Position numbers and translations under genes: made by a program
Shown: in pieces, positions 1-51,395 of the stretch
How positions within the stretch are numbered: position 1 is the first letter of the stretch
Layout of the letters: each line of letters starts with the position of its first letter
Notes under the pieces: model-generated
The model's database searches: none
The model's input: only the letters and a program-made list of their open reading frames with translations
What the model was told of the DNA's origin: nothing
DNA from: Minisyncoccota bacterium
GTDB lineage: Bacteria > Patescibacteriota > Minisyncoccia > Phycocordibacterales > UBA12079
DNA: 51,395 nucleotides
Direction: 5' to 3'
NCBI GenBank assembly: GCA_023129575.1
Contig: JAGMBS010000005.1
Location: 1 to 51,395 of the forward strand

Positions 1-908
1 CCTTCCATCAACACGGAACCGGGGGTCGCGATTCTTTTTGTAACCTCACCTTGTTCGGCCATTTCGCTCGTCATATCTTCTGCGTCAAATATTCCCCCAT
101 CGGAATCAACATAGTTCCCATCGGCATCCGGTTCAAGATTTAATTCATCGGATATATCATCCTCGTCTAATATCACCCCGTCAGCGTCAACATAATTGTC
201 GGTTTCCCAAGACAGAAAACCGCTGCCCCAATCCAATTTAGTTTTTTCTCTCGTCTTTTTATCCTGTATATCTCCAACCATGGCGGCGTGAGCTTTTATG
301 AATGAACCGTAAGCGTTATTATTTTCGCTGCTTGTCATAGAAATCCAAGTTCCCCATTTCCAATCGTGTTCCAGGTCGTCAATCGCGTTTTCAATATTGC
401 CGACCACATCCGACAAGGTGCATTTAGGCGTATATGGTTTGCTGAAAGCGAAGAGCAAGGCGATTTTGACATCCAAACTGAAAGGGCCGCATAAAAACTG
501 CAGTTTTGAACCGTAAATATATTCGCCGATTGTCGCGTCCGCTATTTCCCGCAAAAATCCCTCAAAATCGGTGATAAAGGCCGGACTGCCGTCAAAACCG
601 CCCTGTATCCAATTAACGATGGATTTTGACATCATTTGCAAAGCGATTTTGGCCGCCATATAAGCAATCGGGTCTAAAATATATTCTTTGACCCACATGG
701 AATTTTCTACAATAGCCGTTTCTGTGTCGCTGACCGCTGAAATTGCGGCGGAGGTGTTTCCTACCGCGTTCATTGCGGTATTGGCAGGGTCGGTGACCGT
801 CATTGCACTAACTTTATTTGGCGCGCTTAAAAAAAATGAAGGCGCTAAAAAAGACAATATCAATATAAAGCCGATTATTTTTTTAAGTTTTATCTGATTA
901 AAATTCAT
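1..908 (-). CDS. conserved hypothetical secreted/membrane protein, C-terminus truncated by window edge
   Basis: Open reading frame on minus strand from ATG at 908 (MNFNQIKLKKIIGFILILSFLAPSFFLSAPNKVSA...) to base 1 with no stop; N-terminal hydrophobic signal-like segment. Confidence 0.7.
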   Translation of the reverse strand, partial: MNFNQIKLKKIIGFILILSFLAPSFFLSAPNKVSAMTVTDPANTAMNAVGNTSAAISAVSDTETAIVENSMWVKEYILDPIAYMAAKIALQMMSKSIVNWIQGGFDGSPAFITDFEGFLREIADATIGEYIYGSKLQFLCGPFSLDVKIALLFAFSKPYTPKCTLSDVVGNIENAIDDLEHDWKWGTWISMTSSENNNAYGSFIKAHAAMVGDIQDKKTREKTKLDWGSGFLSWETDNYVDADGVILDEDDISDELNLEPDADGNYVDSDGGIFDAEDMTSEMAEQGEVTKRIATPGSVLME

Positions 909-913
909 TTTTT

Positions 914-1855
914 TTAAAAAACTATATTTTCTGTTTTAAAATATTCCCCGATTTCCGTCAAAGCGTTATTAAATTTTTCTTCATCTTTGATGTATTTTTG
1001 AACGCCGAGCAGTCCCGCGATCGGGTCGCTGAACATTTTTTGCATATTTTTTGTGTCAGCCGTCATCTCATTCAGCGCGTTTATCACATTCAAATGAAAT
1101 TCCGCCACAGCGGACGGCACGGGTATTTCCAAGAACCAGCCAATCATTTGTTTATAAGTTAAGATATTAAAATCCAATTCTTTTAACATTCCCGGATTAT
1201 TTATTTCCATTGCTTGTTTCAGGACAAGCGGTTCGTATTTCAGCTCAGGAATTTTTTCCGTCAGTTTTTTTATTTCATTCGCGTAGGTCTGGATATTTGA
1301 ATGGTTATTGGAAATTATTTTCAAATCAGTCAGTGAATAAATCTCTTTTATTTCCCTTCCCAAGTTTTTTTCAACCAGGGCTTCTATAAATCTGTCTTGG
1401 TTCGCGCCGTTTAATTGGCCTTCTTGTTTAAGCGCCGCGTATCCGACGAATAATTCTCTCGCCAATCTGTCCGTTTGGGTCAGAGTTTGGCCGGCTTGCG
1501 CGTCATCCGGCGCGGATTGGACAATTTCGTTTTTTAGCAAGTCGTTTGGCCCCGCGATTAGCGGATTTCTTCCGGCGAGAATTTCAGCATTGTCGTTTGT
1601 TCCGTCCCCGTCCGTGTCTGGATTATTAGGGTCGGTTTTCCAGAGAGTTTCCTCCCAATCCTTTAAGCCGTCGCCGTCTGAATCGCTTTGAGTTATCTTT
1701 TTCATTTCAACCGCGATTTCATTTTCTATATTTTGCGCGGGGCGATAAGCGATTTTTCTGTCTTGGTATTTTGAAATGAGTAAAAAACCAAACAAGAGCA
1801 ACAAAAACACGCCCAAAAAAACCGTCAGTTTTTTGCTCGGCAAAAACTTGTTCAT
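914..1855 (-). CDS. membrane-anchored protein with thrombospondin type-3/EF-hand-like Ca-binding repeats
   Basis: N-terminal TM; DSDGDGLKDWEETLWKTDPNNPDTDGDGTNDNAEI motif; TATAAT about 10 nt upstream of start. Confidence 0.75.
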   Translation of the reverse strand: MNKFLPSKKLTVFLGVFLLLLFGFLLISKYQDRKIAYRPAQNIENEIAVEMKKITQSDSDGDGLKDWEETLWKTDPNNPDTDGDGTNDNAEILAGRNPLIAGPNDLLKNEIVQSAPDDAQAGQTLTQTDRLARELFVGYAALKQEGQLNGANQDRFIEALVEKNLGREIKEIYSLTDLKIISNNHSNIQTYANEIKKLTEKIPELKYEPLVLKQAMEINNPGMLKELDFNILTYKQMIGWFLEIPVPSAVAEFHLNVINALNEMTADTKNMQKMFSDPIAGLLGVQKYIKDEEKFNNALTEIGEYFKTENIVF

Positions 1856-2008
1856 AATTGCGTAAATTATACCAAAATTGATATGGAAATGTTGCTTTGT
1901 TTGTGAATAACTTTAAACTATGATTTAGGATTTATGATTTAAGATTTAGGGCAAAAAACAAAAAATTCAGAAACTAATTTTCTTGGAGGGAGATGAACAC
2001 TTATACCC

Positions 2009-2908
2009 TCACGAAAATTGTTTCTGATTTTTTTGTTTTTTAAAGATATTTTCCAGTTCCAAATAAAGCCCTTTCCAATCCTGCAGAGACAAATCCTCCG
2101 CTCTTATTTTCAGCGGTATTTCCAATTTTTCAAAAATATCCGCCAACCCCTCTTTTGAAAAACTTAGGTATCCGATGCCTAAGTTGCGGGTTGATGTTTT
2201 TGAAGACAGATTATTTATCAACATCTTTCTTTTGTTTGAAAAACCGGCCCGAATCAGCCGGAAAAAATTCTCCTCGTTTATGTTTTTAAAAAATCTTTTG
2301 GAGATATTGTCTATCAAGAGAAGGGCGGAATCCACTTTTGGCCGGGGCGTAAAATTTTCGGCCTTAACCGTGGCGATGTATTTTGGCTCGCCATAAACTT
2401 TGACACTGAGGGATAAAATACTTTCTTTCCCCCCTTTTTTTAAACTTAGGCATCGGGTGCCTAAGTTTGAAGTGATTCTCTGGGCGACTTCCTTTTGAAG
2501 CATTACAACCATTTTTGAAGGCGGAAAATCGCAAGATAAAAATTTTCGCAAAAATTGTCCCGTGATATAATACGGTAAATTGGCAATAATCTGATATTGC
2601 GGTTTGAGGTTGTTTGTTGAGAAATCTAAAATATCGTTGTGGATGAGTTCTAATTTTCCTGTTTTTATTTCGCGCGCGAATTTTTTTTGGAGATATCCGA
2701 TTAGGCGGTCGTCTTTTTCAACGGCGCTAACTTTTTTGGCTTTTTCTAACAGTTTTTCCGTCAGGAGGCCCTTGCCCGGTCCGACCTCTAAAACAATATC
2801 GCCGCTTTTCAAATCGGCGGTGTCAATAATTTTTTCCACGATTTTGCCGGACTTTAAAAAATTTTGCCCCAATGATTTTTTCGCTTTAAACATATACTTT
2901 ATTAACAT
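2009..2908 (-). CDS. rsmA: 16S rRNA (adenine1518/1519-N6)-dimethyltransferase
   Basis: SLGQNFL, VLEVGPGKGLLTEKLL, IANLPYYITGQFLRKFL, MLQKEVAQR, FTPRPKVDSALL motifs; carries two in-frame palindromic insertions. Confidence 0.95.
   Translation of the reverse strand: MLIKYMFKAKKSLGQNFLKSGKIVEKIIDTADLKSGDIVLEVGPGKGLLTEKLLEKAKKVSAVEKDDRLIGYLQKKFAREIKTGKLELIHNDILDFSTNNLKPQYQIIANLPYYITGQFLRKFLSCDFPPSKMVVMLQKEVAQRITSNLGTRCLSLKKGGKESILSLSVKVYGEPKYIATVKAENFTPRPKVDSALLLIDNISKRFFKNINEENFFRLIRAGFSNKRKMLINNLSSKTSTRNLGIGYLSFSKEGLADIFEKLEIPLKIRAEDLSLQDWKGLYLELENIFKKQKNQKQFS
2161..2185. repeat. palindrome family D copy 1 (AACTTAGGTATCCGATGCCTAAGTT), in frame inside rsmA
   Basis: near-perfect inverted repeat; encodes NLGIGYLS on the minus strand. 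Confidence 0.8.
2442..2468. repeat. palindrome family D copy 2 (AAACTTAGGCATCGGGTGCCTAAGTTT), in frame inside rsmA
   Basis: 11-bp perfect arms; reverse complement matches copy 1 at 23/25 positions; encodes NLGTRCLSL. Confidence 0.85.
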
Positions 2909-2915
2909 TATTTAC

Positions 2916-2938
2916 ACTTGGGGCTCCAAGCCCCAAGT
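2916..2938. repeat. intergenic palindrome ACTTGGGGCT-CCA-AGCCCCAAGT
   Basis: 10-bp perfect arms, 3-nt loop, just upstream of rsmA. Confidence 0.75.
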
Positions 2939-2966
2939 AAATTGTGGATAACTTTTATTTATTTTA

Positions 2967-4922
2967 TTACCATTCCAGATATTCAATTTTTTCAGAATTC
3001 AAAGGGGTGTCCGGTTGAAAATTTTGATTTTCTTCCTCCAATAAATTGTCGTTAATGTCGGTAATGAATTCGGAAATGATGTTTGTTCGTCGTGAACCGA
3101 AAATTGTTCGCAGAGAAGAGTAAGACAGAAAAAGTTTTTGGCGCGCGCGGGTGAGAGCGACATAAAATAATCGTCTCTCCTCCTCTTGTCGGTCTTGGGT
3201 CGGTTTGGCGTCTAATTTGCTCGGAAAAAGTCCGTCTTCAAGCCCGCTGATGAAAACATAATCAAATTCTAAACCTTTAGAAGCGTGGATTGTCATTAAA
3301 CGGACCATATTTGTTTTTTTATCCATCTGGTCTTGATCCGATGCCAGAGCGGTTTCTTCCAACATTTTTTCCACCCCTTCAGGTTTTGACAATTTGTCAT
3401 ATTTTAGAGCGAGTGAAACGAGTTCTTGCAAGTTTGCCAGCCGTTCCAAATCGTCCTCGTTTCCATTTTTTAATTTATCTTCAAAACCGCTTTTAGCGAT
3501 AACAAATTTAATCAATGTTGACGGTTTTTTATTCAATGCCACTTTTTTAATCTCGTTTAAGATATTCCAAAAATTTTTTACTTTTATTTGTGTTGCCGGG
3601 CTGAGTTCATTTTCTTTATTGGCGAAGATTTTGGCGACGCTCACCTTCCCTATCCCGCGGGGAGGCGTATTTATTATTCTTTTTAAATTATTTAAACTGT
3701 CAGGGTTTAAAGCGGATTTTATAAAAGCCAAAATATCTTTGATTTCTTTTCTCTCAAAAAATTTGGTTCCCAAGACCTGGTAAGGGACCCCGCTCGTTAA
3801 AAAGGCCTCTTCCAAAATTCTGGATTGAAAATTAGTCCGGTATAAAACGGCGATTTCTTTTGGAGAAGCTCCGTCGCTTATCAATTCACCGGCTTTTTGG
3901 GCGATAAAACCGGCCTCGTCCGCCTCATCGGAGGCGGAATATAATCCGACTTTTTCGCCCGCCTCATTTTTGGTCCAAAGATTTTTATCTTTTCTTAAAT
4001 CGTTTTTTATAATGATTTCATTCGCGGCCGCCAAGATATTTTGGGTGGAACGATAATTTTCTTCCAGCAAAATAGTTTGGGAATTGGGAAAATCCTTTTC
4101 AAAATTAAGAATGTTTTTGATATTCGCGCCCCGCCATGAATAAATATTTTGGTCGGCATCCCCGACAACACAAATATTTTTATGTTTTTGAGAAAGAAAT
4201 TTGGCGATTTTATATTGAACCCGATTGGTATCCTGATATTCGTCTATGTGAAGATAGCGCCATTTATTTTGATAATGGTTTAAAATCTGCTTGTTTTCAT
4301 TTAAAAGCAAAGCGGTCCTTAAAATTAAGTCGTCAAAATCAAGCGCTTTTTCTTTAGCCAAAATTTGTTCGTATTTTTGCCAAACCGTCGCGACAATTCC
4401 GGGAAAATATTCAGTCCCGATTGTCTCCGCGTAATCGGAGACGGTCGTAAAATCGCCTTTCTGGCGGGAAATAATCCCCAGAATTTTTTTGGGCTCAAAT
4501 TGTTTCGGGTCCAGATTGAGAGAAGGCAAAATACTTTTAATAATTTTTTGAGAATCGTTTTTGTCAAAAATAGAAAAATATTTTGGAATACCAGCGATAT
4601 CAAAATTTTCTCTCAAGATGTGAACGCCCAAGGAATGAAAAGTTCGGATAAAAGGGGGGCTTTCAAACGAAACGGGCAAATTTAATTCTTTGTCTTTACG
4701 GAGAAGGCGACCGACTCGCTCTTGCATCTCTTTGGCGGCTTTATTGGTGAAGGTAACTGCCAAAATATTTTCGGGGGCAAGCCCTTCTTTTATCAAACGC
4801 AAAATTCTATACGCGATGACGCGGGTCTTGCCGGCGCCCGCGCCCGCTAAGATGAGCAGAGGCCCGTTTTTATGCAGAACGGCTTGTTTTTGGGCGGGAT
4901 TAAGTTTGTCCAGATAAGACAT
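2967..4922 (-). CDS. UvrD/PcrA/Rep-family ATP-dependent DNA helicase
   Basis: LNPAQKQAVLHKNGPLLILAGAGAGKT, VTFTNKAAKEM, DEYQDTN, VGDADQNIYSWRGA, ENYRST, TIHASKGLEFDYVF. Confidence 0.95.
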   Translation of the reverse strand: MSYLDKLNPAQKQAVLHKNGPLLILAGAGAGKTRVIAYRILRLIKEGLAPENILAVTFTNKAAKEMQERVGRLLRKDKELNLPVSFESPPFIRTFHSLGVHILRENFDIAGIPKYFSIFDKNDSQKIIKSILPSLNLDPKQFEPKKILGIISRQKGDFTTVSDYAETIGTEYFPGIVATVWQKYEQILAKEKALDFDDLILRTALLLNENKQILNHYQNKWRYLHIDEYQDTNRVQYKIAKFLSQKHKNICVVGDADQNIYSWRGANIKNILNFEKDFPNSQTILLEENYRSTQNILAAANEIIIKNDLRKDKNLWTKNEAGEKVGLYSASDEADEAGFIAQKAGELISDGASPKEIAVLYRTNFQSRILEEAFLTSGVPYQVLGTKFFERKEIKDILAFIKSALNPDSLNNLKRIINTPPRGIGKVSVAKIFANKENELSPATQIKVKNFWNILNEIKKVALNKKPSTLIKFVIAKSGFEDKLKNGNEDDLERLANLQELVSLALKYDKLSKPEGVEKMLEETALASDQDQMDKKTNMVRLMTIHASKGLEFDYVFISGLEDGLFPSKLDAKPTQDRQEEERRLFYVALTRARQKLFLSYSSLRTIFGSRRTNIISEFITDINDNLLEEENQNFQPDTPLNSEKIEYLEW

Positions 4923-5089
4923 ATTAGTTAATTATAACATAAAAACTTCCGAAAATTTTTTTGAGACCCAAAATTTTATCCCCAAATTTGTTGGCGAGCG
5001 GTTGACGAAGGATACGAGTTTGATAAAATTAAGGGGTTGTTGAATTAAGATAATTCAAAGAATTAAGGGTAAATAAAAATCCTTGACTT

Positions 5090-5118
5090 TTTGTCGGATT
5101 TAGATACAATTCAGCGGT
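5090..5118 (+). promoter_or_regulatory. sigma70-like promoter (TTGACT-N16-TACAAT)
   Basis: ttgactttttgtcggatttagatacaat upstream of the M23 gene. Confidence 0.55.
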
Positions 5119-5222
5119 GTTTCAGATTTCAGACAATGTCAGAAACGGCTTAAAAACTAACATTTTGGCTTATTATATCTAATATACAAGATCCTGAACC
5201 GCCCAAAACAGGGCTAAAACAG

Positions 5223-6290
5223 GTGATAAAATCTAAATCTCGCGACTTTGTGGCGCAAAAGCTTGTTTTTGCGGTTTTGTTGGGTTTTTTACTTACGCCT
5301 TCCGTGGCAAACGCGGGAGTTTTTTCTTTTGTTAGCGGCTTTTTTGATGACGCGGAGAAGATTATGACAGAGAATTGCGAAGGAATTAATTCCCAAAATA
5401 TGGCTTTATTGAAGGCCGCCGTTAGTTATAATTCCACTTCTTCAATCGGTGGCGGTACAATTAATATTGTGAAGGGTTCCTTTCTTTCTTATGAAACCGG
5501 TCCGGTCGGGACAATGGTGAATGTTGAAAAAAAACCGAATTCTTATAGAATTGCCACCTATATTGTTAGAGAGGGCGATACTTTGGGCCAGATTGCCAAA
5601 ATGTTTGATGTTTCTACCGGAACAATTATTTGGGCGAATGATATAAAACGGGGCGATTTGATAAGAGAAGGACAAATTTTAAGTATTTTGCCGATAAATG
5701 GGATTAGGCATATGGTGGTTAAAGGCGAGACATTGCAAGGGTTGGTCAAAAAATACGGAGGCGATGTGAACGAGATTTTACAATATAATAATCTGCCAAA
5801 TGGTTATGTTTTGGCGATTGGCGCTGTAATTATTATCCCGGACGGCGAAGCGCCCCTGCCGAGTTACAGTTCAAAAACGATCGCGGCCAAAAGCAAGGTG
5901 AGAGGAACCGGCGGTCCGGAATATGCGGGTTATTATATTAGGCCGGTCGTGGGCGGAAGAATTTCACAGGGTTTGCATGGCTATAACGCGATTGATTTCG
6001 CGGTTCCCTTGGGGACGCCGATTTTAGCGGCCGCCTCCGGAGATGTGATTATCAGTAAAGATAACGGATATTGGAATGGCGGTTATGGCAATTATATTGT
6101 TATAAAACATAATAATGGAACACAAACGCTTTATTCTCACAACAGTAAAAATATTGTTTGGCCGGGCTATCATGTGGTGCAAGGACAAGTAATCGGCTAT
6201 ATCGGTTCTACCGGCCGTTCCACCGGACCCCATGTCCATTTTGAAGTCCGTGGCGCGCAAAATCCCTGGGGAGTGACCGGAGCGAGATAA
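5223..6290 (+). CDS. peptidoglycan DD-endopeptidase: two LysM domains plus M23 peptidase
   Basis: Two LysM repeats (YIVREGDTLGQIAKMFDVSTGTIIWAND; MVVKGETLQGLVKKYGGDVNEILQYNN) and M23 motifs HGYNAIDFAVPLGTPILAAASG, GPHVHFEVR; GTG start. Confidence 0.9.
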   Translation: MIKSKSRDFVAQKLVFAVLLGFLLTPSVANAGVFSFVSGFFDDAEKIMTENCEGINSQNMALLKAAVSYNSTSSIGGGTINIVKGSFLSYETGPVGTMVNVEKKPNSYRIATYIVREGDTLGQIAKMFDVSTGTIIWANDIKRGDLIREGQILSILPINGIRHMVVKGETLQGLVKKYGGDVNEILQYNNLPNGYVLAIGAVIIIPDGEAPLPSYSSKTIAAKSKVRGTGGPEYAGYYIRPVVGGRISQGLHGYNAIDFAVPLGTPILAAASGDVIISKDNGYWNGGYGNYIVIKHNNGTQTLYSHNSKNIVWPGYHVVQGQVIGYIGSTGRSTGPHVHFEVRGAQNPWGVTGAR

Positions 6291-6391
6291 CTCTTGACTT
6301 TTTATTAAAATAGTGATATTCTTTGTCCCAGATTGTTGGGATATTTTTTATTCTATTGAAAATAATATAAATTTTAAAAAAGGAGGTAAAA

Positions 6392-6874
6392 ATGGCTGAT
6401 AAAAAAGTCGTCAAAAAGACCGTTGTACTTAATCTTGAGGATGAAAATTTTCGGGTTGATTCCGTTGGTTGGAAAAAGCACACCAATAAACAAGGCATTA
6501 CATTTCTTGAAAATTCTGAAAAGGATATTTGGGAATATGTAAGAGGGGTTTCTGTTGAATTGGTTGGTCAACAATTGCTCACATTTCCTGCGGCGATGCG
6601 GGAAACGAAAAAAGCGGGGAAAAGGATGCCGACTGACGAGGAATGGAATTCTTTGGAAAAGGATATTCTTAAAAAGAATAGTTTGTTTCCCGGCAATTAC
6701 AATACTAATGGAGCATTCTACTACCCTACCTCTTACGCGCACTTCTGGTCGTCGTCGGTGTCGGGCGGTAATGCTTGGATACGTCGCCTGCACTCCAGTA
6801 ACGCTACTGTTGACCGCGGTCCGGGCGATCAGACATACGGCTTTTCTGTTCGTTGCTTGAAAACTGATGATTGA
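6392..6874 (+). CDS. FGE-sulfatase/C-type-lectin-fold protein resembling a diversity-generating retroelement (DGR) variable protein
   Basis: RMPTDEEWNSLEKDI then HFWSSSVSGGNAWIRRLHSSNATVDRGPGDQTYGFSVRCLKTDD at the C-terminus; strong GGAGG Shine-Dalgarno; TTGACT-N17-TATTCT promoter upstream. Confidence 0.75.
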   Translation: MADKKVVKKTVVLNLEDENFRVDSVGWKKHTNKQGITFLENSEKDIWEYVRGVSVELVGQQLLTFPAAMRETKKAGKRMPTDEEWNSLEKDILKKNSLFPGNYNTNGAFYYPTSYAHFWSSSVSGGNAWIRRLHSSNATVDRGPGDQTYGFSVRCLKTDD

Positions 6875-6890
6875 TTTTCGGGTTCAAAAG

Positions 6891-6934
6891 AGGCCAAAGG
6901 CCAGATTTGTGTAAAAACGAATCTGGCCTTTTTA
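6891..6934 (+). terminator. Rho-independent terminator
   Basis: AAGGCCAGATT-loop-AATCTGGCCTT followed by a T run. Confidence 0.8.
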
Positions 6935-6941
6935 TTTTATA

Positions 6942-6968
6942 TTTGACGGACGTCCGACGTCCGTCAAA
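6942..6968. repeat. GTC(S)GAC-core palindrome TTTGACGGACGTC-C-GACGTCCGTCAAA
   Basis: perfect 13-bp arms around a single central base. Confidence 0.9.
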
Positions 6969-6984
6969 ATGTCTGTTAAAACAA

Positions 6985-7026
6985 GTTTGAAGATGGATTT
7001 TGGCGAAGCCAAAATCCATCCTTCAA
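6985..7026. repeat. palindrome family F copy (GATGGATTTTGGC-GAA-GCCAAAATCCATC)
   Basis: long inverted repeat with 3-nt loop; same core as 9235-9269, 13883-13909, 28360-28384. Confidence 0.85.
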
Positions 7027-7154
7027 ATCATAATTCTTAATTCTTAAATCCAAATCAAACAGAACGGTGGGCGACGAAGTCGCCCGCTTTTTTGAAATTT
7101 AATTTTTGGATTTCATTTGGAATAATTTGAACTTTAAACTTTGAATTTTTTGAT

Positions 7155-8714
7155 CTATATCCCCATAAAATTTTTAGGCCGGTATTGCAGGGCTTCCAAA
7201 ATATGTTCGGGGCGAATTTTTTCCGCCCGGTCCAAATCGGCGACGGTGCGCGCTAATTTTATGACTTTATGATAAGCGCGAGCGGACAAACCAAGTTTCC
7301 CGGCCGACTGATTGAGAATTTTTTGAGTTTCGGTTTCTAAAAGCGCCAATTTTTCAATATCTTTAACGCTCATTCCTCCGTTGGTTTTTCGGACGGATTT
7401 TTGAAATCTTTTAGTTTGAATTCCGCGGGCGTTTGCGACCCTTTTGCCAATGGCGGAGGTTTTTTCCAGACCGTCATCTTTTTGGGATAATTTTTGGTGA
7501 TCCACATTGGCGACTTCCACCCACATATCAATTCGGTCAATAATCGGTCCCGATATTTTGCGTTGATAGCGAATTAAATTCGCCGGCGCGCAGACGCATT
7601 CTTTTTCCGTCCCGAAATTTCCGCAGGGGCAGGGGTTCATAGTGGCGATTAAAATAAAATCAGCCGGAAATTTGGCCGTGCCTTTGGCCCGAGAAACATT
7701 TATTATTCCGTCTTCCAGCGGTTGGCGCAGGGCTTCTATCGCTCTTCTTTCAAATTCCGGAAACTCATCCAAAAAAAGAACGCCCTTGTGCGCCAAAGTA
7801 ACTTCGCCCGGTTTGGGGAAAGTTCCTCCTCCCACGACCGACACATAAGAAGCGGTGTGGTGGGGAGAGCGAAAAGGGGGTTGGACAACCAAATTATTTT
7901 CCAACAAACCGGCAATGGAGTGAATGGCGGTAACTTCCAAAATATCTTCAAAGGAAAGCGGCGGCAAAATATGGCAAAAGGCCTTGGCCAACATTGTTTT
8001 ACCGGCGCCGGGCGGTCCGAACATCGCGATATTATGTCCGCCCGAGGAGGCGATTTCCAAGCCCCGTTTGGCGCTTTCTTGCCCTTTAATATCTGAAAAA
8101 TCAATGACGGGAGCGGAATTAGAAAGTTTAATTTTGGTGGGCGCTTGCGGAGTCAAACGGTTGCTTACAGACAATTCCGTATCAGCGGGGCTGCCATATT
8201 TCAAATGTTTAATAAGTTCTTGCAGTGTTTGAACCCCGAATATTTTGATGCCGTCTATCAAAGCGCCTTCCTCGGCGTTTTCGGCCGGCAAATAGACCTC
8301 TTCAAATTTTCGTTTTTTCGCTTCTTTCACTAAAGCCAGCGTTCCATTTATTTTTCGCAAGCGTCCGTCCAAAGTGAGTTCTCCTAAAAATATTTTTTTC
8401 CGCGGGTTAAATAAAATATCGTCTGAGGCCAAAAGATAAGCGATGGCGATACCCAAATCAAAATTAGGGCCTTCTTTTTTGAGGTTGGCGGGAGCCAGAG
8501 AGACAATCACTTTTTGATTTTTTTCCTTGGGCGATTTGTAGTCGTTATTTTTAATGGCGGCCGAAACCCGGTCGCGGGATTCCTCCACCGCTTTATCCGG
8601 CAGGCCGACAATAGAAAAAGCGTGTAAAGTATTTTTTGAGATATCCACCTCAATATCCACAATATACGCCCGCAACAGATTGGCTTGGGCGGAATGTACT
8701 TTTGAAAAATTCAT
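7155..8714 (-). CDS. YifB/ComM-family Mg-chelatase-like AAA ATPase
   Basis: VEVDISKN-type N-terminus, GPPGAGKTMLAKAFCHILPPL, GEVTLAHKGVLFLDEFPEF, NPCPCGNFG. Confidence 0.95.
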   Translation of the reverse strand: MNFSKVHSAQANLLRAYIVDIEVDISKNTLHAFSIVGLPDKAVEESRDRVSAAIKNNDYKSPKEKNQKVIVSLAPANLKKEGPNFDLGIAIAYLLASDDILFNPRKKIFLGELTLDGRLRKINGTLALVKEAKKRKFEEVYLPAENAEEGALIDGIKIFGVQTLQELIKHLKYGSPADTELSVSNRLTPQAPTKIKLSNSAPVIDFSDIKGQESAKRGLEIASSGGHNIAMFGPPGAGKTMLAKAFCHILPPLSFEDILEVTAIHSIAGLLENNLVVQPPFRSPHHTASYVSVVGGGTFPKPGEVTLAHKGVLFLDEFPEFERRAIEALRQPLEDGIINVSRAKGTAKFPADFILIATMNPCPCGNFGTEKECVCAPANLIRYQRKISGPIIDRIDMWVEVANVDHQKLSQKDDGLEKTSAIGKRVANARGIQTKRFQKSVRKTNGGMSVKDIEKLALLETETQKILNQSAGKLGLSARAYHKVIKLARTVADLDRAEKIRPEHILEALQYRPKNFMGI

Positions 8715-8832
8715 ATAAAAAAACTAAAAACTAAAAATGAAAAAGTAATAACAACAACTCAAAACTAAAAACCAAAAAACTTTTTGGCAATAATACTTTT
8801 TACTTTTACTTTTACTTTTTCGCTTTTCACTT

Positions 8833-9195
8833 TTAGTTTGTTCTGTGTTCTATGCAATTTCGAGCGGCGGGGTTGGCTCTCAGCCGTTCTTTTTCAATTT
8901 CTTTCCCGCAGGTGGCGCAGAAACCGTATTTGCCGGCGTCAATTCTTGTTAGCGCGTCTTTGACATTATTAAACCTTATTTCCAAATCCTTAAGAATAGC
9001 GCTTCTTGTTTCGTATTCCGTTATGTTGTCGCTGATTTCGTCTCGGTCGGGATTATGCCCTTTATTCATTTGATTATCGGCGATGGCTTCCCAATCCGCC
9101 GGATTGTCCGGGTTTTTTCTTCCGACTGTTTTTAGCTCTTTTTCAAGAAGTTTTAATTCTTCCTCTAATTTTTCTTTGTAAAATTTTATTTCCAT
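8833..9195 (-). CDS. TraR/DksA-family zinc-finger protein
   Basis: GKYGFCATCGKEIEKERLRANPAARNCIEH. Confidence 0.85.
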   Translation of the reverse strand: MEIKFYKEKLEEELKLLEKELKTVGRKNPDNPADWEAIADNQMNKGHNPDRDEISDNITEYETRSAILKDLEIRFNNVKDALTRIDAGKYGFCATCGKEIEKERLRANPAARNCIEHRTN

Positions 9196-9234
9196 GTCCC
9201 GTATTATAGCATAAAATGAAATTAATTTTCAATT

Positions 9235-9269
9235 AAAGACGGATTTTGGCGGAGCCAAAATCCGTCTTT
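9235..9269. repeat. palindrome family F copy (AAAGACGGATTTTGGC-GGA-GCCAAAATCCGTCTTT)
   Basis: 16-bp perfect arms, 3-nt loop. Confidence 0.9.
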
Positions 9270-9409
9270 GCAAGTGTGAAACAAAGTAATCCAGCCAAAA
9301 AAAGAGTCAAGTTTGCGGACAAACTTGACCCTTACTTCCTTTTTCTCATTTAATGAACTCGAAAAATTATTTGGTTTGACTTTCGGGGGGTGTTTGATAG
9401 AATGAGGTT

Positions 9410-9643
9410 ATGACTAAAACAATAACGGTATCCTACACGGAATATCACTTACTCAAACAAATTAAACAACGATATGAACTTGTTCGTGATTTTTTTGAAT
9501 TGGAATCATTTCAAAAACCTGCTACAAAAAGTTCAAAAACAATCATAAGCGCCTTTCGTAAAACTAATTTATATAACGACAAATTTTTGAAAAGTTTAGA
9601 GAAAGGATTACAAGAATCATCTTATTTCTCTAAAGCAAATTAG
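9410..9643 (+). CDS. putative antitoxin partner of the downstream RelE/ParE-like toxin
   Basis: small ORF immediately upstream (5 nt) of a toxin-like ORF. Confidence 0.55.
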   Translation: MTKTITVSYTEYHLLKQIKQRYELVRDFFELESFQKPATKSSKTIISAFRKTNLYNDKFLKSLEKGLQESSYFSKAN

Positions 9644-9648
9644 TTTCT

Positions 9649-9897
9649 ATGAAAATTACCCCTCTTTCAAAACGGCTGACCGCTTATTTGGAAAAGCACA
9701 ACATTCAAAAAAGTTTTGAAAAACAACAATTTCTTTTCGAACAAAATCCGTGTCATGCAAGTTTGCGAACTGAAATTCTCAAACCTAAACATCTCAAAAT
9801 TTACAGTTTTCGCATTACCCAAAAATACAGGGCGATTTTTGTTTATTGCGGAAAATCCACAATAGAAATTATTGATATTAATAATCATTATCAATGA
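9649..9897 (+). CDS. RelE/ParE-superfamily toxin
   Basis: KHLKIYSFRITQKYRAIFVYCGKSTIEIIDINNHYQ pattern. Confidence 0.7.
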   Translation: MKITPLSKRLTAYLEKHNIQKSFEKQQFLFEQNPCHASLRTEILKPKHLKIYSFRITQKYRAIFVYCGKSTIEIIDINNHYQ

Positions 9898-10146
9898 TTA
9901 AATCATCTTTTCTATTTTTTAAAGAACATTTATTTCGTCCTTTTTGTAATTTTGCCTATTCCGGCTGGTGCCAGTCGGCTTTTGGGAATTTCGGTCATTG
10001 AGATCTGCCTGCCGGCGGGTTTGTTTGTAATTTATAATCTAAAATTTATAATTTCAAGCGAGGATTTATAGAAATAAATATTTTAATTTTATTTCTATAT
10101 AATCCGAGCGATGGAATTATATGCTTGCTTCATATAATTTCTTTCC

Positions 10147-11100
10147 CTATCTTTTTCTATAACTAACGGTTAAGCGGTTAAAAATTTCCTGCAGAGTTGT
10201 CTTGTTCGTGGTGATGGCGATTGTGTTTTTATCGGCAAAAGCGTAAATGAACAAAATTTTGCCTCCCCCGTCCAAGATCGCGCGGGCGTCTTTGTTTTTA
10301 ATGACGATGTCTTTAAATTGATATTTTCCTTCGCGTAATCTGCTAACGGACAGAACCGGGTTATCTTCAATAAAAACAGTCCGCAAATCTTCAACAATAT
10401 TCTCTTCCCATTTTAACATTTCCGGGAAAGTATTCTCAAAAGAGCGGGTTTTTAATATCAAAAAGGGTTTATTGCCGGCCGAGGAATGAAAACCGAACAT
10501 AAAATTCGGTTCAATAAATCTTAAAAGCGCGCCGGGAATACGGGTGTCAATAAGCGTCATAAATTGTTCTATGTCCGCAAGTGTTTTCCCCGCTTCCGTT
10601 GTGTTGCCGGTAATTTCTTTTCTTTGCGTGAAATATAAATGGATTAAAGAACCGAGAGGTATGTTTATGTCAGCGGCTTCGTTTTGGATTAATTTTGATA
10701 TTTTAAGTTTGCTCGGTTTTTCTAAAAATAATTCTTTTTGATATTCCGAATAGATAATCGGTTTCAAAACCACATCGCTTATTTTAATAAGAGGACTTGG
10801 TTTGAAGAAATACAACAAAAACACGGAAGAAAGGCCTACGGCGATGAACAAAATACTGGTTATAGATAAAGCGATGTTCTTTTTCGTGGCTGTGGCAACT
10901 TTAAAAAAAGATTTATTCCGCTTTTTTTCTTCAGCCATAACCATTCCCGCCATTGAACTGTCTTTGCTTTTCAAAATATCGGCCAAGTCGCTCCGATATG
11001 TTCTGACGGAGGTCTTGCTTCCATCCTTGGGCTGAGGCGCCTGTTTGTCTGACGCGCCGGCCTCTTTATTTTGAGGGATTTGCTTTGGTTTCTTCTCCAT
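10147..11100 (-). CDS. conserved hypothetical single-pass membrane protein
   Basis: 963-nt ORF overlapping the pnp 3' end by 35 nt; central TM (IALSITSILFIAVGLSSVFLLYFF). Confidence 0.7.
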   Translation of the reverse strand: MEKKPKQIPQNKEAGASDKQAPQPKDGSKTSVRTYRSDLADILKSKDSSMAGMVMAEEKKRNKSFFKVATATKKNIALSITSILFIAVGLSSVFLLYFFKPSPLIKISDVVLKPIIYSEYQKELFLEKPSKLKISKLIQNEAADINIPLGSLIHLYFTQRKEITGNTTEAGKTLADIEQFMTLIDTRIPGALLRFIEPNFMFGFHSSAGNKPFLILKTRSFENTFPEMLKWEENIVEDLRTVFIEDNPVLSVSRLREGKYQFKDIVIKNKDARAILDGGGKILFIYAFADKNTIAITTNKTTLQEIFNRLTVSYRKR

Positions 11101-13219
11101 AACTTTGTTTTATGAATTTTGGGTCGGCGGCTTTAATGGACAATTTAATTTTACCGCGGTCGCCCAATTCTTTTATTATAACGGGAACTTTCATCCCTTC
11201 TTCAAGGACCCGGTTGATGTCCTCAATGCGAAAGGGGGCAATTTCCGAAATATGAACCATTCCTTCCGCGTTCGCTCCAATTTTGACGATAGCGCCAAAA
11301 TCAAACAATTTAATTATAACACCTTCAAATTTTTCTCCCACTTTATATTCTTTGGTTATTTCCGTGACGGTTTTTTGAGCCGCGGCGACCGCGTCTGCTA
11401 AACCGGTTAAGAAAACTCGCCCGTCATCCTCAATGTCAATTTCCGCGCCGGTTTGTTTTTTTATTTCTTTAATCATTTTCCCGCCCGGACCGATTACCTC
11501 GCCGATTTGGTCGGGTTTAATTCGCATTTGAATAATCCGAGGGGCGTTGGACGCCAGGTCGGCGCGCGGCCGGGCGATTTCCGCTTCAATCACATCCAAA
11601 ATTTGCAAGCGCGCTTTTTCCGCCTGAACCAAAGCTTCCGAAAGAATTTTAATCGGCACGCCATTTACTTTGACATCCATTTGAATGGCGGTTACTCCGG
11701 CGCGAGTGCCGGCGACTTTGAAATCCATATCGCCGTAATGGTCTTCGGGACCTTGAATGTCCGTTAAAATTTTGTAATTATTTTCATCTTTCATCATTAA
11801 GCCCATCGCGATTCCGGCAACCGGCGCTTTGATGGGAACTCCGGCATCCATTAAGGCGATTGTGCTGGCGCAAGAGGACGCCATTGAAGTGGAACCGTTG
11901 GAAGCCATTGATTCTGAAACAATTCTGATGGTATAAGGAAATTCCTCTTCGGACGGAAGCACAGGCAATAAAGCTTTTTCAGCCAACATTCCATGTCCAA
12001 TCATACGACGGTTAAAACCTCCCACTCGGCCGGTCTCACCCGTGGAAAAGGGAGGAAAATTATAATGATGAAAATATCTTTTTGTCTCGCCATCATCGTT
12101 TTCAATCCCGTTTAATAAAAGGGTGTCTTTCGGTCCTCCCAAGGTCAGAGCGGAAAAGACATGAGTGCCCCCGCGGTAAAAAATTCCGGTCCCGTGAGCG
12201 CTTGGAGAAAGCTTGCCCGCTTTTGCGACAAGAGCGCGGATCTCGTCCATTTTTCTGCCATCTACACGCGTATTTTCTTCCAAAGCTTTTTTATGAATTA
12301 AGTCGTCGGTTGTTTTTTCGTAATGAGCCAAGGCCAGCGAAGGGTTTTCTGTCTCAAAAGAGTTTTTAAATATCTCTAACCAATCATTTTTAAGTTTTTC
12401 TATTATTATTTTTCCGTTATCGCCAAAAATTCCGTTTTCCATTTGAGGTTCAATTTTTTCTGTAAATAAAGCGACGGCTTCCGGAGACAATTTTTCTTTT
12501 TCAATTATGATTTTTTCTTTTCCGCGGTCGGCGATAATTTCTTTTTGCCAAACTTGAATTTTTTCGATTTCCTCGGACGCTTTTTGAAATGCCCGGGCAA
12601 TTAATTCGTTTGAACTTTGGCCGGCTTTGATTTCCAACATATTTAAGTTGTTGTCTTTCCCGCAGGCGATTAAATCTAATTTTTGAGTTGCTCCGTTTCT
12701 CAAATTGAAATTAATTGCCAATTCATCTGAATCGTTAGCGGTAATTCTAATAGCGCTAACCGGTCCGTTCCAGGGGATGTTGGAAGTTCCCAACGCCAAA
12801 GAAGCGGCGTTGATTGCCAAAATATCAGGACTGCATTTTCCAAGAGATAATATTGTTACAATAACTTGAATATCGTTTCGGATGGAATTGTCAAAAAGCG
12901 GACGAATAGTTCGGTCAATCATTCTCCCGTTTAAGACGGCATTGGTGGAGGGCATCCCCTCTTTTCTCATAAAACGACTGCCCAGAATTTTTCCGACCGA
13001 GTAAAATTTTTCTTCAAATTCTACCGAAAGAGGAAACCAATCCTGCCCCTCTCTTTTATTGGCTGACATAACAGCGGTCGCCAGAACTACTGTGTCCCCG
13101 CAACTTAAAAGGACGGAGCCGTTGGTTTGGTTCGCCAAATCGTCAAATTGCGCGGTGATTGTCTCGCCGCCAATCCTTAGTGAATATTCTTTTGTTTCCA
13201 TATTAAATGATATAGGCAT
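11066..13219 (-). CDS. pnp: polyribonucleotide nucleotidyltransferase
   Basis: RNase PH repeats, GRMIDRTIRPLF, ESMASNGSTSMASSCASTIALMDAGVPI, KH (IGPGGKMIKEI) and S1 domains. Confidence 0.97.
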   Translation of the reverse strand: MPISFNMETKEYSLRIGGETITAQFDDLANQTNGSVLLSCGDTVVLATAVMSANKREGQDWFPLSVEFEEKFYSVGKILGSRFMRKEGMPSTNAVLNGRMIDRTIRPLFDNSIRNDIQVIVTILSLGKCSPDILAINAASLALGTSNIPWNGPVSAIRITANDSDELAINFNLRNGATQKLDLIACGKDNNLNMLEIKAGQSSNELIARAFQKASEEIEKIQVWQKEIIADRGKEKIIIEKEKLSPEAVALFTEKIEPQMENGIFGDNGKIIIEKLKNDWLEIFKNSFETENPSLALAHYEKTTDDLIHKKALEENTRVDGRKMDEIRALVAKAGKLSPSAHGTGIFYRGGTHVFSALTLGGPKDTLLLNGIENDDGETKRYFHHYNFPPFSTGETGRVGGFNRRMIGHGMLAEKALLPVLPSEEEFPYTIRIVSESMASNGSTSMASSCASTIALMDAGVPIKAPVAGIAMGLMMKDENNYKILTDIQGPEDHYGDMDFKVAGTRAGVTAIQMDVKVNGVPIKILSEALVQAEKARLQILDVIEAEIARPRADLASNAPRIIQMRIKPDQIGEVIGPGGKMIKEIKKQTGAEIDIEDDGRVFLTGLADAVAAAQKTVTEITKEYKVGEKFEGVIIKLFDFGAIVKIGANAEGMVHISEIAPFRIEDINRVLEEGMKVPVIIKELGDRGKIKLSIKAADPKFIKQSYGEETKANPSK

Positions 13220-13273
13220 TCTCCAAATTTTAGACCTGAAATTTTGTTTTCAAATCTACCTATTTGGAGAATG
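13217..13273 (-). promoter_or_regulatory. inverted repeat sequestering the pnp start region
   Basis: CATTCTCCAAA (13217-13227) pairs with TTTGGAGAATG (13263-13273); the arm contains the annotated ATG and the GGAG. Confidence 0.65.
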
Positions 13274-13307
13274 AAATAAATTGATAATAAATTAAATATA
13301 CCTTAAA

Positions 13308-13850
13308 TTATTTCCGCGAAAAAAATCTTCCCTTTCTGTCTTTGCGACCAAGAAGATATTTTTTGGGGTCTTGGCAAAGGTCCGTAAAATCATCAGCCGC
13401 CTCAATCAATTTAGCCGACGATGATTTGCCAAACGCGATTACTTCCACTTGGCAACCTTCGTTTGTTTGCAGATACTCTACCAAAGGCACAAAATCGCCA
13501 TCACCTGAAATTAGGACTATTGTGTCCAATTTGGGCGCCAATTTAATGGCGTCAACTGCGATACCGACATCCCAGTCAGCTTTTTTGGCTCCGCCGAAAA
13601 AAATTTGCAGGTCTTTTGACTTTGTTTCAATTCCCAATTTTTCCAAGGCCTCAAAAAAGTTTTTTTCATCTTCCGATTCGGTGGTAATGAGATAGGCGAT
13701 GGCTCTGATTAAAGCCCTTCCCGCAACGGCGTCGTCCAAAACTTGTTTGAAATTAACTTTGGCCTGATAAAGATTTTTCGCGCTATGATAAAGATTTTGA
13801 GTGTCTATAAAAACTCCTATCCTTTGTTCTTTGTGTTTTATGACGGTCAT
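13308..13850 (-). CDS. NYN-domain (LabA/DUF88-like) protein
   Basis: IGVFIDTQNLYHSAKN, LDTIVLISGDGDFVPLVEYL, GCQVEVIAFGKSSSAKL. Confidence 0.88.
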   Translation of the reverse strand: MTVIKHKEQRIGVFIDTQNLYHSAKNLYQAKVNFKQVLDDAVAGRALIRAIAYLITTESEDEKNFFEALEKLGIETKSKDLQIFFGGAKKADWDVGIAVDAIKLAPKLDTIVLISGDGDFVPLVEYLQTNEGCQVEVIAFGKSSSAKLIEAADDFTDLCQDPKKYLLGRKDRKGRFFSRK

Positions 13851-13882
13851 AAATATGTATTATGTATTAAGTATTATGTATT

Positions 13883-13909
13883 ACGGATTTTGGCTTCGCC
13901 AAAATCCGT
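13883..13909. repeat. palindrome family F copy (ACGGATTTTGGC-TTC-GCCAAAATCCGT)
   Basis: 12-bp perfect arms. Confidence 0.85.
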
Positions 13910-13962
13910 TCATAAAAATGAAAAAGTAAAAAGTAAAGAAAAAATCGCCTTGCGATTTTTTC

Positions 13963-14235
13963 TTATTTTTTCTTTTTTAAACCGAGGGTTTTCACGAGGG
14001 CGTTGTATCTTTTAGCGTTTTTCTTGTGGAGATATTTGAGATGTTTTCTCCTGTCCGCCACCATTTGCAGCAGTCCCTTTCTGGAGTGGCGGTCTTTTTT
14101 ATGAGTTTTTAGATGGGTTGCCAATTCCGCTATTTTTTTAGTTAAAACGGAAACTTGCGCCTCCGGGGAACCGGTATCCGTCTTGTGAACTTGGGTTTTT
14201 TTAATGGCGCGCGCTTTTTTCGTTTTTGTTAACAT
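13963..14235 (-). CDS. rpsO: 30S ribosomal protein S15
   Basis: [49 protein letters not shown]. Confidence 0.95.
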
Positions 14236-14331
14236 CGGTCAAATACTAACATAACCGGCGGTTTTTTGCAATATAATAACGGAATTTGGAATGTCGCGCA
14301 ATATCTAACGGTTTTATAGTATAATGTGATT

Positions 14332-15231
14332 ATGAATTTACGGCAATTAAAACGGGAATATCTGGAATATTTGGAAATTGAGCGGGGGCGGAGTTTGAAA
14401 ACGATTGAGAATTATAACCGCTATATGGATTGTTTTTTGGATTTTTTAAAAAAAGACACGCCATTAGCGATTACGGATGAAATTGTCAGAAAATTTCGCC
14501 TGTGGCTAAATCGGCAATCAGTCGGGGCAAAACAGGGGACCCTCAAAAAGACAACCCAAAATTATTATTTAATCGCTTTGAGGGGTTTTTTGAAGTATTT
14601 GGCGAAAAGGGGCGTGGCATCTTTGGCGCCGGAACGGATTGAATTGGCGAAAGTGGGCGAAAGATCTTTGGATTTGATTTCAATTGGGGAATTAAGGCGA
14701 TTATTGAACGCGCCGAATGAAAATGTTTTGAAAGGATTGCGGGATAAGGCGATTTTGGAACTTTTATTTTCCACCGGTTTGCGGGTTTCGGAATTGTGCG
14801 CGCTCAATAACGATATTGATTTGAATAAAGATGAAATGTCGGCGCGAGGGAAAGGGGATAAAGTGAGAGTGGTCTTTTTTTCCGAATTCGCCAAAAAAGC
14901 GGTTAAAAAATATCTAACTGAGCGGAAAGATATGAGCGAAGCGTTATTTGTTTCTTTGCCCAATCAAAGGTCGGGTGAAAATAGCCGTTTAACGGCTCGG
15001 TCGGTGGAAAGAATTGTCCGGTATTACGCTGTCAAAGCGGGCATTACAAACAAGGTTACGCCCCATATAATTCGGCATTCTTTTGCAACTGATTTGCTTC
15101 AAAACGGGGCGGATTTACGTTCGGTGCAAATAATGCTGGGGCATTCCAATATCTCCACCACCCAGATTTATACCCATCTGACGGACAAGCATTTGAAAGA
15201 AATACATAAAAAATTTCATAATAGGAAATAG
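14332..15231 (+). CDS. XerC/XerD-type tyrosine recombinase
   Basis: LLFSTGLRVSELCAL, HIIRHSFATDLLQNGADLRSVQIMLGHSNISTTQIYTHL. Confidence 0.92.
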   Translation: MNLRQLKREYLEYLEIERGRSLKTIENYNRYMDCFLDFLKKDTPLAITDEIVRKFRLWLNRQSVGAKQGTLKKTTQNYYLIALRGFLKYLAKRGVASLAPERIELAKVGERSLDLISIGELRRLLNAPNENVLKGLRDKAILELLFSTGLRVSELCALNNDIDLNKDEMSARGKGDKVRVVFFSEFAKKAVKKYLTERKDMSEALFVSLPNQRSGENSRLTARSVERIVRYYAVKAGITNKVTPHIIRHSFATDLLQNGADLRSVQIMLGHSNISTTQIYTHLTDKHLKEIHKKFHNRK

Positions 15232-15505
15232 TTTTGTTTTTATATTAAAAACAAATAATTTCGAATTTTGAATTTCAAATTTTGATTGAATGATTAATTT
15301 TTAATGATTGAATGTTTAAACATTCAATATTCGGTCATTCAAAATTGAATCGAAATTCAAAATTCATAATTTAACATTAAAAATGTCTTTTATAAAAGAC
15401 ATTTTTAGTTATCCCCAGTATGTCCTTTACAATGTCCTTTATACAAATTATTATAAAGGACAGTTAGTTCTTTGAAAAATAATTTTGTCCTTTATAAATT
15501 TTAAG

Positions 15506-15566
15506 GCGAACCTCTGTTTGTCTTATTGCAGATATAGGCCCCGATTTTTTTAATCGGGGTTTTTTA
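15506..15566 (+). ncRNA. candidate short transcript ending in a Rho-independent terminator
   Basis: TTGAAA-N17-TAAATT promoter-like elements, no convincing ORF, CCCCGATT-loop-AATCGGGG-TTTTTT. Confidence 0.3.
15539..15566 (+). terminator. Rho-independent terminator
   Basis: CCCCGATT ... AATCGGGGTTTTTT. Confidence 0.8.
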
Positions 15567-15620
15567 ATGGTTTAAATTAAAAACCTTACAAAATAGCTTC
15601 TTTTCAAAACTCTGACCCAA

Positions 15621-15669
15621 GCCCTGTTAGAGATAAGAAGTTAAAAACTTCCGCAATCTCTAACAGGGC
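15621..15669. repeat. 49-bp palindromic element, family B copy 1
   Basis: GCCCTGTTAGAGATAAGAAGTTAAAAACTTCCGCAATCTCTAACAGGGC. Confidence 0.9.
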
Positions 15670-15677
15670 AAGCCCCC

Positions 15678-15828
15678 GAGGTCCGACCTCTGAGTTTTTG
15701 CTAAGGTGTAAACTCTATTCACTATTCGGTGAAGTCCGACTTCTGAACCGTCGCTATTGTTTATACTCTACTCACCATTCATAATTTTATCACTTCCGAA
15801 GTCGGACTTCTTTTTCAAGGTCGGACCT
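15678..15828. repeat. cluster of four GTC(S)GAC-core palindromes
   Basis: GAGGTCCGACCTC 15678-15690; GAAGTCCGACTTC 15731-15743; GAAGTCGGACTTC 15798-15810; AGGTCGGACCT 15818-15828. Confidence 0.85.
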
Positions 15829-15874
15829 CTTATTGTTTGTTTCGAGTTTGTCTTAGCGTTGTGCTTTCGTTTTT

Positions 15875-17374
15875 TTATTTCACCCAATGTCTTGCGCGGA
15901 TGGCTTTAATTTCTTTTTCCTCCTCTCTTTCCTTTTTCTCTTTTCCTTTTTCTCCCAACGCTTTTAATTCGTTTTCAGGCAGTTTTATCAATTCTTGCGC
16001 CCTTTTTTCCAGATATTTAGTTGTGTTTAAGGCGGGATCATCCAAAACATCCTCCAATAAAGCGTTCAAAACAAAACCTATTTTAGGTCCGGGTGTTTCA
16101 CCTGAAACATCCATCAGCCGTTTCCCGTCTATTTTAAGCATTTTAACGGAAACGGGCGCTTTCATCGCTTCCTCTATCATAGCCATATATTTTCTTAATC
16201 TATAAGGTTTTTCTTTAGGCCGTCCCATCCCGATTCGGTCGCAAGTTCGCAATTTCATCAAATCCCAAACATTTTCCGGTCCAACATTGCAAATAATCCG
16301 TCTCACGGCCGAAAGGGTGATTTTATCTATATCTGAGAAAAACAAATGATTTCTGACTAATTTTGTTACGATTTCAATCGTTTGTTTTGGAAACCTTAAG
16401 CGCTCCAAGATTTCACGTGAAACACGCTTGCCCACAACATCATGACCGTAAAAAGTCCATTCCTTCTTTTCTTTATGCCATCTTTTGGTGTGCGGTTTGG
16501 CAATATCGTGTAATAAGGATGCTAATCGTATGTGCAAAGGGAAATTTTTATCAGCGGAATGTTGCAAAGTTCGTAAATTATGTTCCCAAATAGTGTAAAT
16601 ATGGGCTCCTTTCTGTTTTTCTCCCATTCCTTTTTCTAATTCGGGGATAATGTATTTTAAAAGCCCTAATTTTTGGGTTAAAATAAGGCCATCCATTGGC
16701 GCATCCGTCATTAAAATTTTGATAAACTCGTCTCTGATTCGCTCTTGCGAGATATTTTTCAGGTTTTTGGCTTGTTTTACAATCGCTTTTTCCGTCTCGT
16801 TGTCAATTGTGAAACTCAATTCAGTTGCCAAACGGACGGCTCGAAGCAGCCGCAAGGCGTCCTCGCTAAAACGATCTTCCGGGTTTCCAACAGCGCGAAT
16901 AATTTTGTCTTTTAGATCTTTTTGCCCGTTATATAAATCAACCAAAGTTTCACCTGAAACGCTATAAGCCATCGCGTTGATGGTAAAATCTCGTCTTTTC
17001 AAATCGTCTTCTAATTTATCGCTAAAAACAACGGCATCCGGGTGGCGGCTGTCAGAATACTTGCTTTCAAGACGATAAGGTGTTATTTCAATCGTTTTAA
17101 GCGTTTCGTCTAATGTTTCACCTGAAACACCTTTCGTTGTTTCAGGTGAAACAACCCCGACTGTTCCGTACTCATTTTCGTAAAATGTATGCTCAAAAAG
17201 TTCTAAAATATTCTCCGGCTTGGCGTTGGTAGTAATATCCCAATCTTTCGGTTTTCTGTCCGACAATAAATCACGAACGCACCCGCCCACCAAATACGCC
17301 TCAAACCCGGCTTTTTCCAAAGTTTGTGTTACACGCGAAACCTCTTTTGGTATTTTTAATTTAATGTTTTTCAT
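15875..17374 (-). CDS. CCA tRNA nucleotidyltransferase / poly(A) polymerase with HD domain
   Basis: AYLVGGCVRDLL, PKDWDITTNA, RRDFTINAMAY, EDALRLLRAVRLATEL, RLASLLHDIAKPHTK. Confidence 0.94.
   Translation of the reverse strand: MKNIKLKIPKEVSRVTQTLEKAGFEAYLVGGCVRDLLSDRKPKDWDITTNAKPENILELFEHTFYENEYGTVGVVSPETTKGVSGETLDETLKTIEITPYRLESKYSDSRHPDAVVFSDKLEDDLKRRDFTINAMAYSVSGETLVDLYNGQKDLKDKIIRAVGNPEDRFSEDALRLLRAVRLATELSFTIDNETEKAIVKQAKNLKNISQERIRDEFIKILMTDAPMDGLILTQKLGLLKYIIPELEKGMGEKQKGAHIYTIWEHNLRTLQHSADKNFPLHIRLASLLHDIAKPHTKRWHKEKKEWTFYGHDVVGKRVSREILERLRFPKQTIEIVTKLVRNHLFFSDIDKITLSAVRRIICNVGPENVWDLMKLRTCDRIGMGRPKEKPYRLRKYMAMIEEAMKAPVSVKMLKIDGKRLMDVSGETPGPKIGFVLNALLEDVLDDPALNTTKYLEKRAQELIKLPENELKALGEKGKEKKEREEEKEIKAIRARHWVK
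16094..17153. repeat. five parS-like 16-bp palindromes inside the cca-like gene
   Basis: TGTTTCACCTGAAACA 16094-16109; GATTTCACGTGAAACA 16407-16422; AGTTTCACCTGAAACG 16946-16961; TGTTTCACCTGAAACA 17114-17129; TGTTTCAGGTGAAACA 17138-17153. Confidence 0.75.
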
Positions 17375-17541
17375 ACTCCCAAGTATAGCAGATTTTTAAG
17401 ATTTTTTAATTTATTTTCCCCTTTTCTAAATTGGTTGCGTTTTGTTCGGTGTTTGATATACTCGCTGTTAGTGTTTTTTGTTCTTTGTCGATAAATCATT
17501 TTTGCGTCAAAATAATAATCAACAATAAGGAGGTGATAGAA

Positions 17542-17724
17542 TTGGCAAAAAAGAAAAAGCCAAAATTCAGAAAAAAACAACTTAACCTGTTGGCAATTCA
17601 GATAAATGCTGAGAATGTTGTGCGTGAACAAATGCCGTGGTTATTAGAGCCGAAAATACCGCACGATGAGGAAGAAGATCCTTTTAGAGGCCATGCAAAA
17701 GGAAGTAGAAAATGTTCTAAATAA
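17542..17724 (+). CDS. small basic hypothetical protein
   Basis: TTG start 7 nt after AAGGAGGTG; LAKKKKPKFRKKQLNLLAIQ...; TTGCGT-N16-TATACT promoter upstream. Confidence 0.5.
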   Translation: MAKKKKPKFRKKQLNLLAIQINAENVVREQMPWLLEPKIPHDEEEDPFRGHAKGSRKCSK

Positions 17725-17775
17725 GGTGGACAGTTAAAAGATATTACCGAACTCGACGAAAGGGGGTGGATTGTT

Positions 17776-17952
17776 ATGAAAATCGCTCAAAAAAGAAAAC
17801 ATAGAGACAGCAAGGAGGATCGAGAAACGCAAAAACACATAATATCGCGCGCAAATTATTCATTAGCAATTCTTGGTATGGCATTCGTGAGACACGGTTC
17901 AGGACGCTTCCTATGGCTTGGTCTGCCACCACCAACAAGAAGAGTAAAATGA
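17776..17952 (+). CDS. small hypothetical protein (58 aa)
   Basis: ATG after GGGGGTGG; MKIAQKRKHRDSKEDRETQKHIISRANYSLAILGMAFVRHGSGRFLWLGLPPPTRRVK; followed by a terminator. Confidence 0.45.
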   Translation: MKIAQKRKHRDSKEDRETQKHIISRANYSLAILGMAFVRHGSGRFLWLGLPPPTRRVK

Positions 17953-17963
17953 TTTATTGTTCA

Positions 17964-17995
17964 CTCTGCTATCGTTTCGGTAGCAGAGTTTTTTT
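17964..17995 (+). terminator. Rho-independent terminator
   Basis: CTCTGCTATCG-TTT-CGGTAGCAGAG-TTTTTTT. Confidence 0.85.
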
Positions 17996-18079
17996 ATTGT
18001 TCCCAATAATTTTTGAATTTTTCCCGATTTTTTGCTATCATATTATTCGTAATTCCCGACGTTGTCGGTCGGGGCAATT

Positions 18080-18151
18080 GCCCTTGTAGTGAAATGGATA
18101 TCACAACGGTCTTCGGAACCGTTATTGCGGGTTCGAATCCTGCCGGGGGCA
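18080..18151 (+). tRNA. tRNA-Arg (anticodon TCG)
   Basis: Acceptor GCCCTTG/CGGGGGC, anticodon arm ACGGT-CTTCGGA-ACCGT, T-arm GCGGGTTCGAATCCTGC. Confidence 0.88.
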
Positions 18152-18171
18152 CAGACGAGCAAAGCGAGGAT

Positions 18172-18315
18172 GTGGCCACGGCAGGATTCGAACGGAACTT
18201 TTCCGCCGTAAGGATTAAGGAAAAGCCCGTGGTTTCGGAGGAGCCGCGCGAGTATATCGTGAATTCGTGGAACGATACGAGCGTGGCGGGGGAGAAGGAA
18301 TCCTACCGGGGGCAC
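18172..18315 (+). ncRNA. candidate structured RNA element directly 3' of tRNA-Arg
   Basis: closing stem GTGGCCACGGCAGGATTC/GAATCCTACCGGGGGCAC (15/18 paired) plus two internal hairpins; strands duplicate and invert the tRNA-Arg T-arm. Confidence 0.45.
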
Positions 18316-18347
18316 AAGTAAAATCGGCCACGCAATAGCCAACCATT

Positions 18348-18989
18348 ATGATAAAAACAAAAACACATATTCTTAAAGCGAGTGGAAAACTGCAACCTTT
18401 TATAGGTATTATCCGCCAGTCGGTTGATGAAGTTCTTGATGAAATCAGCGGAAAATTAACGCTTCCTCAAATTGATATTGTGGTGGCGGATAACCCAAAA
18501 GATACGATTTCTGAAATCGGGATCTGCGGAAATGTTTATACTCCGCATTTTGTGTTAATTAATATTGACCCTGAATTTTCGCAGATTAACAATATTCTTT
18601 CCAAAGAAATAAAAAGTACGCTGGCTCATGAATTGCATCACTGCGTCAGAATACAAGGCGTCGGATACGGGAAAACGCTCTTTGAAGCGATGGTTTCCGA
18701 GGGTTTGGCCGATCATTTTGACAGCGAAATAACGGGAGCTAAACCACGTCCTTGGAGCATTGCTCTTGACAATAAGCAGGCAAATAGATTGATGAAACTT
18801 GCTGAAAAAGAATTTTTTGCTTCAGATTATAATTATAATGACTGGTTTTTTGGCTCTGAAAAAAGACAAATACCAAAATGGACGGCGTACACGCTTGGTT
18901 TTAATATAGTCAGGGATTATATTGGGAAAACGGGAGAAACGGCCTCGGCGCTTGTTAATACAAAAGCGGAAAGATTTTATATTACTTAG
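18348..18989 (+). CDS. putative Zn-dependent protease (DUF2268-like)
   Basis: STLAHELHHCVRIQGVGYGKTLFEAMVSEGLADHF (HExxH-type). Confidence 0.8.
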   Translation: MIKTKTHILKASGKLQPFIGIIRQSVDEVLDEISGKLTLPQIDIVVADNPKDTISEIGICGNVYTPHFVLINIDPEFSQINNILSKEIKSTLAHELHHCVRIQGVGYGKTLFEAMVSEGLADHFDSEITGAKPRPWSIALDNKQANRLMKLAEKEFFASDYNYNDWFFGSEKRQIPKWTAYTLGFNIVRDYIGKTGETASALVNTKAERFYIT

Positions 18990-19009
18990 TAGTCGGACTA
19001 CTAAGTAAT
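18981..19009. repeat. GTC(S)GAC-core palindrome ATTACTTAGTAGTC-G-GACTACTAAGTAAT
   Basis: perfect 14-bp arms; supplies the stop codon of the upstream gene. Confidence 0.9.
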
Positions 19010-19051
19010 TGGGAAAAGTTGTGATTTTTGGTAAAATTGGATTTACCAAAC

Positions 19052-19122
19052 GCGGGCATAGTTTAGTGGTAGAATGACTGCCTTCCAAGCAGTAGACGGG
19101 ATTTCGATTATCCCTGCCCGCA
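19052..19122 (+). tRNA. tRNA-Gly (anticodon TCC)
   Basis: Acceptor GCGGGCA/TGCCCGC, anticodon arm CTGC-CTTCCAA-GCAG, T-arm GGGAT-TTCGATT-ATCCC. Confidence 0.9.
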
Positions 19123-19374
19123 CAGATTTAGAGAGTAGAAAGTGGAATGTAGAAAGTAGGAGACAAAAAATATAAATTTAATGCAAATTAACAAACAAAA
19201 CATTTAAAACTGTGGATAAATCTGTGCATAACGGGCATAACTTGACCTTTAGAAAACGCGCTTTTGTCTTTTTGAAATTCATAAATTATTCAAGAAACGG
19301 CTATAAATAAGGTTTTTGTTTAAAAATAAACAAAAAGACATAAATATTTTTGCGTAATTTATTTGCTAAATAAA

Positions 19375-19815
19375 ATGGCAAAATCAGAAAAAAGAAAAAT
19401 TGGCGATATTGGAGAAAATATTGCCTGCCGTTTTCTTGAAAAGAGGGGATTCAAAATAATAGATAGGAATTATTTGAAGAAATGGGGCGAGATTGATATT
19501 GTCGCGCGGAAAAAACAGGGTCTGAAAGATAAAATTTTGAAACGGCCGACGGATAACAAAATTTATTTTGTAGAAGTTAAAACCGTTTCATGCGAAAATA
19601 TTCGAGGCGGAATTACGGCTAAAATGAGAAATTATCAGGTGGATAATAATGTGCATCCTTGGAAATTGCAAAGATTAGCGAGGGTTTTTCAAACATATTT
19701 ATTAGATAAGCGAATTTCAGACGAAACGGAGTGGCGATTTGATATTATAATTGCCTTTTTGGATATAAAGGACAAAATTTCAAGAATAAAATATCTAAAG
19801 GACATAATAATATAA
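19375..19815 (+). CDS. YraN/UPF0102-family predicted endonuclease
   Basis: GDIGENIACRFLEKRGFKIIDRNYLKKWGEIDIVAR...IYFVEVKT. Confidence 0.88.
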   Translation: MAKSEKRKIGDIGENIACRFLEKRGFKIIDRNYLKKWGEIDIVARKKQGLKDKILKRPTDNKIYFVEVKTVSCENIRGGITAKMRNYQVDNNVHPWKLQRLARVFQTYLLDKRISDETEWRFDIIIAFLDIKDKISRIKYLKDIII

Positions 19816-20066
19816 AAGACAAAATATTGGTTTTGTTTTAAATTTAAGTTTTGTTTAAGAATGGATTTTTAAAAAACTGTTTATTTTCTTTTTAATTAAT
19901 TTATAAAGAGTTTGGTTGTTACTTATTTTATGATTTAGGGTAAGACCAAAGTATTTTGTTAGAAAATTTAGCAAAGATATTTGTTTTTGAATTTAAAAAA
20001 ATTACTGGAAAAAGTGTTTATTTCTCACGGTTTATTGATTGGGCAAATTGCAATTAAGGTTATTTT

Positions 20067-20891
20067 TTAAAATCTAGTAATATCTACTGATAACCACAAA
20101 TGATCGGATTCAAAACTTCCGCTTTTTGTATTTGTTATTTTTGTATTTTTAGACACAAAAATGTGATCTAGTATTTTCATTTTAGGAAAACCCAAAATCT
20201 GACAAGTTGGGCAGGTTTTTGTTTTGTTGTTTACTGATTTTAATCCTAATATTTTAAACCTTTTTATAGAATTAATGTTTTCTTCTGTTGCATTAAAATC
20301 TCCTGCAACAATAACCTCGTTTCCTGCTTTTCTTTCTTTTTTAATTATTTCTGCGATTTCTAATATTTGTTGTTTCCAAAGATTTGGATAACAACTGCTT
20401 AGATGTAGCCCTATAATAATTATAGGTGAATTGTTTATTTTTAAACCGGCGGTTCCTCCTCCCGAACCGGCTCTATTTATTTGCGTTAAAGGTTTTATTT
20501 TAGTATCAGTAGCTTTGAGTTTAGAGGCTGCTAAAGTGCAAACAGTTGCATCATTATGATGGGCGGATTTTCCCCAAGCAAAGGAGTTAAAACCTTCTAA
20601 TTTTAGTTTTTTCTCGATTTCTTCTTTGTGAGTTTGAAAAATTAATTCATTCAAAATAATGATATTAGGATGTTGTTTTTTTATTACATTTAAAATAGTT
20701 TTTAAATTACTGTTTTTAGAAATAAATTTTAGTCGTTTGGGGTTGTCCCTAAGTTTTATATATTTTCCTATAATGGGAAGAAAAGGGAATATCCAGCCGT
20801 GAATACCAAAATGCCCGTACAAATTCCACCAAATAGAGTTCATTTTAGGTAATCCAAAAGATGTATTGGCAGTGAGTATTCTAACTCTCAT
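20067..20891 (-). CDS. endonuclease/exonuclease/phosphatase-family protein
   Basis: HPNIIILNELIFQTH, NEVIVAGDFNATEENI, KILDHIFVSKN, ESDHLWLSVDI. Confidence 0.85.
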   Translation of the reverse strand: MRVRILTANTSFGLPKMNSIWWNLYGHFGIHGWIFPFLPIIGKYIKLRDNPKRLKFISKNSNLKTILNVIKKQHPNIIILNELIFQTHKEEIEKKLKLEGFNSFAWGKSAHHNDATVCTLAASKLKATDTKIKPLTQINRAGSGGGTAGLKINNSPIIIIGLHLSSCYPNLWKQQILEIAEIIKKERKAGNEVIVAGDFNATEENINSIKRFKILGLKSVNNKTKTCPTCQILGFPKMKILDHIFVSKNTKITNTKSGSFESDHLWLSVDITRF

Positions 20892-20940
20892 TATGTTAAT
20901 AATATAATATTATTTAAAATAAAAAAGGATGTTTTTAATG

Positions 20941-21013
20941 TCGGGGTGCCGGGATTCGAACCCGGAGTCGCTCGCTCCCAAAGCGAGAATGTTAGCCGTT
21001 ACACCACACCCCG
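20941..21013 (-). tRNA. tRNA-Pro (anticodon TGG)
   Basis: reverse complement CGGGGTG...CTCGC-TTTGGGA-GCGAG...CCGGGTTCGAATCCCGGCACCCCGA. Confidence 0.92.
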
Positions 21014-21078
21014 TTTTTTTTGTCTCAAACAATATACCATATTTGACCCAGTTTTGGAATTGGACTTTATAATTAAAT

Positions 21079-21105
21079 ATCCTCCTATGCTAAAGCTGCG
21101 GAGGA
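21079..21105. repeat. palindrome family C copy 1 (intergenic)
   Basis: ATCCTCCTATGCTAAAGCTGCGGAGGAT. Confidence 0.65.
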
Positions 21106-21153
21106 TTATTTTTTGATTTGACAATTAAGTTGCCAAATCAAAAAATAAAAAAA

Positions 21154-21179
21154 CCGGGCTGTGTCTCAAGACAGCCCGG
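21154..21179 (-). terminator. terminator hairpin for the downstream minus-strand ORF
   Basis: CCGGGCTGT-loop-ACAGCCCGG; T run on the minus strand. Confidence 0.8.
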
Positions 21180-21195
21180 GTTTTGAGATTATTCA

Positions 21196-21441
21196 TTACT
21201 CAACATGAATAATTTCGTATTTTTTCGGAAGGGGTGACAGAGGCAAATTGTCTCCGTTTGCCTTTGTTACTCTAACGATAGTGTTTTGCGACATCGATTT
21301 ATAGACAATCGGTATCGTGGCCCATTTATGGGCCAACAGAATAAAAAACAATAAAAAAGTAACAAGAAAAACAAAAATTATTATAAATCCCATGGCCTTG
21401 TTTTCTTTATGGACAGTTTGCCCACAATATATTTTTTCCAT
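21196..21441 (-). CDS. small hypothetical membrane protein
   Basis: ATG preceded by GGAGG; TM segment GFIIIFVFLVTFLLFFILLA; own terminator. Confidence 0.6.
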   Translation of the reverse strand: MEKIYCGQTVHKENKAMGFIIIFVFLVTFLLFFILLAHKWATIPIVYKSMSQNTIVRVTKANGDNLPLSPLPKKYEIIHVE

Positions 21442-21678
21442 TTTTCCCTCCTTCAAAATTTTTTAAGTTTTGAATAACTCAACGGGTTGAGTTATTCAGT
21501 TTTTGGTAAGAACATCTGCCCATAATGATAACATTAAAATATAATTTGTCAACCCTGTTAAAAAATTAGTATTTAACAGGGTCAAGATACTAAAAATAGT
21601 GGCGCTTGTGATAGAAGGAAAGACAGTGTAAAATGAAAAAATCAAAAGTTTATTAAATAAAATTAACCAAAAATTATT

Positions 21679-22734
21679 ATGTTCAATCAATTATCGCAAG
21701 CGGACTGGAATGTCACTTTTTTAGGCAACAGCGTTTTGGATTATTTAATCGCGCTGGGGTTGTTTGCGGCCTTTTGCGTCGTTTTTCGCATTTTTCAAAA
21801 AATCATCTTGAAGCGTTTGGAAAAATTGGCGGGCAAGACCGAAACCGAGATTGACGATATTTTGATTGAAGCGGTTCGCAGTTTAACTCCGCCGTTTTAT
21901 TATTTTGTTTCTCTTTATCTTGTTTTGCCGTTTTTGGTAATTTCAGCGGGAGTTTTGGGTTTTATAAAAGGAGTGCTGGTTATTTTAATTATGTACCAAA
22001 TAATTAAATCCCTGCAAATAGTGATTGACTATATTTTTGAAAAATTGGCCGGCAAAAAAGAGGACGCGGGAACAAAATTGGCTTTTGCGTATTTGGGCAA
22101 ATTTGTAAAAATCGCGGTTTGGGTGCTGGGTATTTTATTGGTTTTGTCCAATTTGGGCGTGAATGTCAATTCACTTTTGGCGGGCTTGGGGATTGGCGGG
22201 GTCGCCTTCGCCTTTGCCTTCAAAAATATTTTAGGGGATTTATTTAGTTCCTTCGTGATATTTTTTGACAAGCCGTTTCTGCCCGGGGACTTTATTATGA
22301 TGGGGGACATAAAAGGAACAGTGCAAAAAATTGGAATTAAGACAACTCGTTTGCGCGCGCGCACGGGCGAGGAAATTATCGTGGCGAATCAGGCCCTGAC
22401 CTCGGCAAAATTATTTAATTATAAAAATATAGAAGAAAGAAAAGCCACTTTTTCGTTTGGGGTGACTTATGAAACCGCGACGGAGAAATTAAAAGAAATT
22501 CCTCAAATGGTGGCCGAGATTATTTCCGGGATGGAAAAAACGCGGTTTGAAAGGGCGCATTTTAACCGTTTTGACGATTCGGCTTTAAATTTTGATGTTC
22601 TTTATTTTATGACCGTGCGAGATTACGCGAAATATCTGGACACACAACAGGCGATAAATCTGAAAATTTTAGAAAAATTTGAGAAAGAGGGGATTGAGAT
22701 GGCTTATCCAACCAGAACTGTTTATTCTAAATAG
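21679..22734 (+). CDS. MscS-family mechanosensitive ion channel
   Basis: LLAGLGIGGVAFAFAFKNILGDLFSSFVIFFDKPFLPGDFIMMGDIKGTVQKIGIKTTRLR. Confidence 0.95.
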   Translation: MFNQLSQADWNVTFLGNSVLDYLIALGLFAAFCVVFRIFQKIILKRLEKLAGKTETEIDDILIEAVRSLTPPFYYFVSLYLVLPFLVISAGVLGFIKGVLVILIMYQIIKSLQIVIDYIFEKLAGKKEDAGTKLAFAYLGKFVKIAVWVLGILLVLSNLGVNVNSLLAGLGIGGVAFAFAFKNILGDLFSSFVIFFDKPFLPGDFIMMGDIKGTVQKIGIKTTRLRARTGEEIIVANQALTSAKLFNYKNIEERKATFSFGVTYETATEKLKEIPQMVAEIISGMEKTRFERAHFNRFDDSALNFDVLYFMTVRDYAKYLDTQQAINLKILEKFEKEGIEMAYPTRTVYSK

Positions 22735-22807
22735 TAGATACTTGGAGACCCATTCTCCAAGTTCCCAAATGAATTAAGCGTAAGGATGATAAAATCAGGG
22801 AAAATTT

Positions 22808-23785
22808 GTGATAAAAAATAACAAACAAAATTTAATAATTTACCAAACAAAAAGCGGAGAAATAAAATTCCGCGGGGATTTTGATCGTGATACGGTTTGG
22901 GGAAGTTTAAATCAAATTGCTGAGCTTTTTGATATTGATAAATCAGGTGTTTCAAGACATATAAAAAATATTTTCAAATCCGGGGAATTGAATGAAAATT
23001 CAACTGTTGCAAAAATTGCAACAGTTCAAAAAGAAGGAGATAAAAAAGTTAAGCGAGATATTGAATACTTTAATTTAGATGTTATCTTGTCGGTCGGTTA
23101 TCGTGTAGATTCAAAACAAGCAACCCAATTTCGCATTTGGGCGACCAAAACTCTCAAAAAGCATCTCGTAGACGGCTACACCATCAACAAAAAACGAATT
23201 GGCGCCAATTATCAAAAATTTCTGAAAGCTGTGGCGGATGTTAAGGCGCTTTTGCCTGCCGGGAACCGATTAGATACAAAAGATGTTTTAGAATTGATAA
23301 ACTCTTTCGCCGAAACTTGGTTTTCATTGGATGCTTACGATATGGAAAAATTTCCCAAAGATAAAATCACAAAAAAGCAAATTTCTTTTACGGCGGAGGA
23401 ACTTTCTCAAGCGCTCTTGAAATTTAAACAAGAACTTACAGTCAAAAAACAGGCGACAGAGATTTTTGGTCAAGAAAGAAATAAAAATTCAGTAGAGGGA
23501 ATTGTGGGGAATGTGTTTCAATCCTTCGCCAAAAAAGATTTATATCCAAATACGGAAGACAAGGCCTCGCACCTGCTGTATTTTATGGTCAAAAATCACC
23601 CCTTTGTGGATGGCAATAAAAGAAGCGGCGCTTTCGCTTTTGTGTGGTTTTTGCGCAAATCCGGTGTTTTGCGCGCCAGTTTAACACCGGAAGCTCTTAC
23701 AGCTTTGACTTTATTAGTCGCTGAAAGTAACCCAAAAGACAAAGACAAAATCACAAAATTGATTATTTTGTTGTTGAAAAAATAA
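22808..23785 (+). CDS. RhuM-like N-terminus fused to Fic/DOC-like domain
   Basis: DTVWGSLNQIAELFDIDKSGVSRHIKNIFKSGEL (RhuM); HPFVDGNKRSGAFAFVWFL (Fic HPFxxGNKR). Confidence 0.88.
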   Translation: MIKNNKQNLIIYQTKSGEIKFRGDFDRDTVWGSLNQIAELFDIDKSGVSRHIKNIFKSGELNENSTVAKIATVQKEGDKKVKRDIEYFNLDVILSVGYRVDSKQATQFRIWATKTLKKHLVDGYTINKKRIGANYQKFLKAVADVKALLPAGNRLDTKDVLELINSFAETWFSLDAYDMEKFPKDKITKKQISFTAEELSQALLKFKQELTVKKQATEIFGQERNKNSVEGIVGNVFQSFAKKDLYPNTEDKASHLLYFMVKNHPFVDGNKRSGAFAFVWFLRKSGVLRASLTPEALTALTLLVAESNPKDKDKITKLIILLLKK

Positions 23786-23836
23786 TTGGTTTGGCGTTTG
23801 AAAACAAGACGGTTTTTTGTTAAACTATTTTGAAAC

Positions 23837-23907
23837 GCGGGTATAGTTTAGTGGTATGACGCATCCTTGCCAAGGATGAGACGGGGTTTCGATTACCCCT
23901 ACCCGCA
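23837..23907 (+). tRNA. tRNA-Gly (anticodon GCC)
   Basis: Acceptor GCGGGTA/TACCCGC, anticodon arm CATCC-TTGCCAA-GGATG. Confidence 0.9.
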
Positions 23908-23936
23908 CAATTTTACTATATTTAAAATAAATAATT

Positions 23937-25547
23937 ATGGCTTCCAAATACTTATCGTCTCTTTCTAAAAAAGAATATCAGGATTTAACTGAAAAATTAT
24001 TAAGAATTCAAAATAATAAGTGTTTTATCTGTTGTAAAATCATTGATTCAGAAATTCAAGATACAAACATAGATCACATTGTTCCATTGGCAAATAGAGG
24101 TAAGGACTCAGAAGAAAATTTTGCAGTTACCCACGAAAGTTGTAATAAATCAAAACAGGATGCTAATTTAAAAATTGCAAGAATTTTACATAAACTTAAA
24201 GAAATTCAACAACAGGTTCGTGAAACGGAAAATAAATCTGCTTCTTTGAAACATGTACTCCAAAAATATGGTGGCTCAAAATATAATTTTAAATTTAAAG
24301 AAAACGGCAATTTAATTGAATACAGTTTTTCCGAAATAAATGATAATAATATTTACAAAACTGTAATTTTTACCGATCATCTCTCAAAAGAAAAATCTTG
24401 TTTTCTTGAAGTGCCATTGGAATATATTTATCATGATGAAATTATCAACCCAAGAGGTATCAACAGCAGTATAAGTAAACTCATTAAGGAATTTGATAAA
24501 GGAAATCCGCAACTTCATTTGGGTCTTGCAAGAATAGATAAAGGTCAACTAAAAATATTTGACGGGCAACACAAAACTGTTGCGCAAATTTTGTTAGGAA
24601 ATAAAAAATTAGTCATCAGAATGTTTATTCAGCCAGATATTGACAGATTAACTGAAACAAACACAAACGCAGGGAGCATTTTACGACAGATTGCATTTGA
24701 TAAATCTATAATGCGTCAATTAAATAATACACTTTATTCTGAACGAGTTAAAAAATATCAAGAAGATTTTAATTTAGATTCAGACAATTTTTCATTTTCC
24801 GAACAACAACTTATAGAACACTTTAGAGGAGAAAGTGCAAATATAAAAAAATACATCATTGACAGTATCAAACATGCAATTACAAATGAAAAAGAGAATA
24901 AATTAAAAGATTACATTGATTTTGAAGGTAGAGCAAAAGAATTACCTATTTCTTATAGTGCTTATGATAAAACAGTGCTTGCTAATTTTATTAATTCTAA
25001 ACTTATTTTAAAAACCCCAATTAATCATAAATCAGACGAGGGGTTAAATCCAAGAGAATTAGAAATAAAACAGATAGTTGAATTATTAAATATAATTGCA
25101 GAAGAAATATATATAAATAAATTCCAACCAGAAATTGGTGTATCTCGTATTGAAAACAAAATCATTAATCATAAAGATGCCGATATCACAGATAACCATC
25201 TTGTTGCTTATAGAATAAGCAGGGAAGAAATATTATTTAATTGGCTTATTTACTTAAAAGAGGTAATTAAAGTGTATTTTACGAATACTGGAAAAATATT
25301 TGATGAAAAAAAGGTCTTTCAATATCAGTTTGATGAACAACTTTGGAAAAATATTCGCAACTTTATTAAAAACTTAAAAGAATTACCTCTCTGGAAAGAT
25401 AAAAGTATGGCAAGTACGGTTTTTGCTGGGAAAAATAATTATGAATATTGGAAAACCGTTTTTGCAACAGGTAAAAGTCCTGATGGAGTAGATATATTGA
25501 CCAAACCCTTAAATTTTATTGAAATGATTAACGATCATAATGAATAA
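23937..25547 (+). CDS. HNH endonuclease domain fused to a DGQHR/ParB-like domain
   Basis: CFICCKII...NIDHIVPLANRGKDSEENFAVTHESCNKSKQD (HNH); GQLKIFDGQHKTVAQILLGNKKLVIRMFI (DGQHR-like). Confidence 0.75.
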   Translation: MASKYLSSLSKKEYQDLTEKLLRIQNNKCFICCKIIDSEIQDTNIDHIVPLANRGKDSEENFAVTHESCNKSKQDANLKIARILHKLKEIQQQVRETENKSASLKHVLQKYGGSKYNFKFKENGNLIEYSFSEINDNNIYKTVIFTDHLSKEKSCFLEVPLEYIYHDEIINPRGINSSISKLIKEFDKGNPQLHLGLARIDKGQLKIFDGQHKTVAQILLGNKKLVIRMFIQPDIDRLTETNTNAGSILRQIAFDKSIMRQLNNTLYSERVKKYQEDFNLDSDNFSFSEQQLIEHFRGESANIKKYIIDSIKHAITNEKENKLKDYIDFEGRAKELPISYSAYDKTVLANFINSKLILKTPINHKSDEGLNPRELEIKQIVELLNIIAEEIYINKFQPEIGVSRIENKIINHKDADITDNHLVAYRISREEILFNWLIYLKEVIKVYFTNTGKIFDEKKVFQYQFDEQLWKNIRNFIKNLKELPLWKDKSMASTVFAGKNNYEYWKTVFATGKSPDGVDILTKPLNFIEMINDHNE

Positions 25548-25599
25548 TCAAAAAAAAACGATTTTTGCATCCCCGTCTTGCTCGTGTTAATATGAAGGT

Positions 25600-25872
25600 A
25601 TGAAAAAGGAATTATTAAATTATAGAATTATTGTCAGCCCTGATATTCAAACGGGGACTGGGAAAAAAGGTTTCACGGCGCTGTGCCCTACTTTGGGGGT
25701 GGCTGATGATGGAGACACTATCGAAGAAGCATTAACAAATGTTAAAGGAGCTATCAATGCTTATGTTAAAAGTTTGGCTGAGGATAAAGAAATAATTCCA
25801 ACAGATAATCCTGTAAAAGATTTTATAACTACAACCCAAGTTGAAATTTCTAATTCTTTGCAAATTGCTTAA
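25600..25872 (+). CDS. hicB: HicB-family antitoxin
   Basis: KGFTALCPTLGVADDGDTIEEALTNVKGAINAYVKSL. Confidence 0.85.
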   Translation: MKKELLNYRIIVSPDIQTGTGKKGFTALCPTLGVADDGDTIEEALTNVKGAINAYVKSLAEDKEIIPTDNPVKDFITTTQVEISNSLQIA

Positions 25873-25878
25873 AATATA

Positions 25879-26100
25879 ATGAGTGGATTTCCAGAAATAA
25901 AACCAAAAAAGATTATAAAAATACTTTTATCTTTTGGTTTTGTGGAAAGAGAGGGTAAGGGTAGTCATATTGTTTTCAATCATTCCGATGGGAGGAGAAC
26001 AGTTGTACCAAACCACAAACGCCCTTTACAAATAGGAACCATATCAGCAATTTTGCGACAAGCCGAGATTTCTAAGAAAGAATTTTTGGATCTATTGTAA
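25879..26100 (+). CDS. hicA: HicA-family toxin
   Basis: KPKKIIKILLSFGFVEREGKGSHIVFNHSDGRRTVVPNHKRPLQIGTISAILRQAEI. Confidence 0.9.
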   Translation: MSGFPEIKPKKIIKILLSFGFVEREGKGSHIVFNHSDGRRTVVPNHKRPLQIGTISAILRQAEISKKEFLDLL

Positions 26101-26121
26101 AATCAAAGGATATTAACTAAC

Positions 26122-26164
26122 AAAAACCGCCGAGTTTTCCGTAGGAAAACTCGGCGGTTTTTTA
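26122..26164. terminator. bidirectional terminator
   Basis: AAAAACCGCCGAGTTTTCC-GTA-GGAAAACTCGGCGGTTTTT. Confidence 0.88.
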
Positions 26165-26197
26165 GTTTTTACCCAACTGTTTTAGAATGTTAAGCGA

Positions 26198-26476
26198 TTA
26201 ACCTTGTTTAACAGTGTCTTTAAGGGTTTTGGAAGCCCTGAATTTTGGCACTCTCATTGCCGGCACATCAATTGATTCGCCGGTGCGAGGGTTGCGAGCT
26301 TTTCTCGCCGCCCTCATTTTAGCGGAGAAAATACCAAAACCCGCCACGGAAACATCTTCGCCTTTTTTAAGAGTATCAATGATAGAGTCAAAAATGACAT
26401 CGACTACTTTTTCGGCTTCAACTTTTGTGCTGCCCAAAACGGTATGCACTTGTTCCACAATTGCTTGTTTGTTCAT
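26198..26476 (-). CDS. HU-family DNA-binding protein
   Basis: GFGIFSAKMRAARKARNPRTGESIDVPAMRVPKFRASKTLKD. Confidence 0.95.
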   Translation of the reverse strand: MNKQAIVEQVHTVLGSTKVEAEKVVDVIFDSIIDTLKKGEDVSVAGFGIFSAKMRAARKARNPRTGESIDVPAMRVPKFRASKTLKDTVKQG

Positions 26477-26574
26477 AAAAATAATTATTGATTAAATTTT
26501 ATAAATTTATAAAACGACCTTTATAAATGCTAATAAATACAAATACATTATATATCACACTATTTTTAACGCAA

Positions 26575-26623
26575 GCCCCGTTAGAGATAAGAAACCAAAG
26601 GTTTCTGTCATCTCTAACGGGGC
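26575..26623. repeat. 49-bp palindromic element, family B copy 2
   Basis: GCCCCGTTAGAGATAAGAAACCAAAGGTTTCTGTCATCTCTAACGGGGC. Confidence 0.92.
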
Positions 26624-26634
26624 AAGCCCCATCG

Positions 26635-28164
26635 TTATCGTGCGTATTCAATCGCGCGGGATTCTCGGATAACATTTACTTTGATTTCCCCCGGGTATTT
26701 GAGATCTTTTTCTATTTTGAGCGCGATGTCGCGCGCCAATTTTTTGGCTTCCAAATCAGAAATACGCTCCGGTTGGACCAAAATTCTTATCTCCCGGCCG
26801 GCTTGGACGGCGTAGGTCTTATCAACTCCCTCAAAAGCGTTGGCGATTTCTTCCAGTTCTTTTAGCCGTTTGAGGTAATTTTCAACGGTATCTCGGCGGG
26901 CGCCCGGGCGGCTGCCGGAAATCGCGTCCGCCACTTGAACAATGACCGACTCCACCGTTTCGTAAGGATATTCTTCATGGTGCGCTTGCATCGCCTTGAT
27001 GATTTTTTCATCGGCGCCGAATTTTTGCAAAATTCGGCGGCCAATTTCAACATGGGTGCCTTGGATTTCGTGATCCACAGCTTTGCCGATGTCATGCAAA
27101 AGCGCGCCGGCTTTTGCCACCGCCACATCGGCGCCCAGTTCTTCCGCCATCATTCCGGCGATATGGGACATCTCAATGGAATGCTGCAAGACATTTTGCC
27201 CGTAACTGGTTCGAAAATACAGCCGTCCCAGAATGGAGACGATGCGAGGGTCAAGATTTAATATCCCACACTCATAAACGGCTTGCTCACCTTTTTTCTT
27301 GATGGTTTTATTAATTTCCGTTTTGGCTTTTTCCACAAATTCCTCAATGCGGGTCGGTTGAATGCGCCCGTCAATAATCAAATTTTCCAAAGCGACTCGG
27401 GCGATTTGCCGGCGGATAGGGTCAAAAGAGGAAATGGTAATAGCTCCCGGAGTATCATCCACAATCACTTCCGTTCCGGAAGTTCTTTCAAAAGCGCGAA
27501 TGTTTTTGCCTTCTTTCCCGATGATTTTCCCTTTAATATCGTCCGAGGGGATATTAACCACAGTTGAGAGAACATCGCTCGCTACGGAATTGCCCATTCG
27601 GTGAATAGCGGTGATTAAAATATCTTGCGCTTTTTTCTCCAATTTTTCCTCGCCGCTTTGTTCCAGTTTTTGCATTCTGACAGCCAAATCTTCCGTATGA
27701 TTTTTTTCCATGGTTTGGAGAAGTTTTTCCAAGGCCTCTTCCTCGTTAAGTTTGGCTGTTTTTTCCAAAGTTTTTTGTTCTTGTTCTTTCAATTTTTCCA
27801 CTTCATTTCGGACTTGTTCAACTTTACCGATTTTATCCTCAAGTTTTTTCGTTTCGCCGCCTATTTCCAATTGCCGTTTGTCCAAAAAATCCTCTTTTTT
27901 AATCAATCGTTCTTCCTTTTGACCGGCCTGTTTTTCTTTTTCTTTTTTCTCTTTTTCCGCTTCTTGGATAATCGTGGACGCTTTATTTCCGGCTTTTGAA
28001 ATAATGGTTTCGGCGTTCTTTTGCGCGTCCAAAATCATTTTTTTCACTTTTAATTCAATGGAACCCTTTTTCCCGAAGGTAAGGGCCCATCTTAAAAAAT
28101 ATCCAAAAGCTATTCCTCCCAAGCAAAATACGCCCAAGAGAAACGCGACAGTTTGCAGAGACAT
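26635..28164 (-). CDS. rny: ribonuclease Y
   Basis: N-terminal TM plus coiled coil, KH (GKIIGKEGKNIRAFERTSGTEVIVDDTPGAI), HD (GALLHDIGKAVDHE). Confidence 0.96.
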   Translation of the reverse strand: MSLQTVAFLLGVFCLGGIAFGYFLRWALTFGKKGSIELKVKKMILDAQKNAETIISKAGNKASTIIQEAEKEKKEKEKQAGQKEERLIKKEDFLDKRQLEIGGETKKLEDKIGKVEQVRNEVEKLKEQEQKTLEKTAKLNEEEALEKLLQTMEKNHTEDLAVRMQKLEQSGEEKLEKKAQDILITAIHRMGNSVASDVLSTVVNIPSDDIKGKIIGKEGKNIRAFERTSGTEVIVDDTPGAITISSFDPIRRQIARVALENLIIDGRIQPTRIEEFVEKAKTEINKTIKKKGEQAVYECGILNLDPRIVSILGRLYFRTSYGQNVLQHSIEMSHIAGMMAEELGADVAVAKAGALLHDIGKAVDHEIQGTHVEIGRRILQKFGADEKIIKAMQAHHEEYPYETVESVIVQVADAISGSRPGARRDTVENYLKRLKELEEIANAFEGVDKTYAVQAGREIRILVQPERISDLEAKKLARDIALKIEKDLKYPGEIKVNVIRESRAIEYAR

Positions 28165-28359
28165 ATTATTAAAATCCTATCTTTATATAGATTTGAAAGA
28201 AAATATATGCGATTTTAGCCCCAGATTAAGTTTAATATCCATAAATTTCATCTACTTCAGACGGATTTGGTGTTAATTCTAAATTTCCGTTTCATTCTAA
28301 CTTATTTTGCGATGAAAGTCCAATAAAACGGAATTAAGAATTATGATTTAAGAAAAAGA

Positions 28360-28384
28360 CGGATTTTGGCTCCGCCAAAATCCG
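28360..28384. repeat. palindrome family F copy (CGGATTTTGGC-TCC-GCCAAAATCCG)
   Basis: 11-bp perfect arms. Confidence 0.85.
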
Positions 28385-28409
28385 CCCAAAATATGTTTTT
28401 TGGGGTTAT

Positions 28410-28454
28410 TCACACAAATTGGCGGTAGATTTTATGTGAATAGTGGTATAATTA
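28410..28454 (+). promoter_or_regulatory. murI promoter-containing direct repeat, copy 1
   Basis: TCACACAAATTGGCGGTAGATTTTATGTGAATAGTGGTATAATTA; 40/45 match to 29292-29336; TATAAT 28447-28452. Confidence 0.7.
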
Positions 28455-28461
28455 TCGAAAT

Positions 28462-29268
28462 ATGATAGGTGTTTTTGATTCAGGGTTGGGCGGGTTGACG
28501 ATTCTAAAACAATTTTTGGCGTTTTTGCCGGAGTATAATTATCTTTATTTAGGCGATAATTTGAGAGCCCCTTACGGCAACAAATCACAAAAAGCTATTT
28601 ATAATAACACAAGGCAGGCGGTTGAATTTTTATTTAAAAATAACTGCGAACTGATTATTGTTGCCTGTAATACCGCTTCCGCCCGGGCCTTAAGAAAAAT
28701 TCAGAGGGAATGGCTGCCGAAAAATAATTCTGCGGGAAAGGTTTTGGGAGTAATCACGCCGGTTGTGGAAAAAGCGGCGAAAATCAATCGGGGCAATCGG
28801 ATTGGAGTAATTGGCACCGAAGCCACGATTAGTTCGGGCGCTTACGAAAAAGAATTATCCAAGTTTGGGAGAAATTTAAAAGTTTATAATCAAAAATGTC
28901 CCCGACTTGTTTCTTTGGTTGAAGAGGGAAGAATTAACGGGGCGGAAACAAAAATTATTTTAAAAAAATATCTGCAACCTTTGAAAGACAAAAAAATTGA
29001 TACGCTGATTTTAGCTTGCACCCATTATCCTTTTTTGATTGCTGAAATAGAAAAAATTATGGGAAAAAATTGCCAAATTTTAAATCCGCCCGAGATAGTG
29101 GCCGGCAGATTAAAAGATTATTTAGGGAGACATTTTGAAATTGAAAATAAATTGGGAAAAGCCGGCAAAAGAATTTATCATAGCACCGGCGATTTTCAAA
29201 AATTTAAACAATTTGGCGAAAAGTTTTTAGGGGAAACGATTAAAATCGGGGGACAAATTGAATTATAA
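28462..29268 (+). CDS. murI: glutamate racemase
   Basis: IGVFDSGLGGLTILKQF, DNLRAPYGNKS, IVACNTASA, LILACTHYPFLI. Confidence 0.95.
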   Translation: MIGVFDSGLGGLTILKQFLAFLPEYNYLYLGDNLRAPYGNKSQKAIYNNTRQAVEFLFKNNCELIIVACNTASARALRKIQREWLPKNNSAGKVLGVITPVVEKAAKINRGNRIGVIGTEATISSGAYEKELSKFGRNLKVYNQKCPRLVSLVEEGRINGAETKIILKKYLQPLKDKKIDTLILACTHYPFLIAEIEKIMGKNCQILNPPEIVAGRLKDYLGRHFEIENKLGKAGKRIYHSTGDFQKFKQFGEKFLGETIKIGGQIEL

Positions 29269-29291
29269 TAAAAGTGTTTTTTGTGTCTATA

Positions 29292-29336
29292 TCACGCAAA
29301 TTGAAGGTAGATTTTATGTGAATAGTGATATAATTG
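29292..29336 (+). promoter_or_regulatory. promoter-containing direct repeat, copy 2, downstream of murI
   Basis: TCACGCAAATTGAAGGTAGATTTTATGTGAATAGTGATATAATTG; followed at once by a hairpin. Confidence 0.55.
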
Positions 29337-29347
29337 TAAAAAAAAGA

Positions 29348-29392
29348 AAAACCGATAATTGCAAATTTGGATAATTTACAATTATCGGTTTT
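29348..29392. terminator. hairpin/terminator
   Basis: AAAACCGATAATTG-loop-CAATTATCGGTTTT, 14-bp perfect arms. Confidence 0.75.
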
Positions 29393-29412
29393 AGTATTCG
29401 TAAAAAAGAACA

Positions 29413-30237
29413 TCAAGTTGACAAGCGTAGAACGCGTTTGGAAACAACTTCATAATTCGCTACTCCAATTACCGCTCCGAGTAATCCACCGCAAACGCAC
29501 AGCCCGATTTTTTCCCAGATAGTCACTGACGGAGAAATAAGCCAGATATATGCTACAGCTCCGCCAATAGCCCCATCAATCGCGCAAAGCAATCGTTTGT
29601 TGGAATGAATTAGAATGAAAAGATTTTTCAGGAAACGGCCGGAAAAACAGATTGCCCGGTATATTCCTATGGCTATCCATTTCCACATTGTCCAGAAAAA
29701 AAACAGAGTAATCCCGAAAATTCCTTTAGTCACCCAACGAAAGAAATCACGATAAGTTATGGGTTGCCATGTTTCTCCCGCTTCAACTTGATAACGCTCT
29801 AGAAGTAGATCAGTTTTATATCTTTGCTTTGTTCCAATCTCCACAAGAAGAGAAACGATAATCAAAAAAAACACAACATCCAACATCATAGTGACAGCAA
29901 AACAACTGGTCAGATCAGACTTTGGAAAAAGACGGTAGAAAAACAAGAAAATCAGAACAAAGCAAACTACTGCTGAATGCCAAACCGGATGCGACTTTGT
30001 AAAACATTCTTTGAACAAATGTTTTACAATTTCCCATACCGCGCCACTGCCTTCTTTTGCTAATTTCCAAGCTCTTGGAATTGCCTGTAATACTTCGCGG
30101 AACTCATAAGCGAGGTATCCACCGGCAGAACCGGCTATCAATCCGAGCCACCAAAACATTGGATTTACCGCCACGGCAACTGCCGCGCAAATAAATCCGC
30201 CAATAAAACACGCTGTCGCAATTTTTTTCGTTTCCAT
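29413..30237 (-). CDS. hypothetical multi-pass membrane protein
   Basis: several hydrophobic segments; GGAGAGGGG Shine-Dalgarno before ATG. Confidence 0.7.
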   Translation of the reverse strand: METKKIATACFIGGFICAAVAVAVNPMFWWLGLIAGSAGGYLAYEFREVLQAIPRAWKLAKEGSGAVWEIVKHLFKECFTKSHPVWHSAVVCFVLIFLFFYRLFPKSDLTSCFAVTMMLDVVFFLIIVSLLVEIGTKQRYKTDLLLERYQVEAGETWQPITYRDFFRWVTKGIFGITLFFFWTMWKWIAIGIYRAICFSGRFLKNLFILIHSNKRLLCAIDGAIGGAVAYIWLISPSVTIWEKIGLCVCGGLLGAVIGVANYEVVSKRVLRLST

Positions 30238-30483
30238 AACCCCTCTCCTTTTCAGTTTTATATAAAATTGTCAAAAGATTTTCTTCAAAATTAAAGAAAA
30301 CCCAAACTTTATCTAAATAGGATTATACATTAATTGTTTTGTTTGTCAAATTTTTGAGTGAGAGAAAAACAGGGTCAGCCATCAGTTATTGTTTTTTTAG
30401 ATTTTGGTTCATGAGTTGGCGGAGGATTTATTTATCCACTTTTTACTGTTTTTTAATATCATTTTTTGTTATAATCAAATCAA

Positions 30484-30951
30484 ATGACTAAGAAAACAAC
30501 TTATACTGCCGGCAATGTCGCGAAGTATTTTATTTATCTTGCTTCACAAGAATTTGTCGGAGACGATAAAGAGCGCGAGGGGATAACAAATCTTAAATTG
30601 CAAAAGATTTTGTATTTTGCGCAGGCGTATTATCTCGCGAAACTCGGCAGACCGCTGTTTTCCGACAACATTGAGGCGTGGGAATATGGTCCGGTGGTGC
30701 CTGTCGTGTATAGAAAATATAAAATAAACAAAAGCAATCCAATCATAGACGAAAAAGATAAATCTTCTCTTTCTGTTGAGGATAAAAAAATTGTCCGAAA
30801 AATATGGGATTCTTTTGGGGGATATTCCACCAGTCGGTTAGTTGATATTACACACGCTCACACTCCCTGGAGAGAGGCAAATAAATCGACTTCTCAAATT
30901 ATTCATCATAAAACAATAAGAGAATATTACGCTCCGTTGCTAAATAAATAG
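30484..30951 (+). CDS. Panacea-domain (DUF4065/SocA-like) antitoxin
   Basis: TAGNVAKYFIYLA...ITNLKLQKILYFAQAYYLAKLGRPLFSDNIEAWEYGPVVPVVYRKYK. Confidence 0.9.
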   Translation: MTKKTTYTAGNVAKYFIYLASQEFVGDDKEREGITNLKLQKILYFAQAYYLAKLGRPLFSDNIEAWEYGPVVPVVYRKYKINKSNPIIDEKDKSSLSVEDKKIVRKIWDSFGGYSTSRLVDITHAHTPWREANKSTSQIIHHKTIREYYAPLLNK

Positions 30952-30964
30952 GCAAGGAAACGAT

Positions 30965-31369
30965 TTGCTTATGAATGCATTTGAAACTCCGAGCAAATTT
31001 GATCTTAAACATACCGAATCCAAGGTATGTTTTTCTATATGTGATTGTTCTTTGGATAAAAAATATTCTTTTTACGGTTTAAGTCGCGAGCAAGCCACAA
31101 AATTTTTAAAAAGATTGCAACATATAGAAAAACTTACATGGGGACAATTTATGAGTTTGCTTCGTGGCAAGGGGGCAACTAAGGAAAAAAGAAATAGTGG
31201 TAATTTTGATTTAATTCATAATGAAAATACTTCTGAAAGAATGCTGATGGAACAATATTATTTTCATTTTCGCATAGAACAAATAGGGCTGTTTCGTATT
31301 TTTGGATACCAAAGAGACCAATTTTTTTGTATCACGCATATTGATCCGAGCGGAAAAATAAATCATTAA
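30965..31369 (+). CDS. putative Panacea-associated toxin
   Basis: ORF 13 nt downstream of the Panacea gene; C-terminal FRIFGYQRDQFFCITHIDPSGKINH. Confidence 0.65.
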   Translation: MLMNAFETPSKFDLKHTESKVCFSICDCSLDKKYSFYGLSREQATKFLKRLQHIEKLTWGQFMSLLRGKGATKEKRNSGNFDLIHNENTSERMLMEQYYFHFRIEQIGLFRIFGYQRDQFFCITHIDPSGKINH

Positions 31370-31447
31370 ATGTAGTACGAATAGCACGCGCAAATTTGTT
31401 TTTTTGCGTCTCACCTTTTGAGTTGAATTAATTTCGGATTACAAAAA

Positions 31448-31486
31448 AAAGACGGGTTTTGCTTTGCAAAACCCGTCTTTTTTTGA
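31448..31486. terminator. bidirectional terminator
   Basis: AAAGACGGGTTTTGC-TTT-GCAAAACCCGTCTTT with flanking A/T runs. Confidence 0.88.
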
Positions 31487-31514
31487 ACGGCTCGACAGCT
31501 TGAGCCATTCGTTT

Positions 31515-32096
31515 TTATTTCTTAGGTTGCAAGATTTTGTCGATGATGCCGTATTTTTTGGCGTCGTCGGCGGTCATATAATAATCGCGGTCCACATCTT
31601 TTTGAATTTGGCTGATCGGTTTGCCGGTATTGTCAGCTAAAATTTTGTTCATTAATTCCCGTTGTTTGATAATGTGCCTGGCGGAGATTTCAATGTCAGT
31701 GGCTTGTCCCTGAACTCCGCCCAGCGGTTGGTGAATCATAACTTCAGCGTTTGGCAAAGCGAATCTTTTTCCTTTTTTGCCAACTGACAAAAGAATAGAC
31801 GCCATCGAGGCGGCCACCCCGACGCAAATGGTGGAAACATCCGGTTTGATATGTTTGATAGTGTCGTAAAGAGCCAAGCCGGCGCTGACATAGCCCCCGG
31901 GGGAATTGATATAAAGAGAAATATCTTTTTTGGGGTCTTCTGATTCAAGAAAAAGAAGCTGCGCGACAATGGTGTTGGCAACCTGGTCGTCAATCGGCCC
32001 GCCTAAAAAGATAATTCTTTCTTTTAAGAGGCGAGAGTAAATATCATACGCTCGTTCGCCGAATTGTGATTTTTCTATAACGGTTGGAATTAACAT
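31515..32096 (-). CDS. clpP: ATP-dependent Clp protease proteolytic subunit
   Basis: [69 protein letters not shown]. Confidence 0.97.
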
Positions 32097-32303
32097 AAAT
32101 ATGTATTAAGTATTAAGTATTATGTATTAAAACATAAAATTGCGGGGAAAACAATGTTATGTTTTTTTGCAATGTCAAATTATTTCAAAATCCAAAGTAC
32201 TCCAAATAAAGTTCAAATGTCAAAATTCAAACGCTAAAATTTTGACATTTGATTTTTGAATTTGATTTGGAATAATTTGGAATACTTTGATATTTGAAAT
32301 TAT

Positions 32304-33356
32304 TTAAGCTTTTTCTAAAAGCTTAAATACTTCCTGATTTGACAAAACCATCTCCACATAGGGCCGGATATTTTCCTCTTTAATTTGTTCATTTTGATTG
32401 GGGACTTTTCGGTGTTGTTCCAAGATTGCCGCCACATTTTTTTTGATTTCTTCCTCGGTCGGCTTTATTTTTTCCTCTTTGATAATTTTGTCCAAAATCA
32501 TTTGGATTTTAGCGCGTTTTTCCGCTTCGGGAGCAAGTTCTTTTCGCAAATCCTCCTCGGTTTTTTTAAGATGTTCCAGATATTTATCAAATTTCAGCCC
32601 CATTCGGGAAATATCGTTTTTGACCTGAGCGAACATTCTTTCCGTTTCAGTGGCGATAATAATTTCCGGCAAGACAATTTTTGTTTCCGCCAAAAGGCCG
32701 TCTATAATTCGCGCTCTTTTGTTTTCGCGCGCGCGCTGTTCTTTTTTCTGTTTGATATTTTCCCTGATTTTATTTTTGAAGTCGGCGACATTTTTGAAAG
32801 CGCCCATTTTTTTAACAAATTCGTCCGTCAATTCCGGTAATTTCGGCGTATCTGTTTTTTCACCGCCTTTTTTAATCTGGGGAGCTTCAACCTTCCCAGA
32901 TTTTGTTCTTTGAATTTGTGCGATAGCGTCCGCGACTTCTTTGTCAAGAACTTCAATTTTTTCTTGTTTTTCGCCGTTAATTTTTTGGGCGATTTTTTTG
33001 TAATCAGGCAAAAGGCATTCCGGCAGAACGGCGGTTTTAATTTTGAATTCCACGGGATTGCCGGGCGCCATTTTGGTAATGGTAATTTGGGGCCGGCCGA
33101 TGGCGTCAATTTTATTTTTTAAAATCAGGACGGGATAAATGTCGGACAAGGCCATTTCCGCCGTCTCGTTCAAGAAAGGCATTTCTCCGATTTTAGCGAG
33201 CAAAATATTTTCCGGAATATGCCCTTTCCTAAATCCGTCTATAGCAATTTCAGCTCCCAATTTTTTCAGCGCTCTTTCTTTATATTTATTCAGTTCTTCC
33301 ACCGAAATTGAGGATTCAATCTCCACCATAGATTTTTCCAGTTTTGTTATTTTCAT
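32304..33356 (-). CDS. tig: trigger factor-like peptidyl-prolyl isomerase/chaperone
   Basis: ISVEELNKYKERALKKLGAEIAIDGFRKGHIPENIL; trigger factor C-terminal helical domain. Confidence 0.88.
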   Translation of the reverse strand: MKITKLEKSMVEIESSISVEELNKYKERALKKLGAEIAIDGFRKGHIPENILLAKIGEMPFLNETAEMALSDIYPVLILKNKIDAIGRPQITITKMAPGNPVEFKIKTAVLPECLLPDYKKIAQKINGEKQEKIEVLDKEVADAIAQIQRTKSGKVEAPQIKKGGEKTDTPKLPELTDEFVKKMGAFKNVADFKNKIRENIKQKKEQRARENKRARIIDGLLAETKIVLPEIIIATETERMFAQVKNDISRMGLKFDKYLEHLKKTEEDLRKELAPEAEKRAKIQMILDKIIKEEKIKPTEEEIKKNVAAILEQHRKVPNQNEQIKEENIRPYVEMVLSNQEVFKLLEKA

Positions 33357-33394
33357 AATTAGAGATTGAGAGTTTTAGACGATTAGAAACTAAT

Positions 33395-33427
33395 GAAAAC
33401 CTCCTTATTGGATATAAGGAGGTTTTC
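33395..33427 (-). terminator. terminator-like hairpin
   Basis: GAAAACCTCCTTAT-TGGAT-ATAAGGAGGTTTTC. Confidence 0.7.
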
Positions 33428-33455
33428 AGTATACACTTTTTTGGAGCAATTGCCA

Positions 33456-33785
33456 TTAATCAACCTGATTGGCGTCAATGTCAATCGCGTCAATGTCGGT
33501 CATCTCCAAATCCGCTTCAATGTCGCCGAGTTCATCCGACTCCGAGACATCGCCCAGAGCTTCTGTGGCGGGGTCCGCAATTTCTGCGGCGTCTTCCGCC
33601 GCCGGAACGGCCTCATCCTCAATTTGAGGAGTTATTTTAGAACCCCAAAAATATAAACCGCCTATAATAAGAATCACGATAATAATTATAACACCGACCA
33701 GCGACCCGGTTTGTTTTTTGCCGCTTGTTTCTTCCGGCATATCCGGAGTAGTTTCTTCCACTTCTCCTTGATTTTGTTCATCCAT
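33456..33785 (-). CDS. hypothetical single-pass membrane protein with acidic C-terminus
   Basis: TM VGVIIIIVILIIGGLYFWGS; Asp/Glu-rich tail. Confidence 0.65.
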   Translation of the reverse strand: MDEQNQGEVEETTPDMPEETSGKKQTGSLVGVIIIIVILIIGGLYFWGSKITPQIEDEAVPAAEDAAEIADPATEALGDVSESDELGDIEADLEMTDIDAIDIDANQVD

Positions 33786-33869
33786 AATTTTTTAGGAGCT
33801 TGGCTCCTAATTATTTGTTATTAAATCTGCGGTGACCTGCCTCAGATTATATTTTTGATAATATGATAA

Positions 33870-34748
33870 TTAATCTGCTTGTTCTTCTGTTTCGGGGCTT
33901 TCCTCTTTGTTCTCCTCGTTTTTTAGAACGGCTTCCCGCATCGCTTTGACGCTTTGAACTAATTGAATATGGATATTTCTGATTTCCTTTTTGAGCAAAA
34001 ATGTTTGTTGCCTAAAATCCGCGAATAATTCGCGCGCGTTGGTTTCGGAAGATTCTAAAGCGTCTTTTGTCTCGCTCCGCATCGTTTCCACCTGTCCTTT
34101 GATTGTTTCCAAACTTTCCCCGGCTGATTCTATGGCCAGAGTGGCGGTTGTCATATCAAGGCCTTTTTCCGCCAGTTTGATTATTCTTGTCTCAATTCGG
34201 CCTTTGATTTGACTTTCTCTTTTGAGTAGAGCGTAAAATCTTTGGGAAACATTTTTAACATAATTTCCCATTCTGGCGACAAATGTATTCAAAACCTTTT
34301 TTTGAACTTGAACGCGCTCTTGTCCCAATCCTTTCTTTTCAGCGGCTTCTTTTTTCCTTAATAAATTGCCCTCTTCTTGCATTTGTGTTTTCTTGTTCTT
34401 TCTCTCTGTCTCTCTTTTCATTTCCATTTCTTTTTGCAGTTTGTCTTTGTAAGTCGCGTTTAATGCCGGCGCGGGCTTTTTATCTTGAATGTCTGTCTTA
34501 AAAAATATTCTTTGGTAGCCGCTTTTTATTTTTTCTTTCAGAGACGTGTTCGTTTTGGTTTGAATTGGAAGCGCGGCCGGCTTAGGCGCTTCTACGCTGC
34601 TTTTATAAATTTTGTTTGTTTGTTCAATTTCTTTTACAGGAACAGGTTTTTTAATTTCTTCCGCGGAAACATAATTCACGGCCACGGCGCAAAAACTCAA
34701 AAACAATATTGCGGACACTAAACAGAATCGGAATTTATTTTTGTTCAT
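33870..34748 (-). CDS. hypothetical secreted coiled-coil protein
   Basis: signal-like N-terminus, long charged helical region. Confidence 0.65.
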   Translation of the reverse strand: MNKNKFRFCLVSAILFLSFCAVAVNYVSAEEIKKPVPVKEIEQTNKIYKSSVEAPKPAALPIQTKTNTSLKEKIKSGYQRIFFKTDIQDKKPAPALNATYKDKLQKEMEMKRETERKNKKTQMQEEGNLLRKKEAAEKKGLGQERVQVQKKVLNTFVARMGNYVKNVSQRFYALLKRESQIKGRIETRIIKLAEKGLDMTTATLAIESAGESLETIKGQVETMRSETKDALESSETNARELFADFRQQTFLLKKEIRNIHIQLVQSVKAMREAVLKNEENKEESPETEEQAD

Positions 34749-34848
34749 AATATTTTTTCTAAAATGCTAATTAAAAATACTTTATACTCTTGTTAGATTA
34801 TATAGAAAAACAAAGAAAAAATAAAACAAGGTTGTGGATAAGGCACGA

Positions 34849-35379
34849 TTATTCAGTTTTGTCAAATTTTTCTTTATACATCATAATGCTCTTCGCGAAA
34901 GCGTCTTGCGCCGCTCGCTTATTTTGAAAACCGCGGACAGTCACCTCTTTTTCTTGTATTTTTTTGTAGGTTGAAAAAAAGTGGTGGATTTCTTTGAGCG
35001 TGTGTTTGTTGATGTCTTCCAAATCTTGAACCTCGTCCCAGCGCGGGTCGTCAATCGGAACGGCGATAATTTTATCGTCATTATCGCCCGCATCAATCAT
35101 ATTCATTAAAGCGATCGGCCGGACACGGACAAGAATGCCCGGATTGATAGGGTAAGTGGTTAAAATAATTACATCCAGCGCGTCGCCGTCGTCATAATAA
35201 GTTTGGGGGACAAAACCGTAATCAAAAGGGCAATCCTGGGCGGTGTGATAAACGCGGTCTAAGGCGATTAGACCCGTCTCTTTGTCAATTTCGTATTTGT
35301 TTTTGGAGCCGCGGTTAATTTCAACGATAGTATTTATTATTTCTTTGTTGCCGGGCGCGACATCATGCCATAGGTTCAT
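34849..35379 (-). CDS. ppa: inorganic pyrophosphatase
   Basis: VEINRGSKNKYEIDKETGLIALDRVYHTAQDCPFDYGFVPQTYYDDGDALDVIIL. Confidence 0.96.
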   Translation of the reverse strand: MNLWHDVAPGNKEIINTIVEINRGSKNKYEIDKETGLIALDRVYHTAQDCPFDYGFVPQTYYDDGDALDVIILTTYPINPGILVRVRPIALMNMIDAGDNDDKIIAVPIDDPRWDEVQDLEDINKHTLKEIHHFFSTYKKIQEKEVTVRGFQNKRAAQDAFAKSIMMYKEKFDKTE

Positions 35380-35588
35380 AATTATAATTTAGTTAAATAA
35401 TAATTTTAATTGTTTAAGGAATTTAATCTAAAAACTTAAACATTTTTCAAATAATTATTTCAAAATCCAAGTTATTCCAAATTATTCAAATCAAATCCAA
35501 ATGACAAAATCTAAAATTTTTTTGACATTTAGTTTTTGGATTTCATTTGGAACAATTTAAGCTTTGGGCTTTGAAATTTGCCTACAGT

Positions 35589-36806
35589 TTATTCTGCGTC
35601 ACTCCCGGCTTTATTATCTGCGGACTCACTATCATCACTGTTTGCCTCGTTTCTTCCCGTTCCGCGGATGTCAATTTTCCAGCCGGTTAAACGGGCGGCG
35701 AGCCGAACATTTTGCCCGCCTTTGCCAATCGCCAGCGACTGCTGGTCTTCCGAGACCTCCACCACGGCCTTTTTTTCCTCCTCGTTCAATTCAATGCCGA
35801 TTATTTGGGCGGGGGAAAGAGCCTCCGCGATAAATTTTTCGGGGTCCTCCGACCACTCTATAATATCAATTTTTTCTCCTCCCAATTCGCTCATAACAGT
35901 GGAGACCCGAACGCCCCTTTGCCCTACCAGCGAACCGATCGGGTCAATATTTTCATCATTGGAATGAACGGCTATTTTGGACCGGGAACCGGCCTCTCTG
36001 ACAATGGCCTTAATTTCCACGGTACCGCTGGCTATTTCCGGAACTTCCATTTCAAATAATTTGCGCAAAAATTGCGGGTGGGCGCGGGACAGCCGCAAAA
36101 AAACTCCGCGGGGCGTTTCTTCCACCGAATATAAATAAGCGCGCATTCTTTCTCCGGGTCTGTATCTTTCCGACTGAATTTGTTCCGAGTAAGGCAAGAC
36201 CCCGGTGGCTCTGTGCAAATCCACGAAAATATTTCCTCTTTCTACCCGTTGGATTATCCCGCTGACAATTTCGCCCTGTTTGCCGTCAAATTCTTTGGAA
36301 ATGGATATTTTTTCGGCCTCCCTTATTTTTTGAATGATAGTTTGTTTGGCGGTTTGCGCCGCGATCCGCCCAAAATCGCTTTTTGTTTCCAGAGGAAAAA
36401 TAATTTCCTCATCCAATTGGGCGTCTTTTTTAATTTTTTTGGCGTCTTCCATCAAAATATGGTGTTCCGGATTGAAGTGGGCTCTTTCATCTTGCTTGTC
36501 CTCCGCAGTTTTCTTGCCCTTCGTAGCTTCAGCGGAGAAGGGAGCGGAGGAGGATTCGTCGGGGAGAGACGCTTCTTCCTCCATTTTAACCACGCTTTCA
36601 TCAACGACTATTTTAATTTGGGAGAACTCGGCAGTGCCCGTCTGAATGTCAAATTTGGCTCGGATTATTTGGCCCCGCTTGCCGTATTCTTTTTTGTAAG
36701 CGCTCGCCAAAGCCATTTCAATGGCTTCTATTATTTTCGCGCGCGGGATATTTTTTTCCTGTTCCATTTGGTCCAGAACGGAATGAATTGTTTTTAAGTC
36801 AAACAT
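35589..36806 (-). CDS. nusA: transcription termination/antitermination factor NusA
   Basis: S1 and KH domains; DPIGSLVGQRGVRVSTVMSELGGEKIDIIEWSEDPEKFIAEALSPA; QSLAIGKGGQNVRLAARLTGWKIDI. Confidence 0.96.
   Translation of the reverse strand: MFDLKTIHSVLDQMEQEKNIPRAKIIEAIEMALASAYKKEYGKRGQIIRAKFDIQTGTAEFSQIKIVVDESVVKMEEEASLPDESSSAPFSAEATKGKKTAEDKQDERAHFNPEHHILMEDAKKIKKDAQLDEEIIFPLETKSDFGRIAAQTAKQTIIQKIREAEKISISKEFDGKQGEIVSGIIQRVERGNIFVDLHRATGVLPYSEQIQSERYRPGERMRAYLYSVEETPRGVFLRLSRAHPQFLRKLFEMEVPEIASGTVEIKAIVREAGSRSKIAVHSNDENIDPIGSLVGQRGVRVSTVMSELGGEKIDIIEWSEDPEKFIAEALSPAQIIGIELNEEEKKAVVEVSEDQQSLAIGKGGQNVRLAARLTGWKIDIRGTGRNEANSDDSESADNKAGSDAE
36517..36542. repeat. palindrome family C copy 2, in frame inside nusA
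   Basis: CCCTTCGTAGCTTCAGCGGAGAAGGG; encodes PFSAEATKG; nested inside outer arms TCCTCCGC (36499) / GCGGAGGA (36544). Confidence 0.6.
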
Positions 36807-37042
36807 ATAATTAGTTAATTAGGTTTTAGGGAAATAGAGGAAAATTCGCGAAGCGAATTTTCCTCCTTTGTTCTTAAGTTTTAAAATTTTAATAAAAACA
36901 GTCCGCTGGCAAGCGAACCGATTACTTTCATCTCAATCAATAAAATTTAGAATACCATTTTGGCGAACAAAACGCAAATTTTTGTTTATCCACAGTTTCT
37001 TATTTAGGAGTTTCAGAATTTGAGATGTATAATCAAGCGTGA

Positions 37043-38218
37043 ATGAAAAAGGTAAAGTTTGACGTTGGCAAAATAATTTGGACAAGCGTCGCGGTGGCGA
37101 TTGTGTTTTTTGTGCTTGTGATATCGGTGATTGACGACGGCCAATATACTTTGCGCCAAGCCGAGGCGGGGAGCGAACATAATGTTTCCGGCTACGCTTG
37201 GAGCGACAATATCGGCTGGATTAGTTTTAATTGTTTGGACGCGGGGACCTGCGGGACCGCTAATTACGGAGTGAATATCGCGATAAACGGAAATATGTCC
37301 GGTTACGCTTGGAGCGACAATATCGGCTGGATTTCATTTAATGAGAGTGATTTAAGCGGATGTCCTATTCCGAATGACGACGAATGCAAAGCCAAATTGA
37401 CCGGCAGTCATTTAAGCGGTTGGGCGAAGGCCTTGGCGGGCGAGGAGGCGGCTGACGGTTGGGACGGCTGGATAAGTTTGGGAAAACAAACCGGTGAAAC
37501 AATAGATTACGGTGTGGATTTGGTCGGAGACAATTTTGAGGGATACGCCTGGGGAGACGAGGTGGTTGGCTGGATTCAATTTAATCCGGCTTACGGAGGG
37601 GTGGTCTGCGAAGAGGGAACAGTGGTTATAGATTCGTTTTATGTGAATAACATCCAGACCGGTTTTAATCCGAGTGCGACTTGGACAACGACAGACGCTA
37701 ACAAATGCAAGGGCGATTGGACAACGGGGAATATTTGTTCTTCCGTCGCGGATTGCGCGAGCGTGGTTAATTTTGAAATTGATCAGCCGATGCCGGCCGG
37801 AGGAATGACTTATACTTTAACCTGCTATGGTCTGGGGGGGACAGCTTCCGAGAGCGTTAGTCCGGCGGCGTATTTTGAATTAACGGGAAATCCCGCGGAG
37901 ATGGACGCGGTGTTTACGGGCGGCGGCGCCACCACAACACCGATAAACATTAGTGTCGTGTCAATGAATGGTTTTAATAATAATGTGACTTTGTCCGCCG
38001 ATCTCGGTTCTTTGCCAAGCGGTTCCGCGGCGATTTTTTCCGACACCGTATTGGCTTTTTCTGAATACGGCGCCGGCTCAGAATTGAAAATATATATACC
38101 GGAGCCGATTTCCGGTTCTTATGATATAGAAATATCGGGCAACGGCCAGGATGTTATTATGATATTGGATATAGTTATAAACGCCACGGGCATTGCTCCG
38201 GTTTTTGAAGAAATATAA
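37043..38218 (+). CDS. secreted/surface protein with YAWSDNIGWISFN repeats
   Basis: N-terminal TM; repeats SGYAWSDNIGWISFN (x2), WDGWISLG, EGYAWGDEVVGWIQFN. Confidence 0.75.
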   Translation: MKKVKFDVGKIIWTSVAVAIVFFVLVISVIDDGQYTLRQAEAGSEHNVSGYAWSDNIGWISFNCLDAGTCGTANYGVNIAINGNMSGYAWSDNIGWISFNESDLSGCPIPNDDECKAKLTGSHLSGWAKALAGEEAADGWDGWISLGKQTGETIDYGVDLVGDNFEGYAWGDEVVGWIQFNPAYGGVVCEEGTVVIDSFYVNNIQTGFNPSATWTTTDANKCKGDWTTGNICSSVADCASVVNFEIDQPMPAGGMTYTLTCYGLGGTASESVSPAAYFELTGNPAEMDAVFTGGGATTTPINISVVSMNGFNNNVTLSADLGSLPSGSAAIFSDTVLAFSEYGAGSELKIYIPEPISGSYDIEISGNGQDVIMILDIVINATGIAPVFEEI

Positions 38219-38244
38219 TCCATTAATTTTAAATTTGCGATATT

Positions 38245-38709
38245 ATGTTAAATATAAAACAAAATTCAGGAAGATCCTTTTTGGTTATAGGAATAGGATT
38301 GGCGGTGTTTATTTGTTTTATTCTTTTCTGTTTTTTTCAAGTTCAAAATAAGAATAAAACAAACGGTATTTTGAACGAAGATGTTACGCCGGAACCGACG
38401 AATGTCCCCGCCTTGGAAGAGATAGCCAGAAAAAAAGGGGGAAAATATGTCGCGCCGGCGCCAACGGATGTCCCGACTTTGGAAGAAATAGCGGAAAAAG
38501 AAAGCCGGGAATATGTCGCGCCAAAACCGACTGACACGCTGCCTTTAAAGATATTGGGAGGGGAAGAAAATTCTGTCGCGCCCGCGCCAATTGATGAAGT
38601 GATTATTGATGAACCGACAACTCCGGAGGAGCCGGCAGAATCGACGGACGCTCCTCCTTTGGATGAATCAATGATCCCGGAACCGACCAATATTCCTCCT
38701 TTGGAATAA
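38245..38709 (+). CDS. membrane-anchored Pro/Thr/Glu-rich repeat protein
   Basis: TM plus imperfect repeats EPTNVPALEEIARKKGGKYVAPAPTDVPTLEEIAEKESREYVAPKPTD. Confidence 0.65.
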   Translation: MLNIKQNSGRSFLVIGIGLAVFICFILFCFFQVQNKNKTNGILNEDVTPEPTNVPALEEIARKKGGKYVAPAPTDVPTLEEIAEKESREYVAPKPTDTLPLKILGGEENSVAPAPIDEVIIDEPTTPEEPAESTDAPPLDESMIPEPTNIPPLE

Positions 38710-38773
38710 TATTAGAATAAATAACGCGGAATATTTTATTATTTTAAGATTATTTAGTTAATTAGTAAAAATT

Positions 38774-39475
38774 ATGCAAAGCGCAAAACAAAACATTCTC
38801 CAAACACTTAAAATCATTGCTCTGGCTTTAATTCTCACCACGGGCTTAAGTATCGCCCTGGCCTGGAACGGTCCCACCGCCGCGCCGCCGGGCAATAATA
38901 CGGACGAACCCCTCAACACCAGCAACAATTGGCAGACAAAATACGGTTATCTCAGCTTGCCGAAACTCATCGACTCCAACGACGGACAAACAGGTTATTA
39001 TTTAGACCCCGGAGCCAATTCCTGGCTCTACCGCCTCTACTCCTATGACATCCGTTCCAGTATTTTTTATGATCAAGATAATACCGATTATTATGTTGAC
39101 CCGGCAAGTACTTCCAAATTCAACACAATTAATTTGGGCGGGGTAAGTCGGAGCAGTTGGCCTGTTGATACAGATACTGATACAAATACATGGAGACCAG
39201 CCCAGACATTGTCTGTTTCCGGGCAGACCTTATCCATAAGCAGTGGTAATTCAGTGGCTTTGCCGAGTGGGCTTTCAATTGTTGAATATTCTGGCACCGG
39301 ATGTGGGAACTGTCCATGCGGTTATTCTCGTATCGGGGGGAGCCGTAGCAATAAATATTGTTATGAAAGTTGTAATGGCCATGTGTGTACCCCCGAGGGA
39401 CATGGCAAGGCTATGTGTTGGCTGGGTGGCGGTAATAATTATGATACGTCATGGGCAATGCACTGCGTTGAATAA
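38774..39475 (+). CDS. surface/prepilin-like protein, paralogue 1, Cys-rich C-terminal tail
   Basis: N-terminal TM; FYDQDNTDYYVDPASTSKFN; near-identical N-terminus to 40916-41488. Confidence 0.72.
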   Translation: MQSAKQNILQTLKIIALALILTTGLSIALAWNGPTAAPPGNNTDEPLNTSNNWQTKYGYLSLPKLIDSNDGQTGYYLDPGANSWLYRLYSYDIRSSIFYDQDNTDYYVDPASTSKFNTINLGGVSRSSWPVDTDTDTNTWRPAQTLSVSGQTLSISSGNSVALPSGLSIVEYSGTGCGNCPCGYSRIGGSRSNKYCYESCNGHVCTPEGHGKAMCWLGGGNNYDTSWAMHCVE

Positions 39476-39497
39476 GTAAAAAGAAGAAAAAAGAAAA

Positions 39498-39579
39498 GGG
39501 GTCAGCCACCTTTTATTTTATTTTCGCGCAAATCGTTAAAAACAAAAGCAGGGCGGGCGACGAAGTCGCCCGCCCTTTT
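39498..39579 (+). repeat. composite repeat: GGGGTCAGCCACCTTTTATT box + CGCAAATCGTTAAAAACAAAARCA + GGGCGGGCGAC-GAA-GTCGCCCGCCC-TTTT terminator (copy 1)
   Basis: shared with 41624-41703 and 42310-42391. Confidence 0.82.
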
Positions 39580-39726
39580 GATTTATCCACTTTGTGTATT
39601 TGACAAAATTAGGGGTTTTAATATAATACTGGTATTAGTATCAATTTATGGAGTTGTGCTCCACATATTTATATAATTTGCGTCAGGTGTTTAACGCAGT
39701 TTAATAATAATTATTGCATATCAAAT

Positions 39727-40854
39727 ATGATAAACAGATTATATAATTTGGAAAAATTAATCAAAAAACAAAAAGTTTTGGTTATTTACGGACCGAGAAG
39801 GGTTGGTAAAACGACTTTATTAAATGATTTTTTGTCCAAAACAAAACTGAAATTCAAATTGGACTCGGGGGATAATATTAAAGTTCAGCATATTTTAAAG
39901 TCCCAGGATTTTGCGCGGATATTGGAATATGCCGGCGATTATAAATTAATTGCTCTTGATGAAGCCCAACAAATACCGAATATTGGTATGGGATTAAAGA
40001 TTTTGGTTGATCAAGTCCAAGGTTTATGTATTATCGCCACCGGTTCGGCTTCTTTTGCTTTATCGCAACAAATTGGAGAGCCGTTGACGGGCAGAAAAAA
40101 GACAATTATTTTATACCCGCTTTCGCAAAAAGAATTATTACCTGAATGCAATAATAATAAATTTGAATTAAGACAAAAATTGGAAGAATTTTTGGTGTTT
40201 GGGTCATATCCGGAAGTTATTACCGCTCGAACAAAAGCCAAAAAAATTGATGTTTTGAAAGAATTGGCGGACTCGTATTTATTAAAAGATGTATTCGCTT
40301 TAGAGAAAATAAAAAATTCTGTGGCTTTGTTGAATTTATTAAAATTGGTCGCTTTTCAGATAGGCAGTGAAGTTTCCTTAAATGAATTGGCTACTCAAGT
40401 AAAACTTGATGTAAAAACAGTGGAGAGATATTTGGATATTATGGAAAAAGCGTTTGTTTTAAAAAAAGTTGGCGCTTTTAGCCGTAATTTAAGAAAAGAA
40501 ATATATAGTAAAAATAAATATTATTTTTATGATAATGGAGCGCGGAATGCCGTTATTTCACAATTTAATGATTTAAAAGACAGAAATGATGTCGGAGCAC
40601 TTTGGGAAAATTTTATTGTTATGGAACGGTTGAAAAAACAAGAATATAATCGTATTTATTCTAATAATTATTTTTGGCGAACTTATGACCACAAAGAAAT
40701 TGACTGGGTGGAAGAAAGGGAAGGTAAATTATTCGGTTATGAAATCAAATGGGGAAATAAAAAACACAAGGAGCCGAAGTTGTGGAAAGACACTTATAGT
40801 AATGCGGAGTTTCAAGTGATAAACCAAGATAATTATTTTGATTTTATAATATGA
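39727..40854 (+). CDS. AAA ATPase with DUF4143-like C-terminus
   Basis: VIYGPRRVGKTTLL, YKLIALDEAQQIPNIG, YEIKWGNK. Confidence 0.88.
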   Translation: MINRLYNLEKLIKKQKVLVIYGPRRVGKTTLLNDFLSKTKLKFKLDSGDNIKVQHILKSQDFARILEYAGDYKLIALDEAQQIPNIGMGLKILVDQVQGLCIIATGSASFALSQQIGEPLTGRKKTIILYPLSQKELLPECNNNKFELRQKLEEFLVFGSYPEVITARTKAKKIDVLKELADSYLLKDVFALEKIKNSVALLNLLKLVAFQIGSEVSLNELATQVKLDVKTVERYLDIMEKAFVLKKVGAFSRNLRKEIYSKNKYYFYDNGARNAVISQFNDLKDRNDVGALWENFIVMERLKKQEYNRIYSNNYFWRTYDHKEIDWVEEREGKLFGYEIKWGNKKHKEPKLWKDTYSNAEFQVINQDNYFDFII

Positions 40855-40915
40855 ATAAAATTTATCCCCACTTATAAAAAGACGACACTCATTTTTTGGT
40901 ATATAATCTAAACAT

Positions 40916-41488
40916 ATGCAAAACACCAAGCAACAAGTTCTCCAAACACTCAAAATCATCGCTCTGGCTTTAATTCTCACCACGGGCTTAAGCATCGCCC
41001 TGGCCTGGAACGGTCCCACCGCCGCGCCGCCGGGCAATAATACGGACGAACCCCTCAACACCAGCAATAATTGGCAGACAAAATACGGTTATCTCAGCTT
41101 GCCGAAACTCATTGACTCCAACGATGGACAAACGGGCTATTACTTAGACCCCGGAGCCAACTCTTGGCTTTATCGTCTCTACTCCTATGACATCCATTCC
41201 AGTATTTTTTATGATCAGGACAATACCAGTTATTATGTTGACCCGGCGAGTACTTCTAAATTCAACACAATTAATTTGGGCGGGGTGAACAGGAGCAGTT
41301 GGCCGGGTGTCGGGACAATAAAAGTTAATTATGGAGATTGTGTATTTGTAAATCATTGTGGTAGTACGCGATATGTAACCTATTGTCCTAGCAATAAAGT
41401 TATGGTTGCCCATGCTCTTTATGGTTCTGTTGGAGACGATGGATGTGGAACTGAATGGATAAAATGCTGTAGTTTGAAAATAGAGTAG
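40916..41488 (+). CDS. surface/prepilin-like protein, paralogue 2, divergent Cys-containing tail
   Basis: first about 130 codons near-identical to 38774-39162, tail unrelated. Confidence 0.72.
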   Translation: MQNTKQQVLQTLKIIALALILTTGLSIALAWNGPTAAPPGNNTDEPLNTSNNWQTKYGYLSLPKLIDSNDGQTGYYLDPGANSWLYRLYSYDIHSSIFYDQDNTSYYVDPASTSKFNTINLGGVNRSSWPGVGTIKVNYGDCVFVNHCGSTRYVTYCPSNKVMVAHALYGSVGDDGCGTEWIKCCSLKIE

Positions 41489-41562
41489 TTGTATGATAAG
41501 AAAAATTGAGTGAAAAAGGGGTCAGCCACTTTTTAATTATTCTTTTGTGATACAATAGCAAA

Positions 41563-41634
41563 ATGCCGCGAGCAATAAGAACAGATATTGGCGATTATGT
41601 TTATCATATATTAAACAGAGGAAAAAGGTGTTAG
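41563..41634 (+). pseudogene. N-terminal remnant of a REP-associated tyrosine transposase (RAYT, Y1 family)
   Basis: MPRAIRTDIGDYVYHILNRGKRC*, truncated at a repeat box. Confidence 0.6.
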
Positions 41635-41703
41635 CCACTTTTTATTTCCACGCAAATCGTTAAAAACAAAAACAGGGCGGGCGACGAAGTCGCCCGCCCT
41701 TTT
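41624..41703 (+). repeat. composite repeat with terminator, copy 2
   Basis: AAAAAGGTGTTAGCCACTTTTTATTTCCACGCAAATCGTTAAAAACAAAAACAGGGCGGGCGACGAAGTCGCCCGCCCTTTT. Confidence 0.82.
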
Positions 41704-41754
41704 GCATTTATTCACAATTTTGTATTTGACTTGGCAAGAATTTTTTAATACCAT

Positions 41755-42255
41755 ATGAGGTATAAAGTTGAATTTATTTTTATGAAAAATAAAAAAATAA
41801 ATCCCGTTAGAGATAAGAAGCCAAAAATTTCCGTAATTTCTAACGGGATAAAAAAAGCCAATTTGCCTTTTGACAAAATGTCTGAAAAAGAAAAAGATTA
41901 TGTCGCTATCATCTTAGAGGAAGTTCGTTCCAATTTTGCCGTGTTTGGGGAAACACTCGGCGGTTTTGGAGATAAACTTGAACTTGTTCGTCAAAAAGGA
42001 GACGCAACTTTTGAAGAAGTCGGCAGAATTAAAGGAGAGATAATTGTAATCAAAGAGGATATAGTTGAAATTAAAGGAGAAATGAAAGAGATGAATAACC
42101 GTCTTGATAGAATTGAGTCGGAAGTTTTATCAATAAGAAGTGAGATTGAAATGTTAAAAATGATTTTAACAAAAAAAGTTGATATTGATTATGTTGAAAA
42201 ATTGGAAATAAGATTAAGAACAGTGGAAAATCATTTAAAATTATCAGTGGTGTGA
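41755..42255 (+). CDS. hypothetical coiled-coil protein carrying an in-frame family B palindrome
   Basis: NPVRDKKPKISVISNGI encoded by the 49-bp element; coiled-coil C-terminus. Confidence 0.65.
   Translation: MRYKVEFIFMKNKKINPVRDKKPKISVISNGIKKANLPFDKMSEKEKDYVAIILEEVRSNFAVFGETLGGFGDKLELVRQKGDATFEEVGRIKGEIIVIKEDIVEIKGEMKEMNNRLDRIESEVLSIRSEIEMLKMILTKKVDIDYVEKLEIRLRTVENHLKLSVV
41801..41849. repeat. 49-bp palindromic element, family B copy 3 (coding)
   Basis: ATCCCGTTAGAGATAAGAAGCCAAAAATTTCCGTAATTTCTAACGGGAT. Confidence 0.88.
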
Positions 42256-42309
42256 TTTGATTGAAATAAATAAACGGGGTCAGCCACCTTTTATTTCATA
42301 AGATAAAAG

Positions 42310-42391
42310 TAAAAGGGATCAACCGCCTTTTATTTCCACGCAAATCGTTAAAAACAAAAACAGGGCGGGCGACGAAGTCGCCCGTCCTTTC
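42310..42391 (+). repeat. composite repeat with terminator, copy 3
   Basis: GGGATCAACCGCCTTTTATTTCCACGCAAATCGTTAAAAACAAAAACAGGGCGGGCGACGAAGTCGCCCGTCCTTT. Confidence 0.82.
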
Positions 42392-42454
42392 TTTTTTTGT
42401 GTCGGCTGGTGATAAGTTGGAAAAATTATTTTAATTTTGTTGTATAATATAAGC

Positions 42455-44269
42455 GTGTTTATAGACAAAAATAAAGTCGCGGATTTGATTTTGGAAACGG
42501 GTTTGATAAATCGGGAGGATTTTGATTTGGCGCGCGCGGAAGCGGACAACAAAGGCGTGAGCGTTTGCGATATTTTGGTAAGACAAGGAAAAATGAGCGA
42601 GGACGAACGGCGGGATGTCCAGATGAAAGTTTATGGAGCTTCTTTTGTTAATTTGAGAAAAAGAAAAATCGCAAAAGATATTTTGTTTATTATTCCGGAA
42701 CCGTTAGCGCGCCGTTATGGCGTGATCGCTTTTGAACGAGACGAGAAAAATTTGAAAGTGGCGATTTTGAATTTGGATAATTTGGAAAAAATTGATTTTT
42801 TGAGGAAAAAAGCAGGTCTCAGAATTATTCCGCGCTTGACCGACCGGGCTTCTTTCAGCGGCGCTTTGCTGCGTTACCAAGAATTGTTAAGAGATGAATA
42901 CGGGGCGGCAATTCAAAAAGAATTTTTATCTTTTCAAACAATTTCAGGCGAGTCCTTGGCGGAATTGCCACGGGAGAAACTTTTGGAATTAGCGAGGGAC
43001 AAGCGAATTAATTTTGTGTTTGAATTGCTTTTGAGGCACGCTCTTACGCAGGGCGCTTCCAATATCCATATAGAACCGCGGCGGGATGATACTTTGATAA
43101 GATATCGGATAGGAGGTGTTTTGTATCCGGCGATGGCGTTGCCTAAAAACGCGGCGGTTATTTTAGCGCTGAAAATAAAAGCGCTGTCCGGTCTGGGAAG
43201 AGGCGCGGTTTTGTCCAAGCGAAAAATTGAAGAAGATCCTTTGGAAATCCGCCCAGACGGCCGTTTCCAATTGGGCTTTGACGGAAAAGGGGCCAATTTT
43301 CAGGCGCGCTCAGTTCCTTCTTTTTGGGGCGAGAGAATTGTTTTGAATATCTTGCGGGAAGGCGATTCAGGTTTTTCATTGGAAAATTTGGGATTTCACG
43401 GTCGGGGTTTGGATGTTCCGCGCGCGTTAATGGACAAGAAGGAAAAATTGGTTTTAATCGCCGGGAAAAAACAATCCGGCCGAACGACTACTTTTTACAC
43501 TTTTCTTGATTTGCTGAAAAGTCCCGGCTTAAGTATCGCGACACTGGAAGATTCTATCGGATTTCAGATGCTTGGGATTAGCCAGACGGCGACTAATCCG
43601 GAAATCGGTTTTAATATCTCAAACGGCGTCCGGCGCTTGGCGAAACAAGACATAGATGTTTTGGCGGTGGATGAGATTGACAATTTGAACGCCTTGTCCT
43701 GTTCAATTGACATTGCCAATGAGGATAAATTTGTATTTTCTGTTTTGGAAACGGAAGAGAATTCAACGGCCAAAATAATCGCTAAACTTGGAAGCGCGCA
43801 GTTGAGTTCGCCGTCTATCGCTTTTGGTTTGGGGGCGGTGATTTTGCAAAAATTGCTGCCAAAACTATCTGCCCGGAACAGGCGGGAGCATTATTTGAGC
43901 GTCTCTGAAATAAAAAGATTATCCAAACAAGCCGATTTGGAAAAAGTGATGGACGCGCTGGTGGAAGAGCGGGTTTTGGCGGAAAAAACGCCCTGGTCCA
44001 AAATGCTGTTTTATAAATCAGTAATTGAAAAAGATAATCCGCCCCAAGCAGACGCTTCCTCCTCCGCTAAAGCTACGGAGGACAGGCAAGGGAAAATAAT
44101 GGTGAGCGAGGTTTTGAAAATCAGTCCGATGATAAAAGAATTGATTTTGAAAAACGAAACGGCGGAGAAAATTGAGAGGCAGGCGCGCCAAGAAGGAATG
44201 TTGACTCTAACGGAAGATATGGTTTTCAAAGCGGTTCAGGGCTTAGTATCTTTGGACGAGATTCTTTAG
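42455..44269 (+). CDS. GspE/PilB-like ATPase with degenerate catalytic motifs
   Basis: T2SSE_N-like N-terminus; HALTQGASNIHIEPRRDDTLIRYRIGGVL; altered P-loop GKKQSGRTTTFYTFL; GTG start 7 nt after TATAAT. Confidence 0.82.
   Translation: MFIDKNKVADLILETGLINREDFDLARAEADNKGVSVCDILVRQGKMSEDERRDVQMKVYGASFVNLRKRKIAKDILFIIPEPLARRYGVIAFERDEKNLKVAILNLDNLEKIDFLRKKAGLRIIPRLTDRASFSGALLRYQELLRDEYGAAIQKEFLSFQTISGESLAELPREKLLELARDKRINFVFELLLRHALTQGASNIHIEPRRDDTLIRYRIGGVLYPAMALPKNAAVILALKIKALSGLGRGAVLSKRKIEEDPLEIRPDGRFQLGFDGKGANFQARSVPSFWGERIVLNILREGDSGFSLENLGFHGRGLDVPRALMDKKEKLVLIAGKKQSGRTTTFYTFLDLLKSPGLSIATLEDSIGFQMLGISQTATNPEIGFNISNGVRRLAKQDIDVLAVDEIDNLNALSCSIDIANEDKFVFSVLETEENSTAKIIAKLGSAQLSSPSIAFGLGAVILQKLLPKLSARNRREHYLSVSEIKRLSKQADLEKVMDALVEERVLAEKTPWSKMLFYKSVIEKDNPPQADASSSAKATEDRQGKIMVSEVLKISPMIKELILKNETAEKIERQARQEGMLTLTEDMVFKAVQGLVSLDEIL
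44060..44082. repeat. palindrome family C copy 3, in frame inside the GspE-like gene
   Basis: TCCTCCGCTAAAGCTACGGAGGA encoding SSSAKATED. Confidence 0.75.
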
Positions 44270-44385
44270 AAATTTTGAATTTCAAATTTTGAATTTTGAT
44301 TCAAAATTTCAAATTCAAAATTATAATCCATTTTTTGATATTGATTGTTGTTTAGAGTTTAGGTTTTTGGACTTAATATAGAAAT

Positions 44386-45150
44386 ATGCAAAAAAAAGTT
44401 ATTATTGCCAATTGGAAAATGAATCCAAACACTTTGCGCGAGGCGCGGGCGATTTTTTTGGGCATCAGAAAAAAGGTTGCCAAATTGAAAAAAACGCGGG
44501 TAATTATTTGCCCGCCGGCTGTGTATATTGGCGAATTGAAACGAATGCAGAAAGGGACTAAAATTTTAATCGGAACGCAGGACTGTTTTAATCAATGCAA
44601 AGGGGCCTGGACCGGCGCGCTTTCTCCAAAAATGTTAAAGAGTGTCGGCGCCGAGTTTGTTATCGTTGGGCATTCTGAAAAAAGGGCAAGGGGCGAGAGC
44701 GACGAGATTATAAACCAAAAAATGAAATTGGCGCTTAAAAGCGGTTTGAAAACGATTTTGTGCGTTGGTGAAAAAAAGAGAGACGAGGAGGGAGATTATT
44801 TCGGTTTTTTGGAAAAACAACTTTTATCCGCTTTGAACGGAATTGGAAAAAATTTTTCAAAAAAGATTTTAATCGCCTATGAACCGATTTGGGCGGTGGG
44901 CAAGAAAGCGAAGAGAGTTATCACGAACAAAGAACTGCGCCAAGTTTGTATTTTTATCAAAAAGGTCTTGGCGGACAAATACGGCTCCAAAAATTTTGGC
45001 GCCGTGGAAATTTTATACGGCGGCTCGGTGGATTATAAAAACGCGGAAGGTTTAATGCTTGAGAGCGGAATAGACGGATTTTTGGTAGGGCGGGAGAGTT
45101 TGAATATTGAAAAATTCGGGAACCTTTTGGAAGTGGTTGAGAAAAATTAG
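44386..45150 (+). CDS. tpiA: triosephosphate isomerase
   Basis: IIANWKMNP, EFVIVGHSEKRARGE, ILIAYEPIWAVGKK, ILYGGSVDYKNAEG. Confidence 0.96.
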   Translation: MQKKVIIANWKMNPNTLREARAIFLGIRKKVAKLKKTRVIICPPAVYIGELKRMQKGTKILIGTQDCFNQCKGAWTGALSPKMLKSVGAEFVIVGHSEKRARGESDEIINQKMKLALKSGLKTILCVGEKKRDEEGDYFGFLEKQLLSALNGIGKNFSKKILIAYEPIWAVGKKAKRVITNKELRQVCIFIKKVLADKYGSKNFGAVEILYGGSVDYKNAEGLMLESGIDGFLVGRESLNIEKFGNLLEVVEKN

Positions 45151-45418
45151 AGTTTGAAAAAACTCTCCACAAGTTTTCCCCAAACAGAACACAATATTTT
45201 TTTCTCCCTGCGGGTCTGAAAAAAATTTGTTCCTTCTCGCCCTCGCTCAATGATTTTGGAAAAGCCAAAATCTCTATCTTTGCTCGGGCTCCGAAAGTCT
45301 GTTTGGTGAAACTTGTTTCGGGTTTTTCCATCGTAAATTATTCGCCTGCGGAGTCTGCCAAATAGTGTTTTTTTGTTTTTTTACGAAAATAAAACTAAAA
45401 AGTGATATAATTTTTTCT

Positions 45419-46546
45419 ATGAAAATAATTACGGGTCAAAAAGGAAAATTAAAAGGTTTGAAAGTTTTGTTGAGATTGGATTTGAATGTGCCGCTTGAAG
45501 ACGGGAGGATGAGAGATAATTTTAAAATTGAAAAAATCATCACGACAATCGGTTTTTTGAAAAGAGAGGGAGCGAAAATAATAATTTTAAGCCATATCGG
45601 GCGGAGCGGTTTGGATAGTTTGGCGCCGGTTTGCGAGTATCTCAAAAAGTTTTTCGCGGTTGATTTCGCGGGCGATATTTTTAACGATAACGCGGAGGAG
45701 GTTGTCGCAAAAATGCGCGTCGGCGAGATTATTATGCTTGAAAATCTTCGCCAATACGAGAGCGAAAAAAATAACGAGTTGAGATTTGCCGAAAAATTAG
45801 CGTCTTTGGGCGATCTTTATGTCAATGACGCTTTTGCCGTTTCCCACCGGCCACATGCTTCTATTGTTGGTTTGCCAAAATTGCTGGACAGTTATTTCGG
45901 GCCTCTTTTTGAACGGGAGCTTGAAGAATTAAAAAGAATATCTTTATCCGCCCGCCCCCGCTTATTTGTTTTGGGCGGAGATAAATCTAAAACCAAAATG
46001 TCTTTCGCGCGCAAGTTTTTGGAGATGGCCGATTTTGTTTTTGTGGGCGGGGCCTTGGCGAATGATTTTTTTAGGTCGCGGGGTTTTGAGACGGGACAGT
46101 CGCTTGTCTCCGCTGAAGATTTTGATTTTGAGGATTTGTTGGAAAATGGGAGGATTATTTTGCCGGTTGATGTGGTTGTGGAAAATGGGAAAGGTGTTCA
46201 AACAAAAAAACCCAACGAGGTTTTGCCGGACGAAAGAATTGCGGACGCCGGACCGGAAACGGTTTTGCGATTAAAAAAAATGATTGGCAATTCAAAATTT
46301 GTTTTATGGAACGGACCTTTAGGAGATTATCCGCGGGGTTTTTCAGACGCCACTTTTGAATTTATTCGGGCCTTGGCCGAAGGCAGAGCCGAAGTTATCG
46401 CCGGAGGAGGAGACACGGAACATTGCATTTCTAAATTGGGCTTGGAAGAAAAATTTGATTTTATTTCCACCGGCGGCGGCGCGCTGCTGGAATTTGTCGC
46501 GACTGGAACGCTGGCGGGAATTAAAGCATTGCAAGGTAAAATGTAA
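45419..46546 (+). CDS. pgk: phosphoglycerate kinase
   Basis: VLLRLDLNVPLEDGRM, IIILSHIGR, YVNDAFAVSHRPHAS, FVLWNGPLGDY, IAGGGDTEHCISKLG. Confidence 0.96.
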   Translation: MKIITGQKGKLKGLKVLLRLDLNVPLEDGRMRDNFKIEKIITTIGFLKREGAKIIILSHIGRSGLDSLAPVCEYLKKFFAVDFAGDIFNDNAEEVVAKMRVGEIIMLENLRQYESEKNNELRFAEKLASLGDLYVNDAFAVSHRPHASIVGLPKLLDSYFGPLFERELEELKRISLSARPRLFVLGGDKSKTKMSFARKFLEMADFVFVGGALANDFFRSRGFETGQSLVSAEDFDFEDLLENGRIILPVDVVVENGKGVQTKKPNEVLPDERIADAGPETVLRLKKMIGNSKFVLWNGPLGDYPRGFSDATFEFIRALAEGRAEVIAGGGDTEHCISKLGLEEKFDFISTGGGALLEFVATGTLAGIKALQGKM

Positions 46547-46642
46547 AAATGAAAAAGTAAAAAGATTTTTTAAACTATAGATTTTCTAAATTTTTTCAGT
46601 TTCATCTTCTTTATATTCTTTTTGAGAAGCGATAAAAAATAA

Positions 46643-46680
46643 AAAACCCGCTTTGGTTTTGGAAAACCAAAGCGAGTTTT
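46643..46680. terminator. terminator hairpin
   Basis: CCGCTTTGGTTTTGGAAAACCAAAGCGAGTTTT. Confidence 0.78.
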
Positions 46681-46715
46681 GCGGATACAAAAACCTTTAT
46701 TCTGTATCCGCTTTT

Positions 46716-46877
46716 TTAAAAACATCCCAGCGACATGGATATATTGTCGTATGCCTCCTGACGAAAATTACATTCTGTACAACCAAAAACGACTACCGAA
46801 GCGAAAGCTCCACCAGAGAGAAATTTTAATTTCCCAGGAACCTTCTTTTTTTCATGAACGCACTTTGGACATTTCAT
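46716..46877 (-). CDS. small zinc-ribbon-like protein (53 aa)
   Basis: MKCPKCVHEKKKVPGKLKFLSGGAFASVVVFGCTECNFRQEAYDNISMSLGCF; CPKC/CTEC pair; upstream AAGGAGGTG suggests a possible longer non-ATG start. Confidence 0.5.
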   Translation of the reverse strand: MKCPKCVHEKKKVPGKLKFLSGGAFASVVVFGCTECNFRQEAYDNISMSLGCF

Positions 46878-47020
46878 TCCTTCTCTCAGATTGCCATCGT
46901 GTTGAAATTCAGATATTATTTCACCTCCTTCTTAATCTTGTAAAAAATTATTATTTTTTATGAACTGCCTGCGTACAATAATACATTATGAAAAGAAAAT
47001 AGTCAAATTTTTTGCAAGAG

Positions 47021-47099
47021 GAGGTCCGACCTCTTAATTACCACAAACTTAGCCTTTAGCCACTATTGTTTTGTTTTACTGCGATTGAGGTCGGACCTC
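47021..47099. repeat. pair of GTC(S)GAC palindromes GAGGTCCGACCTC / GAGGTCGGACCTC
   Basis: 47021-47033 and 47087-47099, second followed by TTTTT. Confidence 0.8.
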
Positions 47100-47125
47100 T
47101 TTTTGCGTTATTACTGAAATCAAAA

Positions 47126-47533
47126 TTATTCCTCCTTAATTTTTTTAGCGATAATTTCCGCTTCGCCCTCCGTGTATTTTCCGCCAGGCCAATGCCTTAA
47201 GCCGTCGTTAGCAAAGCGGGGAATGATATGAATATGAGTGTGAAAAATAATTTGCCCCGCGGCGGGTTCGTTATTGATTATGATATTGATGCCGTCGGCG
47301 TTCAGCGCCGTTTTTATTTTCTCGGATAGTTTTTTAACAATCGGCATCATCTCTTTAAATGTTTCATCATCAATTTCCAAAATATTTCGCGAATGTTTTT
47401 TAGGAATAATTAAGGTATGTCCCTGATTGACCGGGTTGACATCCAAAAAAGCGAGAAAATTTTTATCTTCATAAACTTTATTTGCCGGAATTTCCCCCGC
47501 CACGATTTTGCAAAATAAACAATCGTTTTTCAT
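47126..47533 (-). CDS. HIT-family hydrolase
   Basis: CLFCKIVAGEIPANKVYEDKNFLAFLDVNPVNQGHTLIIPKKH, QIIFHTHIHIIPR. Confidence 0.94.
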   Translation of the reverse strand: MKNDCLFCKIVAGEIPANKVYEDKNFLAFLDVNPVNQGHTLIIPKKHSRNILEIDDETFKEMMPIVKKLSEKIKTALNADGINIIINNEPAAGQIIFHTHIHIIPRFANDGLRHWPGGKYTEGEAEIIAKKIKEE

Positions 47534-47799
47534 TATTTATTATAGATATTATGATTATCGACAAAGTGAAAATAAAAAGTTTCTTTTTCCTTTTTCGATA
47601 TTTCAAAAATTATTCTGTATTTGTAATTGATTGAAAAAGAATAAAACTTTTTAAATTCACCGTGAAGTTTATGGGTTTTAAGTTGAGAATCAAAAGGGTT
47701 TCCCCTAAAAATTACTTCTTTTTCCTCAGCTAATTTTTGAATTCTAAGAGGAAGTTTTTTCCATTTTTTCAAAAAAGTTGGAGTGTAAAATATTCGCAT
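47533..47799 (-). CDS. RelE/YafQ-like toxin
   Basis: FLKKWKKLPLRIQKLAEEKEVIFRGNPFDSQLKTHKLHGEFKKFYSFSINYKYRIIFEI. Confidence 0.8.
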   Translation of the reverse strand: MRIFYTPTFLKKWKKLPLRIQKLAEEKEVIFRGNPFDSQLKTHKLHGEFKKFYSFSINYKYRIIFEISKKEKETFYFHFVDNHNIYNK

Positions 47800-47801
47800 A
47801 A

Positions 47802-48017
47802 TTATCTAAGATCTTTAAGTGATTTTAAAATAATACCTTTTCCTTCTTCCATCTCTTTTTGACTTTTGTCCAATTCTTGCAAAAGTAATTGTTCCTCCCA
47901 AAAACGAAACACCGAGCGAATAAATTCGCTTTTACTGGCAAAAGAACCTCGCTTGGTTTCTTGTTCTATTTTTTTAGCCATTGATTTTGGCATTGATATA
48001 TTTAAAACAGTTCGCAT
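47802..48017 (-). CDS. ribbon-helix-helix antitoxin
   Basis: MRTVLNISMPKSMAKKIEQETKRGSFASKSEFIRSVFRFW; adjacent to toxin. Confidence 0.82.
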   Translation of the reverse strand: MRTVLNISMPKSMAKKIEQETKRGSFASKSEFIRSVFRFWEEQLLLQELDKSQKEMEEGKGIILKSLKDLR

Positions 48018-48135
48018 AATATTTTTTTAATTAAGAGTTTTAAATTAATAAATAATACTTTGTATTACACCCATTATAACAAGATTGGTTTTGGTGTCAA
48101 GGACGATGAGGACAGATTTATGTTAAAATAATGAA

Positions 48136-49839
48136 ATGGAAAAGAAAATAATTTTTGGCGAAGAGCTGCCGAACGAAATTAAAAAAGAATTTCAGCCCTA
48201 TCCGGAATTATTGGGAGAGCTCCTTTTTTACAGGGAGATTAAGACGCGCGCCGAGGCGGACAGATTTTTAAACCCCGACTACGATAAAGAAACCCATAAC
48301 CCTTTTTTAATTAAGGGAATGGAGAAAGCGGTTAAAAGAATTTTAACGGCGATTGAAAAAAATCAAAAAATAATTATTTACAGCGATTATGACGCGGACG
48401 GCATTCCGGGAGCGGTAATTTTGAGCGATTTTTTTAAAAAAATCGGTTTTTTAAATTTTCAGAATTATATTCCCAATCGTTTGAAAGAAGGTTATGGACT
48501 AAATCTGCCGGCGATTGAAAAATTTGCGGGCGAACAGGCGGATATTTTAATTACGGTTGATTGCGGAATTGCGGATGTTGAGGAAACGAAATTGGCGGCT
48601 CAAAACGGAATTGATGTGATTATTACAGACCATCATTTGGTTAATGGCGAACTTCCGCCGGCTTTTGCAATTTTGAATTCCAAGCAAGAAGACGATAATT
48701 ATCCGGATGATATGTTGTGCGGGGCGGGAGTGGTTTATAAATTAATTCAGGCCTTAATTCAAAAAGGCGATTTTGATTTAGCGCAGGGTTGGGAAAAATG
48801 GCTATTGGATCTGGTGGGGCTGGCGACTGTGGCGGATATGGTTCCTTTGAAAAACGAAAACAGAATCTTTGCAAAATATGGTTTATTGGTAATGAGAAAA
48901 TCACCCCGTTTGGGCTTAATGAAAATGCTTCGCAAAATGGGAACGAACCAAAAAAAATTGGCGGAGGATGATATTGGTTTTATGATTGCTCCTCGTATTA
49001 ACGCGGCGTCGCGAGTGGGCGACCCGATGACCGCTTTTGATTTGCTTGCGGCGAGGGACGAAATGGAAGCGGACGGACTGGCTTGTCAATTGAACAAATT
49101 AAATAATCAAAGAAAAACTTTAGTGGCAACAGCCGTGAGAAGAGCGAAGAAAAAAATTAAAGAGAGAGAGACAAAGGAGGTAATAATTACCGGTGACTCG
49201 GATTGGAATATAGGCATTTCCGGTTTGATTGCGTCTTCTTTGCAGAATGAATATCAAAAACCTTGTTTTGTGTGGGGGACTGACGAGAACGATAATTATT
49301 GCGGTTCGTGTCGTTCCGATAACACAGATTTGATGGAGTTAATGGGCTTGGTTGAAGAGGGTTTTTTTTCGCATTGGGGGGGACATAAAAACGCGGGCGG
49401 TTTTGGAATTGTGTCCGAGCACATTCATTTTTTTGAAGAGAAAATTTTGGAGGCCTTTGAAAAAATTGAGGACAAAGAAACGGACGAGAAAATTTTTGTT
49501 GATAAAAAATTGCTTTTGGACGATGTGAATTGGGAGAATTATAAATTAATTGAGAAATTGGCGCCTTTTGGAATGGGGAACGCCAAACCCTTGTTTTTGT
49601 TTGAAAATGTGGAGCCAAAAGGCGCGCGAATTTTCGGCAAAACAAAAAATCATTTGGAATTGACATTTCAAAATTCTCGCGGGGGAAAAATAAAAGCGAT
49701 TGATTTTTTTAGCGATTATATTAAAGATGGTGAACCAAATTTGAAAGCGAGACAAAAAATAAATCTTCTGGCGAATTTTGACAAAAATTCGTTTAACGGA
49801 GCGAATGAATTGAGGTTAAGGGTTTTTGGGATTTTGTAA
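48136..49839 (+). CDS. recJ: single-stranded-DNA-specific exonuclease RecJ
   Basis: IIYSDYDADGIPGAVIL, VDCGIADVEE, ITDHHLVNGELPPAFAILN, GHKNAGGFGI. Confidence 0.95.
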   Translation: MEKKIIFGEELPNEIKKEFQPYPELLGELLFYREIKTRAEADRFLNPDYDKETHNPFLIKGMEKAVKRILTAIEKNQKIIIYSDYDADGIPGAVILSDFFKKIGFLNFQNYIPNRLKEGYGLNLPAIEKFAGEQADILITVDCGIADVEETKLAAQNGIDVIITDHHLVNGELPPAFAILNSKQEDDNYPDDMLCGAGVVYKLIQALIQKGDFDLAQGWEKWLLDLVGLATVADMVPLKNENRIFAKYGLLVMRKSPRLGLMKMLRKMGTNQKKLAEDDIGFMIAPRINAASRVGDPMTAFDLLAARDEMEADGLACQLNKLNNQRKTLVATAVRRAKKKIKERETKEVIITGDSDWNIGISGLIASSLQNEYQKPCFVWGTDENDNYCGSCRSDNTDLMELMGLVEEGFFSHWGGHKNAGGFGIVSEHIHFFEEKILEAFEKIEDKETDEKIFVDKKLLLDDVNWENYKLIEKLAPFGMGNAKPLFLFENVEPKGARIFGKTKNHLELTFQNSRGGKIKAIDFFSDYIKDGEPNLKARQKINLLANFDKNSFNGANELRLRVFGIL

Positions 49840-49890
49840 AATTTTGATAAAAGTTTGACAAAAGATATAAAAAAGATATACTTTTGGTAT

Positions 49891-50175
49891 ATGGATACAC
49901 AAATTGCTTTTAAGATAAATAAAGATATGAAAGATTTGGCGATGCAAAAAGCAAATGCCGAGGGTATTACTTTGAGTGTTTTTTTGAAATTAGCGGTTAG
50001 ATCTTTCGTGGATGGACAACTTGGTTTGGGGGTTTTGAATAATTCGGAAGTTTTCAATAAAAAAACTCAAAAAGAATTGATGGAAATAGATAAAGATATT
50101 AAAGTGAGCAGAAATTTATCACCCTCTTTTAGCAATGTTAAAGATGCAGTCAATTATTTAAAAAATGCAAGTTAA
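49891..50175 (+). CDS. RelB/DinJ-family antitoxin
   Basis: MDTQIAFKINKDMKDLAMQKANAEGITLSVFLKLAVRSFVDG. Confidence 0.8.
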   Translation: MDTQIAFKINKDMKDLAMQKANAEGITLSVFLKLAVRSFVDGQLGLGVLNNSEVFNKKTQKELMEIDKDIKVSRNLSPSFSNVKDAVNYLKNAS

Positions 50176-50422
50176 ATTTCACAAAAAGTTTGTTAAAAAA
50201 CTTAATAAATTATCACCTAAAATTCAGAACATTTTTTATATAAAATTAGAAATGTTTTTGAAAAATAAATTTGATAATAGTTTGAATAATCATAAATTAA
50301 AAGGAGCATATAAACACAGAAGAAGCATTGATATTCTGGGTGATTTGAGAGCAATTTTTGAAGAAAGAGATAATAAAATAATTTTTGTGTTAATGGGAAC
50401 TCATAGTGAGTTGTATAAATAG
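50165..50422 (+). CDS. RelE/YafQ-like toxin
   Basis: FHKKFVKKLNKLSPKIQNIF...NNHKLKGAYKHRRSIDILGDLRAIFEE; overlaps antitoxin stop. Confidence 0.8.
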   Translation: MQVKFHKKFVKKLNKLSPKIQNIFYIKLEMFLKNKFDNSLNNHKLKGAYKHRRSIDILGDLRAIFEERDNKIIFVLMGTHSELYK

Positions 50423-50519
50423 AGATAAAAAAGAAGAAAAAGTTTTATACTGGATACACAAAAAATATGAAATTCATTTTTTATTCCAATATTTCTGTAT
50501 TTTTGATATAATTTAGCGT

Positions 50520-51395
50520 ATGAATTCAACAATTATTGTCCTGATAGCATATCTTGTTTTGACTTTTGGTATTGCATGGTTTTTTTCTCGCAAAGAATCT
50601 TTAGAAGGGTATTTTTTGAACAAGAAAAAAACCGGTTTATGGTTTTTAACTATTTCAAATATTGCGACTTTGATTGGAGCGGGCGCGACGGTCGCGATTG
50701 TTGCGGAAGTTTATAATTCGGGTATTTCGTTCGGAATCGCTCTCCTAACTTCTTTTGTGTTTGGAGTGATTCTTTTTTGGTTTTTGGCGGGGAAAATAAA
50801 AGAGGCAAACGCAAAATATGGTATTTACACAATGGTTGATTATTTCGGCGCAAGATATGATAAGAAAAATTATATTCTCGTTGGCATATCCCAAATTCTT
50901 TTTTTGATTTTTTTGATAGGTATTCAAGCGGTGGCGATGGCTTCTTTGGCGTCTGTTTTGCTTGGTATCAATTACAATATCGCGCTGGCGGTAGTTTCCG
51001 CGGTTGCGATTTTATACACAGTAATAGGCGGACTGAAGATAGATATTATTACCGACTTTATCCAATTTTGGATAATTTTTATTGTCTTTATTGTCGCGTC
51101 CATTTTCGGTTATTTTAGTGTCGGAGGATTTTCTAATCTTTTGACGCAATTACCCGTGGGACATCTAAATCCTTTTGCTTTTGGCGGAATATCTTGGACA
51201 ATCGGAGCGATTGTTTTAGGCGGTTTTCTATTTTTACCGGGGTCTCACGATTGGCAACGAATTATTTCCGCGCGAGACAAAATTACGGCTCGCAAATCAT
51301 TTATTTATTCAATCCCGTTTTTAATAATTTTCATGCCTTTAGTGATTTTCTTAGGATTGGTGGCTTCTGTAATACTTGTAGATATACCAAAAGAC
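50520..51395 (+). CDS. sodium:solute symporter (SSS) family protein, truncated by window edge
   Basis: ORF open to window end: MNSTIIVLIAYLVLTFGIAWFFSRKESLEGYFLNKKKTGLWFLTISNIATLIGAG...; multiple TM; TATAAT 50507-50512. Confidence 0.88.
   Translation, partial: MNSTIIVLIAYLVLTFGIAWFFSRKESLEGYFLNKKKTGLWFLTISNIATLIGAGATVAIVAEVYNSGISFGIALLTSFVFGVILFWFLAGKIKEANAKYGIYTMVDYFGARYDKKNYILVGISQILFLIFLIGIQAVAMASLASVLLGINYNIALAVVSAVAILYTVIGGLKIDIITDFIQFWIIFIVFIVASIFGYFSVGGFSNLLTQLPVGHLNPFAFGGISWTIGAIVLGGFLFLPGSHDWQRIISARDKITARKSFIYSIPFLIIFMPLVIFLGLVASVILVDIPKD

Follow-up and report, generated by a model that had tools for sequence, protein, structure and literature searches.

Integrative elements that use tRNA genes as their sites leave the tRNA intact and are accompanied by a direct repeat that reaches from the T-loop to the tRNA 3' end. 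The closest known layout to that of the element described here is found in the E. coli tyrT repeats (RF00391, rttR), which lie downstream of a tRNA, each unit having direct copies of the tRNA 3' end as its boundaries. Their tandem copies are 178 bp apart, and the closing stem of a unit is formed by an inverted T-stem (GGGGAAGGAT) and a direct copy (ATCCTTCCCC). RtT has been described as an RNA that is released from tRNA operon transcripts (PMC4986893) and whose structure covaries (PMC7657543).

Here, a stretch of 51,395 nucleotides (the window) from a 654 kb genome of an order of the Patescibacteria, assembled in 48 contigs, was analyzed. Downstream of its tRNA-Arg(TCG) lies an element that is laid out as the tyrT repeats are, with direct copies of the tRNA 3' end as its bounds and an inverted T-stem in its closing stem (Table 1). 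The unit consists of a modular core, made up of the hairpin arms P2 and P3, which is closed by a stem of two tRNA copies, the inverted copy I and the direct copy D2. We consider it probable that this unit is a non-autonomous palindromic mobile DNA cassette that is anchored at tRNA 3' ends and whose arms are copied, or copied anew, from the host tRNA. In its descriptive part the original prediction for this locus holds up well. The predicted inverted copy of the T-arm, GGCAGGATTCGAAC, is the exact reverse complement of the T-arm segment and is located at 18180-18193, one position off the predicted 18179-18192. The direct repeat of the tRNA 3' end (18135-18153 and 18298-18316, 19 nt) carries the single mismatch that had been noticed, and both internal hairpins are present. 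The inverted pair can be extended to 23 nt with 91% complementarity (18131-18153 and 18171-18193).

Table 1. Features of the tRNA-Arg(TCG) locus, given as positions in the window.
Feature	Position	Strand	Basis
Host tRNA-Arg(TCG), 3' quarter serving as arm template	18080..18152	+	ARAGORN; Rfam tRNA 62.9 bits
D1, tRNA segment from T-loop to 3' end, first direct-repeat copy	18135..18153	+	repeat comparison
Spacer separating the tRNA from the inverted arm; in other members it often forms a terminator-like hairpin	18154..18170	+	
I, copied in inverted form from T-loop, T-stem and the 3' strand of the acceptor; forms the 5' side of closing stem P1	18171..18193	+	repeat comparison; identity profile of 40 elements
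P2 hairpin of the type-A core, ACGG..CTTTTCC / GGAAAAG..CCGT	18192..18230	+	consensus fold; covariation
P3 arm, type-A core, with a terminal hairpin and an internal loop rich in purines (GGAGGA facing GGGGGA)	18233..18297	+	consensus fold; covariation
D2, tRNA 3' quarter copied in direct orientation; forms the 3' side of P1	18298..18316	+	repeat comparison; identity profile
Complete type-A element	18171..18318	+	covariance model R1 (built from five sequences, the window copy among them), 128 bits, E 9.4e-33

The element belongs to a class that is large and real. The same succession of D1, spacer, I, structured core and D2 recurs behind other tRNAs of the same genome and of relatives. A direct copy with at least 16 of 21 positions identical to the tRNA's own 3' quarter was found within 300 nt downstream of 9 of the 30 testable tRNAs of the genome, as compared to 0 of 30 upstream. 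Together with the strong covariation in relatives presented below, this shows that the element is more than a chance arrangement. About two thirds of the tRNAs of this genome are without an element, and blastn detected no second copy of the window element in it. At least two types of core can be clearly delimited, namely type A, to which the window element belongs, and type B, which in the same genome is located behind tRNA-Trp, -Lys, -Thr, -Val, -Gly and -Gln. Hybrid units, in which an A-type P2 is joined to a B-type P3, also occur (L096 and L107). Of the genomes of the order that were searched with covariance models, 22 of 397 contain type A and 144 of 247 contain type B, several genomes having at least 13 type-B matches each. 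Type A was furthermore found in five genomes outside the order, and both types occur in other classes of the phylum. The host tRNAs in our sample represent 28 anticodons. Among 82 type-B elements from nine genomes, 54 directly follow a tRNA and 9 more lie further downstream yet match the tRNA, while the remaining ones mostly still have tRNA-like 3' ends; a tmRNA as the missing upstream gene of these orphan elements was not found. The matches of a pattern scan across named genomes mostly came from Patescibacteria, including Paceibacterota and Candidatus Campbellbacteria; of three records from outside the Patescibacteria, one is a genuine member and two are chance matches. The phage and plasmid collections searched contained no match to the element. 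In Rfam, tRNA was the sole family reaching the gathering score, the window region otherwise giving sub-threshold chance matches. A search of the open literature on Patescibacteria/CPR returned no paper describing such elements, and one may exist elsewhere.

Several further observations concern the make-up of these loci. Additional core types C and D were recognized by eye behind tRNAs (L068, L069, L070, L013, L071, L073), core C ending in CTGAACATGTAATGTTCGATTCC and core D having the form GGGGTCGGGA..TCCCGTGGAGGA. Two tRNAs of the window genome, tRNA-Lys(TTT) (L037) and tRNA-Arg(GCG) (L059), are followed at a distance of about 30 nt by short direct copies of their 3' ends without a core, which probably are decayed units. 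In spacers and at hairpin ends, GAGCGAAGCGAG and hairpins capped by GCGAAGC are recurrent (L041, L046, L049, L038 and others); d(GCGAAGC) is a very stable DNA mini-hairpin. Genome G002 contains two decayed units of type B (L200, L201), each behind a different tRNA, that both run into GGTGAGATGC.ACCT.TGGGAGCATTGCAAGATCCTTTTGAGAT, perhaps a further repeat.

The arms of the elements match the tRNA next to which they are located. On average, D2 agrees with the adjacent tRNA at 16.8 (type A) and 15.6 (type B) of 21 positions, as compared to about 10.7 for other tRNAs. In an identity profile of 40 elements, D2 is 82-92% identical to the tRNA at positions 57-73, with a sharp fall on the T-loop side, and partial identity continues for three positions past the discriminator (80, 60 and 52%). 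In the same profile, I is 80-95% identical at tRNA positions 54-63, where it has a sharp edge, and its identity declines along the acceptor. At cells where D1 and D2 differ, I fits the tRNA in 41 cases and D2 in 5. Thus, the arms are slaved to the tRNA and do not coevolve with each other.

Recent movement of the element between tRNAs, with arms tailored to each of them, is well supported. A core has its nearest neighbour within the same genome in 32 of 63 cases, and this neighbour usually follows another tRNA; 7.3 cases are expected, and 2000 permutations gave no more than 22. One pair of cores in G002, of which one follows tRNA-Asn and the other tRNA-Pro, shares 96% identity, the arms of each matching its own host tRNA, and the identity extends from the T-loop TCGAA to a CGA, beyond which the arms differ. 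In genome G045, the cores behind tRNA-Arg(TCT) and tRNA-Ser(TGA) are 97% identical and again have tailored arms. An accessory hairpin between the inverted acceptor and the inverted T-stem is also common to this pair, while the tRNA-specific islands around it have been replaced. Cores so nearly identical behind two tRNAs of the same genome indicate that the cassette moves and is re-fitted to each tRNA. Units are also arranged in arrays, and a 176-bp unit behind a tRNA-Pro is exactly duplicated in tandem. The tRNA-Arg(TCG)-CCA-adding-enzyme locus carries type A, B, C or nothing, depending on the genus. The elements are not created by fragmented assembly, as they are also found in the single-contig genome G005. 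A clean pair of filled and empty sites from sister strains was not found, and no excised circle was seen.

Conservation and covariation in relatives had been named beforehand as the test on which the structure would stand or fall, and the structure passes it. For five type-A elements aligned with MAFFT and folded with RNAalifold, 23 of 46 consensus pairs show double compensatory changes. In larger alignments, which are biased towards the model because they were fitted to it, 88.5% of the cells pair for 21 distinct type-A sequences (67% in shuffles) with 214 double-change cells (68+-7 in shuffles), and 95.2% pair for 43 distinct type-B sequences with 272 double changes (76+-8 in shuffles); slid controls collapse for both types. 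The independent MAFFT/RNAalifold results for types A and B agree with these model-fitted alignments.

Helices that are maintained as RNA tolerate G-U but not A-C. In the helices of the elements, 58 G-U and 45 A-C cells were counted, whereas the acceptor stems of 164 tRNAs from the same genomes, used as a control, contained 51 G-U and 2 A-C. The element counts do not differ from symmetry (p 0.24) but do differ from the tRNA stems (Fisher 3e-8), both p-values being indicative because the cells are not independent. In a second, overlapping type-B set the counts were 28 G-U and 30 A-C. Thus, unlike that of tRNA stems, the pairing looks constrained as DNA and not as sense RNA. This strand-neutral pairing points to either a constraint acting on the DNA or an upkeep by hairpin-templated copying, and the DNA-level reading is favoured. 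After correction for composition, the folds of both strands are similarly stable (z of -3.6/-4.1 for the two strands of type A, -5.8/-5.2 for type B). The raw folding energy is better for the + strand, and this advantage was considered as evidence for an RNA and rejected, being removed by the composition control. When the window element is folded as a single sequence, the - strand gives a clear signal (z -3.1) and the + strand a weak one (z -1.2). The purine-rich loops of the + strand, as in functional RNA, count against the DNA reading.

These results bear on the possibility that the element is a small RNA comparable to RtT of E. coli. Such an RNA would be transcribed together with the tRNA, set free when the tRNA is processed, and act as a stable structured RNA, perhaps in stress signalling or as a sponge. 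The layout is that of the tyrT/rttR repeats, with an inverted T-stem, a branched core and a direct 3'-end copy, the element is oriented as the tRNA and its unpaired segments are rich in purines; RtT has moreover been described as an RNA from the tyrT transcript that is linked to how cells respond to amino acid limitation (PMC4986893). However, the G-U to A-C ratio and the equal folding of the two strands after composition correction speak against an RNA, and many members are located behind a terminator-like hairpin. In addition, the RtT covariance model (RF00391) gave no match at the gathering score in any of 61 related genomes, nor in the window or 10 other loci, although, as a control, it does match E. 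coli. We therefore regard an RtT-type RNA as unlikely, and the tRNA-linked non-coding RNA and the antisense or attenuator function that had been proposed from the sequence of the locus are unsupported.

The third original proposal, that an element integrated at the tRNA 3' end has left its footprint here, came closest, the unit probably belonging to a family of mobile cassettes at tRNA 3' ends. In another reading, the element would be the minimal footprint of tyrosine-integrase integrative elements; D1 and D2 would then be their attL and attR, located at the T-loop, and the core a site or relic of a satellite. A direct repeat of the tRNA 3' part is indeed present at both ends, its 17-20 bp from the T-loop to the tRNA 3' end correspond to the usual duplication of such elements, and arrays of units separated by direct repeats occur. 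Yet the 163-bp unit is too small for an integrase or any other gene, and an inverted copy as well as the re-tailoring of arms between tRNAs are not known from integrative elements, which makes this reading very improbable. The weakest reading, an attenuator or switch in which the inverted arm pairs with either the tRNA or the direct copy and the core decides between them, thereby tuning tRNA maturation, is likewise very improbable: the inverted arm can pair with either copy and follows the tRNA more than the direct copy, but wobble pairs are not preferred where it pairs with the tRNA (24 G-U, 21 A-C), the helices as a whole do not behave as those of a sense RNA, one core type serves tRNAs of many identities, and most tRNAs of the same genome do without it.

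A gene that could mobilize the element was also looked for, without success. The sole reading frames of the 163-bp unit run through the tRNA itself, and it contains no recombinase gene. Such frames of about 100 codons span tRNA and element in the window (18013-18321 on the + strand, 18043-18342 on the - strand) and are probably annotated as small hypothetical proteins. Y1 transposases were rejected as partners: no element adjoins the 30 Y1 loci inspected, some of which were also negative with model R1, and the co-occurrence of Y1 genes and elements is weak (odds ratio 2.0, p 0.013), 49 element-bearing genomes being without Y1. As side observations made by eye from the translations, a tyrosine recombinase-like frame of the XerC/D type is located at 14326-15231 of the window, about 2.8 kb upstream of the element, and RhuM/Fic-like and HNH-nuclease-like frames (22808-25547) flank tRNA-Gly(GCC) at 23837-23908, possibly as a small defence or mobile island.

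Returning to the mobile DNA cassette, we suggest that it spreads as folded DNA, either single-stranded or as a cruciform, the core being the mobile part and the arms copies of the target. The tRNA would serve as the template from which DNA synthesis, running across the universal and nearly palindromic T-loop sequence TTCGAA, copies or corrects the arms. In one possible route, both 3' ends of the core would be extended on the same tRNA template starting from this palindrome, so that one side would receive an inverted copy and the other a direct one. Alternatively, an element already copied could be corrected via repair of a hairpin between I and the tRNA gene, which would account for the islands that were replaced in G045. 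Arrays may gain and lose units through unequal recombination between D copies. For the host, the insertion looks benign as the tRNA stays intact.

It is possible, and we put this forward tentatively, that these units represent a new kind of mobile element, which carries no gene, inserts only at tRNA 3' ends, builds both of its ends from the 3' quarter of the target and occurs across much of the Patescibacteria, a principle it would probably have in common with the E. coli tyrT repeats. If true, much of the non-coding DNA beside tRNA genes in very small genomes would be accounted for, and the tyrT repeats, a long-standing puzzle, could be read in evolutionary terms. Furthermore, the comparison of G-U and A-C counts provides a simple and reusable test of strand symmetry that separates RNA from DNA constraint in covarying elements.

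Mobile elements usually have fixed ends and generate short target duplications. The ends of the present element would be re-made for each target, one of them in inverted form, which would call for a copying mechanism not known from described systems; we know of no described element that moves and re-fits itself to each tRNA in this way. REP/REPIN, BOX and ERIC sequences are likewise short, non-coding, palindromic dispersed repeats, sometimes modular, which are thought to be non-autonomous and are partly mobilized as single-stranded DNA by RAYT (Y1) transposases. In contrast to them, the present element is fixed at tRNA 3' ends with arms that match the host tRNA, and it is not found beside Y1 genes. 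The attC sites of integrons are active as folded single strands, conserve structure rather than sequence and occur in arrays, but the present element has no cassette gene and its arms are derived from tRNA. Integrative elements at tRNA sites share the direct repeat and the intact tRNA, whereas the present unit comprises only about 160 bp without genes, has an additional inverted copy and combines one core with many tRNAs. With the E. coli tyrT repeats it shares the layout, but the core differs in sequence and structure, the class extends over tRNAs of 28 anticodons in our sample with modular cores and recent copies between tRNAs, and its pairing looks constrained as DNA while RtT is described as an RNA.
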